Shown here one piece after another: positions 1 to 43,852 of a stretch of DNA of 43,852 bases. The notes below the pieces were generated by a model that ran no database searches, had not been told where the DNA came from, and was given only the letters and a program-made list of their open reading frames with translations. The position numbers and the translations under genes are program-made. Every line of letters begins with the position of its first letter. The stretch's first letter is position 1. This DNA comes from a virus, in IMG/VR virus record IMGVR_UViG_3300050821_012333, positions 1 to 43,852 of that record. One strand, written 5' to 3'.

Positions 1-71
1 TTTCCGGCTCAGCCCGCGTTTTCGAGTCCCCCCCCAAGGCGAAGACAGGCGACGGCGGCCGGGCGGGGGCC

Positions 72-362
72 TCAGTTGTGCATGTTGAGTTGCGCGAACG
101 GATCGATGGTCGTGTCGACTTGGCCTGTGGTGTCGGCAGCGACGGTGACTGTACCAGCTACAGGATCGACGGCGTTCACCAACCGCGTGTCGTTGCTGCC
201 ACTGAACATCGCCCATCCTGGGCTGCGCACATGCACATAGACGCCGACAGCGCAGCGCGGATCGATTGGTCGATTGGCAGCGGCGAGCGTGATGACGCAG
301 GGATTTGCTTTGCTGATCGAGATGATCTGCCCGATGAGTTGGTACTGTGTGATGCCCAACAT
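72..362 (-). CDS. Small FCCH-like beta-module protein, tail-tube-like
   Basis: A 96-residue protein. The ATG at 362 is chosen because GGAGGAG lies 6 nt upstream; a longer reading to 458 would run into the HNH gene. Residues 12-30 contain a KANPCVITLAA motif, followed by V-RSPGW and GTVTVAADTTG. The same succession (KAKPCVITVAA, PRSTGW, GALTLEDSDTT) occurs in the tail tube protein at 31000-31719. The pattern resembles the FCCH-type beta modules common in phage structural proteins. It follows the HNH gene by 14 nt and is the last leftward gene before the window edge. A structural or decoration role is inferred; nothing catalytic is visible. Confidence 0.6.
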   Translation of the reverse strand: MLGITQYQLIGQIISISKANPCVITLAAANRPIDPRCAVGVYVHVRSPGWAMFSGSNDTRLVNAVDPVAGTVTVAADTTGQVDTTIDPFAQLNMHN

Positions 363-376
363 AGCGACTCCTCCGT

Positions 377-709
377 TCAACGAGATCGAGCGAAGCCCTG
401 GTCGACGGCGGTGCGTCGCGAGTGACAGGCATGGCAGAAGGCGCGGAGGTTGCTCCACTCCAAGCGAAGGTCGGGTCGTTGCCTCACGCTCTTGATGTGA
501 TCAGCGTCGGTGCTTGGCCTGCCGCAGCGAGGCGTCGAGCACGTTGGATGGTAGGTGATGAAGCGAAGGCGAAGCGCACGCCAATCGCTATCGTAACCAC
601 GCTCTACAGATGATGGACGCTGGGCATCCTTGCGGCGCTGGCGCTCTCGCTCTGCTACGTCACGAGGCTTCCACCACGGTGGCCGATGGCTGGGCGCGCG
701 AGTGGGCAG
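377..709 (-). CDS. HNH endonuclease (packaging associated), non-standard start
   Basis: A frame of about 110 codons encodes a clear phage HNH nuclease. It begins PTRAPSHRPPWW, then has RGYDSDWR, a first Cys pair (C57, C62), the ADHI motif with catalytic His near residue 71, an EWSNLRAF stretch with the Asn, and a CHACH zinc-binding end. In HK97-type phages this protein works with the terminase at the cos site. No ATG, GTG or TTG exists in frame upstream of the conserved region. The frame is open back to a TGA about 22 codons before the CTG at 709, which is taken here as the probable start. The only in-frame GTG would remove the catalytic His. Alternatives are a -1 frameshift from the gene at 736-978, or a sequence error. 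Confidence 0.75.
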   Translation of the reverse strand: MPTRAPSHRPPWWKPRDVAERERQRRKDAQRPSSVERGYDSDWRALRLRFITYHPTCSTPRCGRPSTDADHIKSVRQRPDLRLEWSNLRAFCHACHSRRTAVDQGFARSR

Positions 710-735
710 GAGAGCTTCCCGCTGGTTTCGTAGGG

Positions 736-978
736 CTACGAAACCGGCGGCTCGGCAGGCGGCAGCACCTCAGCAGCGAGCCGATGATAGTCGGCGACCA
801 ACACGCCGAACGCTTCGTCGCTGGTGTTGGCGTATTGGTGAAAGGCGATCACGCGCTCGTAGACGAGCGGATCGCAGGTCTTGCGGAAGTCGTAAACCTG
901 CTTGTTGAGGCGGGCGCGCTCTGCGTCGGCGGCGGCGTCCTGCTGCTCGACGGTGCTCATCGGCTGCTGCTCGGTCAT
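736..978 (-). CDS. Hypothetical 80-aa protein
   Basis: An 80-residue acidic/alanine-rich protein starting MTEQQPMSTVEQQ. The ATG at 978 has AGAGGAT 6 nt upstream; the longer reading from 1023 lacks such a site. The middle is predicted helical (DAERARLNKQVYDFRK) and the C-terminus is proline-rich. It lies just upstream of the HNH gene and its stop is 27 nt before the presumed CTG start there, so translation of the two could be coupled. I do not recognise the family. Confidence 0.6.
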   Translation of the reverse strand: MTEQQPMSTVEQQDAAADAERARLNKQVYDFRKTCDPLVYERVIAFHQYANTSDEAFGVLVADYHRLAAEVLPPAEPPVS

Positions 979-1033
979 CGCACGATCCTCTTCGGACACA
1001 ACTACCCGTCCGCAAACTGTCAAAGGATTTTCG

Positions 1034-1561
1034 CTATGTCAAACCTGGGTTGCTCGTCGAGACCATGATCGTGTGCCGCTCGCGCTTGGCGCTCACCGCC
1101 TTGTCGACGTCGGTGCGGATCGCTTCCCACAGGTTTAGAGCGCCCTTCAGCATCGGCATTTCATGAATGCCGAGCGGCAACTCGTCTTCGATCCAGCAGA
1201 CCACGATGGGCGCGCGGCGCATGAAGCGGCGCTCGAACTTCGACGCCCAGGCGAGGTAGATCGTCGCCAGCCTGAGCTCACGCGGTCCCATCTCGACGGT
1301 GCCGCGACCGACGCGTTCGAGGTCGAGCGGTCGATAGCCAAGCTCTTTTGTCAGTGCGCGATAGGCTTCGACGATCTCGACGCCAGCCTCGTGCTGGTTG
1401 GGATCGATGCCGCCGGCCTCAGGACCGAGCCTCAGCAACTCGGCCATCGTCCAGGGCTGCAACTTCGCCAGCGTTTCAGGGGTGGGATCGACGCGCTCAG
1501 CACGAACGACGTTGGCTCGACGGCGGCGCTCAGCACGGCGCTTGGCTCGGTTCTTCGCCAT
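1034..1561 (-). CDS. Hypothetical protein with basic N-terminus
   Basis: A 175-residue protein with a strongly basic first 20 residues (KNRAKRRAERRRR), then a mixed helical body containing WASKFERRFMRRAP and CWIEDELPLGIHEMP. GGGAGGT, located within the end of the preceding small gene, is its ribosome binding site. It lies in the leftward block between the small membrane gene (stop 4 nt upstream) and the 80-aa gene. The basic N-terminus could bind nucleic acid, but no named domain is recognised. Confidence 0.6.
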   Translation of the reverse strand: MAKNRAKRRAERRRRANVVRAERVDPTPETLAKLQPWTMAELLRLGPEAGGIDPNQHEAGVEIVEAYRALTKELGYRPLDLERVGRGTVEMGPRELRLATIYLAWASKFERRFMRRAPIVVCWIEDELPLGIHEMPMLKGALNLWEAIRTDVDKAVSAKRERHTIMVSTSNPGLT

Positions 1562-1564
1562 CGC

Positions 1565-1651
1565 TCAACCTCCCAAAAACGCGGCGACGGCCAAGCATAG
1601 CGCGCCGGCCAAGAACAACAGCAGCAGGACGACGATGAACACTCGGTTCAT
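1565..1651 (-). CDS. 28-aa single-span membrane peptide
   Basis: A very short gene of 28 codons. The product begins MNRVFIVVLLLLFLAGALC and ends AVAAFLGG, so nearly all of it is one hydrophobic helix with a single Arg at the N-terminal side. The start overlaps the stop of the upstream gene as ATGA, and GAGGAG lies upstream at good spacing. The stop is followed 3 nt later by the next ATG. The tight coupling on both sides supports it being translated. The function is unknown; it could be a membrane anchor or toxin-like peptide. Confidence 0.6.
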   Translation of the reverse strand: MNRVFIVVLLLLFLAGALCLAVAAFLGG

Positions 1652-1854
1652 AGCGGCAACTCCTCGTGGCCATCATCGGCGCGTGAGCGGGTGAACGAGT
1701 GCCATTCGACCCAGGTGATCGGCGTGCCAAATTCAGCGGCGAGCGCTTCGATTTGCTGCCACCACACGGCAGCGTCATCGGGGATTGCGCCGTGTCGCTG
1801 ACGCCGGGCGCTGCTCAGCATGTGAACGCGGTCGAGAAGCTCGCGGCGCGTCAC
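1648..1854 (-). CDS. Hypothetical 68-aa protein
   Basis: A 68-residue protein, MTRRELLDRVHML..., with a WWQQIEALAAEFGTP segment and a C-terminus rich in charged residues. It starts in an ATGA overlap with the YdaU-like gene and ends in an ATGA overlap with the 28-aa membrane gene. It is therefore part of one translationally coupled leftward operon. No domain is recognised. Confidence 0.6.
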   Translation of the reverse strand: MTRRELLDRVHMLSSARRQRHGAIPDDAAVWWQQIEALAAEFGTPITWVEWHSFTRSRADDGHEELPL

Positions 1855-2495
1855 GACTCGCCCTTCATGAACCGGGAGCGGGCTTTGGCAGCCAGAGCTT
1901 CGAGCGTCGGGTTGGATTTGGCAGGCGCGCGAGCCTGAGCCGCCTGCGGCTTGGGCGAGGGCTCGCGCGCGGCCTCAGTATGGTTGGTAGATACAGACTC
2001 ATGATCTTTGATAGTTGATGGTTGATAGTTACGAACGGGCGTTCCCGTAACCCTATTGAAATCGCTCGATCTTTTTCGCGGATCGTCGCTCTCATCCGGC
2101 GATGATCGGCGGATGATCGGCGGATGAGCGCCCACTCGACTTTTGCCCACAGCCCTGCGCACAGCCCCTGAGGCGCGGCCGGCGCGTCGGGCATCCTCGA
2201 TCCGCTCAGCGGCAAGACCAAGCTCGCGGTCGGCGCGGCCGTTGCTCAGCCGGCCATCGGCGGTGAACCGCAACTTGCCCTTTTTGATCAGCGCGGCGGC
2301 GATGCGCTGCATCGCATGAGGCCGGCTGCAGCAGGCGTGGGCGAGCCGCCGCCAGTCAGCGTCGACCGGGCCGCCGGTCGAGTAGATCATGTTGAGCACG
2401 ACGTTGTAGAGCCCGTGCTCCTCAGTCGTGAGCCGGCCGAAGGTGCCGCCGATGTATTCGTCGGGCGACCAGTCGATGCGGCGCACCTTGCTCAC
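1851..2495 (-). CDS. DUF1376 (YdaU-like) replication-associated protein
   Basis: A 214-residue protein starting at a GTG that overlaps the stop of the resolvase gene (GTGA). Residues 1-75 match the DUF1376/YdaU pattern: SKVRRIDWSPDEYIGGTFG, then LTTEEHGLYNVVLNMIY and a winged-helix-like stretch with RIAAALIKKGKLRFTADGRLSN. The rest is a low-complexity tail rich in Arg, Ser and Pro that ends ALAAKARSRFMKGES. Family members lie in phage replication modules and are thought to help helicase loading, like DnaT or lambda O-type proteins. Its place between a RuvC-like resolvase and small genes fits that. The function is inferred. Confidence 0.7.
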   Translation of the reverse strand: MSKVRRIDWSPDEYIGGTFGRLTTEEHGLYNVVLNMIYSTGGPVDADWRRLAHACCSRPHAMQRIAAALIKKGKLRFTADGRLSNGRADRELGLAAERIEDARRAGRASGAVRRAVGKSRVGAHPPIIRRSSPDESDDPRKRSSDFNRVTGTPVRNYQPSTIKDHESVSTNHTEAAREPSPKPQAAQARAPAKSNPTLEALAAKARSRFMKGES

Positions 2496-3115
2496 GGTTT
2501 GATCTTTCCGGCGACGATGGCGCGCAATTCGGCGGTGTCGAACGGCCGGTCTGGCCACTCGCGCGCTGGCACATTTCGGCGGCGCTGTCCCGGACGAGTC
2601 CGTTGCGGATTTTGCACAAACACGTCGAGTTGCGCCGGCTCGCAATGCTCGAAGGCGACCAGGGCGACGCCGCATGCGTCGGCCTCATGCTCGGTGGCGA
2701 CGATGAAGTCGCGGCGCACGGCGGCGGCGATCATGTCCTTCTTCGATGCCTTGCCTTGCCCGGCGAGCGCCACCTTGACGGTCGAGGGATGGCATTCGAC
2801 GCAGCGCTTGCCGTAGCCAAAGCAAACCTTCTCGGTGAGCATCGCCCAGCCGTAGGACATGCGGATCGCGCGTTGCTTCTCGAATGTCTTGTTGCGCGGC
2901 AGGATCGGGGCCTCGAACGCCACGACCTCGGGCCGGTGATCGAGCAGCATCTTGATCAGCCAACACTCGAAGGCGAGCGCCATCGGACCGAAGTCGTCGC
3001 GCGCGCTCTTGTGACGCTGAGGCGCGTGCCAAGTGTCGTGCGCCGTCAGCGCCGAGCGATCAGCGAAGAACGCCCAGCCTACATGGGTCGATAGATCGAG
3101 CGCGAGCAGCCGCAC
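2492..3115 (-). CDS. RuvC-like Holliday junction resolvase
   Basis: A 207-residue protein with an RNase H-like fold signature. D7 lies in LALDLSTHVGWA, E68 in VVAFEAP, a K-rich strand at STVKVALAGQGKASKKDM, and the final acidic residue D146 in EHEADACGVALVA. These are the expected metal-binding positions of RuvC-type resolvases encoded by phages, which cleave branched DNA before packaging or during recombination. The last 45 residues (QNPQRTRPGQRRRN...) are a basic extension not typical of the core family. The stop overlaps the next GTG. Confidence 0.8.
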   Translation of the reverse strand: MRLLALDLSTHVGWAFFADRSALTAHDTWHAPQRHKSARDDFGPMALAFECWLIKMLLDHRPEVVAFEAPILPRNKTFEKQRAIRMSYGWAMLTEKVCFGYGKRCVECHPSTVKVALAGQGKASKKDMIAAAVRRDFIVATEHEADACGVALVAFEHCEPAQLDVFVQNPQRTRPGQRRRNVPAREWPDRPFDTAELRAIVAGKIKP

Positions 3116-3121
3116 ATCACG

Positions 3122-3667
3122 TCACGCGTTGCGGAGGCTCTCGCGGTTCTCTTCCTGGCCCAGGTCGTAACCGACCCTCCATGAAGCGAACGCCTCGGTG
3201 CCGAGTTGATACGCGCACTCGTAGATGCTGCCGCCGGCACGGCCGATGCGATAGCCCTGCAGGTTGGCGTTGACCGGCTCAGGCCAGTCGGGCGTGCGGA
3301 AAAGCTCGAGTTGCTCGGACAGCGGCGACTTCATCAAGCGCAGCCAATCGCCGGTCGCGCTGTATTCGGCGGCGACGTCGGCGTGCGCGCGTTTGTTGAG
3401 CCGGCGCGCCTGCTTCAGCGCGTCGACATCGCAGCCGTCATCCTTCGCGCCGGCATAGACGTTCGACAACTGGCTCTTGAGCTTCTTGGTGGCCTCGGCC
3501 GATTTGTCGTAGGCGGCCTCGGCGGTGTTTACCTTAGCCAGCCACCGCAGCTTCACCTCGTCCGGCGGCCCTCCGCCGGGCAGGCCGAGCCCGCTGTTGT
3601 GTCCCTTGCCGTTTGCCTTTGGAGCCTTGCGCTTTTTTGACGTGCTGCTTTTTGCCCGCTCGGCCAT
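3122..3667 (-). CDS. GapR-like (DUF2312-type) DNA-binding protein
   Basis: A 181-residue protein. A Lys-rich N-terminus contains the motif GHNSG seen in many alphaproteobacterial phage proteins. Residues 50-105 (LKSQLSNVYAGAKDDG, then DVDALKQARRLNKR) match the pattern of GapR/DUF2312 proteins, which bind AT-rich overtwisted DNA as alpha-helical dimers. The C-terminal 70 residues are different from GapR and unknown. The ATG has GGGAGGA 7 nt upstream, which firmly supports this start, although it lies 134 nt inside the upstream HTH gene. A role in replication or nucleoid control is inferred. Confidence 0.65.
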   Translation of the reverse strand: MAERAKSSTSKKRKAPKANGKGHNSGLGLPGGGPPDEVKLRWLAKVNTAEAAYDKSAEATKKLKSQLSNVYAGAKDDGCDVDALKQARRLNKRAHADVAAEYSATGDWLRLMKSPLSEQLELFRTPDWPEPVNANLQGYRIGRAGGSIYECAYQLGTEAFASWRVGYDLGQEENRESLRNA

Positions 3668-3917
3668 TGGACTTCCTCCCGCTCGTTGGTTTCGGCTCGT
3701 CGATCAGTGATGGCACAGAGGCGTCGAGCCAAGCGGATGGAAGATTTGCGCCGTAGCGATTGGCAACAGCGCGAAACCGCGGTCGATAGCGAAAGGCGAT
3801 GCCGCGCGTGCGCCAGTTGAACAGGCGCTTCGTGCTGATGCCGCCGAGGGCGCGCACGGCGAGCGCCGGGCTGCCGGTCTGTGCGATCAGAAAATTCACG
3901 AGGTCTTCGTCGCTCAT
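3534..3917 (-). CDS. Cro/carph-isopro-like HTH protein, first leftward gene
   Basis: A 127-residue protein. The first 60 residues carry a helix-turn-helix pattern: DLVNFLIAQTGSPALAVRALG, ISTKRLFNWRTRGIA, then FRAVANRYG. This resembles small Cro-like or carph-isopro regulators of alphaproteobacterial phages. The C-terminal 60 residues are a Lys/Arg/Gly tail encoded across the start of the next gene (134-nt overlap in another frame). The ATG at 917 of this kilobase has no good ribosome binding site, suggesting weak or leaderless translation. It directly faces the control region with tandem 10-bp repeats, so an autoregulatory role is likely. Confidence 0.6.
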   Translation of the reverse strand: MSDEDLVNFLIAQTGSPALAVRALGGISTKRLFNWRTRGIAFRYRPRFRAVANRYGANLPSAWLDASVPSLIDEPKPTSGRKSNGRAGKKQHVKKAQGSKGKRQGTQQRARPARRRAAGRGEAAVAG

Positions 3918-4140
3918 GCTCGCGCTTTAAGAAACGAAATGTGAGTCGTCCACTGATTTCGGCCCGCTGAAAAAAATATTTTTGGGCGAGTTTGTTTCCC
4001 TCCGCTTCTCATCGTTCCCCATCGTTTCCCATCGTTTTTTTCATTGCGCGTCGGATTGGGCGGCGGGACTTGTCGCCGCGTTTCGAGTGGGCGTAGGAGT
4101 CGACTCACTCGACGAACGCGTGAAGGGGAGAGGCAACAGA
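3918..4140. promoter_or_regulatory. Divergent control region between leftward and rightward genes
   Basis: A 223-nt region with leftward genes on one side and rightward genes on the other, so it must hold at least two promoters. It contains a 12-bp AT palindrome (AAAAATATTTTT, 3972-3983) bracketed by GCCC/GGGC. Three 10-bp direct repeats starting CATCGTT follow at 4010, 4020 and 4030. A related GTTTCCC lies at 3994. Exact spacing of one helical turn suggests side-by-side binding of a regulator. Clear sigma-70 boxes could not be assigned. Readings of an ORF across this region (3914-4108, minus) were rejected. Confidence 0.65.
4010..4039 (+). repeat. Three 10-bp tandem repeats, candidate operator
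   Basis: Three consecutive copies of a 10-bp unit beginning CATCGTT, differing only in the last three bases (CCC, TCC, TTT). The period is exactly 10 bp, which places each copy on the same DNA face. They sit about 100 nt upstream of the first rightward gene and about 95 nt from the leftward HTH gene. Confidence 0.7.
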
Positions 4141-4260
4141 ATGTTTCCAGCAGTGCCAGCCGCGAAACGTCGCCGCCGTCGCCGCGTGATCAGCGTCGCT
4201 TGGTACCTCGGCATCTTCATCGTCTTCCTGGCCGCGTTCGACATGATGGGCGGGCGATGA
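4141..4260 (+). CDS. 39-aa basic membrane peptide, first rightward gene
   Basis: A 39-residue product: an N-terminal MFPAVPAAK followed by six Arg, then one hydrophobic helix (VISVAWYLGIFIVFLAAF) and a short tail. The ATG at 4141 is preceded by GGGGAGAGG at suitable spacing; a longer in-frame start at 3982 would cross the control region and is not accepted. The stop overlaps the next ATG. The Arg cluster before a single span suggests a cytoplasmic N-terminus. The function is unknown. Confidence 0.6.
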   Translation: MFPAVPAAKRRRRRRVISVAWYLGIFIVFLAAFDMMGGR

Positions 4261-4586
4261 TGATGAAGGACGCGCCCACCACGAAGGCTAAGCAGCGCGA
4301 CGCGCTCGCGCACGCCAATCGGATGCTGCGCTATGCCTACGCCACCGAGTCGTGGTCGCAAGTCGACGCCGTGATCGCGCTGCTCGATCAACTCAGCGTC
4401 GAGATGCGCAATCGGCCGCCGCTGCAGCGCGGACGTGTCACCGCCGACAGCGTCACACCAGCCAAGGTCGCCGAGGTCCTGGCGCTGCGCGCCGAGCAGC
4501 CGAAGCTGGCGCAAAAGGAAATCGCCCTGCGCCTGAGGATCGACGTCGGTCGAGTCTCTGAAATCCTGCACGGCAAGCGGACATGA
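4257..4586 (+). CDS. Small HTH protein (GRVSEIL-type)
   Basis: A 109-residue protein starting MMMKDAPTTKAKQRD, overlapping the previous stop. Residues 35-55 form a helix (QVDAVIALLDQLSVEM). The C-terminal 45 residues end in an HTH of the type QKEIALRLRIDVGRVSEIL-GKR, seen in small phage and alphaproteobacterial DNA-binding proteins. The position as second rightward gene suits an early regulator. A longer reading from 4044 is rejected because its N-terminus is only the antisense-like frame of the 39-aa gene. Confidence 0.65.
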   Translation: MMMKDAPTTKAKQRDALAHANRMLRYAYATESWSQVDAVIALLDQLSVEMRNRPPLQRGRVTADSVTPAKVAEVLALRAEQPKLAQKEIALRLRIDVGRVSEILHGKRT

Positions 4587-4633
4587 ATACCGCCGGCAAT
4601 TCCGCCGGTGGTTCGCCTGAGGAGACCACCACC

Positions 4634-5014
4634 ATGACCGACAACAACTCAATCGGACGTCGCCCGCCGTCGCTGCCCACCGAGTTGAGTGGATGGAAGT
4701 TGAAGGTCAAAAATCGGCAGACGTTTAACGACCGCGTGCAGGCTTTGCATGAAGCGCTGATCAGCGACGAGAAACTCAAGGACGAGTATTTGGCACTGCT
4801 CTTCGGCGTCGATGAAGGCAGCTACGTCGAGGGCAGTGAGGAGGCCGACGACTTCAGCGCCGCCACCATGCTTCGCAACTACGCCACGCGCCAGCACGAC
4901 ACCGTGGTTGAGAAGGCCAAGCTGCATCCGGTGCAGCGCGCGCTCAGGGTCGTGCTGCGGCGTTACGTAGACGGCAGCCGCAGCGACCGCGCCCAACAGA
5001 TGGCTGCCGAATGA
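4634..5014 (+). CDS. Hypothetical 126-aa protein
   Basis: A 126-residue protein starting MTDNNSIGRRPPSLPTELSGWKLK. GAGGAG lies at good distance before this ATG. An earlier in-frame ATG at 4583 overlaps the upstream stop and would add 17 residues, but has a weaker site. The body is acidic and helical (LHEALISDEKLKDEYLALLFGVDEG), and a basic C-terminal helix contains RALRVVLRRYVDG. It overlaps the ParB-like gene by 4 nt. No family is recognised. Confidence 0.6.
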   Translation: MTDNNSIGRRPPSLPTELSGWKLKVKNRQTFNDRVQALHEALISDEKLKDEYLALLFGVDEGSYVEGSEEADDFSAATMLRNYATRQHDTVVEKAKLHPVQRALRVVLRRYVDGSRSDRAQQMAAE

Positions 5015-6108
5015 ACGACCGCATCCGCAGGCTGCTGACCGACAACATCCGCGTCGATGATGCGCGCGACGACGACGAGTTGCGCGCGTCGCTGAAGACG
5101 CTGGGATGGATCTCGTCGTTTCCCGCGATCAAGGACGAACGTGGCGTCGTCCTGGTCGGCCACCGCCGCCTGCGGATCGCGGCTGAAGAGAAGATTGAAC
5201 CCAAGGTCGATGTGCTGATCTTGGGCGATGGTGACGCCGCCGATGCCGACCGGGTGAAGATCGCGCTCGCGTCGAACATCGGTGGCAAGCCGCTCACGCC
5301 AAAGGACCGGCGACGCATCGCAGAGCACCTGTATGGCGAGCGCGAGTGGACGATGGAGCGCATCGGCGCGGCGCTCGGCGTGAGCCACCAGACGATAGGC
5401 CGCGACCTCGGTAATTTGTCCATGACGGACAAATCAAAACGTCAGCCCAAGACGGCCACCAATCCCAAGGGCTCGGGCCGGCCGAAGGGTGTCAAAGCCC
5501 GCACGCGCAACGACGATGTGCCGCCCGAGCAGCGCGACCGGATCGCCGCGAAGGTGCTCGACGAGGGCAAGACTTGGGACGAGGTGCAGGCCGAGGAGGG
5601 TGTTTCAGCGACCATCGTGCGGCGGGCGAAAGCCTACGAGCTAGGCCGGCGCGCCGCCAAGGCAGATCCCGAGATCGACCCGGCTACGCTCTCGAAGTCG
5701 GCGCAGGAAAAACTTGCCGCTGCGAAGCGTCAAATGCAGCGCCGCCTTGACGCGGAGTTTGAGCGGGCCACTCGCAAGCACGTCGACGACTGGCTGGCCG
5801 ATGAAGTCCCGCGACGCTTCGACGAACTGATGGCCATCTATCAGACGGTTCTCGGTCGACGCAGTCGTGGCATCATGAAGGCCGCCGAGTTTCGGTTGAT
5901 CTCAAGCTGCCTGCATCCAGACAGCCGCGCCGGCACGAGCGAGCGCAAACTCGCCGAGGCCTTCGACGTCATCCAGAAACATAAGTTGCTTCTCGTCGAC
6001 GAAACCACGGTGCCGACGCCGTCGCCGCACGGCCTGCCGAGGACTGCCGCCGAATGGATGGCGGCCCGACAGAAACGACGCGCGAAGGCGCGGGGAGTGA
6101 TGCGATGA
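5011..6108 (+). CDS. ParB-like domain regulator with HTH
   Basis: A 365-residue protein. Residues 15-75 form a ParB/sulfiredoxin-like domain (LRASLKTLGWISSFPAI, then VLVGHRRLRIAAE with the GHRR box). Residues 95-130 contain an HTH (LTPKDRRRIAEHLYG, MERIGAALGVSHQTIGRDL). A second HTH-like segment lies at 185-210 (KTWDEVQAEEGVSATIVRRA). The C-terminal half is helical and basic. ParB-like phage proteins act as transcription or DNA-processing factors; no ParA partner is present, so plasmid-type partition is unlikely. Starts in an ATGA overlap. Confidence 0.75.
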   Translation: MNDRIRRLLTDNIRVDDARDDDELRASLKTLGWISSFPAIKDERGVVLVGHRRLRIAAEEKIEPKVDVLILGDGDAADADRVKIALASNIGGKPLTPKDRRRIAEHLYGEREWTMERIGAALGVSHQTIGRDLGNLSMTDKSKRQPKTATNPKGSGRPKGVKARTRNDDVPPEQRDRIAAKVLDEGKTWDEVQAEEGVSATIVRRAKAYELGRRAAKADPEIDPATLSKSAQEKLAAAKRQMQRRLDAEFERATRKHVDDWLADEVPRRFDELMAIYQTVLGRRSRGIMKAAEFRLISSCLHPDSRAGTSERKLAEAFDVIQKHKLLLVDETTVPTPSPHGLPRTAAEWMAARQKRRAKARGVMR

Positions 6109-6383
6109 TGCCGAAGCGCCGCCGCCGCAGGCGCAGCAACACGCAGGTCGTGGCCGCGCGCACGCTGATCGACATCAAGCAGCGCAAGCTCGCCTTCCTG
6201 CGCGAAGTTTCATCCATCCTGTCCGACGCGCTCGGCTTCACCGTGAAGGTGTCGCTGAGCAAGCCGGATCGCATGGCCGGCCTGTCGCCTGATCAGCGGC
6301 GGGCCGCTCGAATGACAGCCAAGGAGGCGCGGCGGCAGATCGTCCAGTCCGCCTTCGCGCCGTTCACCAGCGAGCCCGAGTGA
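6105..6383 (+). CDS. Basic hypothetical protein
   Basis: A 92-residue protein beginning MMPKRRRRRRSNTQ, so strongly basic at the N-terminus, with a helical middle (ARTLIDIKQRKLAFLREVSSIL) and a second helix near RMTAKEARRQIVQSAF. The ATG at 6105 overlaps the ParB-like stop and has GGGGAG upstream; the longer frame from 6054 is not needed. A nucleic-acid-binding role is possible from charge alone. The family is not recognised. Confidence 0.55.
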   Translation: MMPKRRRRRRSNTQVVAARTLIDIKQRKLAFLREVSSILSDALGFTVKVSLSKPDRMAGLSPDQRRAARMTAKEARRQIVQSAFAPFTSEPE

Positions 6384-6595
6384 TGAAGCTGCCCGAGCGT
6401 CTGCCGTGCCCGTGCGGCTCAGAGCTTTCGCCGGTCGCCTGGAAAAAGCGCAGCGTCAGCAATCTCTTTCGGCTGCGCTGCCCACGCTGCGGCTTGCAGC
6501 CGACGGTCTCCTCAGCGCGGCATGAGGCGGCGGTGGAACGGTGGAACGAAGCGGTCGTGCTGAAGCGTGACCTGAAGCGGCGAGGTGCGCCATGA
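6383..6595 (+). CDS. Lar-like restriction alleviation zinc protein
   Basis: A 70-residue zinc-ribbon protein. Two Cys pairs (CPCGS near residue 10 and CPRCG near residue 34) are followed by ARHEAAVERWNEAV. That is the A/W-N ending typical of Lar-family restriction alleviation proteins, which reduce host type I restriction. The ATG overlaps the previous stop by one base (TGATG); a GTG three bases upstream is also possible. Its presence along with a phage methyltransferase suggests host restriction is a real pressure. The family assignment rests on pattern only. Confidence 0.6.
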   Translation: MKLPERLPCPCGSELSPVAWKKRSVSNLFRLRCPRCGLQPTVSSARHEAAVERWNEAVVLKRDLKRRGAP

Positions 6596-6810
6596 CTGAG
6601 CCTGATCCTGCCTTCGCGGTCGGCGTTGCCCAGCGTATCCACCCGCTGCTGGCCGGGCTTCCGCCGCAGGTGCAAGGCGCAGCCCTGGCCGACCTGCTGG
6701 CGACTTGGCTCGCCGGTCACGAGCCCGAACTGCGCGAGGCGCTGCTCGATCTTCACATCCACACGGTGCGCGAGCTTGTGCCGATCAACGAGGCGATGCG
6801 CCGTGGCTGA
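6592..6810 (+). CDS. Hypothetical 72-aa helical protein
   Basis: A 72-residue protein starting MTEPDPAFAVGVAQRIHPLLAG, largely amphipathic helix (QGAALADLLATWLAGHEPELREALLDLH). Starts in an ATGA overlap with the Lar-like gene and ends 8 nt inside the next gene. This kind of small acidic helical protein occurs in rhizobial phages; no function is known to me. Confidence 0.55.
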   Translation: MTEPDPAFAVGVAQRIHPLLAGLPPQVQGAALADLLATWLAGHEPELREALLDLHIHTVRELVPINEAMRRG

Positions 6811-7165
6811 GAGGGTTCCCCTGATTGGCGTGCCCGTCGCCGGCTTCTATGGCGCGCGCCTGATCAACGGCGGCATCGCTGTCGGCGTCATGATCTGGCA
6901 CGGCTGCCCGGTGATTGCGGGCGAGCGCCAGGACCGCTCACCGCGCTGGTGCATCGCCGTCAACGGCCTCACCACCGACAAAAACGGCGAGCTTCTCGAC
7001 GTCTTCGACCGCTGGCCGTTCGTCGGCGGTGAGCCGATCAGCCACCGCGAATACGCTTTCCGAAAGCGGCGTCGCCTGTGGGCGCGCAAGCACGCGCCTG
7101 AGCACCCGGCGGCAAATCCGTTCGAGCCTATCGACCTGCGCAAGCTCAAGCCGATGGTGCCGTGA
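6803..7165 (+). CDS. Hypothetical 120-aa protein
   Basis: A 120-residue protein taken from a GTG at 6803, which overlaps the upstream stop and has GAGGCG before it. The N-terminal half looks like beta structure (RLINGGIAVGVMIWHGCPV, WCIAVNGL). The C-terminal half is basic and contains the box REYAFRKRRRLWARKHAPEHP. The longer frame from 6626 is a shadow of the upstream gene. Not recognised. Confidence 0.5.
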   Translation: MAERVPLIGVPVAGFYGARLINGGIAVGVMIWHGCPVIAGERQDRSPRWCIAVNGLTTDKNGELLDVFDRWPFVGGEPISHREYAFRKRRRLWARKHAPEHPAANPFEPIDLRKLKPMVP

Positions 7166-7371
7166 TGGACAAGACCTTCTTCGCCCTGCTGATCCGCGCC
7201 GACCGCGCAATCCTCGGCTATGTGATCGACGCCTATCCCGAGGAGCGAGCCGACTACGAGCGGCAGTTTGCCGGCGAGATCGTCGGTGAGTTTGTGACGC
7301 GCGCTGATGCGCAGGCGGCCGTCTACGACGCCCTGCAATCGGCGATCACACCACGGGAGTTGAAGCATTGA
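7165..7371 (+). CDS. Hypothetical 68-aa protein
   Basis: A 68-residue protein, MDKTFFALLIRADRAILGYVIDAYPEE..., of mixed composition without membrane spans or metal motifs. Its ATG overlaps the previous stop (TGATG) and its end overlaps the next start (TTGA), which supports translation within the operon. No family is recognised. Confidence 0.55.
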   Translation: MDKTFFALLIRADRAILGYVIDAYPEERADYERQFAGEIVGEFVTRADAQAAVYDALQSAITPRELKH

Positions 7372-8108
7372 ATGACTTTCCCGGTGCTGGCCACAACCAG
7401 CCGCCCGAGCCCACGGTGTTGGAGCGCTGGGCTGAGCTCGTCGACAACGCCAACACCTGGGCGAAGAACGTGCCGAAGATCGGCAGCACCGATCAGGCCG
7501 GGCGCGCCCAGGCGTTCGTCGACCAGTTGCGGCTCACGACCGAAGACGTCGAGGCGGCACAAAAAGCCGAGCGCTTCCCGCACGATCTCGCGCTCGTCGC
7601 CATCAAGGCCAAGTATCGCGCGCCGCTGGAGTTGCTGGGCATCGCCCTCGACAAGATGAAGGCGCTTACCAAGGACTGGCTCGACCGTGAGAAGGCGCGC
7701 CTGGATCACGAGGCAGCCGAGCGCAAGCGGCTGGCGGCCGAGGCCGAGGCCGAGGCGCTCAGGTTGCGCCAGGAGGCGGCGCGGGGTGGCGCGACCGTCG
7801 AGGCCGAAGCGGCGGCGCGTCACGCTGAGGAGGAGGCCGAAGCGGCGCGGGCGTTCGCGCTGAAGCCGGTGCAGCGCGCTCAGATCAAGGGCGAGTTTTC
7901 AGCGCGGGCGATGAGCCTGCACGTCTATTGGAAGGCGGTGGTCGTCGACGAGCAGAAGGCGTTGAAGCACTTTGCCAAGCACCCAGCGATACGGGCTGCG
8001 GCGCTCGCGGCCATCGTCAAACTCGAGACCAAACACGCCACGAAGGTGAAGGACCCGGCTCAGGCACCGCCGGGCGTGCGCTTCGACAAAGACGAACGGC
8101 CCGTTTGA
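7368..8108 (+). CDS. GHNQPP-motif coiled-coil protein
   Basis: A 246-residue protein starting from TTG at 7368 (TTGA overlap); the N-terminus MNDFPGAGHNQPPEP is a recurrent sequence in alphaproteobacterial phages, which supports this start. Residues 100-170 are a long Ala/Glu/Arg coiled coil (AERKRLAAEAEAEALRLRQ). The C-terminus is globular, ending in a charged stretch. It lies just upstream of the possible annealing protein. A link to recombination or ssDNA processing is only contextual. Confidence 0.6.
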   Translation: MNDFPGAGHNQPPEPTVLERWAELVDNANTWAKNVPKIGSTDQAGRAQAFVDQLRLTTEDVEAAQKAERFPHDLALVAIKAKYRAPLELLGIALDKMKALTKDWLDREKARLDHEAAERKRLAAEAEAEALRLRQEAARGGATVEAEAAARHAEEEAEAARAFALKPVQRAQIKGEFSARAMSLHVYWKAVVVDEQKALKHFAKHPAIRAAALAAIVKLETKHATKVKDPAQAPPGVRFDKDERPV

Positions 8109-8121
8109 AGGAGGCAGTCAC

Positions 8122-9432
8122 ATGGCAACGCGACCGACGATGACGATGCAAGCCGAGGTGCTCGATCCCGACGACGACATGATGCAAGCGGCGCGCTCGC
8201 TGGGCGAGCTTCAGAAGGCCGACTCCAACCTGACGATTACCCAGGAGCGCAATCTCTTCGGCGATATCGTCACGGCGCGACCGATGCAGGTGCTGCGCAA
8301 CGAGCAGCGTATCCTGAAAAAGATCGACATCCTGTCGGCGGCGGCCGGCACGCGATTTTTCTATCGCTATCCCGTGCGCAATCGGCGCACCAAGTCGGTC
8401 GACTACATCGAGGGCGCGTCAGTGAAGTGCACCGACGCCGTGCTCATGCTCTACATGAACGCCGCCGTCGAGAGCCGCACCGTGGCGATCCCCGGCGACA
8501 AGGGCGGCAACTACATCTGCTATTCGCGCTTCTGCGATTGGGAGAACGGCGTCTCGCTGACGATGGGCCAACTCGTGCCGCGCAGCGCGACGCTGGGCGG
8601 CGAGGATGAGGAGCGCCGCCAGCAGATCGCTCACAACGTCGGCCAGTCGAAGTCACGGAGGAACGTCGTGAACGCAGCGCTCGGCGAATACATCCACCGT
8701 GCCTTCATGGCGGCGAAGAACAGCCTGGTCGAACGCATCGGGCGCGACATCGCCAAGTCGCGGCAGGTGATCGTCAAAGAATTGGAGGGCCTGGGCGTGC
8801 CCGATCTCGTCGTGCGCGTCGAGCAGGTCTATGGCCGCAAGGTCGGCGACTGGCTCGCGCCTGACATCGCTCGGGTCTACGCGGAAATTCAGGCCGTCGA
8901 GGATGGCATGTCATCGGTCGACGAAACTTGGCCGCGCGAGGCACCGCCTGAGCCCCGGCGCGATGACGCCGAGGATGCTAACGTGACCACCGGCGCGGCG
9001 GCTGTATCTGATCGTCCGGTCGCCGAGGCCGGGCCGGCGGCTGCAGCGGCTCCCCAGGCCGACGCGCCGCCGGTTTCCGGCGACCCATCACCATCACCCA
9101 CGGAAACTTCCGCCCCGGCTGACAGCGCCGCTGGCGGCCCGGCGGCGGCTGGTTCACCCACCGCTCCTTCCTCTCCCCCGGAGCAGAGCCAGTCGTCGCC
9201 GGATCTTTCTATGCCGCTCGAACATTGGCGCGTCGGTGACGACGTGCTCGGGCAGGAAAACATCATCAAGCAGTTGGACAAGCTCATCGGCTTGGCCGAG
9301 ACGCGCGACGACCTCGCCGCCATCGAGCGGCTGAACGCCGAGCGGCTGGCGAAGATCACCGGCAACAGGCGCGCCACTCTCAACAACGCGCTGCGCGCCA
9401 AGCGGGAGAGCCTGCAAGGAGAGCAAAGATGA
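8122..9432 (+). CDS. Possible single-strand annealing (recombination) protein
   Basis: A 436-residue protein with GGAGG upstream. Residues 90-185 carry a conserved phage pattern: SVDYIEGASVKCTDAVLM, then ICYSRFCDWENGVS, and later GEDEERRQQIAHNVGQSKS followed by RRNVVNAAL. Proteins of this layout (IEGPS...ASKAIRNV) sit in phage recombination modules and may be ssDNA-annealing proteins, but I cannot prove membership. Residues 265-365 are an Ala/Pro/Ser-rich linker. A separate C-terminal helical domain follows (LEHWRVGDDVLGQENIIK...). No exonuclease gene was recognised beside it. Confidence 0.5.
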   Translation: MATRPTMTMQAEVLDPDDDMMQAARSLGELQKADSNLTITQERNLFGDIVTARPMQVLRNEQRILKKIDILSAAAGTRFFYRYPVRNRRTKSVDYIEGASVKCTDAVLMLYMNAAVESRTVAIPGDKGGNYICYSRFCDWENGVSLTMGQLVPRSATLGGEDEERRQQIAHNVGQSKSRRNVVNAALGEYIHRAFMAAKNSLVERIGRDIAKSRQVIVKELEGLGVPDLVVRVEQVYGRKVGDWLAPDIARVYAEIQAVEDGMSSVDETWPREAPPEPRRDDAEDANVTTGAAAVSDRPVAEAGPAAAAAPQADAPPVSGDPSPSPTETSAPADSAAGGPAAAGSPTAPSSPPEQSQSSPDLSMPLEHWRVGDDVLGQENIIKQLDKLIGLAETRDDLAAIERLNAERLAKITGNRRATLNNALRAKRESLQGEQR

Positions 9433-9668
9433 AGTCGCAATGGCACACGCTCGCTTATGATCCAGTGCGGCATTGCGTTTGGATCGTAGACCAAGACGGC
9501 GGTCGTTCCGTGACCAACGATGCAGAAGCGGTCGTCGCGGAAATCAATCAACGCCATCCCGCTTGCCGCATCATCTATCGCGACACGATGGGCAACTGGG
9601 ATGAGCTTCGCCACCGCAATGGCACCTTCATCGGCTTTGCTCCAGCCAGGGATGTGTTGCCGCCATGA
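9429..9668 (+). CDS. Hypothetical 79-aa protein
   Basis: A 79-residue protein, MKSQWHTLAYDPVRHCVW..., of alternating strands and helices. AAGGAGAG lies upstream and the ATG overlaps the previous stop. No membrane spans or metal clusters were seen. Not recognised. Confidence 0.55.
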   Translation: MKSQWHTLAYDPVRHCVWIVDQDGGRSVTNDAEAVVAEINQRHPACRIIYRDTMGNWDELRHRNGTFIGFAPARDVLPP

Positions 9669-9856
9669 TCGACGCCGTCGAACAACTATGGGGCTTCGTC
9701 GACCTCACGATCGATATGCTCCGGCTGCAGCGCATCTACTTCCGCACGCCATTTGGATCGCCCGAGAAGAAGCGCGCCCTCGACGACGCAAAAGCCGCCG
9801 AGAAGTTGGTCTACGAGGCCATCGCGAAACTGAAAAAGCCGTCGTTGAACCTGTGA
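9665..9856 (+). CDS. Hypothetical 63-aa helical protein
   Basis: A 63-residue, mostly helical protein (VEQLWGFVDLTIDMLRLQR..., KAAEKLVYEAIAKLKK). Starts in an ATGA overlap with the previous gene and is followed by GGAGGAG for the next. Not recognised. Confidence 0.5.
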   Translation: MIDAVEQLWGFVDLTIDMLRLQRIYFRTPFGSPEKKRALDDAKAAEKLVYEAIAKLKKPSLNL

Positions 9857-9871
9857 GCACGGGAGGAGAGC

Positions 9872-10072
9872 ATGAGCACGCCAGATGACACCCGCATCGT
9901 ATTGCGCGCGATGATGACGCTGCGGGGCATGCAGATCGCCTTGCGCAAGACGGAGCGGCGCACGCCGGAGTATGCCCGGCTCTATACAGCCGTCGCGGCA
10001 ATGGAGGCGCAGGTCGACGACGCGCTCGAAACGGTCGCCGACCAGATCATGGAGCACGCCAACGATGACTGA
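9872..10072 (+). CDS. Hypothetical 66-aa helical protein
   Basis: A 66-residue, wholly helical protein with GGGAGGAG before its ATG. It contains TLRGMQIALRKTERRTPEY and an acidic C-terminus (DDALETVADQIMEHANDD). The end overlaps the next gene by 8 nt. Not recognised. Confidence 0.5.
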   Translation: MSTPDDTRIVLRAMMTLRGMQIALRKTERRTPEYARLYTAVAAMEAQVDDALETVADQIMEHANDD

Positions 10073-10295
10073 GCCCTTCGCGCCAAAGCCCGGCTTCGAC
10101 TGGAGCCGCGTGCGCTGGGACGCTGGCGACGCGCCGGTGCGCGACGACTGCTCGTACTGCGGCGTGGCGATCCCTGAGGAGTCGGTGCCGCTTCGCATGT
10201 GGAAGCCTGACGGCTCGGGCTGCGTGTTTTGCGATGCCTGCGCTGAGCGGTGGTGGGGCCTGCAGCACTTCGGCGACTTCGAGGAGGAGTCATGA
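10065..10295 (+). CDS. Small zinc-binding protein
   Basis: A 76-residue protein with two Cys pairs: CSYCG near residue 25 and CDACAERWW near residue 60. These suggest one zinc site. The ATG at 10065 overlaps the end of the previous gene. It belongs to a run of small metal-binding early genes here (see also 6383, 10483, 12602 and 13569). The partner is unknown. Confidence 0.55.
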   Translation: MTEPFAPKPGFDWSRVRWDAGDAPVRDDCSYCGVAIPEESVPLRMWKPDGSGCVFCDACAERWWGLQHFGDFEEES

Positions 10296-10486
10296 ACGCG
10301 CTCGCGGTCCTGCACTCGGTGGCCGATGATCCCTCGACCAAGCCGCGCGTGCGCGAGGAGGCGCGCGCAGCCATCACGCTGTTCTCATATCTCGAGTTGA
10401 ACAGCGAGCACGACCTGATCGTGTTCCTGCTCGGCCAATGTGCCGGGCTGCAGGAGCGCATCGACCAACTGGAGCGCCGGGGATGA
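10292..10486 (+). CDS. Hypothetical 64-aa protein
   Basis: A 64-residue helical protein, MNALAVLHSVADDPSTKPRVR..., ending in an amphipathic segment (GLQERIDQLERRG) that could form a coiled coil. GAGGAGG precedes the ATG, inside the end of the zinc-protein gene. Not recognised. Confidence 0.5.
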   Translation: MNALAVLHSVADDPSTKPRVREEARAAITLFSYLELNSEHDLIVFLLGQCAGLQERIDQLERRG

Positions 10487-10773
10487 AGCCCGAGGGTCCA
10501 GGCTTGCGTTGCTTCGCTTGCGACGCCCGCTTCAGCGTCATCGACAGCCGGCAGTCAGGAGCGACTATCCGCCGGCGGCGGCGCTGTAAGGTCTGCGGTG
10601 CCAAGGTGACGACGTTCGAGATCATGTTGTCGCCGGCTCACCGCAACGAGGTGCTGGTCTACGCGGCGGCGCTCGTCCTGCGTGATCGCAAGGCCGGCCC
10701 ATCGGCCGCCGGCCAACTATCGCTCGACGCCGCCCTGGTCGGCAGTGACGCTGAGGAGGCCCCATTTGGCTAG
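10483..10773 (+). CDS. NrdR-like zinc-ribbon protein lacking the ATP cone
   Basis: A 96-residue protein. Residues 10-46 match the zinc ribbon of the ribonucleotide reductase repressor NrdR: CFAC at 10-13, the VIDSRQSGATIRRRRRC stretch, CKVCG at 35-39 and TTFE. In NrdR this part binds DNA and is followed by an ATP-cone that senses nucleotides. Here the following 50 residues do not resemble an ATP cone. It may be a DNA-binding derivative of NrdR. The ATG overlaps the upstream gene. Confidence 0.6.
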   Translation: MKPEGPGLRCFACDARFSVIDSRQSGATIRRRRRCKVCGAKVTTFEIMLSPAHRNEVLVYAAALVLRDRKAGPSAAGQLSLDAALVGSDAEEAPFG

Positions 10774-10842
10774 GCTCCAGCGCGACTTGGGAAACAGTCC
10801 GTTCCACGCTATGTGTGCGCCAACCCGGAAGGGGGGCCGGTG

Positions 10843-11067
10843 ATGAGCCGGGCCGCCAGCCGGGCCGCCACGCAGCCCAGACGGGGCCTCGCTCACGACG
10901 AGGCCGCGATCTACGTCGGGGTGAGCTTCCGCCTTTTCGACCAGATGGTCGGTGACGGTCGGATGCCTCAGCCCACGGTGATCAACGGCGAAGCGGTGTG
11001 GGACTTGGTGAAGCTCGACCGAGCCTTCGACAGGCTCACGGGCGAAAGCCGAAACCCGATGCTGTAA
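10843..11067 (+). CDS. xis: Excisionase-like HTH protein
   Basis: A 74-residue protein with AAGGGGGG before the ATG. Residues 15-50 form a winged-helix pattern of the AlpA/excisionase type (AHDEAAIYVGVSFRLFDQMV, GRMPQPTVINGEAVWDL). It ends 11 nt before the integrase start, the normal place of a recombination directionality factor. The small size and adjacency support that role; the name is by position and type. Confidence 0.65.
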   Translation: MSRAASRAATQPRRGLAHDEAAIYVGVSFRLFDQMVGDGRMPQPTVINGEAVWDLVKLDRAFDRLTGESRNPML

Positions 11068-11078
11068 AGGAGCCTCTG

Positions 11079-12251
11079 ATGTCTACGAAGAAAAGCTGGC
11101 GCATTAAACGCGTCGGCGCTTATCGCTACCTCGAAGTGGTCGGCTTTGACCGCGAGAAGGTGCCGGCTGAGATCACCGCAGCGGCCGAGGCCGCCTACGG
11201 CGCTCGGCGCGCCAATGAATTGATCGTCGCCCGGCACGGCCAAACCGAGACGCACTCGATCAAGGGCGCGCGCTCGGCGCTGGTGAAGCCCGGCTCGCTC
11301 CACATGATGGTCAACGACTACATGGGCTCGCGCTCCTGGGATGAGCTTGGCCCCGCCAGCCAGCGCGCTCACCGCAACGTGCTGCTGGCCATTTGCCGGT
11401 CGACCACCGCCGCCGGCAAGGCGCGCGGCGACCTGCCGTATCACCTGCTCGACAAGGATGTCGTCGAGATACTGGTCAGCGCCAAAGTGAAGGCGGGCAC
11501 GCCTGAGGCCGGGCGCGCCATCATCAAAAAACTCCATCGCCTGATCGGCTGGGCGCGCAAGTCGGCAGCCTACGCGACGGGCTTCGCGGTCGACCCTACG
11601 GTCGACATCGACCGGCCTGACGGCGGCGGTGATGGGCACCTGCCGTGGGCGGAGGATGAGATCGCGCTTTACCGCGAGCATCATGCCGACAACGCGTTCG
11701 CTCTGCGCCTGATGACGCTGGCGCGCTTCGCCGGGCCGCGCCGCGAAGATCTGGCGAAGCTCGGCCACCAGCATGTCAGGCTGATCGGCAATCACCGCGT
11801 GCTGCAGTATCGCGTCAGCAAGGGCGAGAAGAAGAAGGCCGAGCGCCTTCGCAAGCCGGCCACCGTGCCCATCGACCAGTGCCCTGAGCTTGCCGCTATG
11901 ATCGACGGCTGCCCGCGCGATCAGATGGTGTTTCTGCTGAAGCCCAACGGCGAGCCTTACGAACACAACAGCCTCGGCAACATGTTCCGCGACCTTTGCG
12001 ATGAGATCGTGCTCGAAGGCGGCCGGCAGCCGTTGCGCGGCCTCAGTCTTCACGGGCTGCGCGCGTCAGCGGCCGAGTGGTGGGCTGATACCTGGGACTG
12101 CGGTGAGCGTGACTTGATGGACATCTTCGGCTGGGAAAGCCCGAAGATGGCGCATCACTACTTGCGCCGCATGAAGGGCGACCGCGTCGCCGGCCGCCTC
12201 GCCCGGCGCGCCGCTGAGCGCGGCAACGTCGTGCCCCTGAAGGGCCGCTGA
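11079..12251 (+). CDS. int: Tyrosine-type site-specific integrase
   Basis: A 390-residue protein. AAAGGAG lies 8 nt before the ATG at 11079; the frame open from 10998 is upstream read-through. Residues 70-165 are a core-binding-type domain. The catalytic domain shows Arg in AGPRREDL (221-222), the HGLR box (H325, R328), Trp in FGWESPK (352) and the nucleophile Tyr361 in MAHHYLRR. The enzyme would integrate and excise the phage genome, so the phage is temperate. An attachment site is expected near; candidate repeats follow the gene at 12348-12499. Confidence 0.88.
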   Translation: MSTKKSWRIKRVGAYRYLEVVGFDREKVPAEITAAAEAAYGARRANELIVARHGQTETHSIKGARSALVKPGSLHMMVNDYMGSRSWDELGPASQRAHRNVLLAICRSTTAAGKARGDLPYHLLDKDVVEILVSAKVKAGTPEAGRAIIKKLHRLIGWARKSAAYATGFAVDPTVDIDRPDGGGDGHLPWAEDEIALYREHHADNAFALRLMTLARFAGPRREDLAKLGHQHVRLIGNHRVLQYRVSKGEKKKAERLRKPATVPIDQCPELAAMIDGCPRDQMVFLLKPNGEPYEHNSLGNMFRDLCDEIVLEGGRQPLRGLSLHGLRASAAEWWADTWDCGERDLMDIFGWESPKMAHHYLRRMKGDRVAGRLARRAAERGNVVPLKGR

Positions 12252-12293
12252 TCAGCCACGCGCGGTTATCCTTTCACGCGCGCGGCCTGAGGA

Positions 12294-12334
12294 GGGCCGC
12301 CCCCGGAGTCGTGACCTGGGGCGGCCCTTTTCCG
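12294..12334 (+). terminator. Intrinsic terminator after integrase
   Basis: A perfect 10-bp stem (GGGCCGCCCC at 12294-12303 with GGGGCGGCCC at 12318-12327), a 14-nt loop, and TTTT directly after. It lies 42 nt after the integrase stop and should end the first early transcript. Confidence 0.85.
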
Positions 12335-12347
12335 TTGGGGAACGGGT

Positions 12348-12499
12348 GGAAAACGATACTTGGAAAAACGAAAAGTTTTCCAAGTTAGACTTTTGAATTT
12401 GCTATCGAATTCGGCCCCCCGAGGCCTGGGCCGGGCTCCCAGCATGTAGAGAAATCAAATAGATACGGCGGCGTTTTCCAAGTCGGCACATGGAAAAAC
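12348..12499. repeat. Cluster of TGGAAAA repeats, candidate attP or operator
   Basis: Five copies of a related motif in 150 nt: TGGAAAACG at 12348, ACTTGGAAAAAC at 12358, its inverse GTTTTCCAAGT at 12375 and again at 12473, and ACATGGAAAAAC at 12488. Copies two and three form a 10-bp inverted repeat with 8-nt spacing. Directly after int, such a set fits integrase arm or core sites, but repressor operators are also possible. A separate 8-bp inverted repeat (CGCTCAGC/GCTGAGCG, 12539-12557) follows. Apart from these, 12335-12601 holds no gene. Confidence 0.6.
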
Positions 12500-12601
12500 C
12501 CCGGCCGCCCTGCCCTGAGGGGAGTCGGAGGCTGGCCGCGCTCAGCGTTGCTGAGCGGGTAACGGACTGTTTACGCTCACCGCCTCACTGGAGGAGCGCC
12601 A

Positions 12602-13288
12602 TTGACTGATCACCGCCCGCAATACGACGTGCCGCTGCCGGCCCGCATGAGGGGCCTGCCGCGTGACCACCGGGGCTATGTCATCCCCTACTTTGTCGCT
12701 TGGCTCGATGAGCGGCAGCGCGAAGTCGAGCCGCCCAATGGCACGCCCGACTTTCGTATCCTGAGCCCGTCACGCATGGAGCGCTGCAAGCGTGAGCGGC
12801 GCTGTTGGCTGTGCGGCCAGCCGCTCGGCCGCTATCTGGTCTTCGCCATCGGCCCGATGTGCGCGGCGACCCGCACGACGATGGAGCCGCCCGGTCACTA
12901 CGACTGCGCGCGCTACGGCGTCGAGGTCTGCCCCTTCCTGAGCCGGCCGCGCATGAGGCGCAACGCCGCCGAGATGCCCGAGGGCCATTGGGCTCCGGGC
13001 CTCACCATCGACCGCAATCCTGGCGTGACGGCGCTGTGGGTGACGCGCGATTACACGACCTTCCGCGCTGAGCATCACGGCGCTGGCGCGGGTGAGCTCA
13101 TCACCGTGGGCGAGCCTGAGCGCGTCGAGTGGTATCGCGAGGGCCGGCCGGCGACGCGCGCCGAGGTCGAGGAGTCGATCACCAGCGGCCTGCCGATCCT
13201 GCGCGAGACGGCTGACAAGCAGTCGCCTGAGGCACGGCGTGATCTCGAAGAGCGCTATCTGCCCAGGCTCAGGGCGGTGCTGCCATGA
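12602..13288 (+). CDS. Hypothetical cysteine-containing protein
   Basis: A 228-residue protein started at TTG (12602), because GGAGGAG lies 6 nt upstream and the sequence MTDHRPQYDVPLPARMRGLP begins there. Residues 61-98 hold a metal-like set (CKRERRCWLCGQPLGR, then GPMCAATRTTMEPPGHYDC) with a further Cys in VEVCPFLS. The rest has no known signature. First gene after the integrase terminator, so probably under its own promoter. Proteins of this kind occur in rhizobial phages, without a known function. Confidence 0.6.
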   Translation: MTDHRPQYDVPLPARMRGLPRDHRGYVIPYFVAWLDERQREVEPPNGTPDFRILSPSRMERCKRERRCWLCGQPLGRYLVFAIGPMCAATRTTMEPPGHYDCARYGVEVCPFLSRPRMRRNAAEMPEGHWAPGLTIDRNPGVTALWVTRDYTTFRAEHHGAGAGELITVGEPERVEWYREGRPATRAEVEESITSGLPILRETADKQSPEARRDLEERYLPRLRAVLP

Positions 13289-13569
13289 CGACGTTCGATG
13301 TTTGGGGTTTCATTCCGGGCTTTCTCGACGCCGACGATCCGCGCCCGGCGCGTGAGCAATTCAACGAGCACTATCCTGGCGGCTGGGTGCCGGGGCCGCC
13401 GGGGCTGATCTTCGACTTTGATACGACGACGCTCACCTATCCCGGCGACCCACCGATGACGCCGATCAGCGCCATGCAATTCAGGGCCGAGATGATCCTG
13501 CTGTTCCAATCATCGTGGGTGCTCATCCTTCAGCGCGACGGATCGTGGGAAGTGGCGAGGATGGACTGA
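13285..13569 (+). CDS. Hypothetical 94-aa protein
   Basis: A 94-residue protein, MTTFDVWGFIPGFLDADDP..., acidic and rich in aromatic and Pro residues, with no membrane span. It overlaps the genes on both sides by 1-4 nt. Not recognised. Confidence 0.5.
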   Translation: MTTFDVWGFIPGFLDADDPRPAREQFNEHYPGGWVPGPPGLIFDFDTTTLTYPGDPPMTPISAMQFRAEMILLFQSSWVLILQRDGSWEVARMD

Positions 13570-14195
13570 TGCCTACGAAGCGCAAATGCGGCGAGTGCCA
13601 ACTCTGCTGCCGGCTGCTGCCGACCGCTGAGATCGCCAAGCCCGCCAACGAGCGGTGCCCGCACCAGAAGTCATACTGCGGCTGCGCCATCTATCCGCGC
13701 CGGCCGCTGTCGTGCCAGTTGTGGAGTTGCCGCTGGCTGCTTGACGACGACATGAGTGATCAGCCCCGGCCCGACCGCTCTCACATCGTCATCGACATGA
13801 TGCCCGACGTCGTGCGGCAAACGAACAACGAGACGGGTGAGGCGCAGACCTTGCCGGTGATCGTGGCGTGGGTCGATCCCAAGTATCCCGATGCCTACAA
13901 GTCGGAGGCGTTCCTGCGCTACGTCAAGCGGCAGAAGGTGATGGTGCTGTTGCGCTACGGCAGCCGGGAGGGCGGCGGCGTCTTGTGGCCGCCCGCCATG
14001 ACCGGGCTCGACCACGTCGCCTGGAAGGAAAGCCAGCTTGGCAACGATATGCCGGTGACGCTGCGCGCCAAGGCTAAGGCGCTCGGGGCGACGCTGAGCG
14101 AGACGCCGGGCGTCGGCGAGTATGGCGCGGTGACGATGACGATGCCCGATGGCAAGAGCCACACGATTGCCGCCACGACGGTGCTGAAGCGCTGA
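13569..14195 (+). CDS. YkgJ-like cysteine-cluster protein
   Basis: A 208-residue protein. The first 70 residues contain the cysteine array typical of YkgJ-family (zinc/iron-chelating) proteins: CGECQLCC at 7-14, then CPHQ, CGCAIYPRRPLSC and CRWLL. The remaining 140 residues are not part of that family and look like mixed alpha/beta. The start ATG shares a base with the previous stop. The role in the phage is unknown; members of the family bind metal and some modify proteins. Confidence 0.6.
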   Translation: MPTKRKCGECQLCCRLLPTAEIAKPANERCPHQKSYCGCAIYPRRPLSCQLWSCRWLLDDDMSDQPRPDRSHIVIDMMPDVVRQTNNETGEAQTLPVIVAWVDPKYPDAYKSEAFLRYVKRQKVMVLLRYGSREGGGVLWPPAMTGLDHVAWKESQLGNDMPVTLRAKAKALGATLSETPGVGEYGAVTMTMPDGKSHTIAATTVLKR

Positions 14196-14462
14196 GGGAT
14201 CGTTCGCACACGCTCAAACGCGGAAATCTGCAGACACAAAATGTTTCCCGTCAATGGGCAATCAGGGGAGAAAGAGGTGTGCGCTTTTGTAATCGCCCCG
14301 AAAGCTTGGGGTAATGTAAGAAACGATCCGAGACGATCTGAGGGGCTGAGGCACATTGGGAAAGCTTCTGAAATCGGCGTTTTTTGCCAATAACAATTCC
14401 AGAAGGAAGGGAAGGAACACCACCGCTAACAGCACGGACGGTCTCCGGGCAGGAAGGGCACG
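14196..14462. promoter_or_regulatory. Non-coding regulatory region
   Basis: A 267-nt gap with no gene. It has GTTTCCC at 14243 (as in the divergent region), a short hairpin CCCCGAAAGCTTGGGG at 14296, two ACGATC copies about 11 nt apart near 14323-14337 (GAAACGATCC, GAGACGATCT), and a second AAAGCTT near 14362. It probably carries the promoter for the HTH gene that follows; no clean promoter boxes were found. Confidence 0.45.
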
Positions 14463-14765
14463 TTGTCACCACGCGTCGATATACCGCGTCTTAGCTACAG
14501 CCTCAGGGAGGCAGCCGAAGCGCTGAGCCTGGGAGTTTCCACTTTGCAGCGAGCCATCAGCCACGGGCTCGTCAACTTCAATATGATGGGCCGGGTGGTG
14601 AGGATACCAACGGCCGAAGTCGAACGCATCGGCCGCGAAGGGTTGGGGCCGATACCTTCAGGCTACAAGCGACGAACCAGCGGCAAGCTTCCGAGCCGCC
14701 CACATCAAAAAAAAAACAGCCGAGGAAACCAGCCGACCGCTGACGGCGAAGGGGCCGGGCATTAG
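14463..14765 (+). CDS. HTH (excisionase/MerR-type) protein
   Basis: A 100-residue protein from TTG at 14463, with GGAAGGG upstream. Residues 12-55 are a classic HTH_17-type domain (YSLREAAEALSLGVSTLQRAI, then NMMGRVVRIPTAEVERIG). The C-terminal 40 residues are basic and disordered. Its own promoter region and terminator make it a single-gene unit, so it is more likely a regulator than the excisionase, which sits next to int. Confidence 0.65.
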   Translation: MSPRVDIPRLSYSLREAAEALSLGVSTLQRAISHGLVNFNMMGRVVRIPTAEVERIGREGLGPIPSGYKRRTSGKLPSRPHQKKNSRGNQPTADGEGAGH

Positions 14766-14779
14766 CCCGGCCTCCCTTT
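14753..14779 (+). terminator. Probable intrinsic terminator
   Basis: A perfect 8-bp stem (GGCCGGGC/GCCCGGCC) with loop ATTA. The stop codon of the HTH gene lies in the loop region. The following tract is TCCCTTTG, so the U-run is weak. Confidence 0.55.
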
Positions 14780-14858
14780 GCCCTGTCTGCTCACTTCCCT
14801 TCTGTAGGTGACGCACGGTAACACGTTGTTTCCACAGTAAAAAAAGGGAGTCAGGGAG

Positions 14859-15383
14859 ATGGAAAACGCAATTGGTCGCTTGCCTGAGAGTTGTGCCATC
14901 GGCGTCCACGACGGTGCGGGCGCGCTCATCATCCGGCGCGGTGAGCCAGGATTTACATTTTACCGCTCGGTCGTCCCCAACGAGTGGAACGACGCCTTTA
15001 CCGTCACGTCGAACCAGATCTCGGCGATGCTGCTCGGTGCCGTCACAGGCTGGCGCTCCGCGATAGTCGACCCGGATCTGTTCGATGCGAGCGGCTATTT
15101 CATCGAGCAACTCGTCATGGACCCCAACGAGCCGCCCGACGAGATGTCGCTCTGTGCATTCTGGTGCGCCGAGCGCGGGCTGAGCGGCGATGTGGTTGAC
15201 GACGGCCATTTGCCGGCAAAGGTGTCGATCAAAACGCGCGACCGTATTCGCGAGAACCGGCAGGCGTTCATCGCGGTCGTTCGCTTTCGCAGCGCCTATT
15301 GGGCGGGCTCAAAATTTGCCCGCGCCGCGTTCCGAAGCAGCGACGATGACGGCTTCATTTCCCAGCACCGATTTGACAGATGA
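14859..15383 (+). CDS. Hypothetical 174-aa protein
   Basis: A 174-residue protein, MENAIGRLPESCAIGVHDGAGALIIRRG..., with AGGGAG before the ATG. It is of mixed alpha/beta character, with the segment YFIEQLVMDPNEPPDEMSLC in the middle and a basic C-terminal third (VSIKTRDRIRENRQAFI). GTTTCCA lies 25 nt upstream at 14828, in line with the motif in other control regions. Not recognised. Confidence 0.55.
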   Translation: MENAIGRLPESCAIGVHDGAGALIIRRGEPGFTFYRSVVPNEWNDAFTVTSNQISAMLLGAVTGWRSAIVDPDLFDASGYFIEQLVMDPNEPPDEMSLCAFWCAERGLSGDVVDDGHLPAKVSIKTRDRIRENRQAFIAVVRFRSAYWAGSKFARAAFRSSDDDGFISQHRFDR

Positions 15384-15416
15384 CGACTTTCAACCAGGGA
15401 GAGAGGACTTGATCAC

Positions 15417-15851
15417 ATGAAAAGGATCGACGGCGAGCCGGTCACGAACGGCATGCAGCGGTTGCGCGTCGAGATCACGCGCGCCGACATCGAGAAGGGC
15501 GAGCCGATGAACCCCGACGCGTGCGCCATCGCCCGCGCTTGCATTCGGCAAGTCAAAAACGTGGTCGCCGCCAAGGTCCACAAGGGCCGGCTCTACCTCA
15601 AGTTTGAAGGGCAGGCCCGGTGGCGACGCTGGACGGTGCCCGAATATGCGACGAGGGAAATCGTCGCGTTCGACAGAGGCGGCCGCTTCGTGCCGCAACT
15701 GATCGACTTCGCGCCGCCGCCGATCACGGTGCTGGCGCGCTATCGACCGGCGAAGAAGGTGCGCAGCGGCCCGCGTCGCAAGCGCGGCGCGATCCATCAC
15801 ACGCTCGACGTGCGTGACGACGCCCGCAAAAACGAACCACCAGCCAAGTAG
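15417..15851 (+). CDS. Hypothetical 144-aa basic protein
   Basis: A 144-residue protein, MKRIDGEPVTNGMQRLRVEITRAD..., with GGGAGAGAGG upstream. Residues 8-80 suggest beta strands (RLRVEITRADIEKG, VAAKVHKGRLYLKFEGQ). The C-terminus is basic (RPAKKVRSGPRRKRGAIHH). Not recognised; a nucleic-acid-binding tail is possible. Confidence 0.5.
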   Translation: MKRIDGEPVTNGMQRLRVEITRADIEKGEPMNPDACAIARACIRQVKNVVAAKVHKGRLYLKFEGQARWRRWTVPEYATREIVAFDRGGRFVPQLIDFAPPPITVLARYRPAKKVRSGPRRKRGAIHHTLDVRDDARKNEPPAK

Positions 15852-15861
15852 GAGGATCAGG

Positions 15862-16362
15862 ATGCCAAGAGGATACCCCAAGCACCGCGAGGCCGGCGGC
15901 CTCGGCCCCAGCGAGAACACCCAGCGGCTACTCGACAGCATACGCGAGCTCGAACAGCGCCTTGCCGCTGAGCGCGCCAAGGATCGGGCGCGCGCCCTGT
16001 TGGTGGCGTTCGCTCAGAAGCACAATCTGAGCGCCATCGATCTTCGCAACGCGGCGCGGCTCGTGGGCGACCGCAAGGTCGGTGACGCGCCGGTCGTGGC
16101 GCTGTCGATGCGCAAGTCGGGGCTGCGGCCTGACAAATCGAAGCCCGCCAAGGGCAAGGTCGGCAAGGCGATCCGGGCGGCGCGCATCAAGCTCGGCCTC
16201 ACGGATCGCTCGCTGGCCGATCACCTCGGCTGCCACGTCTCGGTCGTCAACAGGTGGCAGCGCGGCGGCGAGGTGGCCGAGCAATTTCGCCCGTCGCTGA
16301 TCGAAGCCCTGAAGCTGCCGAAGGAGACCTTTCCGGCGCTGAGCAACGGGCACGCGGCATGA
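15862..16362 (+). CDS. XRE-type HTH regulator (HTH at C-terminus)
   Basis: A 166-residue protein; TAGGAGG precedes the ATG at 15862. Residues 15-50 form a helix (TQRLLDSIRELEQRLAAERAK). Residues 108-145 contain an XRE-like HTH (VGKAIRAARIKLGLTDRSLADHL, CHVSVVNRWQRGGEV). It is the last gene of the rightward block. It might be the immunity regulator or a late activator; no peptidase domain of a CI/LexA type was seen, so repressor cleavage by RecA is not expected. Confidence 0.6.
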   Translation: MPRGYPKHREAGGLGPSENTQRLLDSIRELEQRLAAERAKDRARALLVAFAQKHNLSAIDLRNAARLVGDRKVGDAPVVALSMRKSGLRPDKSKPAKGKVGKAIRAARIKLGLTDRSLADHLGCHVSVVNRWQRGGEVAEQFRPSLIEALKLPKETFPALSNGHAA

Positions 16363-16468
16363 CCACGCGCCAAGGAGGTGAGCCCATGATCGCCTAGTCA
16401 AGCAGAGGGCCGCTTGTTCCCCCCGATCTGTCGGTCCCCGTTTCACATGAAACTTGCTTTTCCCCCAA

Positions 16469-16511
16469 CCCCGGCGCGCCAGCCCCCAGCCACGCGCCGG
16501 GGTTTTTCTTT
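16469..16511 (+). terminator. Intrinsic terminator ending the rightward block
   Basis: A 10-bp perfect stem (CCCCGGCGCG at 16469-16478 with CGCGCCGGGG at 16493-16502), followed by TTTTTCTTT. Between here and the last gene (16363-16468) only a three-codon ATG-stop was seen. Confidence 0.88.
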
Positions 16512-16634
16512 GGAGTCGCCGGCAGGCCGGGGAATTTGGCCGCGTGGAGTCACGGGCCTAAACCGAGCCCCTGAGCCCCGGCCCCCGGCTCAGGCCCTCA
16601 GGGAGTCAAATTTCCGGCCCTGGCGGCGAAACGC

Positions 16635-16672
16635 AAAAAAGCGCCCGCCAACCCCGAAGGGCCGGCGGGCGC
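16635..16672 (-). terminator. Intrinsic terminator ending the leftward late block
   Basis: On the minus strand a 9-bp stem (GCGCCCGCC with GGCGGGCGC, arms at 16664-16672 and 16641-16649) is followed by six T. It faces the rightward terminator 125 nt away, so the two transcription blocks converge here. 16512-16634 holds nothing recognisable. Confidence 0.88.
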
Positions 16673-16701
16673 GAGTAGGCTGCTGAGATGATAGGGCGAG
16701 A

Positions 16702-17187
16702 TCAGCGCGCCGTGGGTGACGGAGCCGGCGTCACCGGCGGCGTGCCGGCTGTCGGAGGCTGCGGCGGCAGGCCCTGATCGGGCGCGCCACCGGGTGGGAT
16801 CGGCTCAGGCAGCGGGCGCGGCGGCGGGCTCGATGGAGCCAAGCTCGCATAGTGCCACTTCCCATCGGGCGTGCGGACCATCGCCAGCGTCCAACCCGGC
16901 AGCAGCGTCGGCGGTGGCGTCGGCGGCAGCGAGTGGTCGGGGATGCCTGGACGACCGGGCATCGGCCCGCCACCGACATGCGGCGGTCGACCGGGCAGGC
17001 CCTGATCGGGATGGCCGGGCACGCTCGGCAAACCGTGATCGGGATGGCCTGGGTGATAGATCGGCGGGCTCACATGACCGGGCCAGCCGCCGGGCAGGCC
17101 CTGGTCGGGATGAGCAGCGCCGGCATCGAGAAAGTGGATGTGATAGAGCCCGGCTTCTCCGACCGGGGTGATCTTTGCCATGGGCAT
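16702..17187 (-). CDS. PDQGLP-repeat low-complexity protein
   Basis: A 161-residue protein from the ATG at 17187, with AAGGAGACG upstream (a second ATG lies 6 nt later). After a short N-terminus with TPVGEAGLYHIHFLDAG it contains at least five copies of P-D-[QH]-[GS]-L-P, spaced 13-20 residues and mixed with Gly, Pro and His. A short non-repeat segment (WTLAMVRTPDGKWHYASLAP) lies near residue 100. It is the last late gene, right before the terminator. Repeats of this kind are seen in rhizobial phages; it may be a flexible linker or surface protein. The function is unknown. Confidence 0.6.
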   Translation of the reverse strand: MPMAKITPVGEAGLYHIHFLDAGAAHPDQGLPGGWPGHVSPPIYHPGHPDHGLPSVPGHPDQGLPGRPPHVGGGPMPGRPGIPDHSLPPTPPPTLLPGWTLAMVRTPDGKWHYASLAPSSPPPRPLPEPIPPGGAPDQGLPPQPPTAGTPPVTPAPSPTAR

Positions 17188-17222
17188 AGCGCGTCTCCTT
17201 GAGGGTTTATGGTTGGCAGGTT

Positions 17223-17591
17223 TCACCAGTGACGTTTCATCGGCATGACTTGCGCGTGCCGACGACGGCGAAGCACCCGGCGTTGATGCTTCGGACGTTC
17301 CGGGAGAGACGATCTTTGATGACGCTGGTGGCCGCCGATCAAGGCGTGGCCGTTGTCGAGCAGGCGCACGCGCCGACCATCGAACTCGAGCCAGCCCCGC
17401 GCCTGGGCGTGAGAGATCGCGGCGCGCAGCCAGGACGCTTCGAGCGGCAGCCGGCGCTGCAGCACATGCACCAGCACCCAGCGGTCATGCTGGCCGTCGC
17501 TCGCGTGGTCGACTTCGAGTATCAAGCGCCGCGCGTTGCCTTCGTGCTGGTGATCGGTGAGCGCGATCTTCGGGCGTTCGCTGCTGTCCAT
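17223..17591 (-). CDS. Hypothetical winged-helix-like protein
   Basis: A 122-residue protein from the ATG at 17591, sharing the ATGA with the endolysin stop. Residues 20-75 look like a winged-helix fold (RRLILEVDHASDGQHDRWV, WLRAAISHAQARGWLEFDGRRVRL). The C-terminal 45 residues are Arg/His-rich. It could be a regulator of late genes, but the family is not recognised. Confidence 0.5.
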   Translation of the reverse strand: MDSSERPKIALTDHQHEGNARRLILEVDHASDGQHDRWVLVHVLQRRLPLEASWLRAAISHAQARGWLEFDGRRVRLLDNGHALIGGHQRHQRSSLPERPKHQRRVLRRRRHAQVMPMKRHW

Positions 17592-18061
17592 CAGGCGACG
17601 ATCCCGTTGAAGGTGCCGGCGCTGTTGATGGTGAGGCACTGGCAGCGCGGCTCGGTCGACGGTGGGATCACGCGACCGATATGCACCCAGGTCTGCTCGT
17701 AGATCAATTGATCGACGCCCCACTCGCTGACGTAGGGCTCGATGGCGCGGCAGATTTCGAGCGGCGTGCCGAAGGCCGGGATCGTGATGTCAGCGGCGCA
17801 GCCATAGAGGTGCGCGCTGTTGGACGCGCCGCCCACCGCCGCATTGAGCTCAGAGGAACGGAAGCCGCTGCTCACCATCACCGGGCTCTCGTCGCAGAGC
17901 GCGCGGACCAACTCCAGCAACTCGCAGGTCTGGGTGAGCGCCGCGATCTGGTCGTCGCTGGGCGAGTTGTCGATGCCGTTCATGGCTGCAGTGTCGCTCG
18001 CGATCATCTCGGACAACGTGAAGTGCGGCGTGAGGTAGTCGCGGGTGATGTTGCTCGGCAT
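17591..18061 (-). CDS. Endolysin, M15-family peptidase
   Basis: A 156-residue peptidase of the M15A type. The zinc ligands are visible: H84 and D91 in SAHLYGCAAD, and H127 in WVHIG; SSGFRSSELN at 64-73 is typical of this family. It would cut peptide cross-links in the cell wall for lysis. No signal peptide is present, so it needs a holin, and the candidate is at 19085. It lies between the tailspike gene and the winged-helix gene. Confidence 0.85.
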   Translation of the reverse strand: MPSNITRDYLTPHFTLSEMIASDTAAMNGIDNSPSDDQIAALTQTCELLELVRALCDESPVMVSSGFRSSELNAAVGGASNSAHLYGCAADITIPAFGTPLEICRAIEPYVSEWGVDQLIYEQTWVHIGRVIPPSTEPRCQCLTINSAGTFNGIVA

Positions 18062-18063
18062 GA

Positions 18064-19080
18064 TCAGTAGGGCTTCTTTACTTGAGAGGGCGGCTCGGTC
18101 GGCTTGCCGTAGTTGGCCATGCTGTTCAAGTGCTCAGGCACGTCGCCGGCCTGATTGTCGAGCACGAACTTCGCGATCTTGCCGACCGTCACCCAGCCGT
18201 TGTTCTCCCACTTGGCGGCGGCCGTCTCGCCGTTGGTCGAGCCGCTGTTGCTGGAGATCTCCGAGCCCCACCCGGCGTAGGGCACGACGAAGACGCTCTC
18301 GCCGGTGTTCTCACCGTTGCACGCTGCGGCGTAGCGCAGGCCATCGGGCGCGACCACGCCGCCGTCAGCGTTAAGGATGAACGAGCCCAGGATGATGTTG
18401 CACGAGTTGACCGACTTGATGCCCGCGCCAAGGTTTCGGCTGCTGTTGGGATGGATCAGCATGACGTTGCTCACGATGCCCTGGTGCTCGCCCGGCGTGT
18501 AGGTGTGCTCCATCGCAATGCCGTCGCCCTGATGGTTCTCGCTGTGGATGTTGAAGCCCATGCCCTCGAAGACCGCGCCCTGGAAGACCAGCCCGCGTTG
18601 GCCATACGAGAGATAGAGATCGCGCATGGTGAATTTGTAGATCGAGCCGGGGTCGCCTTCGGGCGCGTAGAGCTTCAGGCAGTCACCGCACGGCGTGCCC
18701 ATGTAGCCGTTGCCGAACAGCGAGAGCTTCTCGACGATCAGGTTGCGATTGCCGACGCCCTTGGTGCCGCGATAGACGATCATGTCCTGGCCGACCGGGC
18801 CGACCCAATTCACCTTGGCGTAGTTGCCGTTGACGCCCCACGGACTGCCCTCGTGGCCGGGCTGGGCGATGGTGATGGTCTTGTCCAACTCGACGGCGGT
18901 GCGCGGGTCGAGCATGCCGACATAGCAATCGGTCGCGAAGGCTTCGAGCGCCTGGGCCAACTCGGTGCCGGTGCGCGGCCAGACGAACGGGCTGCTGCCA
19001 TCGGTTCTGACGGTGCGCGGCGCGGCTGTGATCCGGGGCCGAGTCGGCGGGCGATAAAACGCGGGATCGGTGCGTAGCAT
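18064..19080 (-). CDS. Beta-helix tailspike-like protein
   Basis: A 338-residue protein from the ATG at 19080, with GGGGAG upstream. After a 40-residue Pro/Arg-rich start, residues 55-300 show the repeating short strands of a right-handed beta-helix (TITIAQPGHEGSPWG, MIVYRGTKGVGNRNLIVEKL, SVNSCNIILGSFILNADG). Such proteins are phage tailspikes or polysaccharide-degrading enzymes. No catalytic residues could be fixed. Its place inside the lysis region rather than next to the tail fibre gene is unusual. Confidence 0.65.
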   Translation of the reverse strand: MLRTDPAFYRPPTRPRITAAPRTVRTDGSSPFVWPRTGTELAQALEAFATDCYVGMLDPRTAVELDKTITIAQPGHEGSPWGVNGNYAKVNWVGPVGQDMIVYRGTKGVGNRNLIVEKLSLFGNGYMGTPCGDCLKLYAPEGDPGSIYKFTMRDLYLSYGQRGLVFQGAVFEGMGFNIHSENHQGDGIAMEHTYTPGEHQGIVSNVMLIHPNSSRNLGAGIKSVNSCNIILGSFILNADGGVVAPDGLRYAAACNGENTGESVFVVPYAGWGSEISSNSGSTNGETAAAKWENNGWVTVGKIAKFVLDNQAGDVPEHLNSMANYGKPTEPPSQVKKPY

Positions 19081-19084
19081 GCTG

Positions 19085-19327
19085 TCACTCCCCTGGTGGT
19101 GGTTTCGGCCTGTTGTAGCCACCGGCAAACGCCAGCGCGGCGGCGAGCGCTCCGGTCAATACTTCACCCAGCAGGCCGCGCAATTCCTCGCAACGGCTCG
19201 GCCGGTCGACGGTGATTAGGGCGCACCACACGACGCCGACCAGCACGACCAGGCACTGCACGGCGATCACCGCCGCGACCAAGTAGAAGCAGGCCCGCAC
19301 CGTATCGAACGGCGGCCGCTCGGGCAT
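19085..19327 (-). CDS. Holin candidate, two membrane spans
   Basis: An 80-residue protein. A first span is at residues 12-38 (FYLVAAVIAVQCLVVLVGVVW), followed by a polar loop (DRPSRCEELRGLL) and a second shorter span (GEVLTGALAAALAFAGG), then a Pro/Lys tail. The size and topology fit a class II holin. It lies in the same operon as the endolysin, with the tailspike gene between. The real role is inferred. Confidence 0.6.
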   Translation of the reverse strand: MPERPPFDTVRACFYLVAAVIAVQCLVVLVGVVWCALITVDRPSRCEELRGLLGEVLTGALAAALAFAGGYNRPKPPPGE

Positions 19328-19328
19328 G

Positions 19329-19490
19329 TCAGGCTCGGCGGATGATGACGACCGCTGGCACGAATTGGATCGGCTGCGCGTAGTATTGCCATGCCACCGC
19401 GCTCTGCGGCGCATAGGCCACCGGCCCGGCGATGTGCATGGCGGCCGACTGTCCGCACGCCAGCAGGGCTCCGACGATGCAAGACAGCAT
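19329..19490 (-). CDS. Small lipoprotein-like exported peptide
   Basis: A 53-residue product; AGGAGG lies before the ATG at 19490. The N-terminus is hydrophobic and contains LLAC at residues 9-12, which fits a lipobox, although no positive residue precedes it. The mature part is rich in Ala, Gln and Tyr. The small size and place next to the holin candidate recall outer-membrane spanins, but no inner-membrane spanin partner is obvious. The frame extending to 19529 is not used. Confidence 0.5.
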   Translation of the reverse strand: MLSCIVGALLACGQSAAMHIAGPVAYAPQSAVAWQYYAQPIQFVPAVVIIRRA

Positions 19491-19503
19491 GGCGTTCCTC
19501 CTA

Positions 19504-19860
19504 CTACGGCTGGCGCGGCTGGAAACCATACTGCTCGGCTTGATAGGGCGCGAGCATCGGCAGTTGCTGAGTCGGTGGCGTGACGGTCGGCCCTGCGCCG
19601 ACAGCGGGGCCGCCGGTCGCCGGGTTGATCACGATGGCCGAGCCCTGAGCGCCCGCACTCGGATCAGGCACGCCGTTGCCGGTGATGACTTCGCCCTCGG
19701 GCGTCGTGGTCTGCCAGAAGCCGTTGGCGCAGGCGATGGTGATGTTCGCGCCGTTGGGCACGTAGCGGCAGGGCACTTGCGCCATCGTCGCGCTGATCAC
19801 CAGCACGATGATGGCCAGCGCCAGGGCGAAGCACAGGCCCTGGCGCAGCGTCATCGTCAT
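19504..19860 (-). CDS. Exported or membrane-anchored protein, Pro-rich
   Basis: A 118-residue protein, starting in an ATGA overlap with the Ser-rich gene. The N-terminus has a hydrophobic segment (GLCFALALAIIVLVISATM) that is a signal peptide or anchor. The outside part contains two Cys (CRYVPNGANITIAC), then Gly/Pro/Thr-rich sequence with no fold visible. Part of the exported-protein cluster 19329-21437. Confidence 0.55.
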   Translation of the reverse strand: MTMTLRQGLCFALALAIIVLVISATMAQVPCRYVPNGANITIACANGFWQTTTPEGEVITGNGVPDPSAGAQGSAIVINPATGGPAVGAGPTVTPPTQQLPMLAPYQAEQYGFQPRQP

Positions 19861-20645
19861 CCCGCGAAGCAGTTGTCGGTGATCGTGCGGCTGCAACGCG
19901 GCAGGTTCGAGCGGTCCTTGACGATCACCTGCTGCTGCTGCGGCGGCGGCGCGAGCGGCGTCGGCTGCGGCTGGACGATAGGCTGGCCGGGCTGCGTGCC
20001 ATCCCACTGCGGGCGCGGGTTGCACGGCGTCGCGGTGCCGCGAAAGGCCATGTAGGTCGCCTTATCGTTGCACATGAGCTCACGCGCGGCCTGGGCGTAG
20101 CCGGCGTTGTGGATCATGGCGATCTTCTGCCGGTCGGCGCAGTCCTGATCGACGAAGGTGCCGCCGGCCGCCGCGCCCCAGCCGATGACGCTGACGCCAC
20201 CGGACACCGCGAGCGTGCACGGATTGCCGCCGCTCACGGGCGGCGCGTAGACGGTCGGCGTGGTGCGCACCGTGATGTCGGATTGGCCATAGAAGGGCGG
20301 GTTGTTGCCGCCGCCGCCGTTGCTGCCATTGGCACCGTTCGCCCCGGCCGGGTCGACCGCGTTCGCGCCGTTGGTCCCATTGCCGGCACCTGAGCCGTTG
20401 AACGTGATCGGCACGGTGGTGTTGTTGTTGGTCGTCGCGTTCTGCCGCGTGCTTTGCCGCTGCTGATTGCCCGACGAGCCCGAGGTCGTCGATGCGCCGC
20501 TGGCGCTGCCGCTGCTGCTGCTCGACGTCGAGCCCGAGCTTGAAGTGGACGAGGAACCGGAAGTGGTCGTCTGCGCCTTGGCCGGCAGACCTTGCAGCGC
20601 CAGCGCCGTGACGGCGAGCGCGGCGAAACTCACAAGAGCTTTCAT
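19857..20645 (-). CDS. Secreted Ser-rich protein with six Cys
   Basis: A 262-residue protein with a clear signal peptide (MKALVSFAALAVTALALQG, cleavage near AKA). Residues 25-125 are Ser, Gly, Asn and Thr-rich and disordered. The C-terminal 110 residues contain six Cys (NPCTLAVSGGV, DQDCADRQK, ELMCNDKA, ATPCNP, PRCSRT, DNCFAG), which could form three disulfides in the periplasm or outside. Such small C-terminal domains occur in alphaproteobacterial phages. The function is unknown; host surface alteration or virion attachment are both possible. Confidence 0.6.
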   Translation of the reverse strand: MKALVSFAALAVTALALQGLPAKAQTTTSGSSSTSSSGSTSSSSSGSASGASTTSGSSGNQQRQSTRQNATTNNNTTVPITFNGSGAGNGTNGANAVDPAGANGANGSNGGGGNNPPFYGQSDITVRTTPTVYAPPVSGGNPCTLAVSGGVSVIGWGAAAGGTFVDQDCADRQKIAMIHNAGYAQAARELMCNDKATYMAFRGTATPCNPRPQWDGTQPGQPIVQPQPTPLAPPPQQQQVIVKDRSNLPRCSRTITDNCFAG

Positions 20646-20693
20646 GGTGGGTGATCCTGACGAGACCGAGTTGAAGTTTTGCCTTCGCTACGC

Positions 20694-20724
20694 GCCGCCC
20701 TCGCGCTTGGGGAACGAGGGCGGC
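20694..20724. other. Strong intergenic hairpin
   Basis: A 10-bp perfect inverted repeat (GCCGCCCTCG with CGAGGGCGGC, 11-nt loop) between the two exported-protein genes. No T-run follows on either strand, so it is an mRNA structure or attenuator more than a terminator. Confidence 0.5.
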
Positions 20725-20764
20725 GGCAGCACCCGATGAGCCTGACGTGTCAGGCCGTCAGGCT

Positions 20765-21178
20765 TTAGGGGAGCGGCGAGAGCACGATGGTGAAAAAGTT
20801 TCCGGTGGTCGCCGCGCCGGAATTGCCGGAGGCATTCGCCGCCGAGCCGCTGAAGTTGGCCGCGCCGCCGATGGCAAACGAGGCGTTGTTCGCCTGGGTC
20901 TGCGACGTGTTGGTGTGCTGCGACGTGCCGGTCGAGCCGCCCGGCGTGGTCTGCGAGGTAGCTTGCGCCGCCCCGACATTCTGGCCTGCGCCCGTGGTCG
21001 TGCCAGCGGTCACGCCGGCAATCGCGGTGACGCCGGCCGAGGTGCTGGCCGAGTTGGAAGCGCCCTGGCTGACAGTCTGCTGGCTGCCGACTGCAACGGT
21101 GAGCGAGGCCGCCTCAGCCATGCCGGACAGAGCGAGCAGGGCGGCGATGGCGACGGTAGCGAGAAGGTGCTTGCGCAA
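20765..21178 (-). CDS. Secreted low-complexity protein
   Basis: A 137-residue protein taken from TTG at 21178, which has GGGAGAC upstream and gives a clean signal peptide (LRKHLLATVAIAALLALSG, cleavage near AEA). An upstream ATG at 21244 or 21217 would add a non-hydrophobic extension. The mature part is Ala, Ser, Thr, Gly and Gln-rich without Cys or Trp, likely beta-repeat or disordered. Member of the exported cluster. The function is unknown. Confidence 0.5.
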   Translation of the reverse strand: MRKHLLATVAIAALLALSGMAEAASLTVAVGSQQTVSQGASNSASTSAGVTAIAGVTAGTTTGAGQNVGAAQATSQTTPGGSTGTSQHTNTSQTQANNASFAIGGAANFSGSAANASGNSGAATTGNFFTIVLSPLP

Positions 21179-21269
21179 GGTGGTGTCTCCCAGAACGTGA
21201 GCGGGCCGCAAGACCATCCTGCGACCGGCGCGGACACTTATCACGTTGGGCGCGAAATTAAGTGGCGAA

Positions 21270-21437
21270 CTAGCGCAACGGCGGCCCGAACACCTGCCAG
21301 CCGACCAGGGCGAACAACAGGAACGGGATCAGCGCGACGCCGAGCACGCCGTAGCTGCCGATCAACGCGAAGTGCCAGGCGATGCCGACGACGAGCCAGA
21401 TCAGCATCAGCACCCAAAACGCGAGCCCTCGTGTCAT
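21270..21437 (-). CDS. 55-aa membrane protein
   Basis: A 55-codon gene with a perfect AGGGAGGT before its ATG. The product begins MTRGLAFWVLMLIWLVVG and continues with two hydrophobic stretches (WLVVGIAWHFALIG, GVALIPFLLFALVGW). It is like small two-span phage membrane proteins; a second holin or anti-holin is possible. It is too short to be found by ordinary length limits. Confidence 0.65.
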   Translation of the reverse strand: MTRGLAFWVLMLIWLVVGIAWHFALIGSYGVLGVALIPFLLFALVGWQVFGPPLR

Positions 21438-21506
21438 GGTGAACCTCCCTTGTGAACAAGGCCGATCAAAGTGGTGGACGCATCGTCGCTCACAGCGTGG
21501 TGTCGA

Positions 21507-22439
21507 TCATGGGTTGATCCGCGTGCCCGACAGAAATGTGTAGCCACCACCTAGACCGGCGAAGCCGCTGCCCGTGGCGATGGCCAACTGCAGTTGCAAC
21601 CCGTCTGTCGCTAACAGCTTCGCGTCGCAGGTAAAGCCGACGATAGTGTTAATGGATTGCCACAAATAGCCGGACCAACCTCCGATAAAACCGCCGCCGG
21701 TCATTCCCCCAGTTGGGTTCTTCAACAGAAGCATCGATGCAGCCGACTGGCCATTCTGGGCAAACTCGCCAAGTTGCACGCTGATGCGCCAAGTGCCAGC
21801 ACCGGGCGTCCAGAGGTGGCCGCCGTTCCAGCCAGCGGTTGCCGAGAAGGTGCCAGCGCCGTCGTTGAAGATCGTCTTGTCGAACGGGACCGGCAGGCCG
21901 GTCGTGAGGCCCCACGTCCAATTCGACGTGACCTCGAAACGTGCCACCGGAACGGGCACGGGCGTCGATGCGATTGAGCCGTTGCGGTTGAAGGTGATCG
22001 AGTTTTGCAGCACGCCCGCGTCGCTGTAGCTCGACAGCACCAGCGCGCCCACGCCGTTCACCGTCATGCGCCAGTTTTTGACATCAATGGGATTGCCGGT
22101 GGCGTTCCATTGCACTTGCGGATTGGCGGCGGCCTGGGCGAGCAGCACGGCGGCGGCGAACTGACCACCCGCCGAGGCGCTGATCGTGATCGCGCCCGTC
22201 GTGGTGTTGAGCGTGAACAGCGCCACGTCGCCCACGGTCGGCGAGACATACCACTGGAGCACCCACGCGTTCGCGCCCGCGCTGTCGTTGATCCAGAGTT
22301 GGCCGGGCACGACATAGGGCGGCCGCGCCGAGCCGCGATGCAACGACAACAGCGCGTCGCGCCATTGGTTGAGATCGTCGGCAAGCTCGACACCATCCAC
22401 GACGTAGGGGTCCATCGTTCCCCAATCGAATTGGCTCAT
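21507..22439 (-). CDS. Tail fibre / receptor-binding protein
   Basis: A 310-residue protein from the ATG at 22439. The N-terminal part (SQFDWGTMDPYVVDGVELADD..., LLSLHRGSARPPYV) is the attachment region typical of phage fibres. The centre is beta-rich, and the C-terminal 140 residues (WTWGLTTGLPVPFDKTIFND, HLWTPGAGTWRISVQLGEF) look like a TNF/C1q-like jelly roll as found in receptor-binding trimers. It follows the J protein by 29 nt. Confidence 0.7.
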   Translation of the reverse strand: MSQFDWGTMDPYVVDGVELADDLNQWRDALLSLHRGSARPPYVVPGQLWINDSAGANAWVLQWYVSPTVGDVALFTLNTTTGAITISASAGGQFAAAVLLAQAAANPQVQWNATGNPIDVKNWRMTVNGVGALVLSSYSDAGVLQNSITFNRNGSIASTPVPVPVARFEVTSNWTWGLTTGLPVPFDKTIFNDGAGTFSATAGWNGGHLWTPGAGTWRISVQLGEFAQNGQSAASMLLLKNPTGGMTGGGFIGGWSGYLWQSINTIVGFTCDAKLLATDGLQLQLAIATGSGFAGLGGGYTFLSGTRINP

Positions 22440-22468
22440 AGGGTCTGCCCCGCTTGTGTGATTTGGCT

Positions 22469-25400
22469 TTAAGAGTGGCCGCCGTAGCCCTGGACGAAGT
22501 AGTCGATGGCACCGCCGCCATGCGCAGCGTTGGCCGCGTCGCGCGTCTGGACCTCGAAGTGGTTGCGGTCGCTCACCGTCAACAAGATGTTGCCGCCGGG
22601 CGGCACGCTGTCGCGCGCGGTGATCTGCACGGTGGGCGTGACGAGGAAGGGCGCGACGTAGGTGATCGACAGGTGCCCGGTCGTGGCGTCGCATGGCACG
22701 GCCGAGCCTTGCACGTTGCGCAGCGGCACCTCGATGATGACGCCGGCATTGACCGCGCGCAGCGTCGTTTGCAGATCGTAGAGCGTGCCGACCATGCGCC
22801 ACTTGAACGCTTGGCCAGTGATCACGGTCGACTTGAGCGGGAACCAGTCGGCATAGGTCGTGCCGTCCTGGCTGACCTGGCACTCGATGTGCGCGTCCCA
22901 TGCCTTCGAGGTGCCCGTCGCCAGCGGCACGGCCATGGCCAGCGGTATCCACGTCGACATCGTGCCGTGCGCGCCTTGCGCCAGCGGGTCTTGCGAGGCG
23001 AGCGGTTGCCAGCGCGCCATCACCACGCCGAGATAGGTGCCATAGCCCTCGACATAGCCGGTCATCGTCACGAGCGTCGAAGCGCCGAGATCGAAGCCGC
23101 TGTCGAAGCCATAGGTGTCGACGCGCGTCGGTGTCTGATTGAGCGCGAGCCCACGGTCGCCAGGGAACACGCCGGACGGCACGCTCTCGGGCGCGCTGGG
23201 CGGCGGCAACCATAGCTCGGCGAGATTGTGATGCCAGTTGGTGCCGAGCGTGCCGGTCCACCCCGGCTCCTGGTGGCGATTGAAAAAGATCGAGGTCTCG
23301 GTCTGCTGCGGCTGCAGGATGGCTTCGGCCCACTCGGCGCTCTCTTGGCCCAGGCTGTCGATGGTCTTGACCATGTAGGTGCCGGCGCGGCTCGGCGTGT
23401 TGACCTGCGTCGTGTTGTAGTCGACGCGGGCGATGCTGGTCGTTGCCCGCTCCCACGTCGCGCTCGACGTGTTGCCGGTCCACTTCACCCAATAGTAGGC
23501 AACGTCGATTTCGCCGGTCGCCGTCCAGATCAGCGTCGAGAGGTTGCCGCCTTGCGGCGTGATGTAGAGCGCGGTCGGCGCGAGCGGCAGCGCCGTGAGC
23601 CCGATAGGCGTGAAGTCATACTCGACGATGGCCGAGCGCCGCCCGATGTTGTCGAAGGCGCGAAATTGCACCGTCCACGCGCCCTGGCTCATCGCCGGCA
23701 CGTCCTGCACGACGCCCTGGATGAGCGAGAACCGCCGATACTCGCCGCGCGGCCCCGACATCTCGATCTGGTAGTTGCTGACGCGCGGATCGTGCGACGC
23801 GGTCCACGAGAAGATGACGCCAAACTGCACGATGCCGGCGGCGTCGCGGTAGATGTATTCCGTGTCGGTGATATTGGTCGGGCCGAGCAGCGGGCCGGTC
23901 GGCAGGAGCGAGAAGGGCGGCTGCGCGCGCAGCCAGCCGTTGTCGACGTAGTCGAACTTCTCGTTGTGATACTCGGTCGCCACGACCTGATATTTGCCGC
24001 CGCTGACATCGGCGATTGAATTCACACGCCACGGCGTCGGCACAACGATGCCATCGGCTTGCATGAGCCACGTCGAGCCGGCCGGGATGCCGGCCGCCGG
24101 CTTGCCATTGACGCGAAGCTGCCCGCCCGCGAGCGTCTCGGTCACGCCCAGCGAGATCACCGTCGGGCCGCTGTAGGGCGGCACCGGGTTGGCGGCCGAG
24201 CCAATGGTGACGTAGATGCCCCAACCGCGCCAATCGCCTTCATAGGGCAGCGCGTCGAGCGTGACCGTGTCGCCGCCGAGATCGTCGAGCAAGCGGCCGG
24301 CAAGGCGTGATCCGGCGCGGCTCGGGTCGCTGATCTTGATGTAATCGCCGGGGCGAAGGTCGGCGTTCTCCAGGCCGACTTGAAACGTCACCGTCTCGGT
24401 CTCGAATTGCGATGTGTAGATGAACCAGCGGCCCATGCGGATCGCCTGACTGCGCGAGGTGCAGCCAAAGGCTTGCTGTTGCGGCGCTTCGCGATAGCCC
24501 TGCTGCGCGACCAGCGTGGCATCCTGCACAAGCTCGACGGCCGCCGAATACTTGTCGCCGGGGTCGTTCCAGCCGACCGGCACGGCCGTCCAGCGCGAGC
24601 GCACGTCGGTGCCAGCATAAGTGAACAGGCCGTTCTCGACATCGGCCGGGCCGAAGATGCGCGCCGGGTCGCTGATGTATTTGTCCTGCACGAGGAAGAT
24701 CGTGCCGTTGGCGAAGTAGAGCGTCGCCAGCATCGACGAGGCGACGGCTTGCAAAACCTGCCACGCGTCCTGGCGCGTGTTGATGACGCAGTTGCACGTC
24801 CAGCGCGGCTCGATGCCGCCTTGGCCATCCTGGCACGGCGCGTCGTTGACCTGTTGCGCTTCATAGAACGACCACTTGTCGACGGCGCTCGCGTCGATGT
24901 CGCGGCCGACCCCCCATCGGTCGTTGGTGATCAACGCGTAAAGCACCCACGCCGGGTTGTTGGTCCACTGGATGTAGAAGCTGCCGTCCCAATCGCCGGA
25001 GATGCCATGCGTGCGACCGTTATAGTTGGTCGGGATCTGCACCATGATGCCGTCGAGCAGATACGAGCGCTGCGGCAGGCTGGGGAATTCCTGAGCGTCG
25101 ACCGTGAGCGCGATGACGCTGGTGTCGTCGTAGGAAAGCTGGCCGTCGATCACCTCGGTGTAGGACGACCACACGAGATCGTTCTGGTCGCCGGTCGTGT
25201 CGTTGAAGTCGAGCCGGATGATGCGGATGTTGATGCTGGTGGTGGCCGGCGCGCTGTGGTCGGCGGTGAGATAGACCAGCACCGAGTGGAAATAGGGCGA
25301 CATCGTTTTGCCGGTGACGCGCTCGGTGACAAAGTTGGTCCACAGGCCGCCGTCGATCTGCACGTCGAAGGCATAGGAGACGCTGCACGGGATCACGTCG

Positions 25401-25885
25401 CCGTCGCTCTCTTGCGTGTAGAGCGCGGGGATTTCGAGCGTGTAGCGGACCGACGTGATGTTGGGATCGCTCAGGCTGCGCACGATGGGCGTCAGATAGA
25501 TCGTCTTCACGCCGACCGCGTATTCGCTTTCCGAGATCGGGAAGCCGGCGATGGGGTCCTGGCTCGGGTAGCCGTAGCGAAAGTCGCCCTCGCGGATGTT
25601 GAATTGAAAATTGCCGGCGGCGTCCTGAATGGGCGTGTCGTCGAGAAAGACGCTGTTCCAGAAAGGGCCGCCGAGCGCCGCCGTGTGCATGCCGGCGACG
25701 ACGCCTTCGCTCAGCACTTCGAGGATGCGCGCGGTCGAGAGGCTGACGAGCGTGTTCGGGCTCGTGGTCGGCTGGTGCTGCGCGGGCGGCGCGGCGGGCG
25801 CACCGCCTTTGCCCGAACCTTTCCGGGCAATCGTGGGAAGCCGGCGCGGATCGGCGATGCGCTCGATGCTGACGGGCCGGATCAT
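22469..25885 (-). CDS. J: Tail tip host-specificity protein J
   Basis: An 1138-residue protein starting MIRPVSIE at 25885 in an ATGA overlap with gene I. Residues 50-110 match the J signature (LSTARILEVLSEGVVAG, NSVFLDDTPIQDAAGNFQF). A central region is followed by fibronectin-like segments (from about residue 640, with SNYQIEMSGPRGEY and YYWVKWTGNTSS). The C-terminal 300 residues are beta-rich. In lambda-type tails J forms the central tip and determines host binding. Codon use and length are normal for the family. Confidence 0.88.
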   Translation of the reverse strand: MIRPVSIERIADPRRLPTIARKGSGKGGAPAAPPAQHQPTTSPNTLVSLSTARILEVLSEGVVAGMHTAALGGPFWNSVFLDDTPIQDAAGNFQFNIREGDFRYGYPSQDPIAGFPISESEYAVGVKTIYLTPIVRSLSDPNITSVRYTLEIPALYTQESDGDVIPCSVSYAFDVQIDGGLWTNFVTERVTGKTMSPYFHSVLVYLTADHSAPATTSINIRIIRLDFNDTTGDQNDLVWSSYTEVIDGQLSYDDTSVIALTVDAQEFPSLPQRSYLLDGIMVQIPTNYNGRTHGISGDWDGSFYIQWTNNPAWVLYALITNDRWGVGRDIDASAVDKWSFYEAQQVNDAPCQDGQGGIEPRWTCNCVINTRQDAWQVLQAVASSMLATLYFANGTIFLVQDKYISDPARIFGPADVENGLFTYAGTDVRSRWTAVPVGWNDPGDKYSAAVELVQDATLVAQQGYREAPQQQAFGCTSRSQAIRMGRWFIYTSQFETETVTFQVGLENADLRPGDYIKISDPSRAGSRLAGRLLDDLGGDTVTLDALPYEGDWRGWGIYVTIGSAANPVPPYSGPTVISLGVTETLAGGQLRVNGKPAAGIPAGSTWLMQADGIVVPTPWRVNSIADVSGGKYQVVATEYHNEKFDYVDNGWLRAQPPFSLLPTGPLLGPTNITDTEYIYRDAAGIVQFGVIFSWTASHDPRVSNYQIEMSGPRGEYRRFSLIQGVVQDVPAMSQGAWTVQFRAFDNIGRRSAIVEYDFTPIGLTALPLAPTALYITPQGGNLSTLIWTATGEIDVAYYWVKWTGNTSSATWERATTSIARVDYNTTQVNTPSRAGTYMVKTIDSLGQESAEWAEAILQPQQTETSIFFNRHQEPGWTGTLGTNWHHNLAELWLPPPSAPESVPSGVFPGDRGLALNQTPTRVDTYGFDSGFDLGASTLVTMTGYVEGYGTYLGVVMARWQPLASQDPLAQGAHGTMSTWIPLAMAVPLATGTSKAWDAHIECQVSQDGTTYADWFPLKSTVITGQAFKWRMVGTLYDLQTTLRAVNAGVIIEVPLRNVQGSAVPCDATTGHLSITYVAPFLVTPTVQITARDSVPPGGNILLTVSDRNHFEVQTRDAANAAHGGGAIDYFVQGYGGHS

Positions 25886-26472
25886 CCGATGTCCTGATTG
25901 TTGATGCTGGCCGAGACGACGACGCTGCCGGTGAGGTGCGTGCCGAACACCAGCGGCACCGGGCCGCCTTGCACGCTGTTGTTGGTGACGCCCTGGAAAA
26001 AGAACGACGGCCGGTCGCCGGGCGCGGCTTGAACGTCGGTAGGCTGCTGGCCGGGCTGCAATTGCGGCGTCGGCGTGAGCAGGCCGCCGATGCCGCCAGC
26101 GACCAGCCCGATGCCGAACGGCACAGCAATCGGGGCAATGGCGGGAAAGAAGATGGACGCGCCAATCAGCAGCGTGCCGACGACGATTTCGCCGATGTCG
26201 AAGAGGCCGCCGCCGCCGTGCGGCGCAGTAACCGGCACGATGTGGAGCGCCTGGGCTCCGAGGCGCATATGCACCTGCGCGAGCGGGATCGAATTGCCGA
26301 TGACCGGCCGCCCGACGATGACGCGCCAACGCCCTTCGCGGATCGTCTCGCGGAAGCCCGGCCGCAGCGTGCAAAGCGCGCGCACGGCCTCGGCGGGCGA
26401 GGCGATGTCGAGGCGGAAGTGCCGGCCGAAGCGCTGGCCGGCCACGCCGTAGAGATGCACGTCGCGGATCAC
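25882..26472 (-). CDS. I: Tail assembly protein I
   Basis: A 196-residue protein from GTG at 26472 (GTGA overlap with K). N-terminal ubiquitin-like part (VHLYGVAGQRFGRHFRLDI, SPAEAVRALCTLRPGF), then two hydrophobic Gly-rich segments (GGGLFDIGEIVVGTLLIGASI, APIAVPFGIGLVAGGIG) and a C-terminal strand domain ending SVVVSASINNQDIG. This order is that of lambda I, which works with J and K in tip assembly. The longer frame to 27171 is not used. Confidence 0.82.
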   Translation of the reverse strand: MIRDVHLYGVAGQRFGRHFRLDIASPAEAVRALCTLRPGFRETIREGRWRVIVGRPVIGNSIPLAQVHMRLGAQALHIVPVTAPHGGGGLFDIGEIVVGTLLIGASIFFPAIAPIAVPFGIGLVAGGIGGLLTPTPQLQPGQQPTDVQAAPGDRPSFFFQGVTNNSVQGGPVPLVFGTHLTGSVVVSASINNQDIG

Positions 26473-27227
26473 GAGCGCCTCACCGCCATGACGGCGTGCC
26501 GCACGAGGCGAGCGCGCGGCACCAGCGTCGAGAGCCGCGTCGCATCGACGGCGCGCACGCCCGAGGCATGATGGATGAGCAAGTCCTTGTCGACGACGAT
26601 GGCGGCGTGCATCGGCACTTTGAAGTTGAAGGCGAACAGCAAGCCGTCGCCGGGCTGCGTCGCCTCGCTCACCGCGATGGGCGTGAAGCCGGTCGCCTCG
26701 AAGTTGTCGCGATAGAGGTTCTGCCCGCGCGTCCACCATTCCCAGCCGCGCGGCCACTCGTCGAGATCGACGATGCCCGCCTCGCGATACCAGTCGCGCA
26801 CCAGGCTGTAGCAATCGTGGACGCCGTGGCGGAAGCCGCGCCCGATGATCGGCGCGCGCTCCAGCGTGTCGCCCCACGCGAAGCAATCGTAGGTCGGCAG
26901 GCACATCACGACGAACGGGATGCCAAGCTGCTTCTGGTAAACCATGTCGTGCTCGGACGGCACACCCAGCGCGTCGGGGTGACTGTGAAAGAACACGTCG
27001 GCCTGGGCGACGCGGATCAACTCGTCGTCGCTCAGCTTCACATCCTCGCCCGGCGTCGCGCTGCGATTGTCGAGCCGCACATAGGCACCGTGCTCGACGA
27101 TGCCGGCGGCCTCCTGCGGATAGACCTCGACGGCGTGCGTGTAGGCGGCTTCGGCGATGGCATGCGTCCACGTCGCCGGGAACACGGGCGACAGCGGCGC
27201 GATCTCCCTACGAAGCGGCAGTTGCAT
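26469..27227 (-). CDS. K: Tail tip protein K, JAMM plus NlpC/P60
   Basis: A 252-residue protein from ATG 27227, overlapping the L stop as TGATG. Residues 30-100 are a JAMM/MPN metallopeptidase with HSHP (H81, H83) and S91/D94. Residues 125-230 are an NlpC/P60 cell-wall peptidase (C139 in HDCYSLVRDW, H207 in MHAAIVV). In lambda K the same two domains are fused. It helps tail tip assembly and possibly local wall cutting. Confidence 0.88.
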   Translation of the reverse strand: MQLPLRREIAPLSPVFPATWTHAIAEAAYTHAVEVYPQEAAGIVEHGAYVRLDNRSATPGEDVKLSDDELIRVAQADVFFHSHPDALGVPSEHDMVYQKQLGIPFVVMCLPTYDCFAWGDTLERAPIIGRGFRHGVHDCYSLVRDWYREAGIVDLDEWPRGWEWWTRGQNLYRDNFEATGFTPIAVSEATQPGDGLLFAFNFKVPMHAAIVVDKDLLIHHASGVRAVDATRLSTLVPRARLVRHAVMAVRRS

Positions 27228-27919
27228 CACTTCACCTTTCCGACGCCAGGGAAAAAACGCGCGGGCAAAGCCGACCAGCGGCCGAAGCGCAACGTGCAGC
27301 CGGTCATGCTGCGCGAGCACTGGTCGTGCTGCGGATCGGTCGCCTGATCGAGCGGCGTCCAGAACCCCGAGGCGGTATAGGGACAGGTCGCCTTCGAGTA
27401 GTTGAAGGCGTTGATGGTGGTGTCCCAAAACCGATAACTGTGCTGGCAAACGTCGCGCAGGATTTGGCGGCGCGGGATCTGCGCGCCTTCCTGATCCATC
27501 CGCGAGGCGAGCTTAAAGACGATCCGTATCGCGTCGTGGCTCGTCTTTTGCGCCACCACGAACACATCGCGCGTGATGTAGGCGTTGGGGTCCGGGCTCT
27601 CGCCGTCGTCGAGGAAGCGCCGCTTGGTGAGGATGCGCGTCACCTGAGCGCCGACCAGACCGTTATAGGCATCGAGCAGCGTGTTGCCCGCGCCGAAGAG
27701 GTTGCTGATGGTGATGGAGGGCGTCGGCAGCGCGCCCTTGCTCAACTGCTCGAAGCCTTGGGCATCCATCGGCAACGGGAAGTATTGCTGTCCGCCCCAA
27801 TAGATCGCCGTGTCGAAGTCGCTGGCGCTGGTGAAGTAGTGCGTCGGGCCGTTCATGAACGAGGTGTCGAGTTGGTAGAGCGTGACGAGGCCGGTGGTGA
27901 CGAGTTGGCTGTCGCTCAT
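27227..27919 (-). CDS. L: Minor tail protein L
   Basis: A 230-residue protein starting MSDSQLVTTGLVTLYQLDTSF at 27919 in an ATGA overlap with M. The C-terminal third has the four Cys expected of lambda L-type proteins (DVCQHSYRFWD, KATCPYT, HDQCSRSMTGC), which bind an iron-sulfur cluster in lambda. The fold and place between M and K support the call. Confidence 0.85.
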   Translation of the reverse strand: MSDSQLVTTGLVTLYQLDTSFMNGPTHYFTSASDFDTAIYWGGQQYFPLPMDAQGFEQLSKGALPTPSITISNLFGAGNTLLDAYNGLVGAQVTRILTKRRFLDDGESPDPNAYITRDVFVVAQKTSHDAIRIVFKLASRMDQEGAQIPRRQILRDVCQHSYRFWDTTINAFNYSKATCPYTASGFWTPLDQATDPQHDQCSRSMTGCTLRFGRWSALPARFFPGVGKVK

Positions 27920-28293
27920 GGCGCGTTGGTCGGCTGCGGGTTGAACGCCTGCACGAAGGTCGCCTGGAGGCTGCCCACGATGCCGCTCGCCAGCGCCTTG
28001 TCGGTGATAGTGGCCGACCAACTGTCGACGGTGACGAACACATCGGCGGCGCTGTCGGGCGGCCGCACATAAAAGCCGGCCGTCGCGTTGGCCTTGAGAA
28101 ACGCATCGTAGGCTGTGAGCTCATCGAGCGAGGCGAACGGAAAGGTGAAAGCCCAGCTTGGGCGCGCCGGGTTGAGCCCGCGCGTCGAGCGGTGCACATA
28201 GCCGTCGCCGAGGTTGACGGTGTCGACGGCGAGCGCGGTGCTGCGCGCCGCGCCGGCCATCGGGCACCACGGCCAGAATGGTGTGTTCGCCAT
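27916..28293 (-). CDS. M: Minor tail protein M
   Basis: A 125-residue protein, MANTPFWPWCPMAGAARSTA..., with the gpM pattern (NLGDGYVHRSTRGLNPARPSW, TFPFASLDELTAYDAFL). In lambda M joins the tip to the tape measure. It is placed just after the tape measure gene and before L. Confidence 0.82.
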   Translation of the reverse strand: MANTPFWPWCPMAGAARSTALAVDTVNLGDGYVHRSTRGLNPARPSWAFTFPFASLDELTAYDAFLKANATAGFYVRPPDSAADVFVTVDSWSATITDKALASGIVGSLQATFVQAFNPQPTNAP

Positions 28294-28300
28294 CGGAGCC

Positions 28301-30358
28301 TCACCCGCTCAAGCGTTGGTAGAGCGTGCCGCCCGGCCGCTTCTCGTTCTGGATCACGCCGACCACGGCTTGCTTGACGCGGCGGCCGAACTCGATGGCT
28401 TGGTTCGGGTCGCTGGTGCCCTGGCCGCCGCTCATGTCGATGTTGAGCGTGACGCCGCCGCTCGTCGCGGTGCTGCCGTTTGGCACGATGCGGCCGGCCG
28501 CCGCCGGCACGAATAGCTCGGGTCCTTGCTCGCCGACGATGTAGGGTTGACCAGCGCCGACCGGGCCGCCGCTGGCGCGCATGCCGGCGATGTTGCCGCC
28601 CGTGTTGGCGCTCAGCATGGCCGCCCAATCACTCGCTGATACCACGCCGGGCGACACGCCGCCCGCCGCCGCGCCGACCGCCATGCCGATGCCCTTCATG
28701 ATCAGGCCGACCGTCTGGGCGGCCAATTCCTTCATGGCCATTTGCTCGATCATCTGGGCGAAGCTCAGCGCGATCTCGCCGAACGACTTGGAGGCTTGGC
28801 CGGACAGCGCCTTCATGCCCTCGATCATCGCATCGGACATCGAGTTGAACGTCGCCTCGCCCATCGCGAAAAGATCGTTGGCGCGCGCCTGGGCGTTGGC
28901 GGCGTGCTCGATGCCAGCGGCGAACGAGCCCATGTTGTCGTCGAAGCGCTTGGCTGTGAGCGCGGCCTGCTCCTGCTGCTCGTTGAGGTCCTTTTGTGCG
29001 CGCGCGGCGGCCTCGGTGCTGAGCCGCTGCGAGTTGATCTGCTCGGCCAAGTCCTTCGTGATCTTGGTCATGGCGATTTTGCCGTCGCCGTATTTTTTGT
29101 CGGTCTCGACGGCGGCGTTGTTGACTTCGAGCAGGTGCTGCGCCGCCTCGCGCTCGCGCTCGTAGCCCTCCACCGCCGCGTAAAGCTCCTGCTTCTGAAT
29201 TTCTGTCACCTGCTGATGCTTGGCGATCTGCTTGGCGACGATGTCGTCGACCTGCTGCTGCACCGTGACTTGGCGCTTCAGGTCTTCGATGTTCTGACCT
29301 TGGCCGGTATTGATGGTGTCGTAGGCTGTCTTCGCCGCCTTCGTCAGGCCGTTGTAGCGGTCGATCTGCGCCTGGATAAAATCCTCGTCGGTCTTGCCGC
29401 CGCCGCCACCGCCCGCGCGGGCGGCCGCAGCCGGCGGATTGTCGGCAGCGGCAAGGCTGATCGGCACGCCGAGCGGGTTGCCGAAACCACGCGCGGTCTG
29501 CTGCTGGTTTTGCTGAAATTGGCGCGCCGCCTCGGCCGCCGTTATCGTGCCGCTGGTCCCATCGAACATGCCGAAGGCACCACCGGAGCCGGTGGGACCG
29601 CCGCCCGCCGGCCCGGTCTTATAGCCACGCGCGGCGGCTTCCGCCCGGCCCATCTTCTCTAGCTCGGCACCCGATACCGTGGCCTGCGCTGCCACTTTGG
29701 CGAGCCAACCCCACAGATCAATCGTCGCGTTGACGAGGAGCCGCATGCCCTCCGCCGTGGACTTTAGTTGGATCACGAGTCCGGTGGCGAGAACATCGAC
29801 CACTTTATTGACTGACGGGACGAGCTTTTCGAGCCAGTCAAAAAGTGCGTTGGCCTCCTTGCTGGCCCAATCCATCACGCCGCCGCCGTCGCCGGGGCGC
29901 TGCGTCAGTTGCAAGTAAAGGTCGTGCAGGCGCTGGCCGAGCACGAAGCTCTTGTTGCTGAAGTCCTCGCTCGCGTCCTGGGCCTTTTGCACGCGCGCGA
30001 GATAGTCCTCGGTCCACTCGCGCCCCATCGTCTTGTAAAGCTCGGCGAGCTTCACGCTGTCGTCGGTGAGCCCCCGCACCGACCGCGAGGCCGCGTCGGT
30101 GCGCAAAGAATATGCCGCGAGCGCCTCGCCCGACTTCTGCATCTCGTTGTTGAATTGGATGACCTGTTGGATGGCCTCGCCAATCGCCAGCGCGCCGGCC
30201 ACGCGCTTCGCCAGGGCGATGAAGCCCTCGACGCTTTTCCCGGCGTCAGCGATGCTCTTTGACCAGCTTTCGATGTCCTTCTGGCTCTTGGCCATGTTGG
30301 TCGAGAACTCGGCAAAGTCCGCGACGAATTTGACGAGGATGTCGCCGATGGCTGCCAT
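28301..30358 (-). CDS. H: Tape measure protein
   Basis: A 685-residue protein with GGGGAGAG before the ATG. N-terminal helical part (LVKFVADFAEFSTNMAKSQ...), a hydrophobic zone near residue 45 (VEGFIALAKRVAGALAIG), a long central coiled coil (residues 320-490), a hydrophobic Gly/Ala region near 560, and a beta-rich C-terminus (VGAGQPYIVGEQGPELFVP). That box is typical for tape measures. Its length would fit a tail of about 100 nm by the usual residue rule (inference). Confidence 0.88.
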   Translation of the reverse strand: MAAIGDILVKFVADFAEFSTNMAKSQKDIESWSKSIADAGKSVEGFIALAKRVAGALAIGEAIQQVIQFNNEMQKSGEALAAYSLRTDAASRSVRGLTDDSVKLAELYKTMGREWTEDYLARVQKAQDASEDFSNKSFVLGQRLHDLYLQLTQRPGDGGGVMDWASKEANALFDWLEKLVPSVNKVVDVLATGLVIQLKSTAEGMRLLVNATIDLWGWLAKVAAQATVSGAELEKMGRAEAAARGYKTGPAGGGPTGSGGAFGMFDGTSGTITAAEAARQFQQNQQQTARGFGNPLGVPISLAAADNPPAAAARAGGGGGGKTDEDFIQAQIDRYNGLTKAAKTAYDTINTGQGQNIEDLKRQVTVQQQVDDIVAKQIAKHQQVTEIQKQELYAAVEGYEREREAAQHLLEVNNAAVETDKKYGDGKIAMTKITKDLAEQINSQRLSTEAAARAQKDLNEQQEQAALTAKRFDDNMGSFAAGIEHAANAQARANDLFAMGEATFNSMSDAMIEGMKALSGQASKSFGEIALSFAQMIEQMAMKELAAQTVGLIMKGIGMAVGAAAGGVSPGVVSASDWAAMLSANTGGNIAGMRASGGPVGAGQPYIVGEQGPELFVPAAAGRIVPNGSTATSGGVTLNIDMSGGQGTSDPNQAIEFGRRVKQAVVGVIQNEKRPGGTLYQRLSG

Positions 30359-30359
30359 G

Positions 30360-30674
30360 TCACTCTCCCCGCCATTGCGCGCGCAGCCGGTCGATCTCGG
30401 GCACGGGCTCTTCCGGCTCGGCGCGGTCGCGGATCACGAAGAAGTCGGAGGGCAACACGGGCGCGCTGTCAGGCGAGCGCATGATGTTCACCATCGTCGA
30501 CAGCACCATGGCGTTGTGGATGTCGGCGAGCCGGTCGGGCAGCGGCCCGCTGACGGCGTCGAACCATTGCCAGTCGCGCAACTCACGCATCGACATGGTG
30601 GCTTCGATTTCAGCGACGGTCTTGTGAAGCGCCAACGCCAGCCGGTGCAGGAACACCCGCGCCGGCGTCAGGGG
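30360..30674 (-). CDS. Tail chaperone T part, made by -1 frameshift
   Basis: A frame encoding about 104 residues after the shift: LTPARVFLHRLALALHKTVAE, then SMRELRDWQWFDAVSGPLPD, the pattern of DUF4035/T-type tail assembly proteins. The possible GTG at 30656 has no ribosome binding site, but the frame is open back to the CCCCC run at the end of the G gene in exactly the -1 phase. It is therefore most likely the C-terminal half of a G-T fusion. Such fusions chaperone the tape measure during tail building. Confidence 0.75.
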   Translation of the reverse strand, partial: PLTPARVFLHRLALALHKTVAEIEATMSMRELRDWQWFDAVSGPLPDRLADIHNAMVLSTMVNIMRSPDSAPVLPSDFFVIRDRAEPEEPVPEIDRLRAQWRGE

Positions 30675-30676
30675 GA
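30668..30676 (-). other. Programmed -1 frameshift site of G/G-T
   Basis: On the minus strand the last G codons read CCT TCC CCC TGA. Slipping back one base at TCC CCC gives TTC CCC CTG, after which the T frame has no stop for about 100 codons. A C5 run directly before the stop is a plausible slippery site. This is inference from sequence. Confidence 0.6.
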
Positions 30677-31003
30677 AGGGAGCGCGGCGGCTCCGGCGTC
30701 GTGCCCGTTGCCCGACACCAGCGGCGCATCGGGATCGGCATCCTGCAGACCGTTTGCATAGGCCGCCTTGGCGGCCAGTCGCTGCAGCACCAGCCAGTGA
30801 CGCAAGGGCTGCGCGTAGATGTCATCGAGGCTGGCGAACACGAGCTCATTTGTGTCGGCCCATTGCATCGTTGCGACGAGCAGGGCGTAGCGCCCCGCGC
30901 GTGCTTCGCCGGCCGCGATAGTGTCGATCATCGGCTCGCCTTCGCGGATCGTCAGCGTGCGAAAGCTCACCGGCCGATTTTCCCAGACGTCGCGGGCGCT
31001 CAT
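30668..31003 (-). CDS. G: Tail assembly chaperone G
   Basis: A 111-residue protein overlapping the tail tube stop (ATGA). The sequence includes SFRTLTIREGEPMIDTIA, RYALLVATMQWADTNEL, and a helical C-terminus (LRHWLVLQRLAAKAAY) ending in a Gly/Ala/Pro linker. The position between tail tube and tape measure and the overlapping -1 frame identify it as the G chaperone of lambda-type tails. Confidence 0.78.
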   Translation of the reverse strand: MSARDVWENRPVSFRTLTIREGEPMIDTIAAGEARAGRYALLVATMQWADTNELVFASLDDIYAQPLRHWLVLQRLAAKAAYANGLQDADPDAPLVSGNGHDAGAAALPSP

Positions 31004-31719
31004 GCCGCGACCTGCTGATCAGTCTGCGGCCTGGGCGACACGCGCGCTTGCGTGCCTACCACCAGCGGCACGAAGTCCGGCGCAGGCGTCTTATAGAAAT
31101 TCACGCGCCCATCGATCTGGCCGCCGACCGTGTTGGCCACCGCAACGTTGATGCCCAGCGTCACGTCGTAGGTGTTGACGATAGCCATGAAGGTGAGGCC
31201 GCAGCCGTCAGGAAGGCGCACGTCGAGCACGACATCCTCGCCCGACCGATAGGCATCGCGCGCGCGTTCGAGCGCGACGTCGGCGCAGTCATAGAAGCCG
31301 GCGGCCGTCCATGTGCCGATGGCGGGCAGGCCGGCCACGATACGATGGGCGACGTCGCACAGCGTGGTGACGTCGATGGTGGCACCGGCCGGCTGATTGG
31401 CGGCGAAGGTCGAGCGGCACAACTCGAGGAAGGTGGGGACTTCGACGGTGCCGATCTGGATGTCGTTGGCCTCGCGCGTGGTGTCGCTGTCTTCCAGCGT
31501 GAGCGCGCCTGCCGCCACGGCCGAGACTTTGAACGGCATCGCCTCGATGCTGTTCCAGCCGGTGCTACGCGGCACGATGATGTCACCGACCACCGGGCTC
31601 GCGCCGGCCGCGACCGTGATCACGCACGGCTTGGCCTTGGTGGCGCTCACGATGTCGATAGGCGCGGGAGCGGTGCCATCGTCGATCATGATGATGGTGC
31701 CTTGAGACGAGATGCGCAT
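31000..31719 (-). CDS. Major tail tube protein
   Basis: A 239-residue protein, MRISSQGTIIMIDDGTAPAP..., GGAGG upstream. Residues 18-75 hold a KAKPCVITVAA...PRSTGW beta module, shared with the small protein at 72-362. The rest contains tube-like beta structure (EVPTFLELCRSTFAANQPAG, TWTAAGFYDCADVALERARD). It lies between the gp10-like gene and the G chaperone. This order supports the call. Confidence 0.82.
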   Translation of the reverse strand: MRISSQGTIIMIDDGTAPAPIDIVSATKAKPCVITVAAGASPVVGDIIVPRSTGWNSIEAMPFKVSAVAAGALTLEDSDTTREANDIQIGTVEVPTFLELCRSTFAANQPAGATIDVTTLCDVAHRIVAGLPAIGTWTAAGFYDCADVALERARDAYRSGEDVVLDVRLPDGCGLTFMAIVNTYDVTLGINVAVANTVGGQIDGRVNFYKTPAPDFVPLVVGTQARVSPRPQTDQQVAA

Positions 31720-31730
31720 GACGGGTCCTC

Positions 31731-32339
31731 CTAGCGTTTAGGCATGGCGCTCACCGCCGCGTCGATGAGCTTGCTGATGGTTTCGCGGCAAGTGTTGATG
31801 GCGTCGGCGGCCTTGGAGTTGAACGTCGGCTCCAGCCAGGGCATCGGCTTGATGCCGCCGCGTGAAGGTGCTGCTTCCCAGAGCGCGCGAGCGCGGGCTG
31901 AGCGCGTGCCCGGCCGCAGGCTTTTCTTTGTCGCCTTGGGCGTGCGCACTGACTTGCGCGCGTGGGTGCCGCGTTCGAGGAACAGCCACCAATAGGCCGT
32001 CTGCCGGATGTCGACCTTTTTGCGCGTGCGCGACCGGCGCTTGCGCACCAGCGCCTTGAACGGCGTTTCAGCGCCGAAAATGTTTTGCGGATATTCGACG
32101 ACGTAAGCCTTCAACTCGTTGGCCGTGGGCTCGTGCTGGACGGCGACCGATAGCCCTTCGCGGATCGCGCCCGTGATGCGCTTGAAGCCGGTGGTGTAGG
32201 TCGCCGCCCGCATCGGCTGAGCGATTGCCCAGGCGGCTTCGCGCAGCGCCTTGCCGGCCAACTCGCGGCGCAGATCGGTGTCGAGCTTTTTCATGTTGGC
32301 GAGGCATTCCCGCAGCCCCGCGACTTCGATGCCGGCCAT
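31731..32339 (-). CDS. HK97 gp10-like head-tail joining protein
   Basis: A 202-residue protein, MAGIEVAGLRECLANMKKLDTD..., with the gp10-like N-terminus, central SRTRKKVDIRQTAYWWLFLERG with the typical LERGT box, and a C-terminus WLEPTFNSKAADAI. In HK97 this protein joins head to tail. A basic insert (ARKSVRTPKATKKSLRPG) follows the LERGT box. Confidence 0.82.
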   Translation of the reverse strand: MAGIEVAGLRECLANMKKLDTDLRRELAGKALREAAWAIAQPMRAATYTTGFKRITGAIREGLSVAVQHEPTANELKAYVVEYPQNIFGAETPFKALVRKRRSRTRKKVDIRQTAYWWLFLERGTHARKSVRTPKATKKSLRPGTRSARARALWEAAPSRGGIKPMPWLEPTFNSKAADAINTCRETISKLIDAAVSAMPKR

Positions 32340-32342
32340 GAC

Positions 32343-32819
32343 CTATGGCCCCGGCAACGGCGGCGGCGGCGCGTCAGGGAAGCCCTGCCAGTCACCGTAG
32401 CCCGGCCCACTGGCGTCGCGCCGCGTCTGGAACGTGTAACGGGCGGTGAGCGAGACCTGCCACCACTCGCCCATCGACGCGGGGTCCATGTCGTGCGGGC
32501 CATCGACCTGCAGGATCAGCAGCCCGCCGTAGCGATAGCCGTGAAAGGCGGTGCGCACATAGTCGATGGCCTGATCGAGCGCCGCCGGCCCTTTGCCTGA
32601 GCGGGTGAACAGGCCGATCAGGAACGTGCCGGTCTCTTCGACCCACGGCTGACTGCCGAGCGTGACGTCGGTGCGCTGCTCGGGCTGCAGCACCACCGCC
32701 GCCCACGGATCGGGCGCGGCGTTGACGTCCATCGGGTTGTTGACGGCTTCGAGGTAGGTCGCCACCGCCGCCGGGATCGCCGCCTGCCAGCGCGCGAGGA
32801 AGACGTCGAGCGGCGTCAC
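32343..32819 (-). CDS. Tail terminator-like protein
   Basis: A 158-residue protein from GTG 32819 (GTGA overlap); GGAGG lies upstream. It contains PLDVFLARWQAAIPAAVATY, TGTFLIGLFTRSGKGP and the strand WWQVSLTARYTFQT, as in tail terminator (gpU-like) proteins. It is located directly before gp10-like and tail tube genes. The upstream extension to 32885 is not supported. The last 20 residues are Pro-rich. Confidence 0.65.
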   Translation of the reverse strand: MTPLDVFLARWQAAIPAAVATYLEAVNNPMDVNAAPDPWAAVVLQPEQRTDVTLGSQPWVEETGTFLIGLFTRSGKGPAALDQAIDYVRTAFHGYRYGGLLILQVDGPHDMDPASMGEWWQVSLTARYTFQTRRDASGPGYGDWQGFPDAPPPPLPGP

Positions 32820-33157
32820 TGCGTGCCTCCGCGCAGCAGCAGTTTGAAAAACACCGGCGCGTCGTCGTTGGGCGAGCCGCGCCATTCCTCGACGGCATAG
32901 GACATCGTCGCGGTGCGCAGCCGGTCATAACGCGCCGGCACAGGGCGCGCCGGGAAGAGCGTGCGGAACTGCTTGGCGTCGATGACGGCGGCGTTGTCCT
33001 GCTGCATGGCGCTGGCGAACAGATCTTCAGAGCGAACGCCGCGAATGAACGCCATGAGCGGGGCTGACGCGCCGCTGCTCGGCGCGTAGGTGGCCGGCCG
33101 CGCAAACAGCGTGAAGGCGTAGCGCAGCGCAGGCGCGGTGGAGTCGACGAGGTTCAT
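32816..33157 (-). CDS. Head closure / connector protein
   Basis: A 113-residue protein from ATG 33157 (ATGA overlap with the connector gene). It carries a beta-rich pattern (RTATMSYAVEEWRG) and YAFTLFARPATYAPSSG. Its size and location between the gp6-like connector and the terminator protein fit a head-completion (gp7/stopper-like) protein. No strong motif. Confidence 0.55.
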   Translation of the reverse strand: MNLVDSTAPALRYAFTLFARPATYAPSSGASAPLMAFIRGVRSEDLFASAMQQDNAAVIDAKQFRTLFPARPVPARYDRLRTATMSYAVEEWRGSPNDDAPVFFKLLLRGGTQ

Positions 33158-33948
33158 GGCACCACCACCGGGCGCGTGACCGGGATCAGCGGCGAGCCCA
33201 TCTGCACGCGGGCATCGACGTAGCTGTCGAGCAGCGTGATCCACGGGCCGAGCAGCGGATCGCCGCCGCCGCGCGCGCGTGAGGCGGCCTCGACGAACGC
33301 GCCGCCGGTGTCGAGATCGACTTCGCCGACGTCGACCACGTTGATGCGCGAGATGGAGCCGCCGCCAAAGCCGCCGCCGGCCTGCTGCGCGAGGCGCGCC
33401 TGCCACAAGGGCGCGATGATGTTGAGCAGCGCCTCGTACAGGTCGCCGGGGATCGTGGCCCAACCTGCGGTGTAGGTGATGGCGATCTGGCAGCGGCGAA
33501 GCTCGAAGCTCACGTCGTGCGACCAGGGCACGCCGTCGAGGCCGAAGAGCTTGCCGCTGGCCGGCTCGAACATCACCTTGGTGGCATCACCCGAGACTCC
33601 GGCGCGTGTCAGCGCGTCGATGCTCACCACCGGGCAGTAGCGCAGGAAGGGCGAGCCGATGGCCCAATGATCGATGATCGGCGGCACGACGCGGTTGGAG
33701 TGCTCAGCGATCAGGCTCCAGTCGTCGATAAACTGAGCGGGCGGCACCGGCAGCGCCCGGCAGCAATACTTCTCGAAGCGCGCCCACACGTTGTCGATGC
33801 GCCGCTGTAGCCACGCGTCGTTCGTCGTGTCGCTGGCCGGGATGTTGAGATCGTCCTTGATCATGTCGAGCAGGCCGGGCGGCGCGTCAGCGGCGGCCAC
33901 GGCTTGCCCTTCGGACACGACGAGGCGCGGCCCGTTTTCGTCGCTCAT
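33154..33948 (-). CDS. gp6-like head-tail connector (adaptor)
   Basis: A 264-residue protein. Residues 20-75 resemble connector N-termini (LLDMIKDDLNIPASDTTNDAW, LQRRIDNVWARFEKYCCRAL). Further on come AITYTAGWATIPGDLYEALL and IAPLWQARLAQQAGG, a typical gp6/gp15-type pattern. The adaptor joins the portal ring to the stopper protein. Confidence 0.75.
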   Translation of the reverse strand: MSDENGPRLVVSEGQAVAAADAPPGLLDMIKDDLNIPASDTTNDAWLQRRIDNVWARFEKYCCRALPVPPAQFIDDWSLIAEHSNRVVPPIIDHWAIGSPFLRYCPVVSIDALTRAGVSGDATKVMFEPASGKLFGLDGVPWSHDVSFELRRCQIAITYTAGWATIPGDLYEALLNIIAPLWQARLAQQAGGGFGGGSISRINVVDVGEVDLDTGGAFVEAASRARGGGDPLLGPWITLLDSYVDARVQMGSPLIPVTRPVVVP

Positions 33949-33960
33949 GGCGAGCCTCCC

Positions 33961-34623
33961 TTAGGCGGCTTTGGCTTTGATGTGCTTGGCGAGCGCTTCC
34001 TCGACGACGCTGAGCAGGCCCGGTCTGATCGAGCCCACGTCGCGCCCGTTCTCGGACAGCATGAGGCTCGCCTCGTCGAGCGCCCAGGTGAGCGTGCGCG
34101 CATACTTGCCGCCGACCTTCTCCCACACGCCCTCGGCCTCGGCGCTGGTCGGGTCGATGCCCATCGACATCTTCACCGCGGAGTGCTCGCCATAGCGAAA
34201 GACGCGGTCGCCTGGGAGGTAGTTGGTCTCGGCGTTCCAATAGCCGCGCACGATGGGCACGGCGATCTCGCGCTCGGTCTCGACCAGCCGGCCGTCGCTC
34301 AGCCGCGCCATGCAGACGAATTTGTGATCGTCGACCCAGCGCATGTCGAAGCCGGCGAGGCCGACGACCAGGGGAAGCCACGCGCCGTCGTCATCGCCGG
34401 GATGGCCATCGGTATCGCGGCGCGCATAGAAGATGCCGCCGTGAGCGCGCACCACCGAGCCCGCGCCGTGCTTGCCTTCGGTCCACACCGGCGGCGGCAC
34501 GAAGGGCGGCAGCGGCTTGGCCGCAATGGCGCGCTCGATCAGGGCTTCGAGATCACTGCGCAGCCGGGCGAAGTGCTCAGCCATGACGTCGGCGACCAGG
34601 GCGTCGATCTCTTCGCGCTTCAT
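33961..34623 (-). CDS. Structural protein with two ChtBD3-like segments
   Basis: A 220-residue protein, ATGA overlap with the portal stop. N-terminal 40 residues are helical (KREEIDALVADVMAEHFARLR). Two W/G/D-rich segments follow, at about residues 47-85 (VWTEGKHGAGSVVRAHGGIFY...) and 128-170 (YWNAETNYLPGDRVFRYGEHS...). These look like carbohydrate-binding (ChtBD3-like) modules, here in a head gene cluster. A decoration or head-fibre role is possible. The C-terminus is helical. Confidence 0.55.
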   Translation of the reverse strand: MKREEIDALVADVMAEHFARLRSDLEALIERAIAAKPLPPFVPPPVWTEGKHGAGSVVRAHGGIFYARRDTDGHPGDDDGAWLPLVVGLAGFDMRWVDDHKFVCMARLSDGRLVETEREIAVPIVRGYWNAETNYLPGDRVFRYGEHSAVKMSMGIDPTSAEAEGVWEKVGGKYARTLTWALDEASLMLSENGRDVGSIRPGLLSVVEEALAKHIKAKAA

Positions 34624-36053
34624 GCGGCCCTCCTCAGGCGATGGCGCACCAGCGCGCGCAGCCGCGCCGGGTCGGGCGCGCTCTCGGTGGTCGCGGGTGA
34701 TGGCGGCTGCTCAGGCGGCAGCGGCTCGGGCGCTGGGGTGTTGGGATCGGGATCGCCCTCGCCTGGGCCGGGGCCGACAGTCGATGCCGGGTCGGGCACC
34801 GCGTCGATGGGCACGTATTGCATCTGCACGCGCGGCACCTCGCCGCCGACCACAGGTTCGAGGCCCTCCTGGGCGCGCACCTCGTTGATCGATTGCCAGC
34901 CGGCATTGAGCGACTGCTGGTAAGCGGCAAAGCGGACATCGATCTCGGTGCGCAGCAGTTGCGTCAGGTCGAACTTGATTTCGTAGTCGATGGGGAACTG
35001 AAAGGCGCGCTCCAGCCGTTCCTCCAGCGCCTCGATGTGCCAAGCCAGGCAGCCGGTGAGATAGGCGCGCGCCAGTTGCTCGCTGTTGCGATAGGTGACT
35101 TTGGTGACATCGCCCAGCATGAACGTCGGCACGCGGAAGACGCGGGCGACGTCTTCGACGCTCCACCGGAGTTGCTCGATCAACTGCGCGTCCTGGGCGG
35201 TGATCGTAATCGGCTTCCAGTCGAGGCCGTTGGGCAGGATCGCGACCTTGCCGTATTCGCGGCCGCGATAGGCGATGTCCCATTCCTCCTTGGCCTTGCG
35301 CTTCTGCTCGTCGCCCAGGTTGATGGTCGACTGCAGCAGGCCCGAGGGCCGCGCCGAGTTGGCGAAGAACTGCTGGCTGTCCTGCAGGATTTTGATGCCG
35401 ACCGCGCTCGACGCGGCGGCGGCGAAGATCGGTGTGACGCCGATCAGCGGGAAGCCCGGCAGCAGCGGCAGGCGGTGATGGATCATGTCGCGCTCAGGCA
35501 CGATGGTGTTGGGCCTGATGCCGGCGAGGAAGTCTTCGCCGCACTCGTAAAACACCGTGCCATCGGTGGCGATCAGCGGCTTCACTCGGTAGGGGTTGAG
35601 CACATGAAGCTCGACGGTCTCGCCGCGCCCGTTGCGCTTGCCGGCGTAGCAGTAGGTGTTGCCCTGCAGGAGATAGGACTGCACGAACGCGTAGAGCAGG
35701 TCGGCGTGCGTCTGAAACTGGTTGGGCTCGCGGAACAGCGCGGCATAGTAGTCGCCGCGCTGGAGCGTGCGCGCGCCGGTCTTCTGGTCGACCTTGTAAA
35801 TTTGGATCGGCAGCTTGGAGACGTCGCTCGCGATGGTGTTCACGCAGGCATAGACCGCGCTGAAGGCCACCAACTCGAGATGCTGGTGCATGTGGTTGCG
35901 GTTCATCTGCCACGAGCCGGGCGGCCCGCGATCACCGTTGCCCCACCACTGCCCGCCGCCCGACGATGGCCACAGCCAATTGCCGACTGACTTCTGGAAG
36001 GCGGCCGGGAACATGCGCGCGGCGACGCGGGCGAGCAGGGCAGGCGCGGGCAT
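34620..36053 (-). CDS. HK97-type portal protein
   Basis: A 477-residue protein from ATG 36053, 2 nt after the upstream stop. It contains AVYACVNTIASDVSKLPIQIY, LLYAFVQSYLLQGNTYCY, PSGLLQSTINLGDEQKRKAKE, and VARVFRVPTFMLGD, all typical of HK97 portals. It forms the ring at the head vertex. The C-terminal 70 residues are Pro/Glu-rich. The longer frame from 36167 is not used. It is placed after the capsid gene rather than before the protease. Confidence 0.88.
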   Translation of the reverse strand: MPAPALLARVAARMFPAAFQKSVGNWLWPSSGGGQWWGNGDRGPPGSWQMNRNHMHQHLELVAFSAVYACVNTIASDVSKLPIQIYKVDQKTGARTLQRGDYYAALFREPNQFQTHADLLYAFVQSYLLQGNTYCYAGKRNGRGETVELHVLNPYRVKPLIATDGTVFYECGEDFLAGIRPNTIVPERDMIHHRLPLLPGFPLIGVTPIFAAAASSAVGIKILQDSQQFFANSARPSGLLQSTINLGDEQKRKAKEEWDIAYRGREYGKVAILPNGLDWKPITITAQDAQLIEQLRWSVEDVARVFRVPTFMLGDVTKVTYRNSEQLARAYLTGCLAWHIEALEERLERAFQFPIDYEIKFDLTQLLRTEIDVRFAAYQQSLNAGWQSINEVRAQEGLEPVVGGEVPRVQMQYVPIDAVPDPASTVGPGPGEGDPDPNTPAPEPLPPEQPPSPATTESAPDPARLRALVRHRLRRAA

Positions 36054-36055
36054 GA

Positions 36056-36238
36056 TCAGGCCGCCTGCTGCGCGCGCGGGCGCACGAAGTTGATGGCGAT
36101 CAACTCCGCTGCCTCGGCGGCGCTCATCCTGAGCACGGTGCCGACCGGCCGATATTCGCCGTCCCACCGCATCTTCGAGACGAGCACGACCTCGACCGAG
36201 TCGTCGGCTGGCGCGGACTTCGCCTTGCGCTTGTCCAT
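36056..36238 (-). CDS. Small protein before portal
   Basis: A 60-residue protein, MDKRKAKSAPADDSVEVVLVSKMR..., with ACGGAGG upstream. The DGEYRPVGTVLRMSAAEAAELIAINFV pattern occurs in small phage head proteins of unknown function. It starts right after the post-capsid terminator, so it is the first gene of the portal transcript. Confidence 0.6.
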   Translation of the reverse strand: MDKRKAKSAPADDSVEVVLVSKMRWDGEYRPVGTVLRMSAAEAAELIAINFVRPRAQQAA

Positions 36239-36252
36239 CAGAACCTCCGTCG

Positions 36253-36292
36253 AAAAAAATGCGCGCCCGCCGGTGGATGTCAGCGGGCGCGC
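36253..36292 (-). terminator. Intrinsic terminator after the capsid gene
   Basis: On the minus strand a perfect 10-bp stem (GCGCGCCCGC with GCGGGCGCGC; arms 36283-36292 and 36261-36270), one A, then TTTTTTT (36253-36259). It lies 53 nt after the capsid stop and 14 nt upstream of the next gene. It should limit transcription into the portal genes. Confidence 0.9.
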
Positions 36293-36345
36293 TCAGTGTT
36301 CGTCGTCCCCTGGGCGCTGGGCTGGAATGAGGGACGACGCCCTCG

Positions 36346-37764
36346 TTACGGGGCCGGGAAGCCGGTAATCTCGACGATCCCCTGAGCGCGGCGCATCAAC
36401 CAGTAGATGAAGCGCTCGGCCTTGATGCCCAGCAGGTTCTGCTGCCAGAACGAGACCAGCGGCGTCGCTGGCGTGGCCGGCGCGCTGTCCATCTGCACCG
36501 ACGCCTCCTGCGAGGTATCGATCAGCACTTCGCCGTCGTCAGCCACCATGAGCTCGCTCTGTTCGAGCAAGTCGATGGTTTGCGGCGGCACGTTGCCCGA
36601 GACGAGCACCGGGATGCCCATCAGGTTGCGGGTGAAGCCTTGCACCACGGCTTGCGTCGAGCCACCGCCCGGTTGGATGCCGCCCGTCGAGCCCATGCCC
36701 ATGCCAGGGAAGGCGAAGACGTCCTGCGCCGTCCGCAAGGTCGCGAGGAACATCGCCGCCGCCGGGTTCATGAGCCACACCGGGTTCGTCAGGTTGATGT
36801 TGGCGGTGCTCATGTAGAGCATCGCCGTAGCAAGGTCTGTCGTCACAGCCGCCACCGTCGAGCCGGTCGATGGCACCTTGTGCGCGGCGTTGGTGATCGA
36901 CGCCGGCCGCACGCCGGCAATCGCCGTCACGGTATCGAGCAGCAACTGCTGATCGATGAATTGCGCGATGGCCGCGAGCAGGTCGTCGCGCACCAGCATC
37001 TCGGCGGAGGGCGTCGAGAAGCGTGCCAACTCCTGGGTGATGACGACGATCACCGCCATCTTCGCCCACGGGATCGTCACCATATCGAACGCGTTGCTGC
37101 TCACCGGCTTGGACGCGCCTTCGCCCACCCAATTCGCGGTCGCGCCCGCCGTCTGGCGCGGGATTTTGATGTTGAACGGCACCGAGCGGTAGCCGCTCAA
37201 CTGCCCGAAGACCGTAAACGGGCGCAGCAGGGCGATGAATTCCGACGCCATGATCTGGTAGTTGACCAGCGGCGCGGCCCAGATCGGATCGGTGGTAGTG
37301 CCGGCCGCCACGGCCGCGCGCTGCAGCCAAGCCCCCGGATCGTTCGTGTTGCCGATGGCGACGGCGTGGCGAAGCACGTTCGTCACCTCGGGCGTCTCAT
37401 GCTCCCACCGCTTGGCGATCTCGGCCGCCTGCATGAGGTTGCCCTTGGACAGCGCCAGCGCGCCGACAAAGCGGGTGAACGCTTGGCCAGGGAACGGCTT
37501 AAAGGCGCGCTCGGGCTGCGGGTTGGGATTGAGCGGCGACGGCGCAGGCCGCGCGGTCTTGGCGATCATGGCCTCGGCGTCTTCGAGGCGCTTCATCTGC
37601 GCGTCGATGTCGTCGACCTCGGCCTTGTCCTTGTCGAACGCCTTTTGCTCGTCCTCGGTGAACAGCCGGTTCTCACCGGCCGCCAACTCCGACAACGCAG
37701 TCATGGCGTCGAGGTGCTTGTTCCTCTTCGCCTGCAGGCTGTCGATCTGTTTCCTAAGCGACAT
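36346..37764 (-). CDS. HK97-fold major capsid protein
   Basis: A 472-residue protein from the ATG at 37764 (GGAGGAAACC upstream). Residues 1-100 are the helical delta domain that acts as scaffold (LRKQIDSLQAKRNKHLDAM, EDEQKAFDKDKAEVDDID). The remainder has the HK97 fold pattern (SGYRSVPFNIKIPRQTAG, WAKMAVIVVITQELARFS, GIPVLVSGNVPP). The protease encoded upstream should remove the delta domain. It overlaps the protease end by 11 nt. Confidence 0.9.
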   Translation of the reverse strand: MSLRKQIDSLQAKRNKHLDAMTALSELAAGENRLFTEDEQKAFDKDKAEVDDIDAQMKRLEDAEAMIAKTARPAPSPLNPNPQPERAFKPFPGQAFTRFVGALALSKGNLMQAAEIAKRWEHETPEVTNVLRHAVAIGNTNDPGAWLQRAAVAAGTTTDPIWAAPLVNYQIMASEFIALLRPFTVFGQLSGYRSVPFNIKIPRQTAGATANWVGEGASKPVSSNAFDMVTIPWAKMAVIVVITQELARFSTPSAEMLVRDDLLAAIAQFIDQQLLLDTVTAIAGVRPASITNAAHKVPSTGSTVAAVTTDLATAMLYMSTANINLTNPVWLMNPAAAMFLATLRTAQDVFAFPGMGMGSTGGIQPGGGSTQAVVQGFTRNLMGIPVLVSGNVPPQTIDLLEQSELMVADDGEVLIDTSQEASVQMDSAPATPATPLVSFWQQNLLGIKAERFIYWLMRRAQGIVEITGFPAP

Positions 37765-38416
37765 GGTTTCCTCCATGACGGCGCGGCCGCAGCCGCGCGA
37801 TGGCGAGTTGATTGCGCCGGTGCTGAGCGGCGACGCGGGAAACTTCCCTCTCGTCGAAGATCAGCAGTCGGCGTTGCGTCGCTTCGCTGAGGTGAAGCGA
37901 GCGAGCGAGGGCGAGGGCCTGCGGGTTGGCAGGCACCGGCACCACGCTCAATTCGAGAAGCTCTTGCCCGACGAATTCGTAGCCGGTCGGCCACTTCTCA
38001 TGGTCGGGATCGTCAGGTGCCCAGATCATGTTGGGCTTGGCGGTCGGCAGGAAGCCCACCGACACCGCGCTCAGGAAGCCGCCCTTCAGCGCGCTATAGA
38101 CGTCGTCGGCGTCGGCGCTCTCGCCCTCAGGCCGGAACTTCACGCCGGCAATCAGGCGCGAGCCCTCGATGCGGATGTCGGGCACCTTGCCTATCGGCAC
38201 CGCGCTGGCGTCGTGGCCGTACAACAGCACCGGGTTGTTTCTGAAGTGCGAGAGGTCCCAGCCGCTCGCGCGGATGATGTCACCGTAACGGTCGACGCTC
38301 TCATCGCTGGCGACGAACGTCATCGTGCGGTCGCTGTTGTCGCCGACCGTGGCGGCCAGCGAGCCGTCGCGCGTGCGGCGCTCGCCGACCTTGGGGGCTT
38401 CGCGCTGCTGCGTCAT
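37754..38416 (-). CDS. HK97 prohead protease (U35)
   Basis: A 220-residue protein. H68 in LLYGHD, S119 in FLSAVSVGF and the acidic box ELLELSVVPVPANPQAL form the conserved features of U35 proteases. It cleaves the capsid delta domain during head maturation. The C-terminus has an Arg/His-rich tail. Starts in an ATGA overlap with the small basic gene. Confidence 0.9.
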   Translation of the reverse strand: MTQQREAPKVGERRTRDGSLAATVGDNSDRTMTFVASDESVDRYGDIIRASGWDLSHFRNNPVLLYGHDASAVPIGKVPDIRIEGSRLIAGVKFRPEGESADADDVYSALKGGFLSAVSVGFLPTAKPNMIWAPDDPDHEKWPTGYEFVGQELLELSVVPVPANPQALALARSLHLSEATQRRLLIFDEREVSRVAAQHRRNQLAIARLRPRRHGGNHVA

Positions 38417-38577
38417 GGCCTCTTCTCCCTCCGAGCCACCGTGTTGGCGGCGGGCTTGCTGCTCTTGACGGCGGCCGACACGACTTTGCCGGGCCGCTTG
38501 TGGATGCTGTTCGCGGGCATGTTCGAGGCGAGGCCCAGCCCCGCGCGCGGGCGGCTGCGGCCGGTCTTGGTCGGCAT
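38413..38577 (-). CDS. 54-aa basic protein between TerL and protease
   Basis: A 54-codon gene with GAGGAG at 9 nt before ATG 38577. The product (MPTKTGRSRPRAGLGLASN..., then HKRPGKVVSAAVKSSKPAAN) is basic and disordered, with no domain. It overlaps the protease start as ATGA, which supports translation. It takes the position where the portal gene would be expected. Unknown function. Confidence 0.6.
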   Translation of the reverse strand: MPTKTGRSRPRAGLGLASNMPANSIHKRPGKVVSAAVKSSKPAANTVARREKRP

Positions 38578-38587
38578 GGACTGCTCC

Positions 38588-40309
38588 TCAGATGATGAAG
38601 ATCGACTGGTCGCCGCCCTGGAGCGACGCGCTGTAGCGGCCGATGGCCATGATCAGCGCGCACATGCCGTCGATGCGGCCGATGCTGTGCTGCTTGTGCG
38701 GCATCTCGTTCAGGTTTTTGTCGGTCTGCACTTTCAGGTTCGACGCCATCACCGTCAGCACCGGGTTGTTGCCGTGATCGAGCCGGTGGCCGGCGACGAG
38801 TGCCCGCATCTCCTTGGTCGGCGCGGTGTAGGAGCGCAGGCCCTGGATGAATTCGACCATGTTCACGCCCTCGGACATGAGCTCACCCGATAGCTGGGTC
38901 GCGTTCCATGGATCGAAGGCGATGTCCTGCAGATCGAAGCGCTTTGTATCGGCCAGCACAGCCGCCTTGATCTCGGCGTGATCGATGACATTCCCCGGCG
39001 TCACCTCGATCCATCCCTCATCGACCCACCGCCGATACGGCATGCGGTCACGATCAGCGCGCTCCTCCAGCGTGTCGGCCGGCATCCAGAAGCGCGAGGC
39101 GATGCGCATGCGCCCGTCAGCGTCAGGCTCGAACAGTTTTACAAAGGCGGTGATGTCGATCTTCGATGACAAGTCGAGGCCGCCCCAGCAGCGCGCGCGT
39201 TCGAGCTTGTCCGGGTCGAAGCGGCCCCGGCTGTTCTTCGCCCAGGTCGCCATGTCGATGGCGGCCTCGGCCGAGGCGGTGCGCACGTTCAAGCGCAGCC
39301 GCTTGAAGGCGCTGAGCGCGCCCGGTGACTTGCCGGCCTTGCGCGCTTGGCGCTGCAAGTCGTCGAGCTTGACGCTGATCCCCAGGTTAGGATTTGCCTT
39401 CGCCCAGGCGACCGGGCTGTCCCATTTGTCGCCCTTGTCGATGGTCGCAATGAAGGCGAACACGTCGTCGTCTTCGAGCACGCCCTCCAGCACCTTGGTC
39501 GCGTAGTCGTTCTCCGATGCGTAGACGCTCTCGGGACTGTCATCGCCGGCCGTCGTAATGATCCAGAGCAGCGGCTGGCGGCGCGAGCCGAGCGCGGTGT
39601 CCATGACGTCGAGCAGCGCGCGGGTCTTGTGACGGTGAAGCTCGTCGACCAGCACGCCGTGCGGGTTGAGGCCGTCGAGCGTGCGGTCGTCGGATGACAG
39701 CGGCTCGAACTTCGAGTTGGTGGCGTCGACCGACAGGTTGAGTTTGAAGCGGCTGACGATGCGCAGCAGGTCTGGCGACGTCGTCACCATGCGCTTTGCT
39801 TCGTCGAAGATGATGCGCGCCTGATCGCGCTTCGTGGCGGCGGCGTAGATTTCCGCGCCGGCCTCGCCGTCGCACGTCAGCAAGTCCAGGCCGACGCCGG
39901 CCAGCAGAGTGCTCTTGCCGTTTTTGCGCGGTAGCTCTTGGTAGACGTAGCGAAAGCGGCGCGTGCCATCGCGTCGCTTCCAGCCGAACACCGAGCCGAT
40001 CACGAACCGTTGCCAGCCGCTCAGCGTGACCGGCTTGCGCGCCCACTCGCCCTTCGAGTGACGGAGGAAGCGCGCGTAAAAGTTGATGCGGTGCTGAGCG
40101 ACGTCGGCGCGCCACACCAGCCCGCGCTTCGGCCCGCTCTTCAGGTCGCGGAGGTGACGCTTGCACGCCAGGATGACGAGCCGGCAGGCGACGATTTCCT
40201 TCGCCACAACAGCGCGCGCGTAGGCCGTCGCCTCATCAAGAGCATCGGCCGGTGAGCCTGAGCCCGGCCCGCTAGAAGCGGCCCGTTTGGGCCGTTTTTT
40301 TGCAGCCAT
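38588..40309 (-). CDS. terL: Terminase large subunit
   Basis: A 573-residue protein. Walker A-like ELPRKNGKST (about 125-134), Walker B HGVLVDELH with acidic residues near 222-223, and a nuclease domain with the first Asp in GLDLSSKIDITAF (about 379). This is the HK97/Terminase_1 type that drives DNA packaging. GAGGGACG lies upstream of the ATG. It is separated from TerS by the rightward three-gene insert, so it may need its own promoter in 40310-40452. Confidence 0.92.
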   Translation of the reverse strand: MAAKKRPKRAASSGPGSGSPADALDEATAYARAVVAKEIVACRLVILACKRHLRDLKSGPKRGLVWRADVAQHRINFYARFLRHSKGEWARKPVTLSGWQRFVIGSVFGWKRRDGTRRFRYVYQELPRKNGKSTLLAGVGLDLLTCDGEAGAEIYAAATKRDQARIIFDEAKRMVTTSPDLLRIVSRFKLNLSVDATNSKFEPLSSDDRTLDGLNPHGVLVDELHRHKTRALLDVMDTALGSRRQPLLWIITTAGDDSPESVYASENDYATKVLEGVLEDDDVFAFIATIDKGDKWDSPVAWAKANPNLGISVKLDDLQRQARKAGKSPGALSAFKRLRLNVRTASAEAAIDMATWAKNSRGRFDPDKLERARCWGGLDLSSKIDITAFVKLFEPDADGRMRIASRFWMPADTLEERADRDRMPYRRWVDEGWIEVTPGNVIDHAEIKAAVLADTKRFDLQDIAFDPWNATQLSGELMSEGVNMVEFIQGLRSYTAPTKEMRALVAGHRLDHGNNPVLTVMASNLKVQTDKNLNEMPHKQHSIGRIDGMCALIMAIGRYSASLQGGDQSIFII

Positions 40310-40452
40310 GCTCGACGTCCCTCAATCAAAGCAATGGCAGAACAGCCACAGCGCTCGGCTTTCCGGGCCTCAGGAGCGAATTTGTGAGCGAGGCATTCGC
40401 CTCACCGGGGAGCCCCGTGGGGCCGCCGGTCATCGCTACCCAGGAGACGATC
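40310..40452. promoter_or_regulatory. Divergent region between terL and the insert
   Basis: A 143-nt gap with terL to the left and the DUF3489 gene to the right. It includes short inverted repeats (GAGGC/GCCTC near 40400 and CGGGG/CCCCG near 40410). Promoters for both directions are expected, but no confident -35/-10 pair was seen. Confidence 0.4.
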
Positions 40453-40456
40453 ATGG
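40443..40456 (+). promoter_or_regulatory. Shared translation start sequence, copy 1
   Basis: GGAGACGATCATGG, including the ribosome binding site and start codon of the DUF3489 gene. Identical 14-mers occur at 40869 and 41574. Confidence 0.85.
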
Positions 40457-40791
40457 CTACCATCACCAACACCGCGCCGGTCACTGACAAGCCTGCCAAG
40501 GCGAAGAAGATCACCAAGGGCAAGCGCGCCGCGAAGAAGCCCACCAAGGGCAAGCGCGCCAAGGCGAAGGTGGCGAAGCCCGCTCAGCGTGCCGACTCGA
40601 AGCAGGCTCGCTTCATCGCCGCGATGCGCACCGCCAAGGGCATGAGCATCACCGAGGCCGCCAAGGAGTTTGGCTGGCAGCAGCACACGGTGCGCGGCGC
40701 GATTGCCGGCGCGATCAAGAAGCGGCTCGGGCTGAAGGTGACTGCCGAGCAGGATGAGAAGCGCGGCACGGTCTACCGCATCGCCAAGTAG
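40453..40791 (+). CDS. DUF3489 protein with H1-like basic tail
   Basis: A 112-residue protein from ATG 40453. Residues 1-48 are Lys/Ala-rich, like histone H1 tails, and contain TKGKRA twice (encoded by an 18-bp direct repeat). Residues 50-112 match DUF3489 (SKQARFIAAMRTAKGMSITEA, then QHTVRGAIAGAIKKRLGLKV), a winged-helix-like putative DNA-binding domain common in alphaproteobacteria and their phages. Reads opposite to all neighbouring late genes. Confidence 0.75.
   Translation: MATITNTAPVTDKPAKAKKITKGKRAAKKPTKGKRAKAKVAKPAQRADSKQARFIAAMRTAKGMSITEAAKEFGWQQHTVRGAIAGAIKKRLGLKVTAEQDEKRGTVYRIAK
40513..40560 (+). repeat. 18-bp direct repeat in the DUF3489 tail
   Basis: Two copies of an 18-bp unit beginning ACCAAGGGCAAG (40513-40530 and 40543-40560), period 30 bp. 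They code for TKGKRA blocks of the basic tail and suggest internal duplication. Confidence 0.85.
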
Positions 40792-40811
40792 CGCAGCCCG
40801 CGCTCACCGAC

Positions 40812-40838
40812 GGCCCGCCTGGGAAACCAGCGCGGGCC
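40812..40838 (+). ncRNA. Structured leader hairpin 1 (GAAA loop, bulged C)
   Basis: In the spacer upstream of the second insert gene: 7-bp lower stem GGCCCGC/GCGGGCC, single C bulge on the 3' side, 4-bp upper stem CTGG/CCAG and loop GAAA. A second small hairpin CGGG/CCCG lies at 40849-40862, followed by the shared start sequence. The spacer at 41488-41583 has the same plan with other bases. No T-run follows. Confidence 0.6.
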
Positions 40839-40868
40839 TGAGGCGGTGCGGGGATCAGCCCGTAACTA

Positions 40869-40882
40869 GGAGACGATCATGG
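40869..40882 (+). promoter_or_regulatory. Shared translation start sequence, copy 2
   Basis: Second identical GGAGACGATCATGG, at the start of the 202-aa gene. Confidence 0.85.
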
Positions 40883-41487
40883 AAATCAAATTCAACACCG
40901 GCCGCTCGTACACTGCCGAGGGCCAAGTCATTCGCGCCAAGGTCTGCGCTGACGGCTCGATCATTTTCGCTGACGACTCACGCGGCGTCGACGGTCGCAT
41001 CGCGGCCCCGGCGTTCCCGCTCACCAGTGAGGGCGCGCTGCGCGACTTCATCATGCAAGCCTATGACCGGAACCAGACGACGCGCGATCACGAGACCTGG
41101 GAGTACCTCATGCGCCCGCGTCAGCCCGACGCCCTCAACCAGGGCGGCGCAACGCCGGGCGCGTCAGCGGTCCTGCTCGACGATCAGGATGCCGATTGCG
41201 TCGAGGCCTTCGAGCGTAGCGGGCCGCGCTCACGTCATGAGGAGGAGGCCGCCGCCGACGCCTGGGACGAGATGATCGCTACCATCGCGGTCGTCGCCTT
41301 CATGCAGGCCCTTTGGGAAGACGCCAACGGTCGCCGCCGCGATGAGGAGGGCAAGCGCTCCCGCACGCGGCGCGGCTACGCGCGGCTGCTCAGCACGGTC
41401 GACGGCTTCGGCGGCCCGATGTCGGATCGCTACCGCGCCCAGGTGCTGCGTCACTACTACGAGACCGAGACCTGCCCGGTGAGGTGA
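40879..41487 (+). CDS. Unknown protein of the insert
   Basis: A 202-residue protein. Residues 1-55 look like a beta domain (EIKFNTGRSYTAEGQVIRAKV, GSIIFADDSRGVDG). Residues 55-130 are acidic and polar, and residues 130-202 are helical (WDEMIATIAVVAFMQALWED) with a basic end. No family is recognised. It lies between DUF3489 and the superinfection-immunity gene and shares their leader, so it probably belongs to the same accessory unit. Confidence 0.6.
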   Translation: MEIKFNTGRSYTAEGQVIRAKVCADGSIIFADDSRGVDGRIAAPAFPLTSEGALRDFIMQAYDRNQTTRDHETWEYLMRPRQPDALNQGGATPGASAVLLDDQDADCVEAFERSGPRSRHEEEAAADAWDEMIATIAVVAFMQALWEDANGRRRDEEGKRSRTRRGYARLLSTVDGFGGPMSDRYRAQVLRHYYETETCPVR

Positions 41488-41504
41488 CGCGCGCTCAGGC
41501 CGGC

Positions 41505-41537
41505 CAGCCCCGCTCGGTGAAAGCCGACGCGGGGCTG
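41505..41537 (+). ncRNA. Structured leader hairpin 2 (GAAA loop, bulged C)
   Basis: Lower stem CAGCCCCGC/GCGGGGCTG (9 bp), a bulged C on the 3' side, upper stem TCGG/CCGA, a T-G closing pair and GAAA loop. This is the same plan as 40812-40838 with changed, compensating bases. A second small hairpin CGGG/CCCG is at 41547-41561. Confidence 0.6.
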
Positions 41538-41573
41538 CTCCCGTGCCGGGGCTCAATCCCGAGACCCCTACTT

Positions 41574-41587
41574 GGAGACGATCATGG
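41574..41587 (+). promoter_or_regulatory. Shared translation start sequence, copy 3
   Basis: Third identical GGAGACGATCATGG, at the start of the superinfection-immunity gene. Confidence 0.85.
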
Positions 41588-41820
41588 CTGTTGTTCTTTT
41601 TCTCGTAGCGCTTCCGCTCTACCTCCTGCCGGCAATCATTGCCGGCGCTCGTAACAAGACGAGCGGCACCGCTGGCGTGGTGCTGCTCAACATCTTCTTT
41701 GGCTGGACGCTGATCGGCTGGCTTGCCGCGTTCATCTGGGCCTGCACCGGCCGGACGGTCGCTGACGACCAGCGCGACGAGCGCCGCCACCAGGAGACGC
41801 TGAAGGCTCTCCAGCGCTGA
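41584..41820 (+). CDS. Superinfection immunity membrane protein
   Basis: A 78-residue protein. First span at residues 2-21 (AVVLFLVALPLYLLPAIIAG), a loop with ARNKTSGTAGVV, and a second span (LLNIFFGWTLIGWLAAFIW) carrying the GWTLIGW box of the T4 Imm-like superinfection immunity family. Such proteins sit in the inner membrane and block DNA entry of related phages. The C-terminus is a charged cytoplasmic helix. It is likely expressed in the prophage state as a moron. Confidence 0.85.
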   Translation: MAVVLFLVALPLYLLPAIIAGARNKTSGTAGVVLLNIFFGWTLIGWLAAFIWACTGRTVADDQRDERRHQETLKALQR

Positions 41821-41847
41821 GCCGCCCTCGACGACCTGATACCTGAA

Positions 41848-41873
41848 GCCCCGGCCTCACCGCCGGGGCTTTT
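41848..41873 (+). terminator. Intrinsic terminator ending the insert
   Basis: An 8-bp stem GCCCCGGC/GCCGGGGC, 6-nt loop, followed by TTTT. It closes the rightward transcript 45 nt before the end of terS. Confidence 0.85.
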
Positions 41874-41917
41874 CCGTTGCGCTCAGCAGCAGCGCGGCCA
41901 CCAGCATCACCGCCCCG

Positions 41918-42427
41918 TCAAGCGTCATCGAGCTTGTCGGGCTTCTCGCTCAAGTATTGCGCCAACGGCGTGCCGGCGATCTGGCCAGCGCGCCCGGAAG
42001 GCGCGGCCTCACCGCGCCCGATGCTGGCGCGCGACGCCGGGCTGAAGCCCATCTCGGCACCGGCTCGCATCATGATCAGCGCTTGCCTGTTCACAATCGG
42101 CAAAAACGGGTTTTGGATCGCGTTGCCTTCCTTCGTCTTCACGACCTGCCCGAGCTTGCGCACCTCCTGGGTAGCGCGCGCGTGCTCGACGCTGGCCACC
42201 GTCCAGACGACCAGCACCTCGCGGTCGGTGGCGGTGAGCAAGCCGGGCGAGGCGTTCTCGATGGCATAGTGCCACTGCGCGCGCTGCTCAGCGTCGAACC
42301 AGTCAGGCGGTGCCCACAGGATGCCGACGCCCTCAGGCTCATCGACCGGCGGCGGCAGCTTTGACGGGTTGCCGTGCAGCAGCATGAGGTGAGTGGGCTT
42401 CGCCTTCGGCCCTCGCTGTCCCATCAT
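41918..42427 (-). CDS. terS: Terminase small subunit (P27-like)
   Basis: A 169-residue protein. The start MMGQRGPKAKPTHLMLLHG is typical for the P27 family. Helical body follows (WFDAEQRAQWHYAIENA, LLTATDREVLVVWTVASV, PFLPIVNRQALIMMRAG), which binds the packaging site. The second ATG at 42424 may be the true start, because GGAGACGATGATGG then aligns with the insert leaders. It overlaps the methyltransferase by 89 nt in another frame. Confidence 0.85.
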   Translation of the reverse strand: MMGQRGPKAKPTHLMLLHGNPSKLPPPVDEPEGVGILWAPPDWFDAEQRAQWHYAIENASPGLLTATDREVLVVWTVASVEHARATQEVRKLGQVVKTKEGNAIQNPFLPIVNRQALIMMRAGAEMGFSPASRASIGRGEAAPSGRAGQIAGTPLAQYLSEKPDKLDDA

Positions 42428-43778
42428 CGTCTCCTACTCGCTCAGCGCGCACGTCGACGAACGAGCGCCCGTCGCCTTCGAGCACCGCGCTCTCGCCGCT
42501 GAAGTCCTGCCAGCGCATCACCGCGACGTCGACGTAGATCGGGTTGAGCTCAATCGCGAGCGCGGTGCGGCCACTGGTTTCCGCCGCGATGATCGTCGTG
42601 CCTGAGCCACAGAACGGCTCGTAGACCGTCTCGCCGGCCCGGCTGTTGTTCATGATCGGCCGCAGCATCGCCTCGACCGGCTTTTGCGTGCTGTGGTTGG
42701 TGCGCCCGTCATCGACGTCGCCCTGCGTGCGGTGAACGTTGGGGAACGACCACAGCGTCGATTGCTTGCGGTCGCCCGCCCAATGGCCGGTCGCGCCCTC
42801 ACGCACGGCATACCAGCAGGGCTCATGTTGCCAGTGATAGTGGCCGCGCCCGATCACCAGCGAGCCCTTCGCCCAGATGATCTGCGAGCGCACGTTAAAT
42901 TTTGCGCCCTCAAGTGAGCGCTCGACCGCTGAGGAGTGAAGCCCGCCGTGCCAGACGTAGGCGACGTCGCCGGGGAACAGCGCCCAGGCTTCCGACCAGT
43001 CGGCGCGGTGATCGTTTTCGACGACGCCCTCGGCTCGAACCTGATGTGGCTTGTTCACGCCGGCCCTGAGCCGCCACTCGGGATCGTAGTCGACGCCATA
43101 GGGCGGGTCCGTGACCATGATCAGCGGCTTCGCTGCGCCGGCCAGGGCGCGCTCGACATTGTGCGCGATGGTACAATCGCCGCAGACCAGGCGATGGGCA
43201 CCGAGCAGCCAGACATCGCCGAGGCGCGATGTCGCAATTTCCGGCGGCGCTGGAGAGGCGTCGGGATCTGTGAGCCCGGCCTTGATCGCCTGCCGAGCGA
43301 ACAACTCCTTGATCTCACCGTCGAGGAAACCCGTCAGACCCAGGTCGAACCCGGCCTCCTTCAGATCGCCTAACTCGAGTGTCAGCAGCGCAGCGTCCCA
43401 TCCCGCGTTCAACGTGAGCTTGTTGTCGGCGATGACGTAGGCGCGCTTCTGATTTTCGGTCCAGCCGCGCGCCACCATCACCGGGATCGTCGTGAGCCCG
43501 AGCCGCTGCGCCGCCAGCACGCGCCCATGACCGGCGATGATCTCGTCACGCTCATCGACCAGCACCGGCATGGTCCAGCCCCACTGCCGGATCGAGGCGG
43601 CGATCTGAGCGACCTGCTCCTCCGAGTGCGTGCGGGCATTGCGCGCGTAGGGGATGAGCCCGGCGACCGGCCGGCGTTCGACTTTGTCAGCCGGCCAGCC
43701 CTGAGCTTCAGGCCCTGAGGCCGCCGCCTGGGCCGGTTTCTTGGCCGTGTGGGGGCCTCGGCGCGCCGGCTGGGGCAT
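42339..43778 (-). CDS. ParB domain fused to DNA methyltransferase (beta class)
   Basis: A 479-residue protein; AAGGAGG precedes the ATG. Residues 35-105 form a ParB-like domain (VAGLIPYARNARTHSEEQVAQ, EIIAGHGRVLAAQRLG). Residues 185-415 form an adenine or N4-cytosine methyltransferase with DPPY (224-227) before FCGSGTT (389-395), the beta-class order. This common phage fusion modifies phage DNA to avoid restriction or mark it for regulation. The last 30 residues are disordered and encoded over the terS start. Located at the right edge, next to terS. Confidence 0.88.
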   Translation of the reverse strand: MPQPARRGPHTAKKPAQAAASGPEAQGWPADKVERRPVAGLIPYARNARTHSEEQVAQIAASIRQWGWTMPVLVDERDEIIAGHGRVLAAQRLGLTTIPVMVARGWTENQKRAYVIADNKLTLNAGWDAALLTLELGDLKEAGFDLGLTGFLDGEIKELFARQAIKAGLTDPDASPAPPEIATSRLGDVWLLGAHRLVCGDCTIAHNVERALAGAAKPLIMVTDPPYGVDYDPEWRLRAGVNKPHQVRAEGVVENDHRADWSEAWALFPGDVAYVWHGGLHSSAVERSLEGAKFNVRSQIIWAKGSLVIGRGHYHWQHEPCWYAVREGATGHWAGDRKQSTLWSFPNVHRTQGDVDDGRTNHSTQKPVEAMLRPIMNNSRAGETVYEPFCGSGTTIIAAETSGRTALAIELNPIYVDVAVMRWQDFSGESAVLEGDGRSFVDVRAERVGDDDGTARAEGEAHSPHAAARQPVKAAAAGR

Positions 43779-43852
43779 GAGGGCCTCCTTGGGGCAAAAT
43801 CGGCCCCCTGATCAAAATTCCCGGCCGCATTTCTCGGCCGCGCCACGGGGTT
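43779..43852. other. Right-end non-coding stretch
   Basis: 74 nt upstream of the methyltransferase, together with 1-71 at the left end, form about 145 nt of non-coding DNA if the ends are joined. It holds a C8 run at 29-36 and short GC-rich inverted repeats. No terminal direct repeat was seen. It is a candidate for the cos/packaging site or an arbitrary cut of a circular contig. Confidence 0.4.

Follow-up and report, generated by a model that had tools for sequence, protein, structure and literature searches.

The two spacers between the three cargo genes of the viral record IMGVR_UViG_3300050821_012333 (IMG/VR; 43,852 bases, analysed over its whole length and hereafter called the window) are best read as copies of one modular intercistronic RNA linker, which joins moron genes at a hotspot for insertions that lies between terS and terL, the terminase genes, in a clade of uncultured tailed phages. 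With its mechanism included, this reading is given a probability of about 0.5. The element is about 70-85 nucleotides (nt) long, apparently lacks an earlier description, and consists of a bulged hairpin (hairpin A), usually a second, smaller hairpin (hairpin B), and a ribosome-binding site. It has a conserved paired structure, a kept bulge and a fixed geometry, it is confined to gene junctions, and near-identical copies of it stand between unrelated genes. It resembles a reusable linker that would keep the mRNA tidy and allow genes to be exchanged.

The cargo island and its two elements

A 1.6-kb island on the plus strand fills the gap between terL and terS in the window (40310-41917). The order of its parts is a DUF3489 gene, a gene for a protein of 202 amino acids (aa), a T4-Imm-like superinfection-immunity gene, and a terminator. 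The features are as follows, where bit scores are those of the covariance model R1 described in the next section.

38588-40309, minus strand: terminase large subunit gene (terL)
40453-40791, plus strand: cargo gene 1, DUF3489 protein of 112 aa with an HTH-like fold and a Lys/Ala-rich tail (PF11994, E 6e-23)
40812-40838, plus strand: hairpin A of element 1 (H1), GGCCCGC-CTGG-GAAA-CCAG-c-GCGGGCC (R1 69.8 bits for 40810-40880)
40849-40862, plus strand: hairpin B of element 1, CGGG-gatcag-CCCG, weak
40869-40881, plus strand: ribosome-binding site and start codon of gene 2, GGAGACGATCATG
40879-41487, plus strand: cargo gene 2, open reading frame for the 202-aa protein
41505-41537, plus strand: hairpin A of element 2 (H2), CAGCCCCGC-TCGG-t(GAAA)g-CCGA-c-GCGGGGCTG (R1 78.9 bits for 41505-41585)
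41548-41568, plus strand: hairpin B of element 2, GGGGCTC-aatccc-GAG(a)CCCC, ending 5 nt before GGAG
41574-41586, plus strand: ribosome-binding site and start codon of gene 3, GGAGACGATCATG
41584-41820, plus strand: cargo gene 3, superinfection-immunity (T4 Imm-like) membrane protein of 78 aa (PF14373, E 7e-16)
41846-41873, plus strand: intrinsic terminator at the island's end, found by a terminator scan, with a perfect stem, a CTCACC loop and a T-tract
41918-42427, minus strand: terminase small subunit gene (terS)
42339-43778, minus strand: ParB-methylase gene

The cargo gene spacers that hold the elements are 87 and 96 nt long, and both fold far more stably than shuffled sequence (z = -3.8 and -3.3). 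H1 begins 20 nt past the stop codon of gene 1 and has its loop at 40823-40826 and a bulged C at 40831, while H2 begins 17 nt past the stop codon of gene 2, has a bulged C at 41528, and carries the loop UGAAAG, i.e., GAAA closed by a U-G wobble. Thus, the two hairpins that an earlier note had described from the sequence, each with a bulged 3' C, a 4-bp upper stem and a GAAA loop, are present, both with a GC-rich lower stem. The smaller CGGG/CCCG hairpin it placed after each of them is found in the first spacer but not in the second, where GGGGCUC/GAG(A)CCCC occurs. Likewise, its statement that the stems differ and still pair holds mostly for the upper stem and for two compensating pairs of the lower stem, but much of the lower core, CCCGC/GCGGG, is nearly invariant. 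The shared translation start sequence GGAGACGATCATG is seen before genes 2 and 3, as the note had it, and also at 40443, where no hairpin A precedes it; this leader of gene 1 (40399-40454) reaches only 16.4 bits with R1. The plan itself, which combines a GNRA loop, an upper stem of 4-5 bp, a single bulge and 7 bp or more of lower stem, is seen at two places in the 43.85-kb window, namely in exactly these two spacers, against 0.23 expected from whole-window shuffles on both strands, and about four times in 1.64 Mb around related terminase genes.

Relatives of the window differ in what lies between their terminase genes. In L012, L017, L020 and L042, the genes touch or nearly touch and the junction is empty, whereas in other relatives they are parted by 0.6-4 kb, and on this basis the terS-terL junction is regarded as a hotspot for accessory gene insertion in this phage clade. 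Gaps with no gene, with one and with several are all represented in L002-L042, DUF3489 genes being the commonest cargo. In the DUF3489 gene of the window, a 30-nt tandem repeat (40501-40560) encodes the Lys/Ala-rich tail, the length of which varies among relatives. Pfam and PHROG searches assigned the 202-aa protein to no family; over the first 85 residues, it is similar to proteins of the Rhizobium phages RHEph10 and RHph_Y2. Cargo gene 3 also matches phrog_1039 of the moron category (E 1e-19). A scan of 40280-42000 that covered promoters of the sigma-70-like type returned none. In the insert of L028 (reverse strand, L028 positions 617-4764), an 87-nt promoter-like repeat with ~90% identity precedes two separate gene runs. 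The ribosome site of terS in the window (42422-42434, minus strand, GGAGACGATGATG) is one base off that of the cargo genes, and terS of relatives differs at the position where the window's terS resembles them.

Family membership and conservation of structure

The covariance model R1 was built from ten aligned copies that were found by reading the terS-terL inserts of related contigs. It finds 17 matches with 29-85 bits in ten viral contigs, all inside terS-terL inserts: three in L014, two each in the window, L002, L003, L006 and L010, and one each in L007, L016, L019 and L028. Ten of the 17 copies trained the model and score high by construction; the seven outside the training set are the two of L002, which are close to those of the window, the second of L010, the third of L014, and those of L016, L019 and L028. 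All but one of the copies lie between cargo genes (16 of 17), and the remaining one is the terminal hairpin of an island. The covariance-model search proposed in the earlier note did recover homologous copies in related viral contigs.

Outside these junctions, the element was not encountered. Nowhere else in the whole records behind the ten contigs (39-46 kb for several) does a match reach 22 bits, and in the first-gene leaders of the same islands R1 never exceeds 17 bits. No copy was seen in TerL relatives at 40-64% identity. Searching the window against 4227 Rfam families gave no match at gathering score, and with relaxed thresholds the best matches in the island (9.7-21.1 bits) were at chance level and all far below threshold. 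A DNA search of 50,697 annotated phage records gave no match beyond chance. Among species-level bacterial genomes there was no close host prophage, the nearest TerL being 53% identical, and a search of bacterial genomes for the element, in which a few candidates per genome were scored, gave nothing convincing. A pattern anchored on the ribosome-binding site picked out 67 contigs, none of them above 25 bits beyond the known clade, and a match of 21.9 bits in G009 lies in an ordinary spacer and was taken as chance. Because of the missing Rfam and phage-record matches and the distance of the nearest TerL in bacterial genomes, the element is called a new structured-RNA family, albeit of a known kind, namely intergenic stem-loop cassettes and 3'-end hairpins.

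The broad pattern GCCCGC-N4-GNRA-N4-C-GCGGGC is found in many unrelated phages in IMG/VR, about one-third of the matches with a paired upper stem and often with T-tracts. These matches reach at most 37 bits with R1 and mostly have no hairpin B, and they were rejected as family members and treated as convergent or pattern-selected. In unrelated viral contigs (L083, L086, L088, L100, L102, L112, L126, L141, L145, L147 and L148), GCCCGC-CAGG/CAGA-GNRA-CCTG/TCTG-C-GCGGGC directly precedes CATTTGCTTTGGAGACCGC and a start codon. This is apparently a second bulged GNRA leader hairpin with a compensated pair, of independent origin.

Within the family, the conserved and covarying RNA structure suspected from the two window copies is borne out. 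In the 17-row alignment, 94.6% of cells are paired, and two-sided changes are seen in 38 cells, as opposed to 13 after shuffling. The covariation score is 0.416 compared to 0.139 for shuffled alignments and 0.10 or less when the partners are slid, with the reservations that the good copies all belong to a single phage clade and owe part of their similarity to common descent, and that the shuffle test ignores relatedness. A ten-row MAFFT alignment made without structure gives a covariation of 0.378 (0.135 shuffled), and RNAalifold recovers hairpin A de novo. About 12 distinct upper stems exist among the copies, all of them paired. On the strand expected to be transcribed, 12 of the 17 have a GNRA-type loop (GAAA, GCAA or GTGA). 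A single-base bulge is present in every internal copy listed, mostly a C on the 3' side; the variants are an A on the 3' side in L014 and an A on the 5' side in the second element of L010, in L016 and in L019. The linker contains a nearly invariant GUG. Hairpin B is the weaker-supported part, with a mean z of about -1.6 over 14 elements, and it is absent in L028. Several folds showed an outer stem (P1) between the two flanks of hairpin A; this stem was rejected, since its mean z against shuffled flanks was -0.3.

Fixed geometry and exchange at gene junctions

The layout is constant from copy to copy. Hairpin A follows the upstream stop codon by 16-26 nt in the 16 internal copies and precedes the ribosome site by 30-39 nt in 15 of them (17 nt in L028). 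In copies that have a hairpin B, only a few nt separate its end from GGAG, and the Shine-Dalgarno (SD) sequence lies 5-11 nt from the start codon. The element does not fit into junctions at which genes overlap or almost meet, and given that first genes do not have it either, the element marks spaced junctions between cargo genes rather than gene starts or ends as such.

The hairpins at island ends are of another kind. In the window, L004, L005, L007, L008, L009, L010, L016 and L019, they are terminators with unbulged stems and T-runs, and a terminator scan of the window island flagged the terminal hairpin and neither hairpin A. The exception is L014, in which the last hairpin is an identical 29-nt copy of the first internal hairpin.

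The earlier note's suggestion that a modular element brings genes together at this locus is supported, as one and the same block joins unrelated genes. A block of 81 nt, 92.6% identical between the window and L006, covers element 2 up to the start codon, and while the next gene of the window is that for Imm, L006 continues with the gene of an unrelated small membrane protein. Similarly, L006 and L007 share a 120-nt block (93% identical) followed by unrelated genes. In L009, where the second cargo gene is missing, only an apparent 5' half of hairpin A is left after the DUF3489 gene. Together with the doubled 87-nt repeat of L028, this pattern is what cassette exchange at a shared junction sequence would leave behind, although it does not prove directly that recombination takes place at the element.

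Proposed role and comparison with known systems

According to the linker model, the island would be transcribed as one mRNA. Hairpin A, with its very stable GNRA tetraloop and its place 16-26 nt after the stop, just outside the terminating ribosome, would cap the 3' end of the upstream cistron: once Rho had terminated transcription, or an endonuclease had cut, further downstream, 3'-5' exonucleases would halt at it, thereby leaving the end of the upstream cistron protected. Hairpin B, together with the A/U-rich spacer before GGAG, may give the next cistron a structured 5' leader in which the ribosome site stays open and is insulated from the gene upstream. Being repeated at every spaced junction, the element could also offer the short homology through which cargo is gained, lost or exchanged, as has been argued for the PeSL cassettes of T4-type phages (PMC4503421). 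Position behind the terminating ribosome, high stability and the tetraloop would all agree with a 3'-end cap. The intercistronic hairpin of Escherichia coli galE, with an 8-bp stem and a 4-nt loop, has been shown experimentally to block exonucleases and set the 3' end (PMC11925234). Against the model stand the modest support for hairpin B and its absence in L028, and some copies of that hairpin could be weak terminators, such as that of the second L003 element, which ends in TTTTTT.

The single kept bulge would be superfluous for blocking exonucleases and suggests a more specific recognition. As the 3'-cap account does not explain it, a protein-binding role stays in view. Here, a phage or host protein would bind the bulged GNRA hairpin as a cis-regulatory RNA and switch translation or processing of all cargo genes together, acting like coat or replicase operators. 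The bulge keeps its height, 4-5 bp below the mostly GNRA-type loop, despite changes of base and side, the GUG of the linker hardly varies, and the island often encodes the basic, HTH-like DUF3489 protein, all of which favour this proposal. However, the varying base and side of the bulge argue against a base-specific reading, no DUF3489 gene was picked out in the element-bearing inserts of L006, L007 and L028, and no Rfam family, regulators included, matches. Furthermore, the SD has unpaired probabilities of 0.01-0.77 among the 16 copies without any pattern, the ribosome site not being consistently paired as in an RNA thermometer, and the regulatory leader named in the earlier note found no positive support. 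Such control is considered rather unlikely. Its broadest form, a new class of cis-acting RNA in which each transferable gene cassette carries the bulged hairpin and hairpin B and a common protein reads them all for shared post-transcriptional control, is quite doubtful.

Terminator wear could be speculated upon as well: each moron may have brought its own terminator, of which hairpin A, or A and B together, is a weak or worn remnant that lowers downstream expression as an attenuator. The L014 hairpin that serves both internally and as the last of its island, there with a short T-run, the T-tracts often found with same-plan hairpins picked by pattern in unrelated phages, and the T-run after hairpin B in L003 would fit, yet internal copies of hairpin A have no T-tract, neither of those in the window was flagged, and remnants would not retain 95% pairing and a constant bulge, which makes this origin unlikely. 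For RNase III, the 11-13 bp available in hairpin A are short, and RNase E favours A/U-rich single strands. Cleavage of hairpin A by RNase III, or at flanking RNase E sites, to split a polycistronic message as in T7 would suit a stable hairpin of 11-13 bp that lies between cistrons, with a hairpin of its own for the 5' end of the next one, but it meets short stems and a GC-rich linker and is held to be improbable. The RNA-processing site and the plain mRNA-stabilising hairpin of the earlier note cannot be separated by sequence; nevertheless, a merely generic hairpin is less likely since the bulge is kept in every copy. Finally, the modular sharing between unrelated junctions might point to a mobile or recombination element acting as DNA, with the folded single strand as substrate, like attC or REP sequences. 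Against this, the two spacers inspected by eye have neither the GTTRRRY/RYYYAAC core boxes of integron attC sites nor a GTAG-type REP head, no recombinase or RAYT-type gene was noted among the cargo open reading frames, and the GNRA loop and the orientation towards the SD indicate RNA, so that this explanation is very improbable.

Small accessory genes are exchanged among phages all the time, and little is known about how an incoming gene is wired into expression so that its neighbours come to no harm; for such wiring outside T4-type phages, the element offers a concrete candidate. R1 provides a sequence handle for seeking cargo islands in uncultured phages. Since a superinfection-immunity gene is among the cargo, how strongly a function in phage resistance is expressed may depend on the element.

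Among phage RNA operators, the coat operators of MS2 and PP7, lambda boxB, and HK022 put are likewise short hairpins, bulged or of the GNRA type, that lie in leaders or close to start codons. The element differs from them in its loop, bulge base and bulge side and in occurring in several copies per operon, and its partner protein is hypothetical. With the galE hairpin and stabilisers of the REP/BIME type it shares a stable tetraloop hairpin after a stop codon within an operon, whereas its bulge is kept, it covaries as a family, and successive junctions repeat it, each time with a fixed second part. The PeSL (promoter early - stem-loop) cassettes of T4-type phages are described as short regulatory sequences with a stem-loop that recur in the intergenic gaps where small accessory genes of a variable region meet, and they are taken to mediate gene shuffling (PMC4503421). 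Compared by that description only, the element likewise recurs at junctions of exchangeable genes (window, L006 and L007), but PeSL joins an early promoter to a stem-loop, while the element has no sigma-70 promoter in 40280-42000, its hairpin A has no terminator tail, and a second hairpin and a ribosome site come after it. Lastly, the island resembles the moron loci of temperate phages in that accessory genes, one of them for superinfection immunity, lie opposite the packaging genes' strand with their own terminator; here, in contrast, one shared RNA element links several cargo genes in a chain.
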